From contig JAFGMR010000064.1 in assembly GCA_016927425.1 (NCBI GenBank), positions 1 to 47,122 on the forward strand: a stretch of DNA of 47,122 bases, written 5' to 3'. Shown one piece after another: positions 1-47,122 of this stretch (position 1 is the stretch's first letter; each line of letters begins with the position of its first letter). The stretch is from Methanotrichaceae archaeon (GTDB lineage: Archaea; Halobacteriota; Methanosarcinia; Methanotrichales; Methanotrichaceae). The position numbers were made by a program, and so were the translations under genes. The notes under the pieces were generated by a model, which was given only the letters and a program-made list of their open reading frames with translations, was not told the DNA's origin and made no database searches.

Positions 1-2068
1 TATCGAGGGCCTGCTCGTAGAACTCGATCGCCTTGCGTATCTCGCCCAGATCAGAGTAGGCGTTCCCAAGGTTGCCCAAGGAGCTGCTCTCTCTCCGCCT
101 GTCCCCGATATCGCGAGCAATGGCCAGGACCTGCTCATAGTGCTCGATCGCCTTCTGTGTCTCGCTCAGCCTAAGGTAAGCGTTGCCGAGGTTGCCCAGG
201 TGTGTCGCCTCTGCCGCCTGATCATTTAGATGTCGAGCAGCGGTTAGAGCAATCTTCAGCCAGCGTATCCGCTCACGAGGATGAATCCGCAGATTCAGAA
301 CATAAGCACCGACATTGGGATAGGTGCTTACCAGACGCAAAGCAGACTCTAGGCCTGCTGGAGCAGGCCTTGTTTGATCAGCAAGAAAAATAGTTCTCGC
401 AGCCCAAGCCTGCCCTGCCAGAATGTTCTTCGCCTCTCGATCAAAAAGTTCAAGCCCTGCAATAAGGCCCTCCGGGTTCTTCAGGCAAAGAGCATCTATA
501 GCAGCCAGCATATTGAAATAGTGCTCAGCGTGCCGTTGTTGTGCAGATGAGAGGACTATGGAATCCAGATGTGAACCGGCAAAGAGACGGGCCAAGTCAT
601 GGAGGCAATAACGCCCCTCCACTGAAGCGGTAGTGGTAGTGGGTTGGGCAGCAGGGATATAGTCTACCAGACTCAACTTCACTAACTCGCTAAGCACTTC
701 AGCAGCAATATCTATATTTATCGCCCACACTGCAGCCGCACCAGCGCGGTCAAAGTCTGCGGGAAAGATCGAAAGGAGACACCATTGTTCACGCCGACCA
801 ATCGGCAATAAGTCGTAGCTCAGACTGAAGGACGCCTCCCCTAGGTCAAGACGCCTTCTAGTGTCTCTTAGGAGTCGCATGTATTCGGCCACATTCAAGT
901 CATTCTTTTCCGCCAGGATACTAGCTGCGCTGCGCAAAGCAAGAGGCAAATAGCCGCAAAGCTCTGCTAACTCGTCCGCATGATCGCCTATTCGCTCTGT
1001 GATGGCGACCAAGAGTTCCTTGGCTTCAGTCCGAGAGAGTATGTCTAGATCTTGCGCCTTCAATCCGGGAAGAGTAAACTTCGATCTTGATGTAAATAAA
1101 ACAGCACAACCGGATGGCGGTATCAACTGCTCGACTTGCTCCCTGCTAGCTGCATTATCCAGCAAAAGTAGAACTCTTTTACCGGAAAGTACCGAAAGGT
1201 ATAACCCTAATAGCTCTTTCCTTTCCTCAGGAATCTGCACACTTGGATGGAAACTGCGAATGACATGAGCCATGGCCTCCCAAGGCATCAGAGGACTCAT
1301 GCTTGTGCCTTGCAGATCGACGAAGATCCCCCCGTCGGGAAATCTCTCTTTTAATCTCTCGGCCAAGATGAGGGCCAATTCAGTCTTGCCGATGCCCCCC
1401 TTGCCTCGTAGTCCGATGATGGTCGCGCCTTGATCAAAGGCTGCCAAGATCTCTTGGATCTCATCATCTCGGCCGGTGAAACCCTGCAGTGGAGGAGGAA
1501 ACTGATGTGGGACTGGTTTGACAAGTGAATGCATTGATAGCACTTTGGACTGACACATCGAGATCTTTAGGTCGCTTGCGTTGCCTATAATATTCATCTG
1601 GCTTCCAATCACCTGGGAACGCTGATCGAAAGAGGATTCTGCGTTCTTCTTCTTTGATTTTTTAAGAATATTTAATATATATTGAGGTAAGACTAAATTA
1701 TTTAGACCTCTTCGCAGATCAGATAATTGAACGTTTTTCAATTCATGAGGAATATCTTCAGGACTGCTGCCCGGTAGCAAAATAGGTATGAGTAAGCAAT
1801 CTTCCTTTGAATCTCTCATAGATATTGCTTGCAGCAGTTCTTTTTTGCTTGATCCACCAAGACCGTTTGGTCCTATGCAGATAAATATAATTGGGATTTC
1901 TGAAATTGCATGTTTAAATTCAATTGTCCAAGAGCTGCCTGGAATGATTTGCCATATATCTAGCCAAACACGAAAACCAGCATCAATTAGTTGTGAGGCC
2001 AGAGTTTCAACTTTTTCGCTATCTCCTTTATTGTAGATAAAGAGCACATCGAACCATTCATCACTCAT
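1..2068 (-). CDS. TIR - NB-ARC (STAND NTPase) - TPR protein, 3' end beyond window
   Basis: The minus-strand frame is open from the ATG at 2068 to the left edge, giving about 689 visible residues. Residues 1-140 resemble a TIR domain (FDVLFI, then VWLD, then a possible catalytic Glu at 77 in SSKKELLQA). An NB-ARC ATPase follows: P-loop GKGGIGKTE near 221-229, a Walker-B-like LLLLDNA near 298, and a YLPLAL motif (compare GLPLAL of NLR proteins) near 372. The visible end, from about 617, holds 40-residue TPR units (EFYEQAL, AIARDIGDRR). This is the architecture of NLR-like STAND switches: TPRs sense a ligand, NB-ARC oligomerises with ATP, and TIR acts as effector, often by cleaving NAD+. Those roles are family knowledge, not shown here. 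The start lies 15 bp after the stop of the phosphoesterase-TIR gene, with a G-rich ribosome site (AGGGGG). The first ~550 bp of the coding strand is AT-richer than the TPR end. Confidence 0.85.
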   Translation of the reverse strand, partial: MSDEWFDVLFIYNKGDSEKVETLASQLIDAGFRVWLDIWQIIPGSSWTIEFKHAISEIPIIFICIGPNGLGGSSKKELLQAISMRDSKEDCLLIPILLPGSSPEDIPHELKNVQLSDLRRGLNNLVLPQYILNILKKSKKKNAESSFDQRSQVIGSQMNIIGNASDLKISMCQSKVLSMHSLVKPVPHQFPPPLQGFTGRDDEIQEILAAFDQGATIIGLRGKGGIGKTELALILAERLKERFPDGGIFVDLQGTSMSPLMPWEAMAHVIRSFHPSVQIPEERKELLGLYLSVLSGKRVLLLLDNAASREQVEQLIPPSGCAVLFTSRSKFTLPGLKAQDLDILSRTEAKELLVAITERIGDHADELAELCGYLPLALRSAASILAEKNDLNVAEYMRLLRDTRRRLDLGEASFSLSYDLLPIGRREQWCLLSIFPADFDRAGAAAVWAINIDIAAEVLSELVKLSLVDYIPAAQPTTTTASVEGRYCLHDLARLFAGSHLDSIVLSSAQQRHAEHYFNMLAAIDALCLKNPEGLIAGLELFDREAKNILAGQAWAARTIFLADQTRPAPAGLESALRLVSTYPNVGAYVLNLRIHPRERIRWLKIALTAARHLNDQAAEATHLGNLGNAYLRLSETQKAIEHYEQVLAIARDIGDRRRESSSLGNLGNAYSDLGEIRKAIEFYEQALD

Positions 2069-2083
2069 CTCAGGCCCCCTTTT

Positions 2084-3748
2084 TCATATAAATAGGTATA
2101 AATCCAAAGCCCTGCGCTGATATTCCAGATGGATCTCTTCGCAGATCAATCCCTTTTCTCGGTAATCGGAAAGCATCTTGAGCTTTTTCTCTATTTCATA
2201 AGCTTCAGAATTATTTTTTGTTATCTTTCTGTTGGATGGACCTCTCCCAGGTGGCACTCCTCTTATGCCGCAAACTAACCTGTAGAATCCATCGTCGAGT
2301 TTTGAGTCATCCCTAAAATCAACCCAAGATCTATTATTCAGAAAATCCACAAGATGCTCAGGTTTCGATCCAGGCAAAAGCAATGGAATGACCCTAAAGG
2401 ACATTCTTTCTCCCGCCTGTATGTTTAAAGCACGCTGTATCTCCTCCTTCTGCCAACCAGATGGCTTTTCTTCACCTATGCAGACCACGCAGCTTTTTGA
2501 TTGATCCAAACCTCGAGCCAACTCATGTTGCCAAGAAGGATTGCCTGGTATCAAACTCCATTTATCTAACCACACTTCAAAGCCTTCTTCCTCATTTAGG
2601 CGACCTGCAATCTTTTCGACTTTTTCCGCAGAAGTGTGAGCATAGCTAATAAATACATCATATTTGATGCCAACAGAAATGTCGGTCTCAGGGATTTCGA
2701 TAGTTTGTTGATTTGCGTTCTCCCTCGATGCTCTTTTTTGGTAGTCAGATAGAGGAGGCAAATGGTCCGACGTTACTGAAAGCAAATGAAATTCAAAATT
2801 GCCTCCAGGGTGAGAATCCGTGTCTTCAATCCACTCATTTCGCGGATCACTCCAGCGACGTAAAAAAACCACAAGTTTTCCACTCTCGAAGTCTAAATGG
2901 ACAATATTGTAGGCATTAACATAAAAAGGATCTTCAACTTTGCGCCGATTGTAAGATCCGCCAGCAGGTATAACGGTACAATCACCAAGAGTACTTTTTA
3001 TAACTGTCGCTTGAGGCTTATGCTGATGGCCACACAAAATGAAGTCACACTGCCTCATTAGACGTCCCTCAACATGGTCACAGTCGAATTGAGCTAACCA
3101 GTCGAAGGGATGATGGAGAACCGCGATTTTAATATCTGAATTGGAGATCTCCTTTAGCGGATCGTGAATTTGCGATTCGCCCAAGAGCACAACTCCTCTA
3201 TCATTGTTAGCACTATTGCGTCCACACATCCACGCCGAATTAAGTCCAAGAAGAGCAATATTTTTTCCTCCGATTTGCCACTTGCGAATACTGGCGTAAT
3301 GGGGTTGCTCCTGGCCAGTGTAATTGGATACGAAGCTGGCGAACGCCTTAAATGGCCTCAGAAGCAGCGATCTTTCTTCGTCGTTGATCAACCATCTTTG
3401 AACCTCTGAATCTGATCCCAAGGGCTTTAAGAGAGCTGCGGGAAGCAGCTCGAATGTAGTTCTATCCAGATCGTGATTACCAGGGACTATGAAGAGCCTC
3501 TGTGGGATTACTCCAGCCGCTTTTAAAAGAGGGCCAAACAATTGCTCAGCAGCAGCCTCATACTCCTCAGCCTTACCACTATGGGCCACATCGCCGCTGA
3601 AGACGATGAAGTCTATCTCCGCCAGATCGGGGCTGATAACCACCCGCCTTTCGATATCATTGATCAGGGCGTCCCGCACCACCTGGCGGTCGAAGTCCTT
3701 GCCCTTCTGGTGCCAGTCCGACAGATGGAGCCAGGTCAGACCCCTCAT
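2084..3748 (-). CDS. Calcineurin-like metallophosphoesterase - TIR fusion protein
   Basis: The 554 residues have two domains and a tail. Residues 1-300 carry the full metallophosphoesterase metal-site set: D11/H13 (HLSDWH), D53 (SGDVAH), N91-H92-D93 (PGNHD), H212 (LHHP) and H241/H243 (CGHQH). Residues 361-480 are a TIR domain with the classic YDVFISYAH start, VWLDKW, and candidate catalytic Glu 435/436 in WQKEEI. Residues 517-550 look like a short SHOCT-type helical tail (EKGLICEEIHLEYQRR). The phosphoesterase probably cuts a nucleotide or nucleic acid and the TIR probably acts on NAD+ or signals; both are inferred from families. The ATG overlaps the stop of the preceding small gene by 4 bp (ATGA), so translation is likely coupled. 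The central part is AT-richer than neighbouring core genes, which hints at transfer. Confidence 0.88.
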   Translation of the reverse strand: MRGLTWLHLSDWHQKGKDFDRQVVRDALINDIERRVVISPDLAEIDFIVFSGDVAHSGKAEEYEAAAEQLFGPLLKAAGVIPQRLFIVPGNHDLDRTTFELLPAALLKPLGSDSEVQRWLINDEERSLLLRPFKAFASFVSNYTGQEQPHYASIRKWQIGGKNIALLGLNSAWMCGRNSANNDRGVVLLGESQIHDPLKEISNSDIKIAVLHHPFDWLAQFDCDHVEGRLMRQCDFILCGHQHKPQATVIKSTLGDCTVIPAGGSYNRRKVEDPFYVNAYNIVHLDFESGKLVVFLRRWSDPRNEWIEDTDSHPGGNFEFHLLSVTSDHLPPLSDYQKRASRENANQQTIEIPETDISVGIKYDVFISYAHTSAEKVEKIAGRLNEEEGFEVWLDKWSLIPGNPSWQHELARGLDQSKSCVVCIGEEKPSGWQKEEIQRALNIQAGERMSFRVIPLLLPGSKPEHLVDFLNNRSWVDFRDDSKLDDGFYRLVCGIRGVPPGRGPSNRKITKNNSEAYEIEKKLKMLSDYREKGLICEEIHLEYQRRALDLYLFI

Positions 3749-4041
3749 CTTTCCTCCCTTTCGGAGCCGCTGCCATCATTAGCTTCAATAGACGCCTCTA
3801 GCCTTGCGCTGCCCCCTTGCGTGAGAACGCAAGACCCGAGAAGGCGTATGAAATTAGCCGTAATGGAACCTCCAGGATCTCCATTATTCATGGAAAGATA
3901 TGAGTGTTTGCATTCTGAATAATAAAAATATGATTTGAGACTCTCTACTCCAGCAATCTCAATCGCATTTATCTCCTCGCCCCCTGGGGAATGGTCAGGA
4001 CGGACAGAACATCGCAGCTCATTGATGAGTTCTTCCTTCAT
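3745..4041 (-). CDS. Small protein of unknown function within the TIR/STAND operon
   Basis: This is a 98-residue protein of no family I can name. It begins MKEELINELRC, has a middle section with aromatic and cysteine residues (YFYYSECKHSYL), and ends in a charged, disordered tail (GSGSEREER). I chose the ATG at 4041 over a longer in-frame start at 4161 because the longer form reads out of frame through the TPR gene, and AGGAT sits just before 4041. The gene overlaps the end of the TPR gene by about 23 bp and the start of the phosphoesterase-TIR gene by 4 bp. That double overlap is the main argument that it is real. It could be an adaptor or sensor for the neighbouring effectors, but there is no direct evidence. 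Confidence 0.6.
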   Translation of the reverse strand: MKEELINELRCSVRPDHSPGGEEINAIEIAGVESLKSYFYYSECKHSYLSMNNGDPGGSITANFIRLLGSCVLTQGGSARLEASIEANDGSGSEREER

Positions 4042-5347
4042 TATCCTGCCACTTTGCAAGCGCCCGCCGCACGGTTTCGGCACGGGGGCTCTCAATCGCC
4101 TCGAAGATTGCAAGGGCGGCTTCGGCGCTGTCGATTGCTTTAGGCCGGTCGCCGAGGGCATCGAAGGACTGGCTCATATTCCATAGGGCATTTGCCTCGC
4201 CCCTCCTGTCGCCGATCTCGCGGGCGATTGCCTGAGCCTGCTCGAAAAGGGCGACAGCCCGCCGATGCTCGCCAAGCGCGGCATAGGCTGCGCCCGTGTT
4301 TGCAAGCATTGCCCCAATGCTTCGGCGGTCTTTGATCTCGCGGGCGATTGCGAGGGCCTGCTCAAAGATCTCGAGCGCACGCCGAGGATCGCCAAGCGCT
4401 ACGCGGGTGGTCCCGAGGTTGCCAAGAGCGGCTCCCTCACCCCGGCGGTCTTTGATCTCGCGGGCGATTGCGAGGGCCTCCTCGTAGAGCTCGACTGCCC
4501 CCCGGATATCGCCCAGCGCAGCGCGGGCGGTCCCGAGGTTGCCGAGCGTGGCCCCTTCAGCCCTCCGGTCTTCGATCTCGCGGGCGATTGCGAGAGCCTG
4601 TTCATGGTACTCGATGGCCTTCTGCATCTCGCCAAGGGCGGTGCAGTCGGCCCCGAGGTTTCCGAGAGCGGCCCCTTCAGCCCTCCTATCTTTGATCTCG
4701 CGGGAGATTGAAAGAGCCTGTTCAAAGAGACTGATGGATCTTGCATAATCGCTCAAAAGATAATGGATGCTTCCTAGATCGATCAAGGCCATGAGATCGT
4801 TCTTCCGGTCTTTGCTTGCCTCAAGCAAGTATGAGTTGATCCGCTTCCTTCTCAGCAGATCGTCCTTATCTTTAAAGCTGAAGGGCGTGGCGATGGTATC
4901 TACCGGCTGAATGGCCCAGTCGCCCTCGTCCCCCTGAAGCTCGTGAAATCCTCCCCTATATCTCCAGAAGTCGGGGGCCTCTCTGATGACGACGTCCAAT
5001 GCTGAAGGAGTAAGAAATACGAGGCTCGGAATCCCTCTATCGTAGAAGAGCTCCCTGAAGTTGTTGAGGGCATCGATTAGGCTTGTGTCAAGCCTCTCGG
5101 GCAGCTCCCAGATGAGAACATCCACGCCCTCGATATCGGTCCATCTGAGAGCTGCTATGAGGAGATCTCCTTCCTCAACGCTCAGGAGCTTTAGAGCGAA
5201 CCTCTCTCCTAAGAGCTGAACGATCCTCTCCCTGTAGGAAGGAGACTTCACCGTGCAGATGACGAGGTTGCCCCTTCCTTGAGAGATCTCGATCTCCATC
5301 AGCAGGAGATCGACCTCGTCCTGGTCCTCTATTGAGATCGGATCCAT
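4019..5347 (-). CDS. TPR protein with an N-terminal P-loop-less domain, partner of the upstream ATPase
   Basis: About 442 residues from the ATG at 5347, which follows a good ribosome site (GGTGGAG). An ATG 42 bp further upstream would overlap the ATPase gene more. Residues 1-165 form an alpha/beta domain (NLVICTVKSP, VDVLIWELPE, PSLVFLTPSA, then DFWRYRGGF). It reads like a STAND-type nucleotide-binding fold but shows no Walker A GKT/GKS. From about 190 to 435 there are six tandem 40-residue TPR units with consensus ALGD..A...YEQALAIAREIKDRRGEGAALGNLG. The gene overlaps the upstream ATPase gene by 19 bp, so the pair is probably translated together and may work as a split sensor/ATPase. The TPR coding DNA is a near-identical 120-bp tandem repeat, prone to copy-number change. 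The function is inferred. Confidence 0.8.
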   Translation of the reverse strand: MDPISIEDQDEVDLLLMEIEISQGRGNLVICTVKSPSYRERIVQLLGERFALKLLSVEEGDLLIAALRWTDIEGVDVLIWELPERLDTSLIDALNNFRELFYDRGIPSLVFLTPSALDVVIREAPDFWRYRGGFHELQGDEGDWAIQPVDTIATPFSFKDKDDLLRRKRINSYLLEASKDRKNDLMALIDLGSIHYLLSDYARSISLFEQALSISREIKDRRAEGAALGNLGADCTALGEMQKAIEYHEQALAIAREIEDRRAEGATLGNLGTARAALGDIRGAVELYEEALAIAREIKDRRGEGAALGNLGTTRVALGDPRRALEIFEQALAIAREIKDRRSIGAMLANTGAAYAALGEHRRAVALFEQAQAIAREIGDRRGEANALWNMSQSFDALGDRPKAIDSAEAALAIFEAIESPRAETVRRALAKWQDNEGRTHQ

Positions 5348-6606
5348 CTCTCCACCAGCGGGAGCAGCAGCGGATCTACTACGCACCATCTCTCCCCTCG
5401 ATGCCTGTACTCCACAGCGATCAGGCTGAAGAGAAGCTCCCTTATGAGGCTCGAATCGGGATCCTTGTCACGGGCCTCTCCGCTATTGTGAATCTCGATC
5501 AGCTTTACCTTATGGGCCTCTGTTAGAGACATGTCGTATATCATCCTCAGCTTCTCCAGAGATCTCTCCACATCGTCAGGAGAGATGCGCTCCCGCTCCA
5601 TTCGAAAGGCCTTTAGAGCTGCCTCCTTCATGACCTCGACCATCTCCGAGAGCTTGCCCGTGGATTCGATCGCCTTTTGCAGCGTGCCTTCCTCCAACAG
5701 ATCGATGTTCATCCTCCTGGCTATGACTTCCCTGTAGAATTGCAGATTCTCGGAGATGATATCCCCACGCCTATCCTTTACCGGTAGCTGGAGGAGGATG
5801 AAGAATCCATTGAAATAGGACTTGACATTCTCGAAGATGGGATTGAACGCCAGATGAATGGGGAACGTGTAGATCACGTAAGCGTTGGGCTGGAGCAGAA
5901 GCTGGTAATTCTTGTAGAAGAAATCCTCCGACTGCTGACCCCGGGCCAGCTTGTCCAGGTCGTCAACTATCACCACGATCTGCTTTCCCAGCGCCTCCTC
6001 GGAATCGATGATGAGCCAGTTCAGCCTCTGAATGAGATCGCTTATCAACAGGTCCAGCTCTTTGCGCACATACTCCCTGGTCTTGGCCTCCCGGCTCAGC
6101 TTCAGCATCACGATTCGGGACCAGGAAAGGCCCGCTGATGCCTGGCTTGTGGTCTCCTCCTCTTGAATCCGGGTTATGCGCTTGAGAAATTCCTTGAAGT
6201 CCGTCTCGATATCAGGGTGAAGGCAGGCTCCGCCTTTCTTCGCCGCACCGTATATCTTCAGGGCCATTGAGACGAAGAAATCACGAAAGTCAAAATCGCT
6301 AACGTTGAGATCTTCCTTCACGGAATAGTTGACGACCAGAAAGCGTTCTCGGTCCAAGGAAGCCTCGAGGCGATTGAGCTCTGTGCTCTTGCCACAGCCC
6401 TTGAAGCCAAAAAAGAGATATTTCTCCTTCTTGTTCGAGATCTCAATGCGGTCCTTCAGCTCCCCCATGGGCGAGATCGCGCTTGAGGGCCGCTCTACGT
6501 AGAACTCCCTGAACTCCTGCCCCTCCCTGAGCGGCTCAGCATACAGATTGTTGTAGGCTTCCAACAGATTCTCTGCTCTCGGCATGGGATCCCCGAGAAG
6601 AGACAT
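5329..6606 (-). CDS. P-loop AAA/STAND-type ATPase, first gene of the TIR/STAND operon
   Basis: About 425 residues. Walker A is GFKGCGKST near residues 67-75 and Walker B is IVVIVDDLDK near 209-218. A C-terminal section (SLIRELLFSLIAVEY, then WCVVDPLLLPLVERW) resembles the winged helix found in ORC/Cdc6-like and STAND ATPases. I prefer the ATG at 6606; a GTG at 6618 and an ATG at 6585 are alternatives, and no start has a strong ribosome site. A box A lies about 30-45 bp upstream, so a short-leader or leaderless message is likely. The gene heads the minus-strand run that continues with the TPR protein. The fold is clear. Whether it is the switch of a defence system or a general regulator is inference. 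Confidence 0.82.
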   Translation of the reverse strand: MSLLGDPMPRAENLLEAYNNLYAEPLREGQEFREFYVERPSSAISPMGELKDRIEISNKKEKYLFFGFKGCGKSTELNRLEASLDRERFLVVNYSVKEDLNVSDFDFRDFFVSMALKIYGAAKKGGACLHPDIETDFKEFLKRITRIQEEETTSQASAGLSWSRIVMLKLSREAKTREYVRKELDLLISDLIQRLNWLIIDSEEALGKQIVVIVDDLDKLARGQQSEDFFYKNYQLLLQPNAYVIYTFPIHLAFNPIFENVKSYFNGFFILLQLPVKDRRGDIISENLQFYREVIARRMNIDLLEEGTLQKAIESTGKLSEMVEVMKEAALKAFRMERERISPDDVERSLEKLRMIYDMSLTEAHKVKLIEIHNSGEARDKDPDSSLIRELLFSLIAVEYRHRGERWCVVDPLLLPLVERWIRSQ

Positions 6607-6633
6607 GCTCTCGATCACAGATAATCATTTTGA

Positions 6634-6650
6634 CGCTTTTAAATACTTGG
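6634..6650 (-). promoter_or_regulatory. Putative box A promoter of the TIR/STAND operon
   Basis: On the minus strand this reads AAGTATTTAAAAGCG, a good archaeal TATA box. Its centre is about 35 bp upstream of the ATG at 6606, consistent with a very short leader. No other strong TATA box is seen between the five genes downstream, which supports a single transcript. Confidence 0.5.
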
Positions 6651-6702
6651 TTATCCGATTGAAGCCAGCTCATCGCAGCATAGGCAATTCAGCAGTAAGT
6701 GG

Positions 6703-6755
6703 AATATTAGCGTTCATTCGCGTTCATTCGCGGTTGAAATAGGGAGAGATATAAG
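6703..6755. repeat. Dispersed 53-bp repeat, copy 1
   Basis: This sequence matches 37171-37223 at about 50 of 53 bases, in the same orientation. It contains a direct tandem of GCGTTCATTC and then CGGTTGAAATA followed by GGAGAGATATAA. It lies about 100 bp upstream of the ATPase gene, outside any gene. Its role is unknown. Confidence 0.75.
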
Positions 6756-6873
6756 AGGCGGCCCGCCTCCCCCCCCCCAGCCGCCGCTTCCAGGCGCTCG
6801 ATTGCGCAACCTGAATCGAAGGAAGTCCAGAGATCCCAGCCATTGGTGGCGCCTGCAGCCTGCTGATCCGCCG

Positions 6874-7044
6874 CTATCCATGCCACTTCGAAAGCTCCCG
6901 CCGCACGGCCTCGGCATGGGGGCTTGCGATCGCTTCATGGATCGAGATCGCCGCCCAGGCATAGTCGATCGCCCGCCGATGCTCGCCAAGGGCAGCATAT
7001 GCAAGGCCCATTCGATCCCCCAATCCCTCGATCGGAGACGACGC
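6874..7044 (-). pseudogene. Decayed C-terminal end of a TPR gene
   Basis: The minus strand encodes a last TPR unit (GLAYAALGEHRRAIDYAW) and an ending AVRRELSKWHG before a stop at 6874-6876. This closely parallels the last TPR unit and ending (ETVRRALAKW) of the protein encoded at 4019-5347. The frame is closed upstream by a stop at 7045-7047, and no coherent N-terminal part is seen. It looks like the remnant of a paralogous TPR gene that once lay beside the present operon. DNA similarity to the intact gene, in the TPR unit and its junction, supports shared descent. Confidence 0.65.
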
Positions 7045-7047
7045 CTA

Positions 7048-7366
7048 CCTCTGGCCGAGAGACGTAGAAATCCCTCGCCCCTCCAAGGCCTCCAGCGGTA
7101 GGTTGTGTAGCCCTGGACAAGGCCTTCTGTCCTCATCTTGCCGCCATGGCGGAATTGGCTCCTAAGGATGATGAAGGTCCCGTCGATCTTCAGCAATCAC
7201 TTTCGCCCCGCGCGCGGATCACCTATTTATGTTAAGATATATATCTATATTATGTCGATATCTGAGATGGCATGAGGCCCTACATGATTCTGGGCAGAGA
7301 TTGCCATCTCGCCTCCTATATTTATCGAAGCATTTCTCTGCCAGGAGGAATCGACCGCCAGATCGC
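7048..7366. other. Intergenic stretch without a supported gene
   Basis: I see no convincing gene here. The part near 7227-7262 is very AT-rich (runs of TATAT) and could be an old promoter for the decayed TPR gene on the minus strand. The rest is probably decayed coding sequence and the 3' flank of the envelope protein gene ending at 7367. Confidence 0.4.
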
Positions 7367-8869
7367 TCAAGGATATCTGTTGAAGACCGAAAAGAGCAGC
7401 ATGACGACAGCCAAGGCCATTGGCGCGAGCAAGTCGAAGACCTGCTCCTCCTCGTCCGGCACTTCCTCGATCGCATCGGAGACGTTGGACTCAACCATGG
7501 ACGAATTCCCCTCTTGCTCCTCGTCCACCTCAACATATGCGGCAACTGTGATAGCTGATCCTTTCACGCTCTCAAGATCTCCGCGCACCCCCCTGAAGGA
7601 TGCATCAGCCGGAGGTATTCGCAGATCTCCAGTGCGAAGAGCTCTGAGCTTGCACTCCAAGGTTAAATTCTCCCCTGGTCCTATCAGCGCTGAACAGTTG
7701 AGATCCCCTTCTATGATCTTCAGGCCATCGGGAATCGCCTGCCCAAGCCTCACCAAAGCCTTCCTGTTTCCTGCATTGTCAAGCCTTGCTGTGAGGATCA
7801 AATCATCCCCCACCTTTACCCTCCTCGGCTTGGCGGATCTATCGATCTCGACAAAGGGCCCGAAGACATCTACCAGATGGCTCTCGGAATTGACCTCGTA
7901 TTCATCTCCAACCCAGGAGTATCCGACCTCGCACCCTGGAAGCGCGAGCCCCTTTCCAGGCCTCTTGGCCTCGATCTTATAGGATACGGCCCTGGACTCC
8001 CCCGGAGGTACTCGTAGATCCCAGGAGAGGGATTGATCGGCAGCGAACTCCCTACCTGTCGCGTCCTTCATCTCGATCTCCAGTATCCTGTCTCCCTGGT
8101 TCACAACGGAGTTCACAACGGCGTACTCCTTCCCGAACTCCTGCACCTCCTCGACGGTCTTGTGAACCTTGAGGGGGCCTGCGATCCGAAAGGCAGCCAC
8201 TGCCCAGGAACGATGCGGTCTTCCCTGGGGATCGACGTAAACTGCCTCTGCCACGGCCTGGATATCGGTTGGAGCAGGAAGGTAAGGCGCCTCGATCTTC
8301 AGATGCGTAGCCCCTTCCTTCCAATCTCCCTCGTCATCCTCCCAGGCCTCCCCTGCCTTGAGCTCCGACTTTGAGAACCTGGCGCTGAGAAGCGGGGGAT
8401 CGGAGGTGATGTTTATGGTTATATCCTCGGAATCGACCTCGCCATCGTTTCTAGCCGAGAGGTCCAATCTGATCTCTTCTCCGCCGCGATAGATCTCCTT
8501 GTCTGAGACGAGGGTCATGGAGATCTCCGGAACTGCAGCAAGCTGCATCTTCACCCTTGCCGAGGGCTCCTTTTGAAGGTCTTCCACAGTTATCCTCTCC
8601 ACAGTGACCAGAATGGAGTCGTTCAGGGAGACGCTCTCCCCAGCTCGAAGGGCATGTGAGGCCACGAGAGAGCCCTTCTCGCATATCTCCAAAAGCACCC
8701 TCTCCTTTGACGATCTCTCAGTCGAGAAATCGGAAAGCACTATCTCATAGTCCCCTAGGCACATCCCATCTCCCCATAGGAGATCCGCGGATAATTCGTC
8801 CCCCCATATCACAGCCGATGCGGATATGGGGACCATTGCCATGAGGATGAGGGGGAGTAGTATCAGCAT
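7367..8869 (-). CDS. Secreted, C-terminally anchored beta-domain surface protein
   Basis: A 500-residue protein from the ATG at 8869. It starts with a signal peptide (MLILLPLILMAMVPISASA). The body is predicted beta-rich, with stretches typical of CARDB/NEW3-like adhesion or stalk domains (for example VTLTARLDNAGN-type segments such as LILTARLDNAGNRKALV and DLSARNDGEVDSEDI). An acidic linker (DEEQEGNSS, then EEVPDEEEQ) leads to a C-terminal membrane helix (LLAPMALAVVMLLFSVF). The topology points to an outward-facing envelope protein. A start 30 bp further upstream would overlap the previous gene. From 8869 it begins 1 bp after that gene's stop, so the two are probably cotranslated. No enzyme motif is seen. 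Confidence 0.75.
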   Translation of the reverse strand: MLILLPLILMAMVPISASAVIWGDELSADLLWGDGMCLGDYEIVLSDFSTERSSKERVLLEICEKGSLVASHALRAGESVSLNDSILVTVERITVEDLQKEPSARVKMQLAAVPEISMTLVSDKEIYRGGEEIRLDLSARNDGEVDSEDITINITSDPPLLSARFSKSELKAGEAWEDDEGDWKEGATHLKIEAPYLPAPTDIQAVAEAVYVDPQGRPHRSWAVAAFRIAGPLKVHKTVEEVQEFGKEYAVVNSVVNQGDRILEIEMKDATGREFAADQSLSWDLRVPPGESRAVSYKIEAKRPGKGLALPGCEVGYSWVGDEYEVNSESHLVDVFGPFVEIDRSAKPRRVKVGDDLILTARLDNAGNRKALVRLGQAIPDGLKIIEGDLNCSALIGPGENLTLECKLRALRTGDLRIPPADASFRGVRGDLESVKGSAITVAAYVEVDEEQEGNSSMVESNVSDAIEEVPDEEEQVFDLLAPMALAVVMLLFSVFNRYP

Positions 8870-8870
8870 A

Positions 8871-9899
8871 TCACTTCTTGAAGAGGAGGTATAAGGCAAA
8901 GATCGCCAGGGCGACGTAGATATACATGGTGCTTGACTGAGATCCCCAAGATTGGCCGCTGGGACCGGGCCCCTCAGCCGTTATCGTCTCCATCTCCTTG
9001 GCTTTCGTCGATGCATTCGATCCAGACGAGGATCTCCCTTGATATGAACTATTAAATGAGCTTTGAGATGAACTATGAAATGAACTCTGAGATGATCTCT
9101 CGGATGAGTTGCTGCTCTTGGCCTTTCCAAGCGCAAGCTCGCCGTCGTCATCCTCGGTCGATGTTTGGGAACTGAGGAAGGCTGCCCTCGTCTCGGGGAC
9201 GAAAGCTCTCTTGGCCCCTTCCTGAAATGAGAGGCCTTGAGGCGTGTAAAATGAGACGACCTCGTCGCCCTCCACGGTCAAACGCTGCCTTTTCTCGTAT
9301 TCGATCCTCGTATCCGGATCGCGCCAGCGTATGCAGAACTCATGATCTCCCTCTTCAACTTTGATCGTGCCCATGTCGGCAATGCTGCTCTTCTGCATCT
9401 CCTTGCTCTTCTCGAAGTTACCATCGACGTAGAGGTAGGCATCGATCTTCTTATCGTTCTTGTTTTCGACCTTCACATTCACATCGAACTTTTCGGGATC
9501 CTCGTTTCGGATTGTGTAAAGGTTCACCGATGTCTCATTTTGCACCTCTACAACGGACTCCTCCCGATAGCTCCTCTTGGTATCATCGTCCCACCAGGTG
9601 ATCTCGAACCGGTGCAGTCCACCCGTTAAGGGATAGCTATCGATCTTGGTCTCCGATTTGGAGGAGATCTCCTTCGAAGCCTTGAGATCTGAGTCGATGA
9701 ATAAGGAGACCTTCTGGCGATCGTCGTCCTGATTGGATATGTATACATGGACATCGAAGCTCTCATCGGCGTCATTGGTCTCGCTGGACGATCCATTTTC
9801 CAGTGCCGAGTCGCTGAAAGAATCGGCGCATGCTGCGGGCAGAGAGATGCCGAGAAGCAGGAGCATCGAGATGGTTCTGATCAGGAAGCCCATGATCAT
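8871..9899 (-). CDS. Secreted protein with two tandem beta domains, Ser-rich stalk and C-terminal membrane anchor
   Basis: 342 residues. A signal peptide (LLLLGISLPAACA) is followed by two copies of an ~80-residue domain at about 48-130 and 138-218. Each begins FDV.V and runs through a D/N-rich loop, GG/EG-H.F.I.W.D.DT, Y and a final V.FYT or VNLYT. A Ser/Asn-rich low-complexity stalk (about 262-308) and a membrane helix ending in KK (YIYVALAIFALYLLFKK) close the protein. This suits a surface-displayed protein on a flexible stalk. ATGs at 9899 and 9893 are both possible. A box A lies only about 20 bp upstream, so the message may be leaderless. It is cotranscribed with the next secreted protein. 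The ligand is unknown. Confidence 0.75.
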   Translation of the reverse strand: MIMGFLIRTISMLLLLGISLPAACADSFSDSALENGSSSETNDADESFDVHVYISNQDDDRQKVSLFIDSDLKASKEISSKSETKIDSYPLTGGLHRFEITWWDDDTKRSYREESVVEVQNETSVNLYTIRNEDPEKFDVNVKVENKNDKKIDAYLYVDGNFEKSKEMQKSSIADMGTIKVEEGDHEFCIRWRDPDTRIEYEKRQRLTVEGDEVVSFYTPQGLSFQEGAKRAFVPETRAAFLSSQTSTEDDDGELALGKAKSSNSSERSSQSSFHSSSQSSFNSSYQGRSSSGSNASTKAKEMETITAEGPGPSGQSWGSQSSTMYIYVALAIFALYLLFKK

Positions 9900-9915
9900 G
9901 CGTTGCGCCCTACTC

Positions 9916-9927
9916 CTTTAAATAGGA
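9916..9927 (-). promoter_or_regulatory. Putative box A upstream of the surface-protein pair
   Basis: The minus strand reads CCTATTTAAAGG, roughly 20-28 bp before the ATG at 9899. This spacing would place transcription start at or next to the start codon. Confidence 0.45.
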
Positions 9928-10045
9928 TATGTTTTCAGAAGTTTAGTGATACAAATTATGAGATTCACATAATTTATACATACTTTATCATAAATATGGC
10001 CAGTTTGACGAAAAGATTATCTAATATGAAAAGGCTAGGTATGAA

Positions 10046-10429
10046 GTGATAAGGATGATCTCAGACTGGGCCATCGGCCTATTGATCGCGGAAGGCATAC
10101 CATTTCTAGCCTTGGTATATTACCTACGGCATAAAAGGCAGATGTACCTCCTGGAGAAGGGGATATTCGCGAGGGACGATGTCGCCATTAGAGCGGAGAG
10201 GAGGTTCATCAACGGCCTCTTCCTGATATTGGCCGGAGGCTCGATGATCATGGTCCCCAACGCCGCAAAGTGCCTTGGATTGGAGATGAGCCTCTCCTTC
10301 GAGCTGCTCCTGGCAAGCGCGATCGTCCTCTGTGCGGGGATCGCCATGCTCGCAGGAGGAACCTTGCTGCGATACAAGGATGGTTACTCAACAAAGGCCA
10401 CGGGCTCATCGATGACAAAGACTCCCTAA
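10046..10429 (+). CDS. Small integral membrane protein of unknown function
   Basis: 127 residues from a GTG at 10046 preceded by AGGT; an ATG at 10055 is an alternative. Three hydrophobic segments are visible: about residues 7-26 (WAIGLLIAEGIPFLALVYYL), 53-68 (FINGLFLILAGGSMIM) and 84-107 (FELLLASAIVLCAGIAMLAGG). Between the first two is a basic cytoplasmic-type loop with RHKRQ and YLLEKG. The layout resembles small DUF6249-like membrane proteins of archaea and bacteria, but I would not assign a function. A TATA-like stretch (AATTTATACAT) lies near 9971-9982. The gene is convergent with the ACT-domain gene. Confidence 0.6.
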   Translation: MIRMISDWAIGLLIAEGIPFLALVYYLRHKRQMYLLEKGIFARDDVAIRAERRFINGLFLILAGGSMIMVPNAAKCLGLEMSLSFELLLASAIVLCAGIAMLAGGTLLRYKDGYSTKATGSSMTKTP

Positions 10430-10631
10430 GCCCGCAATCGAGATCTCCCGATTATGCCCGTCTTTGGGCCAATGAGGCCGCTTTCAACTCCTGCTCAAAA
10501 GATGCTCCGAAGAGAGCTGAGCAGAGCTCATAGCAGGAACCATCGCTATAACAATGGTCGCCTGGCTTAATGGGAAATGGGTGGCTGTGTTAGCGGATAT
10601 CGTCTGGATAATCGTCGATGTGGACCATTTG

Positions 10632-10666
10632 CCGGTCGGCATGGACCGGACTGCAATGCCGACCGG
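10632..10666 (-). terminator. Hairpin downstream of the ACT/PaaK genes
   Basis: A perfect 11-bp stem pairs 10632-10642 (CCGGTCGGCAT) with 10656-10666 across a 13-base loop. It sits about 20 bp past the stop of the ACT-domain gene on the minus strand. It may terminate that transcript or protect its 3' end. No T-run follows. Confidence 0.45.
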
Positions 10667-10685
10667 GAATCGGGGAGCGAACTCC

Positions 10686-11120
10686 CTAGAGCTTCTCTAT
10701 CTCCTCCCCGTTTGCAATCCGGATCCCCTTCTCCCCGAGAACCCGCCTGGCCGCCTCAATCTCGTCCACCCTGATGATCAGCATAGCCTTCTGGGCCTTG
10801 GCCGTGACAAAAGCGTAGGCGTAGTCCACGTTGATGTTGTTCTGCCCTAACGTGTCAACGATCTTGTATAGGCCGCCAGGGCTGTCCTCCATCTCCACGG
10901 CGAGTACGTCGGTCATGGAGACGGTAAAGCCGTTCTGCTTTAGCATGCCGTAGCCCTTCTCCGGCTCGTCCACAACCATTCTTATTACGCCGAAGTCCCC
11001 CGCCTCGGCTATGGTCAGGGCCCGGATATTTACGCCCGCATCGGAGAGCGTCTTCGATACCTTGGCCATGCGGCCTGGCTTGTTCTCCACGAATAATGAG
11101 ATCTGTTTGAGCTCGGTCAT
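10686..11120 (-). CDS. Tandem ACT-domain protein, likely amino-acid-binding regulator
   Basis: 144 residues made of two ACT domains. The first spans about 4-70 (ISLFVENKPGRMAKVSKTLSDAGVNIRAL) and the second about 72-140 (VLAVEMEDSPGGLYKIVDTLGQNNINVDY). The PGRM and PGGL turns followed by an N-I/V pattern are the usual ligand-binding signature. Such proteins bind amino acids or related acids and regulate a partner. The gene begins 4 bp after the stop of the PaaK-like ligase gene. This pairing is common in archaea and suggests that the ACT protein senses a ligand for the ligase pathway. Confidence 0.85.
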   Translation of the reverse strand: MTELKQISLFVENKPGRMAKVSKTLSDAGVNIRALTIAEAGDFGVIRMVVDEPEKGYGMLKQNGFTVSMTDVLAVEMEDSPGGLYKIVDTLGQNNINVDYAYAFVTAKAQKAMLIIRVDEIEAARRVLGEKGIRIANGEEIEKL

Positions 11121-11124
11121 CTTC

Positions 11125-12429
11125 TCACACCTTCCTCTTGTCTATAACCCTCTGCGCCTTGCCCATGGACCTGGGGATCGTCCCCGGCTCCACCAGCTCG
11201 ACCTTAGCAACTACGTTCAAGACCCCCTTCAGCTCCTTGGAGATCCTCTTGCTTAGCGACATGAGGTCGCCGATCTTGTCGCTGAACCCGGACTCGGTCA
11301 GCTCGACTGCAACGCTCATCACGTCGAGGGGTCCTTCCCGCTCCACGGTTATCTGCCAGTGATCCCCAACCTCTGGAATCCTCATCAGCACCGATTCCAC
11401 CTGGCTTGGGAAGACGTTGATCCCCCTGATGATGAGCATATCGTCCGTCCGGCCAAGGATCCTCATGATGCGAGGGTGCGTCCGTCCGCAGGAGCAAGGC
11501 TCCGAGTCCTTGACTGTGAGATCGCCGATGCGGTAGCGGATGAGCGGAAGCGCCCACTTATTCAGAGTTGTTACGACGAGTTCACCAGTCTCGCCATCCT
11601 CCACCTGCTCGCCGGTCTTTGGATCGACGATCTCTATCAGGAACATGTCGGCCCAGACGTGTATGCCGTTCTGGTGGCTGCACTCGGTGAACAAGGGGCC
11701 GCTTATCTCGCTCGTCCCATAGATGTCGTAGGCCTTGATGCCTGTGCCCTCCTCGATCCGCTGCCTGGTCTCGTTCGACCAGGGCTCGGCACCGAAGATG
11801 CCGACCTTTAGGCTCGTATCGTCCCTGATGCTTATGCCCATCCGGTCGGCAACCTCCATCACGTGGAGGAAGTACGAGGGCGTGCAGGCAATCGCCGTTG
11901 ATCCGAGGTCCTGCATCAGCTCTATCTGTCGCTCGGTGTTTCCAGTGCTCGTTGGAAGAACCGCTGCGCCTATACGCTCTGCGCCGTAGTGAAGACCAAG
12001 GCCGCCAGTGAAGAGGCCGTAGCCGTAACCCACCTGGACCACGTCATCTCGGCCCAGGTTGAGCGAAGTCATCGCCCGGGCGAGCGACTCCGTCCACATG
12101 TCCACATCGCCTTTGGTGTAGCCGACCACGGTCGGCTTGCCCGTCGTGCCGCTCGATACATGGTAGCGCACAATCCAGTCCTTTGGAAGGCAGAACATGC
12201 CTGTCGGATACGTATTTCTCAAGTCAACCTTCCGGGTAAATGGAAGCCGGACCACGTCCTCCAGCGTCTTGATATCGCCGGGCTCCACACCAGCCTCGGC
12301 AAACCTCTGCCTGTAGAAGGTGGAATGGTCGTATACGTAGCGGACGGTTGACTTCAACCGATCCTCTTGCAGCGTGTGCAGGTCCCGAGCGGGCATGCGC
12401 TCGATATGCGGATCCCAATATCCAGACAT
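11125..12429 (-). CDS. Phenylacetate-CoA ligase family protein (PaaK-like, AMP-forming)
   Basis: 434 residues, a normal length for PaaK-family ligases. The ATP/AMP motif SSGTTGKPTVVGYT lies near residue 92-105. YGTSEISG, a GELVVTTL segment and RIGDLT near 300 are adenylate-enzyme core motifs, and a C-terminal lid follows (LGRTDDMLIIRGINVFPSQVE). It would activate an aryl-acetate or related acid to its CoA thioester with ATP. In methanogens such enzymes may salvage arylacetates for aromatic amino acid synthesis, so the true substrate is uncertain. It is followed at 4 bp by the double-ACT protein. The 183-bp gap to gatB on its 5' side suggests a separate promoter. Confidence 0.88.
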   Translation of the reverse strand: MSGYWDPHIERMPARDLHTLQEDRLKSTVRYVYDHSTFYRQRFAEAGVEPGDIKTLEDVVRLPFTRKVDLRNTYPTGMFCLPKDWIVRYHVSSGTTGKPTVVGYTKGDVDMWTESLARAMTSLNLGRDDVVQVGYGYGLFTGGLGLHYGAERIGAAVLPTSTGNTERQIELMQDLGSTAIACTPSYFLHVMEVADRMGISIRDDTSLKVGIFGAEPWSNETRQRIEEGTGIKAYDIYGTSEISGPLFTECSHQNGIHVWADMFLIEIVDPKTGEQVEDGETGELVVTTLNKWALPLIRYRIGDLTVKDSEPCSCGRTHPRIMRILGRTDDMLIIRGINVFPSQVESVLMRIPEVGDHWQITVEREGPLDVMSVAVELTESGFSDKIGDLMSLSKRISKELKGVLNVVAKVELVEPGTIPRSMGKAQRVIDKRKV

Positions 12430-12612
12430 TATGATCTACCTGAGTACCATGGAAACGGAGGTTCGATAAAAATCAATCGCTGGTAAGGATCCAACGAGAG
12501 ATCCTCGAACAGGTTCACGATCCCGACGGGCTCATGCACAAAGGATGAAGAACGAGATCGCGCGATACTTTATCAGGCGAAAGAGATCTTCAAATATGGA
12601 AAGGACCGGAGC

Positions 12613-14037
12613 CTATCCTTGGCTCCGTTCGATCTCCTCTACGACGAGACGATGCGCCTCCCCTGGATCGGCCCGGCCCTTGGTCCTCTTCATCACCTGC
12701 CCCACGATGAAGTTGAGCGCCCTCTCGTTTCCCTTGCGGTAGTCGGATACAGCCTCGACGCAGTCGGAGACAGCGAAGCGCACCGCCTGGAGGACGACAT
12801 CATCTCCCGCCTTGGCAAGGCCCAACGCCTCGACCACCTGAGCGGGCGAGCCCCCATGATCGAGGATCTCTCTGATAACCGAGACTGCGGCGGCATCGGA
12901 TATCCTCCCCTCGGAGAGGAGGCGCAAGATCTCAACCATATCATCGGGAGAGAATCGGTCGATTCCCGCATCCCTGTAGTTCAGCTCGCCCTTGAGGACG
13001 TCCGCTATCCATGCCGCGGCAAGCTTTGGAGGAGCTCTCGATGCTACGCTCTCGAAGAAGTCGGCGACTTTGATCTCGGAAGTGAGCGACTTTGCGTGGT
13101 CGTCGGCGACCCCATACTCCTCCCTGAATCTATCCCTTCTTGCGTCGGGCAGCTCCGGCAGGGAGGCCCTAATCGCCGGGACCAAGTCAGCGACCCGGAG
13201 TGGCACGAGGTCAGGCTCTGGGAAGTACCTGTAATCATGGGCCTGCTCCTTGCTTCGAATGGATACTGTGATCCCTCGCAGCTCGTCGTAGTGGCGAGTC
13301 TCCTGGATCACCCCCATCCCCCTTCGACGCATGTTGCGCTGTCGGGTTATCTCGTAGGATAGGGCCTTCTCAACCCCTTTGAAAGAGGAGATGTTCTTCA
13401 CCTCAGCGCGATCCCCTCCCTTCAGAGAGATATTCGCGTCCACCCGCATCGCCCCTTCGAGCGCTCCATCGAAGACGTCGAGGTAATCCAGTATGGACTT
13501 GAGCTTGTCGAGAAAGATCCGGGCCTCCTTGGGAGAGCGCATATCCGGCTCCGTCACGACCTCCAGGAGGGGCATTCCGCAGCGGTTGTAGTCGACCATG
13601 GTGTACTTCGCCTTGTCGATCGTTCCTGCGTGGACAAGCCTTCCGGGATCTTCCTCCAGATGAGCCCGGGTGATTCTGATTTTGCGCTCGCCATCCTCCC
13701 CTTTGATCAACACTTGGCCCTTTGTTGCAAGGGGGAAGTCGTACTGGCTGATCTGGAAGCCCTTTGGAAGGTCCGGATAGTAGTAGTTCTTCCGGTAGAA
13801 CAGGGTATTCTCCTCGATCCGGCAGTTGAGGGCAAGCCCCACCTTAATCCCGCTCTCCACCGCCCTCCTGTTGAGAACTGGAAGCGATCCGGGAAGCCCA
13901 AGACAGACTGGACATGTGTGGCTGTTTGGAGGCGAGTCATGGTAGGCGGTCGAGCAGCCGCAGAACATCTTTGATTTCAGCCGGTTGAGCTGGACGTGTA
14001 CCTCGAGCCCCACGATCACGTCGTTATCCGCAGCCAT
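12613..14037 (-). CDS. gatB: Asp/Glu-tRNA amidotransferase subunit B (GatB)
   Basis: 474 residues, full length. The N-terminal catalytic cradle has GLEVHVQL, a zinc-type cysteine set (FCGCS and CPVCLGLPG), then YPDLPKGFQISQYD and EEDPGRLVH. The C-terminal YqeY-like domain ends with MKRTKGRADP. GatB phosphorylates the mischarged Asp- or Glu-tRNA and uses ammonia delivered by GatA. In archaea GatCAB usually makes Asn-tRNA(Asn), as GatDE handles Gln. The start overlaps the gatA stop by 1 bp, so translation is coupled. Confidence 0.96.
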   Translation of the reverse strand: MAADNDVIVGLEVHVQLNRLKSKMFCGCSTAYHDSPPNSHTCPVCLGLPGSLPVLNRRAVESGIKVGLALNCRIEENTLFYRKNYYYPDLPKGFQISQYDFPLATKGQVLIKGEDGERKIRITRAHLEEDPGRLVHAGTIDKAKYTMVDYNRCGMPLLEVVTEPDMRSPKEARIFLDKLKSILDYLDVFDGALEGAMRVDANISLKGGDRAEVKNISSFKGVEKALSYEITRQRNMRRRGMGVIQETRHYDELRGITVSIRSKEQAHDYRYFPEPDLVPLRVADLVPAIRASLPELPDARRDRFREEYGVADDHAKSLTSEIKVADFFESVASRAPPKLAAAWIADVLKGELNYRDAGIDRFSPDDMVEILRLLSEGRISDAAAVSVIREILDHGGSPAQVVEALGLAKAGDDVVLQAVRFAVSDCVEAVSDYRKGNERALNFIVGQVMKRTKGRADPGEAHRLVVEEIERSQG

Positions 14038-15458
14038 CAGGCCACCTCCGGCATCCTCAAATGATGGGGCGTTGCCTCCTCGAAGGAACGCGCCGCCCTG
14101 AGCAATAGATCCTCTTCGAAATGTCTTCCGATCAGCTGGAGCCCTATCGGCAGATGGCCGGCAAATCCGCAGGGAAGCGATATGGCCGGAACTCCGGCGA
14201 GGTTTATTGGAACCGTGAAGACGTCGGCCATATAGAGGGAGAGGGGATCGTCTATCCTCTCGCCTATGCGAAAGGCGGGAAAGGGCATCGTGGGGGAGAC
14301 GAGCAGGTCCACATCCGCGAGGGTCCTCTCGAAATCCTGCTTGATCAGAGTTCTCACCTGCAGCGCCTTCAGATAGTATCGGCCGTAGTAGCCCGCGGAG
14401 AGGGCATAAGTGCCAAGGAGTATGCGCCTCTTGGTCTCCTTGCCAAAGCCGGCTGAACGGACCTTTGAGAAGGTCGTATGCCAGTCACGATCTTCGCCCG
14501 TGCGTCTCCCGTAACGCAGCCCATCGAAGCGGGCGAGGTTGGAAGATGCCTCGCTCATGGCGATGATGTAGTATGCGGCAAGAGCATACTTGGTATGAGG
14601 AAGGCTCACCTCCCTCCACGAGGCCCCGAGCTCCTCGAGAACCGAGATCGCATCCCAGACCGACTTCTCCACAGCCGGATCGACGCCTTCTCCGAAGTAC
14701 TCTCGCGGAACGCCTAGACGGAGGCCAGATATTTCATCGCGGACGCCGGACAGATATTGACCCTTCTCCGCCGAGGTCGAGTCCCTTGGGTCGTGGCCTG
14801 AGATAACCTCCAAGAGCAGGGCGGAGTCCTCGACGGATCTCGTGAGGGGTCCTATCTGCTCGAGGGAGTTTGCGTAGGAGATGAGGCCGTAGCGGGAGAC
14901 GAGCCCATATGTGGGCTTGAGCCCGACTATGCCGCAAAAGGAGGCAGGACATCTAACCGATCCGCCGGTATCCGAACCAAGTGCGCATGGAGCCTCGCCT
15001 CCAGCGACTGCCGCGGCGCTTCCACCGCTAGAGCCTCCAGGAACCCGATCGACATCCCAGGGATTCCTCGATGGTCCAAAGCAGCTCGTCTCTGTGGAGG
15101 TCCCCATGGCGAACTCGTCCATATTGGTCTTGCCCATGATTATCGCTCCCTCCGCCTTCAGCCGCTCGATCACATGGGCGTCGTAAGGAGGGACGTATCC
15201 CCGAAGTATGGAGGAGCTGCATGTGGTCTCTATCCCCTTCGTGGATATTCCGTCCTTGATCGCTATCGGAATTCCAGCCAAGAGGCCGCCCCAAGGGGAG
15301 CGGTCGAACTTGCGAGCCTTCTCAAGAGCAGCCTCCTTGGAGAGTGCGTTGAATGCGTTGAGCTTGCTTTTTTCGATCCTCTCGAAGAGACATTCCAGAT
15401 ACTCCTCGGCCGATCCAGACGCCAGATCCCTCTTGAGCCCTGTGAGCATGGCGATCAC
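14037..15458 (-). CDS. gatA: Asp/Glu-tRNA amidotransferase subunit A (GatA)
   Basis: 473 residues of the amidase-signature family. The triad is visible: Lys in PIAIKDGIS (~68), and the serines in GGSSGGSAAAV and SDTGGSVRCPASFCG. GatA hydrolyses glutamine and channels ammonia to GatB. It overlaps the gatC stop by 4 bp upstream and gatB by 1 bp downstream, forming the gatC-gatA-gatB order. Confidence 0.97.
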   Translation of the reverse strand: MIAMLTGLKRDLASGSAEEYLECLFERIEKSKLNAFNALSKEAALEKARKFDRSPWGGLLAGIPIAIKDGISTKGIETTCSSSILRGYVPPYDAHVIERLKAEGAIIMGKTNMDEFAMGTSTETSCFGPSRNPWDVDRVPGGSSGGSAAAVAGGEAPCALGSDTGGSVRCPASFCGIVGLKPTYGLVSRYGLISYANSLEQIGPLTRSVEDSALLLEVISGHDPRDSTSAEKGQYLSGVRDEISGLRLGVPREYFGEGVDPAVEKSVWDAISVLEELGASWREVSLPHTKYALAAYYIIAMSEASSNLARFDGLRYGRRTGEDRDWHTTFSKVRSAGFGKETKRRILLGTYALSAGYYGRYYLKALQVRTLIKQDFERTLADVDLLVSPTMPFPAFRIGERIDDPLSLYMADVFTVPINLAGVPAISLPCGFAGHLPIGLQLIGRHFEEDLLLRAARSFEEATPHHLRMPEVA

Positions 15459-15736
15459 ACTATCCTCGGGCTCTTGAAGTAGCCAGCCTCGACTTTTGGG
15501 GCGTTTTTCAAGGACTCCTCCTGGGCGAGGGATGGCGAAACGCGGTCCTCTCTAAACACATTGACCAAGTCCAGCACGCGATATGTGGGACTCACGTCAT
15601 CCGCATCTACCTCGTCTAGCTGGTGGAACCAGTCCAGCACTGAGTTGAACTGGGCCACGAACTCCTCTCGCTCTTCTTCAGCTATCTCGATGCTGGCAAG
15701 CCAGCCTATATGCTCCACATCTTTAATGGTGATCAT
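15455..15736 (-). CDS. gatC: Asp/Glu-tRNA amidotransferase subunit C (GatC)
   Basis: 93 residues, the usual size. The family pattern is clear: DVEHIGWLASIEIAEEE, FNSVLDWFHQLDEVD, and VSPT, then REDRVSPS. GatC wraps between GatA and GatB and stabilises the complex. The gene lies about 160 bp after tRNA-Arg(CCG) and the S10 gene on the same strand, and its stop overlaps gatA by 4 bp. Confidence 0.94.
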   Translation of the reverse strand: MITIKDVEHIGWLASIEIAEEEREEFVAQFNSVLDWFHQLDEVDADDVSPTYRVLDLVNVFREDRVSPSLAQEESLKNAPKVEAGYFKSPRIV

Positions 15737-15893
15737 GATGCATCACACGGTCAACAGCCGTCTCGTTTCGTTCTCATCTCCTGAGCGTTTCTCGCTAGGG
15801 AAGACGCATAGGAGAATGTCTCCTCGAAGTACCTTATAAGATATAAAGGCTCAGGCAGTGTGTCGATGAGCCAAAGAAAAGGTAAAAAGGCAG

Positions 15894-15967
15894 CGGACCC
15901 GCCGGGATTCGAACCCGGGTCTGAGGCTCCGGAGGCCCCTATTCTATCCAGACTATACTACGAGTCC
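15894..15967 (-). tRNA. tRNA-Arg (anticodon CCG)
   Basis: A full cloverleaf is read on the minus strand. The acceptor stem GGACTCG pairs with CGGGTCC, followed by discriminator G. The anticodon stem GGGGC/GCCTC encloses the loop CTCCGGA with anticodon CCG, and the T arm is CCGGG-TTCGAAT-CCCGG. No CCA is encoded and no intron is seen. It lies 3 bp after the S10 gene, so it is probably processed from the EF/S10 transcript. Confidence 0.93.
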
Positions 15968-15970
15968 AGC

Positions 15971-16279
15971 CTAACTTTCCAGCACGATCTCGATGTTCAC
16001 ATTCTTCGGGACCTGGATGCGCATGAGCTGCCGTAGAGCCCTCTCGTCTGCATCAAGGTCTATCAGGCGCTTATGTACCCGCATCTCCCAGTGATCCCAG
16101 GTAGCCGTTCCCTCCCCATCAGGGCTCTTCCTCGTGGGAACGACCATACGCTTGGTGGGGAGAGGGATCGGGCCAGCCATATGCACCCCAGTCCTCTGGG
16201 CGATCCCCTTCACCTGGTTGCATATATCATCCAGCATGGAGGGATTCGTCCCGGAGAGTCTTATTCTTGCCTTCTGCAT
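15971..16279 (-). CDS. rpsJ: Small-subunit ribosomal protein S10
   Basis: 102 residues of archaeal S10, with the signature [32 protein letters not shown], and [12 protein letters not shown]. It binds the head of the 30S subunit. The gene follows aEF-1A by 26 bp, keeping the conserved archaeal order EF-2, EF-1A, S10. Confidence 0.96.
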
Positions 16280-16305
16280 AGTTCAACCAACTGAAAATAA
16301 ATGGT

Positions 16306-17574
16306 TTAGCGCGGCGTCACGTTTTGGCACATGCCCGCCGCGATAGTCTGACCCATATCCCTAATGGCGAACCTTCCCAACTGGGGGATCTCCTTAACCT
16401 TCTCTATGACCATCGGCTTGCTCGGGATCACTGAGATGATGGCTGCATCGCCCGCCTTGATGAAGGCCGGGTTCTGCTCCTTCACCGCACCTGTTCGGGG
16501 ATCGAGCTTTGCCTTGAGCTCGGTGATCGTGCAGGCGATCTGAGAGGTATGGCAATGGAAGACCGGTGTGTATCCAGCTGAGATAGCGCTCGGGTGCTGC
16601 AGAACAACGATCTGAGCGGTGAACTCCTTGGCCACGGTGGGCGGATTGTCCACATGGCCGCAGACGTCGCCTCTGCGAATGTCGTTTCTGGAGACGCCCC
16701 TCACATTCCATCCGATGTTGTCGCCAGGCAGGGCCTCGGGCACCTCATCGTGGTGCATCTCGATCGACTTGACCTCCCCCGTTACCCCTGCGGGCTCGAA
16801 GATGACCTTGTCGTTCTTCTTCATGACTCCCGTCTCGATTCGCCCGACTGGCACGGTGCCAACGCCGGAGATCGTGTAGACGTCCTGGACAGGAACGCGC
16901 AGCGGCAGTGTGGTGGGCTTGACCGGCTCCTTTAGGTTGTTCAAGGACTCGATCATTGTGGCCCCCTTGTACCACTTGGTGTTCTCGCTCAGCTTGATCA
17001 GGTTGTCTCCAACGAAGGCTGATGTCGGTATAAAGGGAACCTCGTCAACCTTGTAACCCACCATGCGAAGGAGCTTGGAAACCTCCTCCTTAACCTCCTT
17101 GTACCTCTCCTCGTCGTACTTGGCGGCATCCATCTTGTTGACGGCTACGATCAGCTGGTTGACACCCAGCGTCCTCGATAGGAATACGTGCTCCCTCGTC
17201 TGTGCCATCACACCGTCGGGGGCGGCCACCACGAGAATGGCGGCGTCTGCCTGGCTTGCCCCTGTGATCATGTTCTTGATGAAGTCCCTGTGGCCGGGAC
17301 AGTCCACCACGGTGAAATAGTACTTATCCGTATCGAAGCGCTGGTGAGCGATATCGATCGTCACGCCCCTCTCGCGCTCTTCCTTCAGGCTATCCATGAC
17401 CCATGCGAACTCGAAGGTTGCCTTCCCCTTGGATGTGGCCTCCTTCCTGAACTCGTCGATAATATGGGGATCAATGGCACCCGTCTCAAACATCATTCTT
17501 CCGACAAGCGTTGACTTGCCGTGGTCAACGTGTCCGATTACCGCTAAGTTGAGGTGCGGCTTGCTCTCTGCCAT
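16306..17574 (-). CDS. tuf: Translation elongation factor 1-alpha (aEF-1A)
   Basis: 422 residues. GTPase motifs: GHVDHGKST (G1), DCPGHRDF (G3) and NKMD (G4), followed by two beta-barrel domains. It delivers aminoacyl-tRNA to the ribosome. I chose the ATG at 17574, which gives the usual MAESKPHLN start and has GGAGG 9 bp upstream; a start 15 bp further upstream falls within this ribosome site. It sits between aEF-2 and S10. Confidence 0.97.
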
Positions 17575-17651
17575 GTATCCATCCTCCAACAGATTCCTTA
17601 TTAATCTTGCGTATCTCGCTATTGCGTTTAATACTTTCGAAGGCCTTGCCT

Positions 17652-19841
17652 TCAGGCCTTGAGATAGTCACTGGGCTTGGGCATATCAGGCTTGAGGCCC
17701 TTCCTAGTGCGTATCTGCTTGACCGCCTCCAACAAGAGATTTGCAGGAAGCGGCTCGAATCCAGCGAATTCCGTCGACCACATGGCCCTTCCCTCAGTGG
17801 CAGACCTAATGGCGCCGGCAAAGCCGAACATCGCCGCCACCGGGACCTTGGCCTTGATTATGATCATATCCCCTTCGGTCTCCATGTTCAGTATGATGCC
17901 ACGGCGGCCCTGTATCTCGGCCATTGCCCCGCCCATCTGATCCTGTGGCACCTGGATGAAGACGTTCTGGAAAGGCTCCAATAGGGTGGGATCGGCGAGC
18001 AGAATGCCTGCCTGAACTGCCTGCCTTACGGCCGGTATGACCTGGGCCGGGCCTCTGTGGATGGCGTCCTCGTGAAGCTTGACGTCCATCAGCTTGGCCT
18101 TGACGCCCTGGACCGGCTCCCTGCAGATGGGCCCGTTCCTGATGGCCTCCTCGAATCCCTCCAGGATGAGCTCCATCGTCTCCCGGAGATACTGTATGCC
18201 CTTCGTCATGTTGATGAACATGTTGGTCCCAAAGAAGTTCACCAGGTTTCGGGCTTCGTCCTTGTCCATGCCCTCCCCCATGAGCATCTGTCTCCTTTGG
18301 ACCTCGTCCATCTTCATATCTACCTTGCCCTCGCGGAGAAGGTCAACGACGCCGGCCTCCAGGGGCTCGAACTCGATGTAGAAGCGGTTGTGATGGTTGG
18401 GGGACTTGCCCTCCACAGGACCAGCTTTTCCAACAACCGATTCCCTGTAGACCACTATGGGCGGCGTGGTCTTGATCTCCACGCCCTTATCTCGCGTGAT
18501 CCTATAGGCCACGATCTCAAGGTGGAGCTCGCCCATCCCGGCCATCAAGTGTTCGCCCGTCTCCTCGTTGATGTTGATCTGGAGTGTGGGGTCCTCCTTG
18601 GCCACTTGGCGCAGCACCTCCACGAGCTTGGGCAGGTCTCGCATGTTCTTGGCCTCGATTGCCACGGTCATTACGGGCTCGGAGACGTGCTTGATCATCT
18701 CGAATGGTGTTATGGCCTCTGTCGAGACTGTCGAGCCAACGATCGCATCGCGAAGGCCGGTCACGGCGGCAATGTTCCCTGCGGGGATCCTCTCCACCTC
18801 CACCCTCTCTGCGCCCATCATAATTCCGGTCTGCTGTATGCGGTTTGTGTTGGAAATGCCGGAGATCATCAGCTCCATGCCCCGCTCCAGCGTTCCGGAG
18901 AAGAGCCTCCCAGTTGCCACCTCGCCAGCGTGGGGGTCGACCTTGACCTTGGTTATCATGAAGGCCACAGGACCATTTGGATCGCATGCGGCCATGGCCT
19001 TGCCTACCTTGCTGTCCCAGTCTCCGTGCCAGACCACGCGGACGCGCTCCTTCTGGGCTTGCAGGGGGCTCGGCAGGAAGCGGATGACCATATCGTTGAC
19101 GGCCACATAGAGGGGGCACTTCAGTGCCAGCTCCTTCATGTTGTCGTTCTTGCAGTAGTCGAAGACCTCTTCGAAGCCGATTCCGGTCTTCTTCATCTGG
19201 GGCACGCTGATCGCCCAGTTGTAGAGGGCGGAGCCAAAGGCCACGCTGCCATTAGCAGCGTCCAAACGCCACCCGGCCTTGTACTTCTCCTCGTCCATCC
19301 CCCGAATTAGCTTGTTGATATTGTCGATGACATGGCCAAGGCGCAGAGCCATCTCTTGTTTCTCCACCTTTAGCTCGTTTATCATGCGATCGACCTTGTT
19401 CACGAAGAGCACCGGCCGAACTCCTTCCCTTATGGCCTGCCTGAGAACCGTCTCGGTCTGTGGCATGGCCCCTTCCACAGCGTCAACGACTACCACAGCA
19501 CCATCCACTGCCCTCATGGCCCTTGTGACGTCACCACCAAAGTCAACGTGACCGGGAGTATCGATCATGTTGATGAGGTACTCCTTGCCGTCGAACTCGT
19601 GAACCATGGAGACGTTGGCCGCGTCGATTGTGATGCCTCTCGCCTGCTCCAGCTCGTCGAAGTCCATGAAGAGCTGTCTGCCCGCCAGGTCCATGGAGAT
19701 CATCCCCGCCCCTGCAAGCAAATTATCGGAGAGGGTGGTCTTCCCGTGATCGATATGCGCGACGATCCCAATATTTCGGATCATTTCGGGCTTATCCATC
19801 AATGTCGTTACACGTTCAGCTATCTTCTTCCTCTTGCCCAT
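17652..19841 (-). CDS. fusA: Translation elongation factor 2 (aEF-2)
   Basis: About 729 residues, full length. It starts [11 protein letters not shown] at the ATG 19841; an in-frame GTG 9 bp upstream is less likely. G motifs are [17 protein letters not shown] and NKVD. The C-terminal loop [17 protein letters not shown] holds the His normally changed to diphthamide. aEF-2 drives translocation. It opens the minus-strand translation operon and has its own box A about 85 bp upstream. The usual upstream S12/S7 genes are absent; instead a divergent aspartate kinase follows. Confidence 0.97.
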
Positions 19842-19925
19842 AACACGCACCGCGATATTTGTGATGAAGGTAAATCCGGTCTAGGACTTGATTCCAGCTT
19901 CGGACTCCTTGACCTCTGACTCCAC

Positions 19926-19935
19926 CTATATAAGC
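19926..19935 (-). promoter_or_regulatory. Putative box A for aEF-2
   Basis: The minus strand reads GGCTTATATAGG, a near-consensus archaeal TATA box about 85-95 bp upstream of the aEF-2 ATG. This would give a leader of about 60 bases, plausible for a regulated translation operon. Confidence 0.55.
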
Positions 19936-20080
19936 CTTGGGCCATGGACCGAGGCGAGGCGGACGAGCATCTAACTTGATGCGCCTTCTCGAATGCGCCT
20001 TTCGCCTTTTCGCACGATTGAACAGATCCGCTCAAGCGATTAACTGGACGAGAATCGAGAAAAAAAATAATCCGAGTAAA

Positions 20081-20090
20081 GCTTATATCG
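20081..20090 (+). promoter_or_regulatory. Putative box A for aspartate kinase-purM
   Basis: AAAGCTTATATCG lies about 35 bp upstream of the ATG at 20122, the expected spacing for a short-leader transcript. GGAAGGTG upstream of the ATG may serve as ribosome site. Confidence 0.5.
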
Positions 20091-20121
20091 ATGGGACGGA
20101 AGGTGTGGCAAGGTTTTCACG

Positions 20122-21519
20122 ATGGCACGCTTGGTAATGAAGTTTGGAGGAGTCTCCGTTGCCGATGGCAAGAGGCTTCGACACGTGGGGGATCTCGTCA
20201 AGCACTTCCACGATCAGAACGAGATAGTGCTTGTGACCTCAGCCCTGCAAGGGGTGACCGATGAGCTTCTCAACTGCGCAAGGGTATCGGCAGGGGAAGG
20301 AAAGGTTGCAGAGGTAATAGATTTCATCGAGAGGCTCACCGAGAGGCATAATCAGGCCATCTCCGACGCTATTGACGACGAGGATATTAGATCGGAGGTT
20401 AAGGAGATCACCGATAGGAAGCTGAGCGAGCTTGAGAAGGCCTATATAGGCATCTGTTACCTTGGCGAGCTCACCGCCCGATCGATAGACCGGATCTCCA
20501 GCTATGGCGAGCAGCTGGCAGCGCCCATCCTTTCAGGGGTTCTCAGGGACATCGGCATCAAGTCTCGAGACTATACCGGAGGGGAGGTAGGCATCATCAC
20601 CAATAGCGATTACGGAAACGCCCGTCCCCTTGATAAGACGTACTCCCTCATCGAGGAGAGGCTGATGCCGCTTTCGGGAGTTCCCGTGGTCACCGGCTTC
20701 ATCGCCAAGGACGAGAAGGGGATCATAACCACGCTTGGCCGAGGAGGATCGGACTTCACAGCGTCCATTATCGGATCTGCCATTGGAGCAGACGAGATCT
20801 GGTTCTGGAAGGAGACTTCAGGGGTCCTCACGACCGACCCTAAACTCGTGCCCGAGGCCAAGACCATCCCCGCCATATCCTACATCGAGGCGATGGAGCT
20901 CTCCTACTTCGGTGCGAAGGTCCTTCATCCGCGAGCCATCGAGCCAGCCATTAGAAAGGGAATCCCCGTGCGCGTCAAATGCACATTCGATCCCGACAGT
21001 CCTGGAACGTTGATCATTCGAGAGGACGTCCAGAAGAAGGATGTGATCAAGGCGGTCACTCTGATGCCCAACGTCGCCATGCTTAACATCTCCGGCGCGG
21101 AGATGATCGGCACCCCCGGCGTTGCCGCACGGGCCTTCACCTCCCTTGCAAACGCCGACGTGAATATAATAATGATCAGCCAGGGATCCTCCGAGGCTCA
21201 CATCTCTATCGTTGTCGAGGAAAGGCATCTGGATCGGGCGGAGGAGACGTTGAGAGCTGAGTTCACTCGCGGAGTTGTCAGGGAGTTTTCACACAACCGC
21301 GACGTCGCCGCCCTGGCCGTTGTTGGGGCTGGGATGGCAGGGACCCCGGGCGTTGCGAGCAGGATATTTGGAGCCATGGGCCGGGCTGGGATAAACGTGA
21401 TGATGATCAGCCAGGGTTCTAGCGAGCACAACATCTCATTCGTGGTCTCGTCGAAGGAGGCAAAAAGAGCTGTAGGAGAGCTTCATCGAGAGTTCGGGCT
21501 TGGTGGGGAATCCAGATGA
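20122..21519 (+). CDS. lysC: Aspartate kinase with two C-terminal ACT domains
   Basis: 465 residues. The N-terminal kinase domain has MKFGGVSVADG, VTSALQGVTDELL, the GRGGSDFTA loop, and a KLVPEAKTIP/SYFGAKVLHPRA segment. Two ACT domains follow (ISGAEMIGTPGVAARAF and VVGAGMAGTPGVASRIF), each with ISQGSSE. It phosphorylates aspartate, the first step toward Lys, Thr, Met and, in methanogens, also diaminopimelate. The ACT domains usually give feedback control. Its stop overlaps the purM start by 4 bp, an unusual pairing of amino-acid and purine genes. Confidence 0.95.
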   Translation: MARLVMKFGGVSVADGKRLRHVGDLVKHFHDQNEIVLVTSALQGVTDELLNCARVSAGEGKVAEVIDFIERLTERHNQAISDAIDDEDIRSEVKEITDRKLSELEKAYIGICYLGELTARSIDRISSYGEQLAAPILSGVLRDIGIKSRDYTGGEVGIITNSDYGNARPLDKTYSLIEERLMPLSGVPVVTGFIAKDEKGIITTLGRGGSDFTASIIGSAIGADEIWFWKETSGVLTTDPKLVPEAKTIPAISYIEAMELSYFGAKVLHPRAIEPAIRKGIPVRVKCTFDPDSPGTLIIREDVQKKDVIKAVTLMPNVAMLNISGAEMIGTPGVAARAFTSLANADVNIIMISQGSSEAHISIVVEERHLDRAEETLRAEFTRGVVREFSHNRDVAALAVVGAGMAGTPGVASRIFGAMGRAGINVMMISQGSSEHNISFVVSSKEAKRAVGELHREFGLGGESR

Positions 21520-22508
21520 AACACATGACCTACGCCTCATCAGGCGTCGACATCGAAGAGGAGAGACGATCGATCGAGGCTATGAAGCGGGTGCTGACCA
21601 GCAAAAGGATGGGCTTTGGCGCTCCCCTGACGGATATTGGCCACTACGCTGGGCTCATAGATATGGGAGAGTATGCCCTCGCCATGACGACCGACGGCGT
21701 GGGAAGCAAGGTCTTAATCGCAAACGCCCTGAAGAAGTGGGATACCGTCGGCATAGACTGCATGGCAATGAACGTAAACGACCTTCTCGCAATCGGAGCC
21801 GAGCCTCTCGCCTTCGTCGACTACCTGGCCGTCGAGAAGGTCGATCCCGTGATGTCCGAGCAGATCGCAATAGGCCTACAGCGCGGAGCGGAGATCTCGA
21901 ACCTCACCATCCTCGGAGGGGAGACCGCGTCGCTTCCGGAGATCATAAGGGGATTCGATCTCGCGGGGACCGCTTTAGGATGGGTTGCCAAGGACAAGAT
22001 CATAACGGGCGAGGGGATAGGGATCGGAGACGTGCTGGTGGGGATCCCTAGCTCCGGCCTTCACAGCAACGGCTACACTCTCGCCAGAAGGATAATAGAG
22101 GAGTCGGATTATACCTACTTCGACCAAATGCCAGGATCTGACAGGACCATAGGGGAGGCCCTCATCGAGCCGACCAGGATCTACATGGAGGCGCTCGATC
22201 TCATAAAGGAGTGCGATGTGCACGGCATGGCCCACATTACCGGAAGCGGCCTTCTCAAGCTTCACAGGATCTCCGGATTCGGATTTGAGATCGATGATCC
22301 GATCGAGCCGCAGCCTGTATTCCGCTTCCTGCAGGAGCTGGGGGGTGTCGACGAGGCGGAGATGTACAGGACCTTCAACATGGGGATGGGATGGATAGCA
22401 GCGATGCCGGAAGAGGATGCAGACGACGCTATCAGGATCACCGGCGGCAAGGTCGTGGGATCGATCGTCGGCGAGGGGATTCGGCTCGGGGATATGGTGC
22501 TTAAGTAA
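21516..22508 (+). CDS. purM: Phosphoribosylformylglycinamidine cyclo-ligase (AIR synthetase, PurM)
   Basis: 330 residues. Family motifs: TTDGVGSKVLIA, CMAMNVNDLLAIGAEPLAFVDYLA, LGGETASLPE, GIPSSGLHSNGYTLAR, HITGSGLLKL and NMGMGWIA. It closes formylglycinamidine ribotide to AIR with ATP in purine synthesis. The ATGA overlap with lysC implies translational coupling. No other purine gene is seen nearby. Confidence 0.96.
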   Translation: MKHMTYASSGVDIEEERRSIEAMKRVLTSKRMGFGAPLTDIGHYAGLIDMGEYALAMTTDGVGSKVLIANALKKWDTVGIDCMAMNVNDLLAIGAEPLAFVDYLAVEKVDPVMSEQIAIGLQRGAEISNLTILGGETASLPEIIRGFDLAGTALGWVAKDKIITGEGIGIGDVLVGIPSSGLHSNGYTLARRIIEESDYTYFDQMPGSDRTIGEALIEPTRIYMEALDLIKECDVHGMAHITGSGLLKLHRISGFGFEIDDPIEPQPVFRFLQELGGVDEAEMYRTFNMGMGWIAAMPEEDADDAIRITGGKVVGSIVGEGIRLGDMVLK

Positions 22509-22719
22509 GGGGAGGATTATGGGGGCCGATCCTCTGGGCCTTCCCAAACCTCGTTTCAGCCTTTCCTCGTCTTCGCTTCTTTTTGCGCCTGCCAGAATAT
22601 ATCTGCCATCGGAAGTCGGCTGACTGAACGGCCCATACCCTGGTTTTCCCCGCGAAGGTTGATGACAGGGGGCGCAAGCGGAGCTGTCGCCGGATCACTG
22701 GCCTTCACTTCTTCACAAT

Positions 22720-22929
22720 TCAGGCGCTCATCTTCAGCTCGATCTCGCTGGCAGCAAGTGGTCTAACCAGAAGCTTTCCGGGCCGGATCTCCTGCAGGAC
22801 GCAATCGACCTTCTCAGCTCCTTCCGGTTTCAGATACGCTTCACCACAGCAAGAGCACACAAGAGCTGAAACTTTCTTGATGACGACTACTTCATCTGTG
22901 ACGGCTCCCGCGACTGAAGTCGCAGGCAT
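22720..22929 (-). CDS. YgiT/MqsA-type zinc-finger protein, probably truncated antitoxin
   Basis: 69 residues. One zinc knuckle remains in ALVCSCCGEAYLKPEGAEKVD, which matches the second half of YgiT/MqsA-type antitoxin N-terminal domains (compare A.VC..CGE.YL). The usual first CxxC and a downstream helix-turn-helix are missing. The frame is closed just before the ATG, so the first half may have been lost. A toxin partner normally lies next to such genes, but the 60-codon frame upstream shows no toxin signature I can recognise. It sits in a decayed accessory patch. The call is tentative. Confidence 0.4.
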   Translation of the reverse strand: MPATSVAGAVTDEVVVIKKVSALVCSCCGEAYLKPEGAEKVDCVLQEIRPGKLLVRPLAASEIELKMSA

Positions 22930-23243
22930 CTATGGTATCTCAACCAACGTCATGCCGCCCCAGGGCGATTATTTCATGGCTTCGATGCTCGCCGTTCCAG
23001 ATTTTACGCACAGGACTTCCCTGCACAACCAGCTATCGGGAGTTCTGAGATCTAGTCTGGCTGGCCTACCTGAGTCTATTCTACTTCTAGTAGCAAGAGC
23101 CAGACAAACTGGGTAGCGTACCGATTCTACGATAAAATAGACAAAGTCCATCTGTTCTCGCCGGTTCTATTTTGACCCCCCAATATAACCACACTCCGGT
23201 TCCTTTTTAATCCCCTACGTATGTAGGCCTCCATTCATCACGT
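22930..23243. other. Non-coding accessory stretch upstream of the IS21 remnant
   Basis: I see no supported gene. TTTTGACCCCCC near 23171-23182 resembles the terminal sequences of IS21-family elements and may mark the left end of the IstA remnant. The rest is probably decayed toxin-antitoxin or transposon sequence. Confidence 0.35.
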
Positions 23244-23705
23244 ATGCTAGGAGGAGGAGGGGGGCATAAGGTGAAAACGATTGCTGAAATCCACAGAATC
23301 GTCAGCTTGTACGAACTATATGGATCCTACAAGAGAGTAGCTCGCGAGCTTGGCATATCTCGAAACACCGTGAAAAAGTACGTCCGAAGGGTCAAGGATG
23401 TACGGGAAGGGACAGCCGCAGAGATCCTGCCGAGGCATAGAATGATTGCCCAGCCATCGCGCGTCCTAACCGAGACCGTCCGCCAGAAGATCCATGAGCA
23501 TCTCGAGTCGAGCACCAACCACCCTCAACAACAGCGCTTTTCGGCCAAACGTATTTGGGAGATGCTTGTTATGGACGGCCATAAGATCGGGTACGCAACC
23601 GTCAAAGATGAAGTAGCCCGCTGGAAATCCGCTAACACCGATCGAGAGGTGTATATCCTACAGGAGCCTCGCTAGGGTCACAGTGCTGAATTTGACTGAG
23701 TGCGA
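23244..23705 (+). pseudogene. istA: IS21-family transposase IstA, N-terminal fragment with stops
   Basis: The first 143 codons encode the IstA helix-turn-helix head (IHRIVSLYELYGSYKRVARELGISRNTVKKYVRR). A linker follows, and then the part before the DDE domain (GYATVKDEVARWK, then REVYILQEP). A TAG breaks the frame there, and the next codons still read GHSAEFD then TGA, where intact IstA has a Trp (AEFDW). The DDE catalytic core and IstB are absent. It is a dead insertion sequence that abuts, within some 15-30 bp, a truncated efflux gene. Confidence 0.8.
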
Positions 23706-23719
23706 AATCCGATTCCGCT

Positions 23720-24641
23720 ATGCACTCGATAGCATTTCGCATCCTACAGGCAGTCGGAGGCAGCGGCGCCTTTGCTGTTGCAACCGCCATGATCAAGGAT
23801 GTTTATGACAGCAGGAGCAGGGAGCCGATCTTGGCTATGGTCCAATCGATGGTCTCGATATCACCAGCAGCAGCCCCGGTCCTCGGCGCGTTCCTGCTCA
23901 AGATCATGTCATGGAGGGGAGTGTTCCTGGCATTGGCTTTCATCGGCCTGATGGCATTGGCTGGAGGAATAGCATTGCAGGAGACGATTGAAAAACGCAA
24001 TCCTGGCTCGATCTTACAGGCCTTTGGAAGGCTGTTTACAGTTGCCAAGAATCCGGGCTTCTCGTCTCTGCTCGCCCTGTTCTCCTTGCCGAGCGTCTCA
24101 TCGATGGCGTTTATAGCCTCATCATCTTACATTTATATAAACGGATTTGGGCTCAGCGCGCAAGTCTACAGCTATTATTTTGCCATAAATGCCATTGGAT
24201 TGATCTATGGCCCGATGCTCTACATGAAAGCGTCCAGGAGATACCACCGAAGAACCATTATCTGTGCCTGCTTTGCCGCAATCTCAGCAAGCGGCCTCCT
24301 CATATCATGCTTTGGCGGCTTTCAGCCATGGATATTGGCCATGGCGCTCTTGCATGCAACCATCTCTTCGAGCTAGTGTGCGAACTCCCGGCACGAATTT
24401 GATGCTTGAGCAGCAGATGGCGGATACAGGATCTGCTGCAGCTCTGATGAGCTGCTTTGGCATCTTCATGGGAAGCATCGGCATGACCATAATATCCCTG
24501 AGCTGGAGCAATACGATCTTGGTACTGGGCATGATGAACATCCTGATAGGACTTGCGAGCGTGGCGCTATGGCTGCGCATCTCTAAAAAGTCGTATGTAA
24601 TGCAGGTTCCAGAGAGGCATATCGCTACAGCAAGCAAGTAG
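23720..24641 (+). pseudogene. Bcr/CflA-type multidrug efflux transporter (MFS), 5'-truncated and frameshifted
   Basis: The first frame (23720-24376) begins in the middle of the N-terminal half: FRILQAVGGSGAFAVATAMIKD matches the TM4 region of Bcr/CflA drug transporters, and about 100 N-terminal residues are missing. Several membrane helices follow. The frame breaks near 24370, and a +1 frame carries on (MADTGSAAALMSCFGIFMGS, then LVLGMMNILIGLASVALWL) to 24641. The 5' loss coincides with the IS21 remnant, so insertion and deletion probably inactivated it. Confidence 0.8.
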
Positions 24642-24788
24642 ATGGGGCTTGAAAGAGTTAATCCGATCCAATGGGGGAGTCCCAGTGAGGGGGGACGGAA
24701 GCTGGCTGCTGATTGATATCCTGGTGGAGCCTCGAAAAATTGGCGATGCTAGCCTCCCCCCTGCTCCTAGGATTCCGCCTTGAATCAC

Positions 24789-24809
24789 CGGAGGCTGCCC
24801 AGGCCTCCG
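24789..24809 (-). terminator. Hairpin downstream of the thermosome gene
   Basis: A 7-bp GC stem pairs CGGAGGC (24789-24795) with GCCTCCG (24803-24809) over a 7-base loop, some 70 bp past the thermosome stop on the minus strand. No clear T-run follows, so the terminator role is tentative. Confidence 0.35.
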
Positions 24810-24878
24810 CCTAGCCCTATCACCAGCCCCAATATAACGCGTTTGCAGGCCAGGGATTGAAGAAAGGGGGGTTAGGAC

Positions 24879-26522
24879 CTACTCGAAGTCCTCTCCGCCC
24901 ATTCCACCCATGCCGCCCATGCCGCCGGGCATTCCACCAGGGGCTCCCGATCCTGACTTCGATGCTATGACATCATCGATACGTAGGATCATGACCGCAG
25001 TCTCGGTTGCGGAGTTGATGGCCTGAGTCTTGACTCTGATCGGCTCGACCACTCCCAGCTTCAGCATATCGACGGGCTTTCCGGTGTCAATGCCCAAACC
25101 TGAGCTTTTTTGGCCCTTCTCATGGGCGCTTCTCAGCGCCACAAGTGAATCAATCTGGTCCAAGCCGGCGTTCTCAGCCAGGGTCTTGGGTATGACCTCC
25201 ATGGCATCGGCAAACGCCTCGATGGCCAGCTGCTCGCGACCTCCCACGGTGGATGCAAACGCCCTGAGCCTCAGTGCAAGCTCCACCTCTGGAGCACCGC
25301 CGCCGGGAACGAGCATCTTGTCCTCCAAAGCCACGCCGACAACGCGCATTGCGTCCTCCATGGCCCGGGCCAGCTCATCAACCACGTGCTCGGATCCTCC
25401 GCGTAAGATGATGGACACGGACTTGGGATTGACGCACTGCTCTACGAAGGTCATCTTCTCATCGCTTACCTTCCTCTCCTCAACCAGGCCAGCCTTTCCG
25501 AGGTCATCTTTGGAGATCTCATGGATGCTGGTGATGATCCTTCCGCCTGTCGCGCGTGCGAGCTTCTCCATGTCGCTCTTCTTAACCCTGCGCACGGTGT
25601 AGATCCCGGCCTTGGCCAAGAAGTGCTGGGCGAGATCGTCTATGCCCTTCTGCTCGAATAGTACGTTGGCTCCGGAGGCAGCGATTCTGTCGACCATGTC
25701 CTTGAGCATGGTCTCTTCCTGGTCCAGAAAAGCCTGGAGCTGATCTGGGGAGGTTATCTGAATCTTGGCATCGACCTCAGTCTTCTCGATCTCCACGGCT
25801 GCGTTGAGCAGAGCGATCCTGGCATCGGTGACGGACTTTGGCATGCTGGGGTGGAGACGATCCTTATCTATGACCACTCCGCTCACAAGCAAGGAGTCGT
25901 TTATGCCGCCGCCGACCTTCTTCACCACGGTGATATTGTCGGTATCGACGGTCCCGTCTTCGTCTACAACAGATCTGACTGCCCCTACAGCCATCACTGC
26001 CAACTCATCTCGGGCTGATTGAGAGCCCTTGCCTGACATGGCAGTGATCGCGATCTTCCTCAGAAGATCCTCATCTTTTGCGGAGATTCTTACAGCTGAA
26101 GACCTGAGAATCTCCATGGACTTCTCAGATGCAGCTCTGTACCCTGCTGCAATTACCGTTGGGTGAATATCCTGCTCGAGCAATGCCTCGGCTTGCTTGA
26201 GCAGCTCTCCAGCCAGCACAACAGCTGTGGTTGTGCCGTCTCCAACTTCCTGGTCTTGGGTTTTGGCGATCTCAACCATCATCTTGGCCGCAGGATGCTC
26301 TATATCCATCTCTTTGAGTATGGTGACGCCGTCATTGGTGATTACAACGTCCCCTAGGGTGTCTACCAGCATCTTGTCCATGCCCAAGGGACCTAGAGTG
26401 GTCCTTACCGCGCCAGCAACTGCCTTGGCAGCCATGATATTCGATCTCTGTGCATCTCTTCCGGCAGTCCGCTGGCTGCCTTCTCTGAGAATGTATATGG
26501 GTGTGCCACTGAATTGTCCAGC
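24879..26522 (-). CDS. ths: Thermosome (group II chaperonin) subunit
   Basis: 547 residues from the ATG at 26522, which follows GAGGT. A TTG 18 bp upstream is less likely. Signatures: [55 protein letters not shown], and the GGG motif ([13 protein letters not shown]). The C-terminal tail is rich in GGM repeats, as in most thermosomes, and projects into the folding chamber. It refolds proteins in an ATP-driven double ring. One subunit gene is present in this window. Confidence 0.97.
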
Positions 26523-26572
26523 CATTAAGTACCTCAACAATACCGATTAAACAACTACTCATTGTTTGAGCT

Positions 26573-26584
26573 TCTATATAAAAC
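26573..26584 (-). promoter_or_regulatory. Putative box A for the thermosome gene
   Basis: The minus strand reads GTTTTATATAGAAG about 50-60 bp before the ATG. It is a strong archaeal TATA box and suggests a ~25-base leader. Confidence 0.55.
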
Positions 26585-27229
26585 ACACGCTTGAGGTGGG
26601 TATAGAAGGCTTCGAATAGCGTACTTGCGGCACCCAAAGAGACTGAGTTTGCCTATAATTGCGATCCAAACACTCGAATTTCTGTATCCATCACACCCTA
26701 AACTGCCCTTTTCTTCATTTTTATCGCCGGGATTTCCTATTTTCTTGTTTTTTCGATAGATACCGCCAATCGGCACTCTTTCGCGCTATTGCCAAGAAGA
26801 TTGTAACCGAAAGCGTTGAACATCACTTTGATCTGAGAGGTGAAGCCTCATAGCTTACTGCGGTTGAACAATCATATGGCCGACTTGAGGATTAATGCGC
26901 AATCTGCTAGGCATGCTTACGCAACGAGGCCTCTGCCTGTTTGCGATTCCCGCCTCCATCTTTCCCCGGATCTCCCGCCCATCTCCTGCCCTAATTTCCG
27001 GCTCGAAGCGGATCGTCGCAAAATCGGAGCCACTAGCCTGAACCCTCCCACCTCTACGTGCCCCCTTAGGTGATACGCCGGAAGATCGATAGGCTGCATG
27101 GAAAGGGAGAATATTGGCCTGACGAGCCCGGAGGCGAAAGTAGCAAGACATGCTGGTCGCATGGCAGCGATTCAAGCCTATCCGATCCCCCAGCGGGTGA
27201 TCCCTCCTCGCGGCTGCTCGCAAGTCAGC
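26585..27229. other. Long intergenic stretch with no supported gene
   Basis: No frame here looks like a real protein; the longest open stretches are arginine- or serine-rich shadows. The only structure found is a ~49-bp segment at 26889-26937 that resembles 28202-28253. The stretch may be decayed coding sequence. Confidence 0.4.
26889..26937 (-). repeat. Degenerate ~50-bp repeat, copy 1
   Basis: GGATTAATGCGCAATCTGCT followed by GGCATGCTTACGC resembles 28202-28253 (GGATTAAAGCGCAATTTGCT, then GCATGCTTATGC). Read on the minus strand, both copies give a similar peptide pattern (R.R..SM.S.LR.NP), which suggests remnants of the same lost gene. Confidence 0.45.
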
Positions 27230-27619
27230 CTAGAGCTGAGGGGCGAGATCCCTCATCCTCTCAATGGTCTCCACGACGGAGGCGGCTTCCTTGCGCTTAT
27301 TCTCCTCCAGGTGCTCGATGATGCCAAGTATGGGGACTTCTAAGGAGTATATGGTCATCGGCCGACCTTGCCTTTCTTGCTTGACTTCGATCTCCCGTAG
27401 CCATTTACTCTCTCGCAGTACCTTGGCTGCTATGCTCACCTCAGGCTGCCTGAGACCAGTTGCGATCTCGATCTCCCTGGCGCTGGCTTCGCTCACGTTC
27501 TTGAGATACGCAAGCATTGTGGCCACATTCCGAGGCATACCCAAGTCTCGCAGGATCTCAATGAACTCAGCATCTTTGTCCCCAAGCACCTTGACCGCAA
27601 ATTCCCTCATGAAATGCAT
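27230..27619 (-). CDS. Winged-helix transcriptional regulator
   Basis: 129 residues. A helix-turn-helix runs through about 36-75 (RNVATMLAYLKNVSEASAREIEIATGLRQPEVSIAAKVLRES), then a wing (VKQERQGRPMTIYSLE) and a C-terminal helix (IIEHLEENKRKEAASVVETIERM) likely used for dimerising. It is close to ArsR/TrmB-type archaeal regulators. ATG codons at 27619 and 27610 are both possible. AT-rich TTATTATACTATTAA lies just upstream. It stands alone in a gene-poor region, so its targets are unknown. Confidence 0.75.
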   Translation of the reverse strand: MHFMREFAVKVLGDKDAEFIEILRDLGMPRNVATMLAYLKNVSEASAREIEIATGLRQPEVSIAAKVLRESKWLREIEVKQERQGRPMTIYSLEVPILGIIEHLEENKRKEAASVVETIERMRDLAPQL

Positions 27620-27668
27620 GTGGATCTTAATAGTATAATAATGATCTGGTCATATCAAAGTACTGGAA

Positions 27669-27797
27669 TTATAATCCCAATGGTGGGATTCGCGCCAGGC
27701 ATGCCGCCCTCAGTTCCTCCGGCTCGATCTGGTCGTAGATATCCGCCGCCTCCCACCGAGCGTCTCTTCGGCGCTCCTGGATGAATTCGCGATCCAT
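27669..27797 (-). pseudogene. 42-residue homologue of the peptide encoded at 29952-30215 (decayed copy)
   Basis: The minus strand encodes MDREFIQERRRDARWEAADI and then YDQIEPEELRAACLARIPPL before a stop at 27669-27671. It matches the C-terminal part of the frame at 29952-30215 (AADIYDQIEPEEL and ACLARIPPLG identical), with several synonymous third-base changes. The match continues a little upstream of the ATG (the residues RAGM/SAGM). It belongs to a duplicated segment and is shorter than its sister. Confidence 0.5.
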
Positions 27798-27835
27798 CCC
27801 GGCGCGGCGATCCCGGGGGCAGATGGCTGAGATGG

Positions 27836-27930
27836 ATTTTGTGGAGCATCGGCTCTATGATCCTTTGCGCCGCGGCCTATAAGCAGATCCATGTCCCGGT
27901 CGAGGCCGGCTGGAGCTTCTGGAGCGGTAG
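27836..27930 (+). pseudogene. Decayed duplicate of the 5' end of mmp11
   Basis: This segment aligns with 30411-30505 inside mmp11 without large gaps: ATTTTGTGGAGCATC and GGCCTATAAGCAGATCCATG match ATTTCGTGGAGCATC and GGCCTATAGGCAGATCCATG. In frame it starts FVEHRLYDPL (mmp11 has FVEHQLEDPY) and soon hits a stop. The remaining mmp11 sequence is not found after it. Confidence 0.7.
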
Positions 27931-27961
27931 AGATCGCTGGCGACATCGGCGCCACCCGCTT

Positions 27962-28006
27962 GCGCGCCCCGGGCAGGCGCGCCCCGGGCAGGCGCGCCTC
28001 GGGCAG
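27962..28006. repeat. Three tandem copies of a GC-only 15-bp unit
   Basis: The unit GCGCGCCCCGGGCAG occurs at 27962-27976 and 27977-27991 exactly, and at 27992-28006 with one change. A broken fourth unit follows. It lies in non-coding DNA and is a simple minisatellite. Confidence 0.85.
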
Positions 28007-28201
28007 GCGACGCCCGTGATCCGCGGCCAGCTCGCTTGCGGGGGGCTATGTGACGCTTCCGCCATTTGGCCATAGCGCGAGAGCTTGCGGGCTGCTGGGC
28101 GTGGGCGAGCGGGCGGTGATAGCTGGGGCGTCTCCTCTCAGGACTTCGTCGTTCCTGCAAACCCCGGACTGCGAGGTAAAAAGGGCATATATCATGCATA
28201 T

Positions 28202-28253
28202 GGATTAAAGCGCAATTTGCTTTGCATGCTTATGCGGCGGCGCCTCATATGCC
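28202..28253 (-). repeat. Degenerate ~50-bp repeat, copy 2
   Basis: Resembles 26889-26937. It runs into a nested inverted repeat: GGCGCC arms near 28239 and 28276 enclose CCCATAGC/GCTATTGGG arms near 28252-28271. The structure could fold as a long hairpin in RNA. Confidence 0.4.
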
Positions 28254-28318
28254 CCATAGCTTGCTATTGGGATGCGGCGCCGCAATCTTGCATTTAATTC
28301 AACTCGGTTGCTGGTTTT

Positions 28319-29578
28319 TTAGCTCAGGCTGCCCCCCCTCATCACGCCGTACGTCTCACCCATAAGAATGTGGTCACCTGAAGTCGCAGTCATTTCAAAC
28401 CCTGCGCTTTCCTGGAAGAGCATAACGAAATCAGACCCTCCAAACAGGAAATTCCCGAGCATGTCGCCCTTCTCATGAGTGGATCCCACCACAACATCCT
28501 CTTCAAAATTGACAGAAGAGACCTGCGCCATACCCATTGGAATTAGTGCCACTAGCCCATATCTTCCCGTATCCACTATTACATAACCACGGGTCTGAGA
28601 AAACTGCCAACCTGTCGAATCTATTGGATCATAATTGCCTTGTTCTGCGTCCCACGCCACCTCTAAAGCAACATTTTGCAATACGAGCTCTTTTTCTTTA
28701 ATTGTCCCGCCAACCGCAAAATGATAACGATGGTAGTCATTTACATTCAGGAAGGAGTGGGTGAGTACGCCATTGGCAAAGGCGTCCTTGTACGGACTGT
28801 CCTTCCCAAGCAGATCAGAGATATTGTAATAGCGCACGAGTTTGACTCCCAACCCGTCTTCTACCTGGATGCTTGAATTGTTATCAATTGCCCATGTTCC
28901 CTGAGGGACGGAATCAGCCGGTGAAACAACGACTGCCGAATCGTTAGGCGAAGCGATAGGCCGCGCATCAGGCGATTTTAGGTATCTGGAGAAAAATTGA
29001 TTAAATGTATTCCAGTTAGATGGGGACTCATACCAATCATTCTGCAAACCGTAGCGCGGGTCGTTATAAAACTCCTGATAAGTCATTTGGTTCCATGAAT
29101 CTTCGGTATCAAGGAACGCTCCCCATGCATTGGAGAAATTGAGCAACCATGGGGAAAAAGGTTCGTAGTACTGAATCGCATTCTTGTATAGGCTTTTATC
29201 TTCTAATTCGGGAAGAGGTTGGTCAAGCAGAAAATAAAAGTAACAGATACTTTGCAATATTTCGTCACGTGTGAGATTGGACGGATTCTCAATTACATCG
29301 CGTGGGATGAGTTCTGATGCACTGTCTATGAAATCATAGTAGTCCGACAAGCTCTGAACAGGATTCGTCGTTGGGTCGGGATTAATTTCCTTGGCTTCTG
29401 CGATCGATTTTTCCAACATGTCTTGGATTTCCGGATTCGTCTCCACTAAATCTATGAGATCTCTAGTAATCGGCTTGTGACCGTCGTCCGCTAGTGAAAC
29501 GATGCTTAAGGAAACGATCGATGCTGCAAATATTATCAATGCAAAAAAAAAGTTTATCTTATAAGTAGCTCTTTTCAT
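28319..29578 (-). CDS. Secreted phosphatidylserine decarboxylase-like protein
   Basis: 419 residues from the ATG at 29578, which has AGGAG 9 bp upstream; the ATG 9 bp earlier overlaps that site. A signal sequence (FFALIIFAASIVSLSIVSLA) comes first. A W/F-rich domain near 140-185 recalls the PSD-associated domain (PWLLNFSNAWGAFLDTEDSW). The decarboxylase core follows: FNQFFSRYLKSPDARPI, VVSPADSV, DYHRYHFAVGG, then the self-cleavage region GNFLFGGSDFVMLF, where Ser after GG would give the pyruvoyl group. In normal PSDs this is (F)G(G)ST. The family makes phosphatidylethanolamine or decarboxylates other substrates; here the substrate is unknown. The gene is clearly AT-richer than all neighbours and uses different codons, so it was probably acquired by transfer. 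No phosphatidylserine synthase is next to it. Confidence 0.75.
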   Translation of the reverse strand: MKRATYKINFFFALIIFAASIVSLSIVSLADDGHKPITRDLIDLVETNPEIQDMLEKSIAEAKEINPDPTTNPVQSLSDYYDFIDSASELIPRDVIENPSNLTRDEILQSICYFYFLLDQPLPELEDKSLYKNAIQYYEPFSPWLLNFSNAWGAFLDTEDSWNQMTYQEFYNDPRYGLQNDWYESPSNWNTFNQFFSRYLKSPDARPIASPNDSAVVVSPADSVPQGTWAIDNNSSIQVEDGLGVKLVRYYNISDLLGKDSPYKDAFANGVLTHSFLNVNDYHRYHFAVGGTIKEKELVLQNVALEVAWDAEQGNYDPIDSTGWQFSQTRGYVIVDTGRYGLVALIPMGMAQVSSVNFEEDVVVGSTHEKGDMLGNFLFGGSDFVMLFQESAGFEMTATSGDHILMGETYGVMRGGSLS

Positions 29579-29587
29579 ATATTTCAT

Positions 29588-29951
29588 CTCCTGATTCGTT
29601 AACTCTCATGTCTGGCACTAAATATTGGGCACTAAGGGTATATGTTAACTTCCCAACCTTATTTAGTTTTCCCTTTGGATGATGTTGCCGATATTCCGGA
29701 TTAATGTCTAGTCAAGAATCAATATGTTTAAATTCTAATTTATCACAATATGTTATTATCTCATGCAATAATGTGCAATTACAGAGTCCAGAATGTTTGG
29801 ACTTGATATATGCCATGCCTCCATTTTTAAATTTTTTCTATGGCATTTAATTCAGTCCCCATTCGATCCAGGAACATTTTCAGCTTTCATCCCTCGGGCA
29901 GCCGGGCCCAGAATGCAGTATCTGGCGTCTGCATAAACCATTTCGCATGAA
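29588..29951. other. AT-rich intergenic stretch
   Basis: No gene supported. Base composition matches the AT-rich PSD-like gene rather than the GC-rich core, so this is probably the 5' flank of the acquired segment. Several AATTTATC/TATAT stretches could be promoters, but none has clear spacing. Confidence 0.4.
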
Positions 29952-30215
29952 CTATGTTTCACCAGATATAGTTTCTCGTCCATTGTGCAAGAACCCGCCA
30001 TAACAATCAATCCCCAGAGGTGGGATACGCGCAAGGCATGCTGCCATTAGCTCCTCCGGCTCGATCTGGTCGTAGATATCCGCCGCCCTCCTTCGGGCTT
30101 CTCCTTTGGGCTCCTTGATAAGCTCGCTATCCATCCCGGCGCTGTGCAGCGATCCAATGCTGGCAACAGTAGGGGTGGCCCGGTCCTCCAGCTTGTCTGA
30201 GTCAGTATCATGCAA
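29952..30215 (-). CDS. Small hypothetical protein, duplicated at 27669-27797
   Basis: 87 residues of no recognised family. The core ARRRAADIYDQIEPEELMAA followed by CLARIPPLGIDCYG is preserved in the truncated sister at 27669-27797 with synonymous changes, which suggests that the protein was once selected. Upstream residues (SIGSLHSAGMDSELIKEPKG) are partly shared. An internal ATG at 30134 gives a 60-residue form that matches the sister's start. It may be the end of a longer lost protein. The coding call is weak. Confidence 0.35.
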   Translation of the reverse strand: MHDTDSDKLEDRATPTVASIGSLHSAGMDSELIKEPKGEARRRAADIYDQIEPEELMAACLARIPPLGIDCYGGFLHNGRETISGET

Positions 30216-30388
30216 GCCCGCGAGCGGTCACTGCCCTCTTGGCAACTTGCTCAGCTGCCCATTTGTCATGTGCCTTTGCCCCGCCGCCCTCAGCCCCCCT
30301 TCGCCGAACCGCGATCTCCCCGTCGAAGCCCCCATCCCTTGCCCCGCAGGCCCCCAATCCCCGAAGCGCCGCATTAATAACCGATCCA

Positions 30389-31306
30389 ATGGACGAGAGC
30401 CTTGAGGTGTATTTCGTGGAGCATCAGCTGGAGGATCCTTACGTCGTGGCCTATAGGCAGATCCATGCCCTGGTCGGGGAGGATCGGGTGGAGCTTTTGG
30501 AGCGTTCGACCTGTTATGGAGGATCGGCCTGGGCCAGGTACCATTACTCCAGGGGGCCGTTGATCATAAGCTCCAGAAACCTGGGTGACTGGTTCCGCTA
30601 CATGCTGCGGCCGGGAAAGTCCGATCTCGGGCTCGTCTCCTCGCAGAGGTCGGCAGGAATAGAAGCAGTCGAGGTTGACGGGGATGAGGTTAGTATCACC
30701 TACGTAGGCCTCGGGGGCGGGGGCGTCGGAGCCACGCTATCGCGGGCGCGGGCTGGTGACGTTCTGAGGCACGACCTGAGCGAGTCGGGAGGAGGGCGCG
30801 TTGCCAGAGGAACGATCGTCGTTCCCCGAAGGGAGCGCCTCATCATCGGCGTCGACGACACCGACTCCAAGACCGAGGGCGCGACATGGTCGCTCGTCCA
30901 TAACATTGCAACAGCGCTCGACCGGCGGGAAGCGCGTTACATCTCCCACTCGCTCGTCCAGCTCTTTCCAGTGCCGCACAAGACCCAGAACTGCGTCTCA
31001 ACCGTAGTCGAGTTCGCAGCCCTTCCTGGCGGATCCGACGGCCTTATGAGGGACTTCCAGGCCCTCCTCGAGAGGTACACGGTCTCCGAGGAGACTGGCC
31101 TCGTCGCCTGGAAGGCGTTCGATCCCTCCCCCCTCATCGCTTACGCGAAGCGCTGTCGGACGGAGAGGATATCTGTCGAGGACGCAATCCAGGCGGCAAG
31201 CGATGTCGGCGCAGAGGTTCTGATGGACGGACGCGGGATGATCGGAGCGCTTGCAGCGCTTCCATTCTGCGCAAAGCCCGATGAGTCGGTCGTTCCCGGT
31301 GGCTGA
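30389..31306 (+). CDS. mmp11: Methanogenesis marker protein 11
   Basis: 305 residues from the ATG at 30389; an in-frame start 150 bp upstream gives a low-complexity Pro/Ala extension not typical of the family. The hallmark is IIGVDDTDSKTEGATWSLVHNIA near 202-224, a DDTD metal/ATP-type motif shared with TiaS-like tRNA enzymes. AFDPSPL and GRGMIGALAALPF complete the family look. The protein is found in methanogens but its job is unknown; a nucleotide-dependent role is likely from the motif. The stop overlaps the next gene by 1 bp, so they act together. A decayed copy of its 5' end lies 2.6 kb upstream. Confidence 0.88.
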   Translation: MDESLEVYFVEHQLEDPYVVAYRQIHALVGEDRVELLERSTCYGGSAWARYHYSRGPLIISSRNLGDWFRYMLRPGKSDLGLVSSQRSAGIEAVEVDGDEVSITYVGLGGGGVGATLSRARAGDVLRHDLSESGGGRVARGTIVVPRRERLIIGVDDTDSKTEGATWSLVHNIATALDRREARYISHSLVQLFPVPHKTQNCVSTVVEFAALPGGSDGLMRDFQALLERYTVSEETGLVAWKAFDPSPLIAYAKRCRTERISVEDAIQAASDVGAEVLMDGRGMIGALAALPFCAKPDESVVPGG

Positions 31307-32871
31307 TGTACTCCAGCATCAAGGCCGCGGCCGAGGCTGTTGATGATGCAAGGGTAGATCTCGTTGCTTGCGTTCCCGGCTATCCCATAACCGACCTCGC
31401 CGAGGCCTTGTGCGGCGCAAGAGTCGCGGTCAACGAGAAGGTCGCGCTCGAGGTTGCGCTTGGCAGGTCCGCAAGCGGCGGGCGGTCGCTTGTCATAGTC
31501 AAGAACGTCGGGATGAACCTCCTCGCCGATCCCCTTGTGATATCGGCGACGATGACGATAGGCGCGGGGCTCGTCATCCTTGTCGGAGACGATATCGGGC
31601 CGGAGGGATCACAGGCCGAGATGGACAGCAGGTACTACGGCCCCCTCTCGATGCTGCCGCTGCTCGACTCAAGCGATACTTCCTCCCTCTATTCCACCCT
31701 GATCGAGGCGTTCTCCCTCTCAGAGAGGATGAGGGCTCCGGCAATCGTAAGAGCGACCTCCGGCGTCATCAAAAGCTCGGAAGGAGAACCTCCGGCGAGG
31801 AGGGTTTTGGCACCCCCTGCGGGGGGATTTGAGCGCGAGATCTGGGAGCTTACGGCTCGCGGGAGGCATCAGCGCTTCTACAAGAGGGCCTTTCCAATAG
31901 CATGCGAGGCGTCGGAAAGCTCCTCGCTAAACAGGATCTTCGGGGATGACGACCCCCGCATAGGGATAATTGCTTCCGGTCGGCCTGTAACGCTTGCGGC
32001 ATGGCTAGGCTATCCGGTGCTTGCATTAGGCTATGCCCATCCCCTGCCGGCGAACCTCATTCGATCGTTTCTGGAGAGGCATGAATTGGTGCTCGTTGCA
32101 GAGGAGCCGGGCCCCTTCATCGAATCCAGGGTTCAATTGAGGGGCGGGATCTTCGGCCGACTCACCGGCGATCTGCCTCAAGGGGAGGTTACCCTTGAGG
32201 GGTTGAGGAAGGCCCTCAACCGGATGGAGGCTGCCTCGCCCTTAACGGGCGCAGGGTCTGCCGCTTCGAAGCCTTCTTCGCCGCTCTGTTCGGAGGCTTT
32301 CTCGCCGCCTTCCCACAAGCCGCATGCCGCTTTTCCTGCTTCGCAGCCGCTTTTCGCCCCGACTTCTACTGAGGAGGAGAGGGCTCTTCCCGGCCGTAGG
32401 GGGATCTGCCCCGACTGCCCATATCTTCCGCTCTATAGGGCGCTTGCAAGCCTTGGAAAGACGGTTGCAGGGGATGCAGGATGCAGCATAATGGCTGTTA
32501 GGGACCCTCCAGCAGTCGATATGGTCTACGGCCTTGGCTCATCCATTGGTGTAGCCTCAGGCTTCGCCGAGAAGGGCATAGCGCTGATCGGAGACTACGC
32601 GCTAGCTCACTCGGGTCTCCAGGGTCTGATCAACGCCCTCTGGCAAGAGAGGCCCGTGCTCGTAGTCCTCCTGGAAAACGAGAGGGCTGCTATGACCGGC
32701 GGGCAGATGGTCCCCTCGGTTATGCCGGTTCTCGCGGCCCTGCTTCCGATAAGATCGATCGAGATGCCCATGGCAGAGAAGACCATCCGGGAGATCCTCC
32801 TCGATGAGATCTCCCGGCCGGGCATTGGCCTTCTCGCAGCAAGGGCGAGATGCCCGCGCTTTCAGCCCTAG
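31306..32871 (+). CDS. IorA-like thiamine-pyrophosphate enzyme, without ferredoxin domain
   Basis: 521 residues. The N-terminal half resembles the pyrimidine-binding domain of indolepyruvate:ferredoxin oxidoreductase alpha subunits (CVPGYPITDLAEAL, VNEKVALEVALG, VKNVGMNLLADPL). A low-complexity Pro/Ser/Ala linker spans about 310-365. The C-terminal TPP domain has GICPDCPYLPLYRAL, GDAGCSIMAVRDPP, GDYALAHSGLQGLINAL, and NERAAMTGGQ. IorA itself ends in two 4Fe-4S clusters; those are absent here. So it may decarboxylate or pass electrons via a partner. Tight coupling with mmp11 suggests a shared methanogen-specific function. Closest known chemistry: 2-oxoacid oxidation or decarboxylation. Confidence 0.8.
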   Translation: MYSSIKAAAEAVDDARVDLVACVPGYPITDLAEALCGARVAVNEKVALEVALGRSASGGRSLVIVKNVGMNLLADPLVISATMTIGAGLVILVGDDIGPEGSQAEMDSRYYGPLSMLPLLDSSDTSSLYSTLIEAFSLSERMRAPAIVRATSGVIKSSEGEPPARRVLAPPAGGFEREIWELTARGRHQRFYKRAFPIACEASESSSLNRIFGDDDPRIGIIASGRPVTLAAWLGYPVLALGYAHPLPANLIRSFLERHELVLVAEEPGPFIESRVQLRGGIFGRLTGDLPQGEVTLEGLRKALNRMEAASPLTGAGSAASKPSSPLCSEAFSPPSHKPHAAFPASQPLFAPTSTEEERALPGRRGICPDCPYLPLYRALASLGKTVAGDAGCSIMAVRDPPAVDMVYGLGSSIGVASGFAEKGIALIGDYALAHSGLQGLINALWQERPVLVVLLENERAAMTGGQMVPSVMPVLAALLPIRSIEMPMAEKTIREILLDEISRPGIGLLAARARCPRFQP

Positions 32872-32941
32872 GCAGAGGGGCCCGCGCTTCTCCGCCGAGC
32901 ATCGGGCGGCCTTCTTTCGCCCCTCTTTCCTGACCGGGATC

Positions 32942-34912
32942 TTAGGTCCTCACCGGCTCGGAGTAGAGCGCAGCCTGGGTGAGGGAATCGTCTGGATCGC
33001 TTCTCCTCTCACCGCGATTGAAGTAGGTGTACCCCTGAAGCGCTACGCGGAGCTCCTCTGCTATTCGCTCCGGATCCTCGATATCCCGCGCTGCAATGCT
33101 CCTTATGAACTCGTCCGTATCGTAGTTGAAGAACCGAAGGAGCTTGTCGCATGTATCGCCGGGGATCGTGTTGCAGATGCGCCAATTCCCCTCATCCACC
33201 ACGATATGGACCTCGTTTACGCAGCCGAGCAGGTTATGGAAATCGCCGAGGGTGTCCTGGTATGCCCCAAGGAGGAATATGCCCATGTAATAGTCCCCGT
33301 CGAGGTTGTGCATCTCAAGGCATTCCCTGGGCCCCCGCAGGCCTCCAAAGCGCTTGATCTCTCCGTCCGAGTCACAGGTAATATCGGCGATGGTTCCAGC
33401 AACGCTCGGCATCTCCCTGTGGCGGTGAAGCGGCATTATAGGGAATATCTGCTCTACCCCCCACATGTCGGGGACCGACTGGAAGAGGGAGAAGTTTCCT
33501 ATGTACTTCTGGCTGACCAGGCGCTTGAGCTCCGCGAACTCGGGAGCAGGATCGCCCGCCTGCCTTGCAAGAGCTGCCGCCTTCTGGCAGACCATCCAGA
33601 AGAGCGTCTCCCCCTTGGCTCGCTCCTCGAGGCCGATGTTTCCCAGGTTGAAGGCACTGAAGAGCTCGCTCCTGAGCTGGACTGCATCGTGATAGTGCTC
33701 CTTGTAGTTCTCGATGTTGATAGTCTTGAAGGCGAAGTGGAGATCCTCAATCTGGAGGGAGTCTCCCTTATGGGGATAGGGCAGGTAAAGGGTTCTCGAG
33801 TTCTTCTTTCCTATCACCTTGAAGACCAGGAACGAGTGGTATGCGGAAATCGCCCTCCCGCTCTCGGAGACGATCGTTGGGCAGCTGACCCCCTCCTCCT
33901 GGCAGATCTTCTGGAGTGTATAGACCACGTCGTTCGAGTACTCGCGGAGATTGTAGTTCGCGCTAGAAGGCTCTGACGTGCGCGATCCGTCGTAGTCGAC
34001 GCTAAGACCGCCGCCAACGTTGAAGTACTCGACGTCTGCCACCTTCTTGATCTTTGCATAGACCCGGGCGGCCTCGTTCATCGCCTCCTTGATCCTGCGG
34101 ATGTCGGTTATCTGAGAGCCTATGTGGAAGTGGAGCATCTTCAGACGGTCTAGGTGGCCCTTTTCCGAGAGAATCCTTATGACCTCCAGGGTCTCGCCCG
34201 TGGATAGGCCGAACTTCGACGACTCGCCACCGGACTCGGCCCATCTCCCGCTTCCCTTAGAGAATAGCTTGACACGGATTCCTATCTGGGGCACCTTCCC
34301 ATCGGAATGCTCGAGGATGTCGAGGAGCTCCTCGAAGAGGTCGACGACAACGATGATGTTGTTCATCCCCTGGAAGCTCGTCGCAAGCTTCAGGTATCCC
34401 TCGTCCTTGTAGCCGTTGCAAATGATGAGAGACTCCGGCGGAAGGTTCATCGAGAGGGCGCCGATCAGCTCTGCCTTTGTGCCGACCTCGATTCCCATGT
34501 TGTACTTTCGGCCATAGCGCAAGATGTACTCGATCACCTCTTTTCGCTGGTTGACCTTCATGGGAAAGACCGGCTGATATCTCCCGATGTATCTGAACTC
34601 GGATATCGACTCCTGGAATGCCCCGTTGATCTCATCGAGACGATCGTCTATTATCTGAGGGAACCGTAATAGTAGCGGAAACTGGACCTGGGCTGCCTCC
34701 AGCTCGCGGATTATGCCCATTACGTCCACCTCACTATCGGGATCCTTGCGGGGCTTTACAGTCAGATTGCCCGACTGGTTGATCGAGAAGTAGCCATTTC
34801 CCCACCGGTCCACGCGGTAGAGTTCGATTGAGTCGTCAACCTTCCACATGAGATCTTCTCCCGTCGCGACGTATCCGGCAGTAATAGCCATTGCCCCTAT
34901 TTCCCTCTCCAT
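32942..34912 (-). CDS. speA: Biosynthetic arginine decarboxylase (SpeA)
   Basis: 656 residues, the size of bacterial-type PLP arginine decarboxylases. PLP Lys is in FPMKVNQRKEV (~119). Further motifs: GVEVGTKAEL-like GIEVGTKAEL, HFHIGSQITDI, NVGGGLSVDYDGS, SESGRAIS and a late active-site segment ITCDSDGEI. It makes agmatine, the route to putrescine and spermidine. The start is either 34912, with GGAGAG close by, or the ATG at 34891. It is divergent from deoxyhypusine synthase, which uses spermidine, so the pair may be co-regulated. Most archaea use a pyruvoyl-type enzyme instead; the bacterial-type gene suggests ancient transfer. Confidence 0.94.
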   Translation of the reverse strand: MEREIGAMAITAGYVATGEDLMWKVDDSIELYRVDRWGNGYFSINQSGNLTVKPRKDPDSEVDVMGIIRELEAAQVQFPLLLRFPQIIDDRLDEINGAFQESISEFRYIGRYQPVFPMKVNQRKEVIEYILRYGRKYNMGIEVGTKAELIGALSMNLPPESLIICNGYKDEGYLKLATSFQGMNNIIVVVDLFEELLDILEHSDGKVPQIGIRVKLFSKGSGRWAESGGESSKFGLSTGETLEVIRILSEKGHLDRLKMLHFHIGSQITDIRRIKEAMNEAARVYAKIKKVADVEYFNVGGGLSVDYDGSRTSEPSSANYNLREYSNDVVYTLQKICQEEGVSCPTIVSESGRAISAYHSFLVFKVIGKKNSRTLYLPYPHKGDSLQIEDLHFAFKTINIENYKEHYHDAVQLRSELFSAFNLGNIGLEERAKGETLFWMVCQKAAALARQAGDPAPEFAELKRLVSQKYIGNFSLFQSVPDMWGVEQIFPIMPLHRHREMPSVAGTIADITCDSDGEIKRFGGLRGPRECLEMHNLDGDYYMGIFLLGAYQDTLGDFHNLLGCVNEVHIVVDEGNWRICNTIPGDTCDKLLRFFNYDTDEFIRSIAARDIEDPERIAEELRVALQGYTYFNRGERRSDPDDSLTQAALYSEPVRT

Positions 34913-35007
34913 ACTCTCCAGCTGAATTATTAGTTTGGATCATAACGATCAAACACCTCCTCTGTTACCCTGGCCCGCGGCCCAGGCCTGCCATAGGGTG
35001 CTCTTTT

Positions 35008-35018
35008 GGTATATAAAG
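35008..35018 (-). promoter_or_regulatory. Putative box A for speA
   Basis: The minus strand reads GCTTTATATACC, about 100 bp before the speA ATG. It is a strong TATA box and would give a leader of about 70 bases. Confidence 0.5.
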
Positions 35019-35034
35019 CTACATTACAGGCCAA

Positions 35035-35050
35035 TTTTATAAAAATATAA
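35035..35050 (+). promoter_or_regulatory. Putative box A for deoxyhypusine synthase
   Basis: TTTTATAAAAATATAA lies 48-63 bp before the ATG at 35098, with AGGGG next to the ATG. The speA and dys boxes are about 20 bp apart on opposite strands, so one region drives both genes. Confidence 0.55.
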
Positions 35051-35097
35051 ACCTCCTTGGACAATCTTTAAACGTCACTAGGATCTCTAAAGGGGCA

Positions 35098-36141
35098 ATG
35101 ACCGGGGTTGATATGAAGAATGATCTGCCTCAAAGAGAGAGGCAACACACAACGATTTCCATGGAGGATCGAGATATCGCAGGCCTTGCCAGGGATATGG
35201 GCAGGCTGGGGTTCCAGGCAGGTCAGCTTGGGCGGTCGGTAGACGTATGGCAGAACATGCTCGATGATGAGGTGACGATATTCCTTGGACTGGCAGGAGC
35301 GATGGTTCCCGCAGGCCTCAAGGAGGTTGTAGCCTACCTCATAAGAGAGCGGATGGTCGACTGCATCGTAAGCACAGGGGCGAACCTATTCCACGATCTC
35401 TGCGAGGGGCTTGGGGTGATCCATTATAGGGGTGATCCCTCTGCTGACGATGCTCATCTGAAGGAGTGCGGCATCGATCGGATATTCGACGTATACGTCT
35501 CGGAGGAGGACGTTCAGAAGGGGGACCGATACATCGTGAACCTCGTGCGGAAGATGAGTCAGGATAGATCCTATTCCTCCAGGGAGCTGATGGAGCTAAT
35601 AGGTAGCGACATGCCGAATACCACCATCCTCGGAAGCGCAAAGAGGGCAGGGGTTCCGGTCTTCGTGCCAGCCTTATGCGATAGCTCGATTGGCATAGGC
35701 ATGGTAATGGCATGGCGAGATGGGCATAAGGTGATGATCGATCAGATCAGGGATGTCCATGAGATAACCCAGATCACCGAGCAGTCGACGAAGACCGGCG
35801 TCGTCTTCGTCGGCGGAGGGGTTCCGAAGAACTTCATTCAGCAGACAAAGGTGGTGGCTTCTCTGCTCGGAAACGATAAGGGCGGGCATAACTACGCAAT
35901 TCAGTACACAATCGATCCTCCATACTTCGGAGGGCTATCTGGCTGCACCTTCTCCGAGGCGGTCTCGTGGGGCAAGGTCGATTCCAAGGCGAGGATGGCC
36001 CAGGCCTTCGTCGATGCAACGATCGCGCTTCCCTTCGCAGCCCACGCCCTCAAGGGATCGGGGGTGAGAAGGAGGATCGCGCCCAGGTTCGATTGGCAAG
36101 GCTCGGATCTCGCGCTCCGCTACGAGGCTCGATCCAAGTAG
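35098..36141 (+). CDS. dys: Deoxyhypusine synthase
   Basis: 347 residues. Family motifs: FLGLAGAMVPAGL, IVSTGANLFHDL, VPALCDSSIGIG, VFVGGGVPKNF, and the active-site Lys loop SEAVSWGKVDS near residue 300. It moves an aminobutyl group from spermidine to a Lys of aIF5A, the first step to hypusine. The divergent speA supplies agmatine for polyamines. The gene lacks a neighbouring aIF5A gene in this window. Confidence 0.95.
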   Translation: MTGVDMKNDLPQRERQHTTISMEDRDIAGLARDMGRLGFQAGQLGRSVDVWQNMLDDEVTIFLGLAGAMVPAGLKEVVAYLIRERMVDCIVSTGANLFHDLCEGLGVIHYRGDPSADDAHLKECGIDRIFDVYVSEEDVQKGDRYIVNLVRKMSQDRSYSSRELMELIGSDMPNTTILGSAKRAGVPVFVPALCDSSIGIGMVMAWRDGHKVMIDQIRDVHEITQITEQSTKTGVVFVGGGVPKNFIQQTKVVASLLGNDKGGHNYAIQYTIDPPYFGGLSGCTFSEAVSWGKVDSKARMAQAFVDATIALPFAAHALKGSGVRRRIAPRFDWQGSDLALRYEARSK

Positions 36142-36336
36142 CGACAAATCCTCCAAAGGGATCGCGAGAAGGGACGCCCGCAGGCATCAGGGCGGCTCTT
36201 GCGCGCCAGATGAAGATCGAGATAAATCAAATCAGTGAATCTCGTCTTCCACGCAAAGCGCTCGCAATTCCGTCGAGCTTATGCCCAAACTGCGAAAAAA
36301 GATATCCAGCGCGCCGATTTCTTGGGGAAAGGATCG

Positions 36337-36359
36337 GGGCCATCTGCGCTAGATGGCCC
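36337..36359. terminator. Hairpin between convergent dys and lipoprotein genes
   Basis: A perfect 9-bp stem (GGGCCATCT at 36337-36345 with 36351-36359) encloses the 5-base loop GCGCT. It lies 19 bp past the lipoprotein stop on the minus strand and ~195 bp past dys, so it is placed to end the lipoprotein transcript and perhaps both. Confidence 0.5.
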
Positions 36360-36377
36360 GCCTTTGATCCTTCGAGC

Positions 36378-36926
36378 TTAGAGAGCGATGGTGCTTGCAA
36401 GTTCCAGGCTCTGAGTTCTATTGCCGTTTCCTTCAACCAGGATGGCAGTCTCTCCGGCATTCCATAGGTAGCTGTAGCGCAAGCTCTGGTCTCTTCCAGC
36501 CTTATCCCTGATTTCGAGGACGTCTCGGCCGCCTACTTGCGCGGTTCCGAAGCGGTCGACTCCGAGGAAAGGAGGCTTCTCGTACTTCGGCTGAAGGCGG
36601 AAGTTCTCGACTGCGGCCAATGCATGCGCCTCGTCCTCTGTCTCGATGATGGTGATCTTTGCGTCGTAGTCCACGCCGGGCTCTCCCCAGACGTAGTAGG
36701 CGATCGATCCATTGACAGCTCCGATATCGTTTGCGCCGTAAAACTCCTCAAGCTCCTCGGTCATGTTGATCCAGGGGGTGGAGGCGTTGATCTCCCCTCT
36801 GAATGAAAAGCCCATCGGGAGGTTCTCCCTCGGGAGATCCGGAGCAGCGGTTCCATCCTGGCCGACGCACCCGCATAAGGGGATTACGCCCAGCAGGAGA
36901 ATGATCGATAACAGCTCGTGTCTCAT
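36378..36926 (-). CDS. Predicted lipoprotein of unknown function
   Basis: 182 residues. The N-terminus has a hydrophobic helix and a lipobox-like LCGC (residues 17-20: SIILLLGVIPLCGC), followed by a disordered linker. A compact domain (about 50-182) includes a stretch reminiscent of surface-exposed periplasmic-type domains (IAYYVWGEPGVDYDAKITI, ETEDEAHALAAVENF, YSYLWNAGETAILVEGNGN). It probably sits on the outer face of the membrane. No enzyme motif is seen. A TATA-like CTTTATCTTATTG lies about 25 bp upstream. Confidence 0.7.
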   Translation of the reverse strand: MRHELLSIILLLGVIPLCGCVGQDGTAAPDLPRENLPMGFSFRGEINASTPWINMTEELEEFYGANDIGAVNGSIAYYVWGEPGVDYDAKITIIETEDEAHALAAVENFRLQPKYEKPPFLGVDRFGTAQVGGRDVLEIRDKAGRDQSLRYSYLWNAGETAILVEGNGNRTQSLELASTIAL

Positions 36927-37428
36927 GTACCGATAGATCCGCCTTCAATAAGATAAAGCCTGCCGTCGACCGATAATGCTTGCAGTCCTAAGTAGATCCT
37001 TCCATCGATAAAGAAAGCCCGCCATCGATAAATAGCAACTGCTCAATTACTTGAGGGCTACCAATCTTACACTTGGACATATTGTCAACTTCGACACGCG
37101 ATCCCTAAACTCGGATTGAAACGCAATATAAATGCTCAGAAGGACAGCAAATACACGCGAATTAAAGCAAAATATTCGCGTTCATTCGCGTTCATTCGCG
37201 GTTGAAATAAGGAGAGATATAAATAGTATTTGCACAATATCGTGAGGATACTGGAGATACTGATCAAAAGAGATCACTACCAAGAGGCACTGCGGTTCCG
37301 CTGAAGATTAGCCAAAAGGACAATTTGCCTCAACGTATTGAGCATGTTCGATAAATAGGGCTGGCCGTCGATAAGGAGATCCTACCGCCTATAGAGAACG
37401 CCTGCCGTCGATGAGGCCTTGGCCGACG
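36927..37428. repeat. Gene-free 500-bp stretch with degenerate GCCGTCGATAA motifs
   Basis: No gene is supported. Short degenerate units of the type GCC(G/A)TCGATAA recur near 36961, 37011, 37021, 37364 and 37403, often with TAGATCC or GAGATCC nearby. In the middle is the 53-bp dispersed repeat (37171-37223). Confidence 0.5.
37171..37223. repeat. Dispersed 53-bp repeat, copy 2
   Basis: Nearly identical to 6703-6755 (three differences), same orientation. AATATTCGCGTTCATTCGCG and then a second TTCATTCGCG, GGTTGAAATA and GGAGAGATATAAA. Outside any gene. It may belong to a wider family of intergenic repeats in this genome. Confidence 0.75.
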
Positions 37429-37617
37429 TCAAGCCGGTTTGAGCATCGCTCGTGTTCGGGTGATGTCCACTTCCACAAGTCGCCCTTTGGCCCTCTTGCT
37501 CTCCCCGAGGATGCCTTCCATGATGATCTCATCATCTAATACGAGTATATGTACAACGCCATCCATGAGGAGATCCTCTTGCTCCCCATCGACCATGTAA
37601 ACCGAGAGCTCGCACAT
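37429..37617 (-). CDS. CooT-family small protein
   Basis: 62 residues, matching the CooT family (PF10133): MCE at the start, an ELSVYMVDGEQEDLLMDGV strand pair, DEIIMEGILGESKRAKGRL and a basic end. CooT binds nickel through the N-terminal Cys2 in bacteria with CO dehydrogenase; many archaeal members have unknown roles. Cys2 is present here. Methanogens have several nickel enzymes, so nickel handling is plausible. It lies 27 bp after tRNA-Arg(TCT), likely on the same transcript. Confidence 0.75.
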   Translation of the reverse strand: MCELSVYMVDGEQEDLLMDGVVHILVLDDEIIMEGILGESKRAKGRLVEVDITRTRAMLKPA

Positions 37618-37644
37618 TTCATCTATCCCCGATTATCAGTTGGA

Positions 37645-37719
37645 CGGACCCGGCGGGATTCGAACCCGCGACCCCCGGGTTAGAAGCCCGGTGCTATATC
37701 CTGGCTAAGCCACGGGTCC
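37645..37719 (-). tRNA. tRNA-Arg (anticodon TCT)
   Basis: The cloverleaf is read on the minus strand. Acceptor GGACCCG pairs with CGGGTCC, discriminator G; the anticodon stem CCGGG/CCCGG encloses CTTCTAA with anticodon TCT; the T arm is GCGGG-TTCGAAT-CCCGC. No intron or encoded CCA. It lies between prefoldin beta and the CooT-family gene. Confidence 0.93.
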
Positions 37720-37733
37720 GCTAAAGTTGGAGG

Positions 37734-38096
37734 TTATCCCCCCCTCGGGGGGGCTTGGCCCAAGGCCTGCTTCAGCTGGTCCTGGAGCTGCGTGAACCTG
37801 CTCTGTATCCTCTCCTCCTGCTTTGCCATCGTCTTAAGGCGAAGGTCCATGACGTCCTTCTTCTCAGTCAGGTCCTCTAGTACCTTGGCCTTTTCCGCCT
37901 TTATGAGGATATCTCCCACGCTCTTGTATATGATCTGATCGTCGGCTGCCGTCTCAAGCTCCTTGAGGGCGGCCTCTATCTCCTTGACCATGATCTCGAT
38001 CTGGCTCTTCTGGCTGATCAGAGCCTGCCCCTGCTGCTGGAGCTGCTGCAGCTGAGCAAGCTGATTCTGTAACTGTGGAGGCAATTCCGTGCTCAT
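37734..38096 (-). CDS. pfdB: Prefoldin beta subunit
   Basis: About 120 residues from the ATG at 38096 (MSTELPPQLQNQLAQ). Two long coiled coils flank a short beta hairpin (IIYKSVGDILIKAEK). Four beta and two alpha subunits form the jellyfish-like chaperone that delivers proteins to the thermosome. The start overlaps the pcc1 stop by 4 bp; a longer start 18 bp upstream is less likely. Confidence 0.92.
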   Translation of the reverse strand: MSTELPPQLQNQLAQLQQLQQQGQALISQKSQIEIMVKEIEAALKELETAADDQIIYKSVGDILIKAEKAKVLEDLTEKKDVMDLRLKTMAKQEERIQSRFTQLQDQLKQALGQAPPRGG

Positions 38097-38320
38097 ATAT
38101 TCATCATCTCCCATCCTATCTTGAGCAGCCGAATCCAGGTATTTAGGGCAGCCCTGGCCGAGGCCAGATCCCGACCCTCTATCCTGATCTCAACCTGCCC
38201 ATCTCCTCGCTGGAGATCGACTACACCTCGATGGAGTTCATCATCCATCTCGCAGGCAAGAGCCCGATAGATCTCATCGGCGGCCGTCGTCTCAAGGACG
38301 ATCGAAGCATCACACCTCAT
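38093..38320 (-). CDS. pcc1: KEOPS complex subunit Pcc1
   Basis: 75 residues of the Pcc1 family: a small alpha/beta fold with an IYRALACEMDD helix, then VEIRIEGRDLASARAALNTWIRLLK, the typical end helix pattern. Pcc1 dimerises in KEOPS, which makes the tRNA modification t6A. Overlaps prefoldin beta by 4 bp and follows rpoP at about 28 bp. Confidence 0.85.
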   Translation of the reverse strand: MRCDASIVLETTAADEIYRALACEMDDELHRGVVDLQRGDGQVEIRIEGRDLASARAALNTWIRLLKIGWEMMNI

Positions 38321-38348
38321 CTATCTCCTGCCTGTGGGACTCGCGCCT

Positions 38349-38486
38349 TCAGACGGCCTTCATCTTCTTGACCGTCGTCGGGCGTTCCTTCATGAGAATC
38401 CTATGGCCACAGTAGGGGCACCTTATGCCGCTGTACTCATAGTCCACCTCGACGGTCCTCTTGCATCTGGTGCACCTATAAGCCAT
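38349..38486 (-). CDS. rpoP: RNA polymerase subunit P (Rpb12/RpoP)
   Basis: 45 residues, short enough to be missed by a length cut-off. [20 protein letters not shown], then [15 protein letters not shown]: two zinc CxxC knuckles typical of Rpb12. It is a small zinc subunit of archaeal RNA polymerase. It starts 1 bp after the L37Ae stop, so translation is coupled. Confidence 0.93.
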
Positions 38487-38487
38487 A

Positions 38488-38769
38488 TCACTCGATCTCC
38501 ATCGTCCTCTTCATGGACTTGGTCACGGACTTGCCGGCAGATGTGACCGGTATGTAGGCGCCGCCAGCGAAGGCGAAGGAGCACTTGGAGCATCTCCATA
38601 TGGATGTGCCGGCCCTTCTTACCTTCATCCTGCCGCACTGAGGACATTCATAGCTGGCCTTGCTCCTCTCCTCCATGTCGGCAACGATCTTTCTCGACTT
38701 CCTTCCGTACCTGGCACCGAATCTGGCAGCCGACCTGCTCTTCCTACCTTTCCTGAACTGCTTGACCAT
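38488..38769 (-). CDS. rpl37ae: Large-subunit ribosomal protein L37Ae (eL43)
   Basis: 93 residues with a four-Cys zinc finger ([13 protein letters not shown], then [15 protein letters not shown]) and a basic N-terminus with [10 protein letters not shown]. Sits 2 bp after the rrp42 stop and before rpoP, the usual archaeal order. Confidence 0.95.
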
Positions 38770-38771
38770 GA

Positions 38772-39548
38772 TTATACTTCCAGAAACTTCTCCCGGATCT
38801 CTCTAGCCCTCTCGCATGCTATATCAACGATGCGGTAGACCTGGTCCGTCGCGAGCATTCCTGTCCCGCTCTTCTGCATCCCGCATATCCTCCCATCGGC
38901 GGTGGAGATCACCGTCATCTTGGTTGAGGCTATCGGTTCCTCGTCGCTATCCGGGTCGAAGAGGATGACGCCGCCAAACTCCATGGCTGTTGTCGCGATA
39001 GGCACGTCCTTGACCTCCAATGGATAATCCTCCCCTAGGCCGAACTTCTTCGCGGGGACGATCGTGTTCAAGAGTGCAGCTATGGCTCCAATGCTCGATG
39101 CATCCATGATATTTCCGCAGTCGTCGAGGATATGCACATCTATGAAGATGATCCAGACCTTCTCCCCCGGAACTATGCAGAGGGACTTCAGATCGAGGGA
39201 TTTCGACTCACGCACACCTCTATCGACCAATCGGGCAAGCTCGATTCCTACCTCATTGGGGGGACCGGGCTCGAAGAGCGGCGACGCGAGTGGTACAAGT
39301 TCGGCGTTCGTTATGATCACCCCTCGATCCGGAGAGTCGGCGAAGGGCTCTCCAGGTTGCATCTTCACTCCCACGAGCACCTGGGTCTTTCCGAGCTTTA
39401 CTAGGGCGCTTCCCTCGGCCTTTTCTATGAGCCCCCTCTGGATGGAGATCTCCCTGTAGCCGTCGAAGGATCTACCGTCACCCCTCTCTCCGCGCAGCAT
39501 TAGGTTGTAAAGGTAATCCTTCCTGATCTCGGATATGACGCTAGTCAC
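38772..39548 (-). CDS. rrp42: Exosome subunit Rrp42
   Basis: 258 residues of the RNase PH fold: [16 protein letters not shown], then [16 protein letters not shown], and [18 protein letters not shown]. Rrp42 pairs with Rrp41 in the hexameric ring of the archaeal exosome and is itself catalytically inactive. Overlaps rrp41 by 8 bp. Confidence 0.95.
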
Positions 39549-40293
39549 AGGCCGTCACCTCCGCCTGTTCTCCCCTCTCTCCCTCGAGCTGGCTATACCT
39601 CTCGATGAGCACCTTTCTCTGGACCTCGTAGATCTGGCGGCAGCCGCTCTTGGCAAGCTCCATAGCCTCGTGGAACTCATCGATCGTAAGCCCTCCGTCC
39701 ATCTGCAGGAGCGTTATCTCGCCGGAAGGGGTCATTGCGATCGGCATATCGGCGTCGCCGAAGTTGTCCTCCTCCTTCATGGGATCGAGGACGATCTCTC
39801 CTCCGACCTTTCCTGCGGCACATGAGCTGATCAGACCTCGCATGGGGATTCCTGCGTCGGCGAGAGCGACCGAGGCTGCATTTATCCCAGCGGTCCTTGT
39901 TCCAGCATCTGCCTGAAGGATCTCAACGAATACGTCGATCACCGATCGAGGATAGTAAGATGTAAGAATGACCGGCTCCAGGGCCTCGCGACCCACCTTG
40001 GATAGCTCGTAGCTTCGCCTATCCGGCCCGGGACGCCTCCTCTCCTCTACCGAGAAGGATGCCATGTTGTACCTGTAGCGAACTATGGCCCTCGTCACCT
40101 CTTGGAGGTGTCTTGGATGAACTTCCCTCGGCCCGTAGACTGCCGCGATCACCCTGTTCTTTCCCATCTCCACATAACACGAGCCGTCGGCCCTGGCCAG
40201 AACGCCAACCTCTATCTTGATGGGGCGCAGCTCATCTGGCCTTCTCCCGTCGAGTCGAAGGCCGTCTTTGATGAATGATATCTTCTCTTCCAT
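39541..40293 (-). CDS. rrp41: Exosome catalytic subunit Rrp41
   Basis: About 250 residues from the ATG at 40293; the in-frame TTG at 40302 is less likely. RNase PH motifs: [51 protein letters not shown], and the metal site [13 protein letters not shown]. It degrades RNA phosphorolytically from the 3' end and can add tails. It follows rrp4 at 5 bp and overlaps rrp42. Confidence 0.95.
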
Positions 40294-40298
40294 AAAGA

Positions 40299-40991
40299 TC
40301 AACTTCTGCTCCCCTTTTCCCCCCCGAGGAACTCCACGATCCGATCAGTAAGGCCGTTGGTATGGGCCTCCTTCTCTATTATTAGTATGGTCTTTATAGC
40401 CAGATCCATGTCGTCCTCGTTCCCGCTGACCCAGATGCGACCGTTCTGGCCTACGAATATGTTACAGTTGAGCTCCTTTTTTAGCATTCCGATCATGGAA
40501 CCGCCTTTTCCGATGAGCCGGGGCACCCTGGTGTGGCTTATCTCAATCAACCTGCCGTTCTTGATGGGCCCCAATCTGCGGTCGTTCACGGTCAGCTCAA
40601 CTTTCATCGTGCAGTCCACGTCCTTCACACGGGCCATGAGGGAGCTTCCTATGCGCAGGTATCGGGACATCTCCTCCATATCTATTCTTTTGGGGAACTC
40701 GGATATATGGAGCAGTCCATCGTAGGGGGAGCTGATGTCCACGATCCAGTTGGAGAATGTGATGTCCTTGACTATGCCTATTATGTGGTCGCCAGGTGCT
40801 GGGACGTACTTGCCGGCCAGGGGTATCACGTTGATCCTGTTGTCCCTGTAGTTGGCCAGCCCATAGAGGAGGGAGAAAACCCTTCCGTCCTTGACATATG
40901 TACCCTCCCCGGACCTCTTCTCGTCCTCAGAGAGGATATCGCCTGGCACCACAATCGTTCGCTCGATCCTATCCATCTTTGTAACCCTCAT
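40299..40991 (-). CDS. rrp4: Exosome RNA-binding subunit Rrp4
   Basis: 230 residues. N-terminal domain ([20 protein letters not shown]), an S1 domain ([17 protein letters not shown]) and a KH domain ([31 protein letters not shown]). It caps the exosome ring and feeds RNA into it. The ATG overlaps the SBDS stop by 4 bp; an ATG 15 bp downstream is an alternative start. Confidence 0.95.
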
Positions 40992-41686
40992 CGCTTCAAT
41001 AGCTTGGTCTCCGCATCCCCCTTGGTCAGCCTATTGATGAGGGCATAGAAGTCCTCCTGCATCCCTGCGGGGATCCTGATGACCCCTATCCAGGAGCCAT
41101 CGTTCTGCCAGGCCTCTCTAATTACCTGGCCGAATCCGGCGATCTCCCCGTAGGCCTTGGCCGCAAAGCTGGCCTGGACCTTGACAGCGATGTCGACCTC
41201 CTCGAATCTTATGGGTATCAGAGGGCGGATAGCCTTCATTGCTATGTTGACCAGCTCATCGGTGGACTTGGATGGATCGATGTTCACCCTTGCCTCCTTT
41301 ATCGCCTGCTCTATTCGGCTGGGGGGGTGTGGGGTCTTGGTCTGGGGATTGATCGCGTTTCGGGCGATTATCGCTATTACCTGGAGCCGTTTGGCCTCGA
41401 TGAACTTCTTCCTCTGTTCAGCTGTCAGGCTGATCTCGCCCTTCTTGACTATCTTATCTGCAATTGTTAGGACGTCTGTTGTGCCAAAGGCCTTCATCAG
41501 GTCTTCGACGGGGCTCCTATCTCCCCGGCTCGCGTTCTGGAAGACGTCCTCGACTGCCAGTATATCCTCCAGCAATACATCCTCGCCGCGACGGTAGGCC
41601 AGAGCTCCGTCTGCGTCCACCAGAACCTCGAAATCGGTCCCGTGGCTCTTCAGCCTGGCTGCTACCGCCTCATCGACGTTAACCAT
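40988..41686 (-). CDS. SBDS family ribosome maturation protein
   Basis: 232 residues with the three SBDS domains: FEVLVDADGALAYRRGE and FQNASRGDRSP near the start, then a helical domain (LTAEQRKKFIEAKRLQVIAIIARNAINP), and a C-terminal RNA-binding-like fold (AKAYGEIAGFGQV). SBDS helps release aIF6 from the 50S subunit. It lies 2 bp after psmA and overlaps rrp4 by 4 bp. Confidence 0.95.
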   Translation of the reverse strand: MVNVDEAVAARLKSHGTDFEVLVDADGALAYRRGEDVLLEDILAVEDVFQNASRGDRSPVEDLMKAFGTTDVLTIADKIVKKGEISLTAEQRKKFIEAKRLQVIAIIARNAINPQTKTPHPPSRIEQAIKEARVNIDPSKSTDELVNIAMKAIRPLIPIRFEEVDIAVKVQASFAAKAYGEIAGFGQVIREAWQNDGSWIGVIRIPAGMQEDFYALINRLTKGDAETKLLKR

Positions 41687-41688
41687 CC

Positions 41689-42432
41689 TTAAGCCTCTTC
41701 CACGGCCTGGGCGGCCTTCATCCTCTCAACATAGGAAGCTACCTCTGCCTCTTCCAGCTTGTGAAATGCCTTGTCGGCCAGCTTGATCAGCCCGATCTCG
41801 GTCGTTGCCGCCTCGAACTTGCCCTCGGAGGCCTTGTAGAGCGCCTCGAGCCCGAGCAGAATGGCCTCTTCCATGGACATATCCTCTCGATACTTCTCCT
41901 CGAAGACCTCCATGACCGCTGCCCGCCCTGCTCCAATCCCCGTTGCCTTGTACTCGAGGAGCGCTCCGCTAGGATCCGTCTCGAATAGCCTCGTTCGTTC
42001 ATCATCCGCCCCGATGATGAGAAGAGCCGTTCCAAAAGGCCTCACACCACCGTACTGCGTGTAGGTCTGCTTGAAGTCACATACCTTCTTCGCAAGTGTC
42101 TCGACGCCTATCCTCTCGTCGTAGATCAGCCTGTTGATCTGGCATTCGACCCTTGCTCGGTCGATCAAGACCCTGGCATCTGCCACTAGGCCTGAGGTTG
42201 CCGCCCCTATATGCGAATCTATCTGGAATATCTTCTCGATGGACTCCGGCTCCATAAGCCGGCTGGTTATTCTCTTGTCCACCAGCACGGCCACACCGTC
42301 CACCGCCTTTATACCCACAGCTGTGGTCCCTCGCCGCACCGCCTCCCGAGCATACTCCACCTGGAAGAGGCGTCCATCAGGGCTGAAGACGGTAATAGCC
42401 CTGTCATAACCCATCTGAGGTGCCATCTGCAT
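41689..42432 (-). CDS. psmA: Proteasome alpha subunit
   Basis: About 247 residues from the ATG at 42432 ([20 protein letters not shown]), which has GGAG 9 bp upstream; a longer start at 42447 is possible. Hallmarks: [46 protein letters not shown]. Seven copies form the outer ring of the 20S core, which gates substrate entry. It overlaps the RNase P component 2 gene by about 29 bp. Confidence 0.96.
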
Positions 42433-42922
42433 AGTCATATTCTCCATCTAAGTCAAAAGAGGTAAGCCCCAAATATCTGGTATCCGATCCCTTGGTCATA
42501 TCCTGGTTGTCCGGAGTGAGGTCGATCTCCTCGCCCCTAATTCGGGCGATCGAGCCAGTGACCTCTTCGATCTCGATCCTTCTATGGTCCGATTCAGCCC
42601 CTAGTCTGCCCAGTTCCGGTATATACTTTTCTGTTAGAGCTCTAATCGTCCCCGAAGTGCCGAGCACGATGAGCGACGCCCTGAACCCGCCGACCGCATA
42701 AACGCATGCCAGGGCCGAACGGCATTCTCGGATTCGGATATGACTGCAGCGGAGGATGCCGTAGCGTCCATCGAACCTGATGAGCTTTAGGCGATTCTTG
42801 GAGGATCCGATGTCGCCTAAAAGGCTCGCCTGGGCCGAGTAGATCTCCCAGAGGAGGTCCCTCTCGCCTACGCTGCCCTCGCACTCCACGAGGAAGGCCA
42901 TATATCTGCGCCTGGGGCGCAT
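42404..42922 (-). CDS. rnp2: Ribonuclease P protein component 2 (Pop5)
   Basis: About 172 residues from the ATG at 42922 ([14 protein letters not shown]). The fold signature is the early strand, then [24 protein letters not shown] and [17 protein letters not shown]. It binds RNase P RNA with Rpp30 in tRNA 5' maturation. The C-terminal ~45 residues form an acidic tail and overlap psmA. A start at 42970 would overlap the Rpp30 gene. Confidence 0.88.
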
Positions 42923-42939
42923 AGTGGGAAGCCTCGTCC

Positions 42940-43623
42940 TCAAAGGATCTCCACCCCAGGGGCTGCCCATCTCCGGCGGTTGAGGCTGATGACCTCGCCC
43001 GGATAGAGCAAGGCCGCCCTGGCCTCCTCGTCCTTCATCCCAGCGAGCTCTGCGAGAGCCATCAGGTCTCTTGGAGACCTCAGGTCGAGATGGGATCTGA
43101 CATCGGCGCTAATTACCATGGGCAGTCGAAATTTTCTGGCCATCGCCAGGTTCCTTGCTATGAGCTCGAGCCACTTGGTTCTAGGGCCGCCTCGAAGGCG
43201 GATCATGGGGCTGAGGTCAAAGCCGATTGCAACCTGATTGAGTTTCGCCGATCTGGCCATGGCGATTGTAAGGGATGACCTTCCGGCCTCCGGATGGAGA
43301 AGGATGTCCACGTTTGGATTCTCGCAAGCAGCCCTGTTGATCGCCTCGGATCCACCGTGGACCGCCACGATCTCATAGCTCCGCCGAAGAGCGGAAGTCT
43401 TGCCGATCAGGGCTCTCTGATCCCTCGCAACGACCTCAGTTCCCCAGGCGACATCGATCTCCTTGACGCGTTGTACTGCCTCTGGCAAGAAGAGGAACTC
43501 ATAGCCGCTGTGATTTGAGATCACTATGCCCGAGTAGCCGAGCCTTCTCGCGGCAAGAGCGAGCCTGCTCGGCGAGTCCGATCCCTCGGGAAGGGCATGG
43601 ATGTCATATCCATAGAACCTCAA
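42940..43623 (-). CDS. rnp3: Ribonuclease P protein component 3 (Rpp30)
   Basis: 227 residues of TIM-barrel PHP-like Rpp30: FYGYDIHALPEG, RLGYSGIVISNHSG, VVARDQRAL, AVHGGSEAINRAACEN, VDILLHPEA and VISADVRSHLDLRSPRDL. It pairs with Pop5. The ATG overlaps the upstream RNA-binding gene by 4 bp. Confidence 0.93.
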   Translation of the reverse strand: MRFYGYDIHALPEGSDSPSRLALAARRLGYSGIVISNHSGYEFLFLPEAVQRVKEIDVAWGTEVVARDQRALIGKTSALRRSYEIVAVHGGSEAINRAACENPNVDILLHPEAGRSSLTIAMARSAKLNQVAIGFDLSPMIRLRGGPRTKWLELIARNLAMARKFRLPMVISADVRSHLDLRSPRDLMALAELAGMKDEEARAALLYPGEVISLNRRRWAAPGVEIL

Positions 43624-44036
43624 AGCAGCTCCCCCAATATCCTCACAGCCTCATCCCTTTTGGAGGGATAGGTGGCGATATGGGCGCATGCGTCTATGGC
43701 GTCCTTCGAGTCGGTCAAAGATATGCGCCCCTTGAAAGCGGCCTGCTTGTCCAGGCGCATATGGAAACAACAATCCTCGTCGGTCCGTTCAGGGATCTCC
43801 CTCTCTAAGCGGGATAGATCTTGAGGGGAAAGCTGCTCTCTGAGGATCTCGAATAGGTGGCCGCCATCTCGCCTCCCCAGCGTCGCCTCCAGTATCACGA
43901 TCTCGTTGCCGTGATGGCCGGCGACCTTGGTCGCAGTTATGCTGTCGAGGGGGACGAAGATGGCCAGGGCCTCTCGAACCCGGGCCTCGTCCTCGGTTGC
44001 GGCCACGAAGGCGCGAAAGGTTATCCTGTGGATCAC
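43620..44036 (-). CDS. RNA-binding protein, DUF54 family (PF01877)
   Basis: 138 residues with the DUF54 pattern: [20 protein letters not shown], then [18 protein letters not shown] and a C-terminal [19 protein letters not shown]. The family is a ribosomal L5-like/RNA-binding fold often found beside exosome and RNase P genes in archaea. Overlaps L15e and Rpp30 by 4 bp each. Confidence 0.85.
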
Positions 44037-44620
44037 TTGCCCTTACCGGCGTTGGCCCTTATGCTCGGGCGGGTCTTCTCAGTGCCCTTTCCTTTCTTGG
44101 ACATGCCCCTTCCAACAACGCCTGCTCGGGTCAGGCCGCGCTCGGCTCTTCCCCTATGGCCTTTGAGGGCGATCCAATTCAGGTCTTTGTCGGCCAATAT
44201 CACCGGGTGGTGAGGATCGATTAGGATGACCTCGAACCACTTCTGCTTTCCGTCCTCGCCCACCCAGTATGAGTTCAAAGCCTCCATGTTAGGGTGCCTG
44301 CGGGATGCTCGCTCCTCGGCAATGCGCTGGAGGCTCTTTCCCGGAGCCTGGCGATGCATGCCCTGGTGCTTGGTCCTCCTGTTCCTGATGTACCTGGACT
44401 TGCGCAAGGACCCCCTCCTCACCTTCACGCGGACGATCGCAATCCCCTGCTTGGCCTTGTACCCCAACGATCGGGCCCGATCAAGCCTTGTGGGCCGCTC
44501 GATCCTCTCCACCGTGCCCTGGCCCCTCCAGGCCTTGAGCCTCTGCTGACGCAACTCTCCTACATAGCCGCTTCCTGGGGAATTCCAGGCATCGCGAATG
44601 TAACCATAAAACGACTTCAA
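44033..44620 (-). CDS. rpl15e: Large-subunit ribosomal protein L15e
   Basis: 195 residues: [66 protein letters not shown], and [22 protein letters not shown]. Start is a TTG at 44620, preceded by GAGGTG at suitable spacing. Leads the RNase P/exosome superoperon. The 124-bp gap upstream has AAGGTTTATCTGC near 44690, a weak box A. Confidence 0.95.
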
Positions 44621-44744
44621 CTTTTTTCACCTCGGCCCGGTTCAATCGATGCGATCACATCCCGGACCTATCCCCCTCAAGCTTCTAGCAGATAAACCTT
44701 TTCCAGAGGAAGGCCGCGAGAGCTCGATTCGATCCGTCCCAGGA

Positions 44745-45458
44745 TCAGAGCCTCTCGGAGAGGAGCCATCGTCGAGGCTGGCATATCTCCTTCCGGATGA
44801 AGCGAGGCCGGCCCCGGGGAACATAGTGGAGATCTCCTTCACCCTCCCGAAGGAGGGACTCGAGCGCGACGCTCTCCCTCTCTGAGATCTCCACGTCAAT
44901 CTCTCGGCCAGATCGAAAGCTCGATAAATGGGCGATGATCATTCTTCCCGCATCCTTCAGGCAGCCCTTCTCCAGGTCCTCCTCGGGGCAGGCGGTGCCT
45001 GTCGCATAGGCGACGGGGCTGTGAAACATGGCACAGAGATCGTCTGGCCGGCAGAGGTCGAGCCCAGCAAGGCCAAGGTGTGGGTATCCCCTGGCCTTGG
45101 CTTTGAGCGTCCGACAGCTCGGGCAGTGCATCCTTCCAAACCACTTGCGAAATATCCTCTCCTCTCCAGCGGCATCGTCTCCCTCCACGACCACGGTCCA
45201 GAGAGCTCTCGCCTCCTCCTCGGGCCACCCGGCCTGGGCCAAAAAGGCTGCAAGGAACGCTGAGGATCTGGTCTTTCCCCTCCCAGGGCCCCTCCTCGAT
45301 ATGATCTCCCTGATGCAAGGGGGAAAGCGCTCCATTGGGGTCCTCTCCTTCGATATCCAGACCTTCCTCTCCACCCTATCGATCCCTAGGAAAGATACTG
45401 GGATCTCCTCGACCATGCCATCTCTTGCCCTAGTTGTGTCCTCCGTCGATATGGCCAT
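44745..45458 (-). CDS. Cysteine-rich protein resembling the primase large-subunit C-terminal (PriL-C) domain
   Basis: 237 residues. A pattern near 44-80 recalls PriL-C: RFPPCIREIISRR, then SSAFLAAFLAQAGWPEEEAR. Further cysteines are C112 and C115 (HCPSCRTLKAKARGY), C136, C142, C157 and C166, in an arrangement like the four-Cys 4Fe-4S site of PriL (PPC and PSC.TLK). It is a stand-alone protein, not full PriL. ATGs at 45458, with AGGGAT before it, and 45416 are both possible. It follows mmp14 at about 13 bp, so the two are likely cotranscribed. A nucleic-acid role is inference from the similarity. Confidence 0.6.
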   Translation of the reverse strand: MAISTEDTTRARDGMVEEIPVSFLGIDRVERKVWISKERTPMERFPPCIREIISRRGPGRGKTRSSAFLAAFLAQAGWPEEEARALWTVVVEGDDAAGEERIFRKWFGRMHCPSCRTLKAKARGYPHLGLAGLDLCRPDDLCAMFHSPVAYATGTACPEEDLEKGCLKDAGRMIIAHLSSFRSGREIDVEISERESVALESLLREGEGDLHYVPRGRPRFIRKEICQPRRWLLSERL

Positions 45459-45471
45459 CGAGATCCCTATT

Positions 45472-46941
45472 CTATCGGCTACCGACGGAAACTGCTGAGG
45501 AGGTCTTCTGGAGATCGTGCTCCATCCTCTCCTTGAGTATGCACCTGCCGCCCCTCAATCCGCCCATCGGGTTCTTCGGCGTGCCCATGGAGTTCATGCA
45601 TCTCGCCATCACTGCCGCTCCGCGAGCAAGGCCGTCGTCGACGAAGACCGTATTTTTTTCAGGGCTCTCGAAGAGGTCGAGCCTTTCGAGCTCCTCGAGT
45701 ATCAAGGCCGGCTTATTGCCGCTGATCCCGGCCCGACCGGTGACGCCTATCGCCGTCTTCGAGCTGATCAATCCTTCTTCGATTGCGACCTTTACCATCC
45801 TTCCCGCCATGCGGGCGCAGACGAGGTCGAGCGTTCCTGAGAGGACCTTCTCCCCGTCTTGCTTGTAGATATCCCCTCCGATCTCCATCAGCTTATGCAG
45901 GTCGCTTCCGTCCTCTCCTACGTCGCAGCCGATGAGCACAACACCGATCTTACGAGCAGCGGAAGCGTCAACAGGCACATAGCCGTAGCGCTTCCTTGAG
46001 ACGGGGACCTTCTCGATGTGGATATATTGATCTATCATCTCGGCGTACTCCCTCGCCTTCTTGTTGGTCGTGCTCCTCTTTCCGTCGAAGATATCGAGGG
46101 CGGTTCCAGTATCTGCGTCGACTAGGCCAGTGCCTCGGACTATTGCATCTGGAATGGCACCTGCAACACCGCAGAAGTTGCCGATGGTCCGGGCGTAGGG
46201 AGACTCGTCGCTCGTGATCCTGCCGTCGAGGGTTGTCCCGAAGTCCATGGAGAGGCAAGGATTTCTAAAGTCCACGTCGGTCCATTTGGCCCCCTGCTTG
46301 ATCCCGGCCGTTGCAAGCTCGCCTTCCATCTCGTTTGCCACGATCTCGACTCCGGTCGATCCCATGGGCGGCCAGACAGAGGCAACCGGCCCGTTGAATA
46401 CGATCTTCTCGATGAGGGTATAGCGCTTGAACCGATCCATGATGTTCTGGATGGACATAGCGGGCGTCATGAGCCTTGGTGGAACGCCGGCGTTGAGACA
46501 GCCCTGGGCAAGCGCCTGTATGAATATGCCTACCTCGTCAGGGGAGTCGAACTCGGCCACGACCCCTGTCGAGCGGACGACGAAGTGAAGGTCCTTCTCT
46601 ATGCTCAAGGCAGCCTGCCTATGGCTCTCCAAGAGCGTATCTCGCACGAGCTCTGCGATGGATTCCTTTGTAAGGGGCGTCCCGCAGATGGTCCTTCCGA
46701 AGATCTCCTCGCCGGGTGCCGGGAGACGGACGTCTCTCGTCATCCGAACCGTCTTGTTGACGATCTGAGTCTTGCCCGTCTCCATATCAGTGGCGGTGAG
46801 GATCGATTTGGTCGTTGTATTTCCAACCTCCACTGAGGCCACGATATAGTATGGCTTGGTCTTGAGCTCCAGGAAGTTCTTGATCGGGGTGCTCTCGGCG
46901 ATCCTTGGCTTGGGCTTGAAGAGGCGGCGACCTAGGCTCAT
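45472..46941 (-). CDS. mmp14: Methanogenesis marker protein 14
   Basis: 489 residues. I read it as marker protein 14, an ASKHA-like nucleotide-binding family: VASVEVGNTTTKSILTATD (phosphate-1 motif) near 32-50, a central LSMDFGTTLDGRI motif near 230, and GVTGRAGISGNKPALILEEL and VFVDDGLARGAAVMARCMNSMG near the end. The family is methanogen-specific and possibly linked to reductive activation of corrinoid or Fe-S enzymes, but its job is not known. The ATG follows an AAGGAACC site. AAGGTTTTAACG lies upstream as a weak box A. The 181 bp beyond it to the right edge hold no gene I can support. Confidence 0.88.
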   Translation of the reverse strand: MSLGRRLFKPKPRIAESTPIKNFLELKTKPYYIVASVEVGNTTTKSILTATDMETGKTQIVNKTVRMTRDVRLPAPGEEIFGRTICGTPLTKESIAELVRDTLLESHRQAALSIEKDLHFVVRSTGVVAEFDSPDEVGIFIQALAQGCLNAGVPPRLMTPAMSIQNIMDRFKRYTLIEKIVFNGPVASVWPPMGSTGVEIVANEMEGELATAGIKQGAKWTDVDFRNPCLSMDFGTTLDGRITSDESPYARTIGNFCGVAGAIPDAIVRGTGLVDADTGTALDIFDGKRSTTNKKAREYAEMIDQYIHIEKVPVSRKRYGYVPVDASAARKIGVVLIGCDVGEDGSDLHKLMEIGGDIYKQDGEKVLSGTLDLVCARMAGRMVKVAIEEGLISSKTAIGVTGRAGISGNKPALILEELERLDLFESPEKNTVFVDDGLARGAAVMARCMNSMGTPKNPMGGLRGGRCILKERMEHDLQKTSSAVSVGSR

Positions 46942-47122
46942 GCGGTGCCTTTGGTTCCTTGGAGACGTTAAAACCTTCGCCCAGGGGAATCGAAACCAGG
47001 ACTTTTGGCAGCAATTGCGAAACGAGCAGATCTGATGGTCGTAAACTCAGAATAGGTTGGAATTTCTCTGGCATTGATGAAAGCGATAACTATTGTCACC
47101 GAAGGAATCAATCGATCTATAA

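Follow-up and report, generated by a model that had tools for sequence, protein, structure and literature searches.

Within the phosphatidylserine decarboxylase (PSD) superfamily, the E. coli enzyme Psd (7cnw, 6l06) acts on a membrane lipid at the cytoplasmic face, carries three N-terminal amphipathic helices and has Thr after its cleavage Ser. Its D90/D142-H144-S254 machinery performs self-cleavage, H144 attends to the substrate carboxyl, and Y137 and S166 grip the lipid phosphate (PMC7952604). The superfamily also includes an amino-acid decarboxylase known from fungi, PsiD (PMC12603985), the PLP-independent L-tryptophan decarboxylase of Psilocybe (8x4q, 8zia), which combines a GGS self-cleavage site with an N-terminal helical domain, and an arginine decarboxylase of A. 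oryzae (9jer, 9jf5; named by the PDB titles), which belongs to the PsiD-type (PF12588) clade and uses a free amino acid as substrate. Another pyruvoyl enzyme, SpeD, has drifted to arginine and ornithine decarboxylation with horizontal spread (PMC10407285). The archaetidylserine decarboxylases (Asd) share the PF02666 domain of PSD but are only about 200-215 aa long, have a GSR cleavage site and lack the N-terminal domain. A literature search, mostly of open-access papers, returned no report of an exported bacterial or archaeal PSD branch. In prokaryotes, to our knowledge, both the decarboxylation of amino acids and PSD chemistry are assigned to the cytoplasm or the membrane.

The window analysed here, a stretch of 47,122 nucleotides from a Methanotrichaceae archaeon, contains a PSD-superfamily gene that probably departs from the lipid enzymes among them in both substrate and compartment. 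Judged from sequence, with a probability of roughly 0.6 for the statement as a whole, it encodes an exported pyruvoyl-dependent decarboxylase whose substrate is a small, water-soluble amino acid, or a compound closely derived from one, and not a phospholipid. The open reading frame spans 28319-29587 on the minus strand, as do all features of the gene given below, and specifies an intact proenzyme of 422 aa. A GGAG motif directly abuts the ATG at 29587 and precedes the ATG at 29578 by 9 nt; because of this spacing the latter is probably the true start, so that the coding sequence would be 28319-29578 (419 aa), exactly as delimited by the first-pass annotation. Residue numbers, which run to 422, are nevertheless counted from the ATG at 29587.

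Profile searches place the protein in the superfamily. PF02666 (PS_Dcarbxylase) matches residues 195-414 with E=5e-39, the catalytic beta-chain part (residues 191-384, 28436-29017) being delimited by this match together with the structural model. Ahead of it lies an N-terminal helical domain (residues 37-190, 29018-29479) of PsiD/PSDC-like character, as indicated by a match below cut-off to PF12588, the PsiD N-terminal domain PSDC (E=0.013, 16 of 23.4 bits), by a moderate profile match to PsiD-type N-domains (probability 64%) and by the span of the Foldseek alignments. The protein resembles PsiD-type enzymes in its whole-length fold, although it neither reaches the PF12588 cut-off nor falls inside the PsiD clade, and it shares only 16-18% identity with PsiD itself, which is fungal and without signal peptide. 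It has the domain and the Asp-His-Ser machinery of PSD, yet misses the NCBIfam PSD equivalog cut-offs widely (75 of 371, 62 of 112 and 58 of 307 bits) and lacks the phosphate residues; nor does it show the short length, GSR site or tree placement of Asd. What it does share, in full, are the features of a clade defined in this analysis and termed GGSD: GGS followed by Asp, together with His277, an SPAD motif and Asp284, as well as the signal peptide or lipobox of the exported members. In sequence comparison, a profile built from this clade alone places PsiD and the arginine decarboxylase ahead of E. coli PSD.

An alignment of 62 proteins allows residue-level comparison. Asp225 (28913-28915), Asp284, His286 and His289 (28721-28738) and Ser385 within the self-cleavage site Gly383-Gly384-Ser385-Asp386 (28430-28441) correspond to E. 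coli D90, D142, H144, H147 and S254 (GS254), which bears out the initial reading that the core PSD motifs and the GGS site are preserved. All five are kept wherever an exported homologue extends to the position (27 exported, one of them truncated before the Ser), and from these residues and the fold a self-cleaving pyruvoyl mechanism seems highly likely. The lipid-binding pair has fared differently. The Y137 equivalent is Phe279, a Phe in 27/27 exported homologues, and the S166 equivalent is Leu308, with Leu, Val, Ala or Ile across the homologues; none of the 27 has Tyr or Arg at the former position or Ser at the latter. The Asp after the cleavage Ser, which the first-pass annotation had flagged in place of Thr, is real but no oddity of this copy, being present in 26/26 exported and 3/3 cytosolic members with that position. 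Throughout the 30 members of the GGSD clade, cytosolic sisters included, Ser-Asp is invariant and always accompanied by the clade-specific His277; the other PSD groups sampled showed no His there. The PsiD-type relatives sampled instead have Glu for Asp225, Gln for His277 and Thr after the Ser, and the A. oryzae enzyme has NACES where the window protein has SPAD. Since His277 lies two residues before Phe279 (28751-28759 for the pair) within one predicted strand (274-280 in the model), it should face the pocket that accommodates the phosphate in PSD.

The predicted fold points in the same direction. An AlphaFold2 model (pLDDT 86.7, pTM 0.84) was computed from 42 aligned sequences of window and locus proteins, and in a Foldseek search of the PDB with this model, whose alignment contained PsiD-type rows, PsiD (8x4q, 8zia) and the A. 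oryzae arginine decarboxylase (9jer, 9jf5) took the first ranks (E 3e-13 to 1e-11). Their alignments cover 376-406 columns, the arginine decarboxylase reaching 406 columns at 19% identity, with TM-scores of 0.46-0.58 and rmsd above 5 A, values indicative of a shared fold with real differences. E. coli PSD ranks after them, over 263-273 columns that comprise the catalytic part only. Separately, a genome of the same archaeal class encodes a PsiD-type (PF12588-like) decarboxylase of 451 aa without signal peptide (L034 1447-2799, genome G344) whose sequence clearly matches that of the A. oryzae arginine decarboxylase (E 4e-80).

These features bear directly on whether the protein might still be a true serine-phospholipid decarboxylase, working on the outer face upon the cell's own archaetidylserine or the lipids of neighbouring bacteria. 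The retained PF02666 domain, Asp-His-Ser machinery and GGS site would suit such an enzyme, and its substrate is probably available: the genome's own normal Asd gene (G000:C59, L017) adjoins a CDP-alcohol phosphatidyltransferase gene, and for this reason serine phospholipids are probably present in this archaeon, made by a pathway that is cytoplasmic. The expectation that archaeal phosphatidylserine would not be met outside the cytoplasm thus stands as regards the site of the pathway, while an absence of such lipids from the organism is improbable. The lipid role in this genome is already covered by the normal Asd. Against an outer-face lipid enzyme speak the replaced Y137/S166 phosphate ligands, the PsiD-like domain in the position where E. 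coli PSD has amphipathic membrane helices, the closest solved relatives, which use free amino acids, and the scores below the PSD equivalog cut-offs; we regard it as unlikely. The earlier suggestion of activity on foreign lipids gained no support, whereas its companion, decarboxylation of another substrate, is supported by the lost Tyr/Ser phosphate pair, by the amino-acid decarboxylases that are its nearest solved structures and by two bacterial gene cassettes described below.

Export, the second departure, is predicted from the protein's N terminus. A Sec signal peptide, cut after Ala33 (SLA|DDG; 29489-29578), is recognisable by composition (hydrophobic core 2.88, n-region +4) in agreement with the original proposal; the model shows a helix at residues 7-27, at low confidence. 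Signal peptides are found on nearly all full-length members of the exported clade, with lipobox-like cysteines in Algoriphagus and Bacteroidales members; one Coriobacteriales copy shows no plain signal at the chosen start, and none was found in the cytosolic sister clade of the GGSD group. Nine Methanothrix copies carry 9-11 N-X-S/T sequons against 2.4-3.9 expected from shuffles (P <0.0005 to 0.007), although these copies are related and the counts are not independent, whereas the six nearest bacterial copies have 0-2. The window copy is intermediate, its 6 sequons against 3.1 expected not being a significant excess alone (P=0.08). A second set of exported PSD-like proteins in Methanothrix, the B-type paralogues, has 6-8 sequons against 2.4-2.7, with no excess in their bacterial relatives. 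This trend fits exposure to archaeal surface N-glycosylation, with sites gained in the Methanothrix copies, and together with the signal peptides it makes action outside the cytoplasm very probable.

A maximum-likelihood tree places the window protein inside a Methanotrichaceae clade (support 99/93), nested with sequences from Victivallaceae, Deltaproteobacteria, WOR-1, Atribacteria, Aerophobetes and Verrucomicrobia (100/99). Next out are Algoriphagus, other Bacteroidota and Coriobacteriales, which complete the exported clade (100/99), followed by the cytosolic GGSD group (100/96); the PsiD-type enzymes form the sister group of the whole GGSD superclade (98/94). Outside this superclade fall the canonical PSDs and, across a very long branch, the Asd proteins of archaea with that of the same genome among them, so that membership in the normal archaeal PSD is rejected. 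Apart from Methanotrichaceae, the exported clade was found mostly in bacteria. Among 345 genomes sampled evenly across the archaeal phylum, a whole-length match occurred only in the window's genome, three others giving weaker partial matches to more distant PSD-like proteins; within the family, matches were present in 11/50 genomes, one of them a remnant only. Acquisition by transfer from bacteria into Methanotrichaceae is the simplest reading of these distributions. As for vehicles, 61 pattern matches among viruses included no relative, and plasmids yielded nothing closer than distant proteins of 24-33% identity, several of which are PsiD-type. One Coriobacteriales genome (G392) holds two GGSD copies (L124 389-2017 and L125 65-1324), one beside a 5'-nucleotidase-like gene.

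The composition of the gene is likewise foreign, as first perceived. Measured against 213 open reading frames in 363 kb of the same genome, its GC is 0.449 (baseline 0.573+-0.036, z=-3.4), its GC3 0.479 (0.698, z=-3.3) and its codon-usage score z=-3.9, fifth lowest of the 213, which puts GC and codon use within the lowest 2-3% of sampled genes. An AT-rich intergenic stretch upstream (29588-30100, GC 0.427) is part of the same foreign-looking island. The first-pass annotation had named two observations that would count against it, grouping with the normal archaeal PSD and a composition at the genome mean, and neither was made; tree, composition, signal peptides or lipoboxes on most clade members, and the gain of sequons in Methanothrix concur in foreign origin combined with export. 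Because the GC of the window copy is far from that of its own genome yet near that of the Methanothrix copies (0.45-0.49), this copy looks to have entered its genome later than a gene ancestral to the whole family would have. It also branches outside the other Methanotrichaceae copies, and both can be true if the donor is unsampled. Elsewhere in the window, a gene for a calcineurin-like phosphoesterase-TIR fusion (2087-3748, minus strand) also has low GC (0.46) and is one of the most extreme outliers in codon usage; it may function in defence.

A divergent composition, together with the short MAG contigs on which some bacterial relatives reside, would also be expected had a bacterial contig been binned into an archaeal genome. 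We consider such an assembly or binning artefact scarcely credible, for the gene is embedded in a 47-kb contig, with thermosome genes on one side and TiaS/arginine decarboxylase genes on the other, and a copy or remnant occurs in ten more Methanotrichaceae genomes; the copies included in the tree group as a single clade (99/93). A different objection is that the acquisition is decaying or useless in this genome. Its composition is unadjusted and its presence in the family patchy, and a Methanothrix-like genome (G027) bears a deletion scar (L150 4435-4950) in which both flanks persist at 90-97% identity and the gene's 3' end remains, while about 1.28 kb of the gene is gone. The gene has thus been lost again in at least one member of the Methanotrichaceae, and probably in many. 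The window copy, by contrast, retains a full-length frame and every invariant residue at 47-78% identity to other members, and the sequons gained in Methanothrix imply use; decay here is very unlikely.

Gene neighbourhoods offer the remaining clue to the substrate. Around the window copy are a MarR-like regulator and thermosome genes on one side and TiaS on the other, with a PLP-dependent SpeA-type arginine decarboxylase at 32942-34912 (minus strand) in a genome in which no pyruvoyl-dependent counterpart (PvlArgDC) was found; SpeA, TiaS and thermosome look unrelated to the decarboxylase. No arginine or asparagine cassette was seen in this archaeon, no PanD was found in its genome, so that nothing links the gene to PanD, and the only RNA genes in the window are two tRNA-Arg. 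On the longer Methanothrix contigs the gene usually adjoins a TPR protein gene, a CTP-dependent riboflavin kinase frequently flanks it opposite the TPR gene, no amino-acid genes lie around it, and the Algoriphagus, Coriobacteriales, other Bacteroidota and Desulfobacterota loci lack a conserved operon. Most copies, then, stand alone.

The exceptions are two close bacterial relatives, each from a MAG. On a 192-kb WOR-1 contig (L007) the order is PvlArgDC (PF01862, from about 2634 to 3258, with signal peptide), an exported B-type PSD-like gene, a C-terminal glutaminase fragment (PF04960, E 3e-41), a type II asparaginase with signal peptide, the window type and a PF13557 protein. The Verrucomicrobia locus (L008) reads PvlArgDC (PF01862, about 180-851, 66% identical to the WOR-1 copy, with one in-frame stop between signal peptide and mature part), an asparaginase-like N-terminal fragment (some 20 residues, recognised by eye and missed by Pfam), the exported B type and the window type. 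PvlArgDC, B-type and window-type (A) proteins of the cassette all bear signal peptides, which ties the family, by sequence annotation, to exported amino-acid chemistry in two of its closest bacterial relatives.

The B-type proteins that partner the window type in both loci (L029-L031; L007 3209-4390) are likewise exported, full-length pyruvoyl proenzymes of the PSD superfamily, but are only about 25-33% identical to it, have a GGSL/GGSS site and form a separate clade (99/95). In Methanothrix this second exported family, of GGSL type (L151 4878-6125, L152 5067-6317, L153 8228-9436), adjoins a gene for a 917-aa molybdopterin (formate-dehydrogenase-like) oxidoreductase, with a 308-aa protein containing a DHODB-type Fe-S binding domain nearby in 2/3 genomes.

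The substrate could also be another extracellular amino-acid head, such as a peptide end, a modified amino acid or a cell-wall or glycan-linked serine or aspartate. Export is conserved and no substrate-specific partner is, and one genome of this archaeal class has a B-type gene, without signal peptide, next to a serine carboxypeptidase gene (PF00450; L154 5430-8079). The solved relatives nonetheless act on free amino acids, and the only shared cassette consists of free amino-acid enzymes, which leaves this a minority option, some way behind the free amino acid or close derivative that we prefer on the strength of the lost phosphate ligands, the nearest solved relatives and the cassette. As to which amino acid, the relatives use Trp and Arg, and the cassette suggests Arg, Asp or Glu.

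For this preferred reading, a mechanism can be proposed from the residues and the fold. The proenzyme would be exported by the Sec route and its signal peptide removed; Ser385, helped by His286 and Asp225/Asp284, would then attack the Gly384-Ser385 bond, yielding a beta chain (approximately residues 34-384) and, by homology to PSD cleavage, a 38-residue alpha chain (residues 385-422, 28322-28435) beginning with the predicted pyruvoyl group at Ser385. The amino group of the substrate would form a Schiff base with the pyruvoyl while His286, by a role parallel to carboxylate recognition in PSD, positions the carboxylate. CO2 would leave and the amine would be released outside the membrane. His277 and Asp386, predicted to sit where the lipid phosphate would lie, probably set specificity.

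More tentatively, and with the odds against it, the data may reflect a mobile kit for extracytoplasmic decarboxylation that circulates among anaerobe phyla, consisting of unrelated pyruvoyl enzymes with signal peptides (arginine decarboxylase and two kinds of PSD-derived amino-acid decarboxylase) and asparaginase/glutaminase, from which an acetate-using methanogen family would have taken two parts, sugar-coated them at the surface and so come to make amines outside the cell. What an acetate-using methanogen would gain from such an enzyme is a matter of speculation, with amine supply, local pH and nitrogen scavenging as candidates.

The family would add another pyruvoyl scaffold to those that have changed substrate, after PsiD, the A. 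oryzae arginine decarboxylase and the SpeD-derived arginine and ornithine decarboxylases; in this case a change of compartment and a bacterial-to-archaeal transfer would come with it. The genes of this branch, for which a database annotation as phosphatidylserine decarboxylase is to be expected, probably encode enzymes that do not touch lipids, and its conserved export would mean that amines and CO2 are made at the cell surface.
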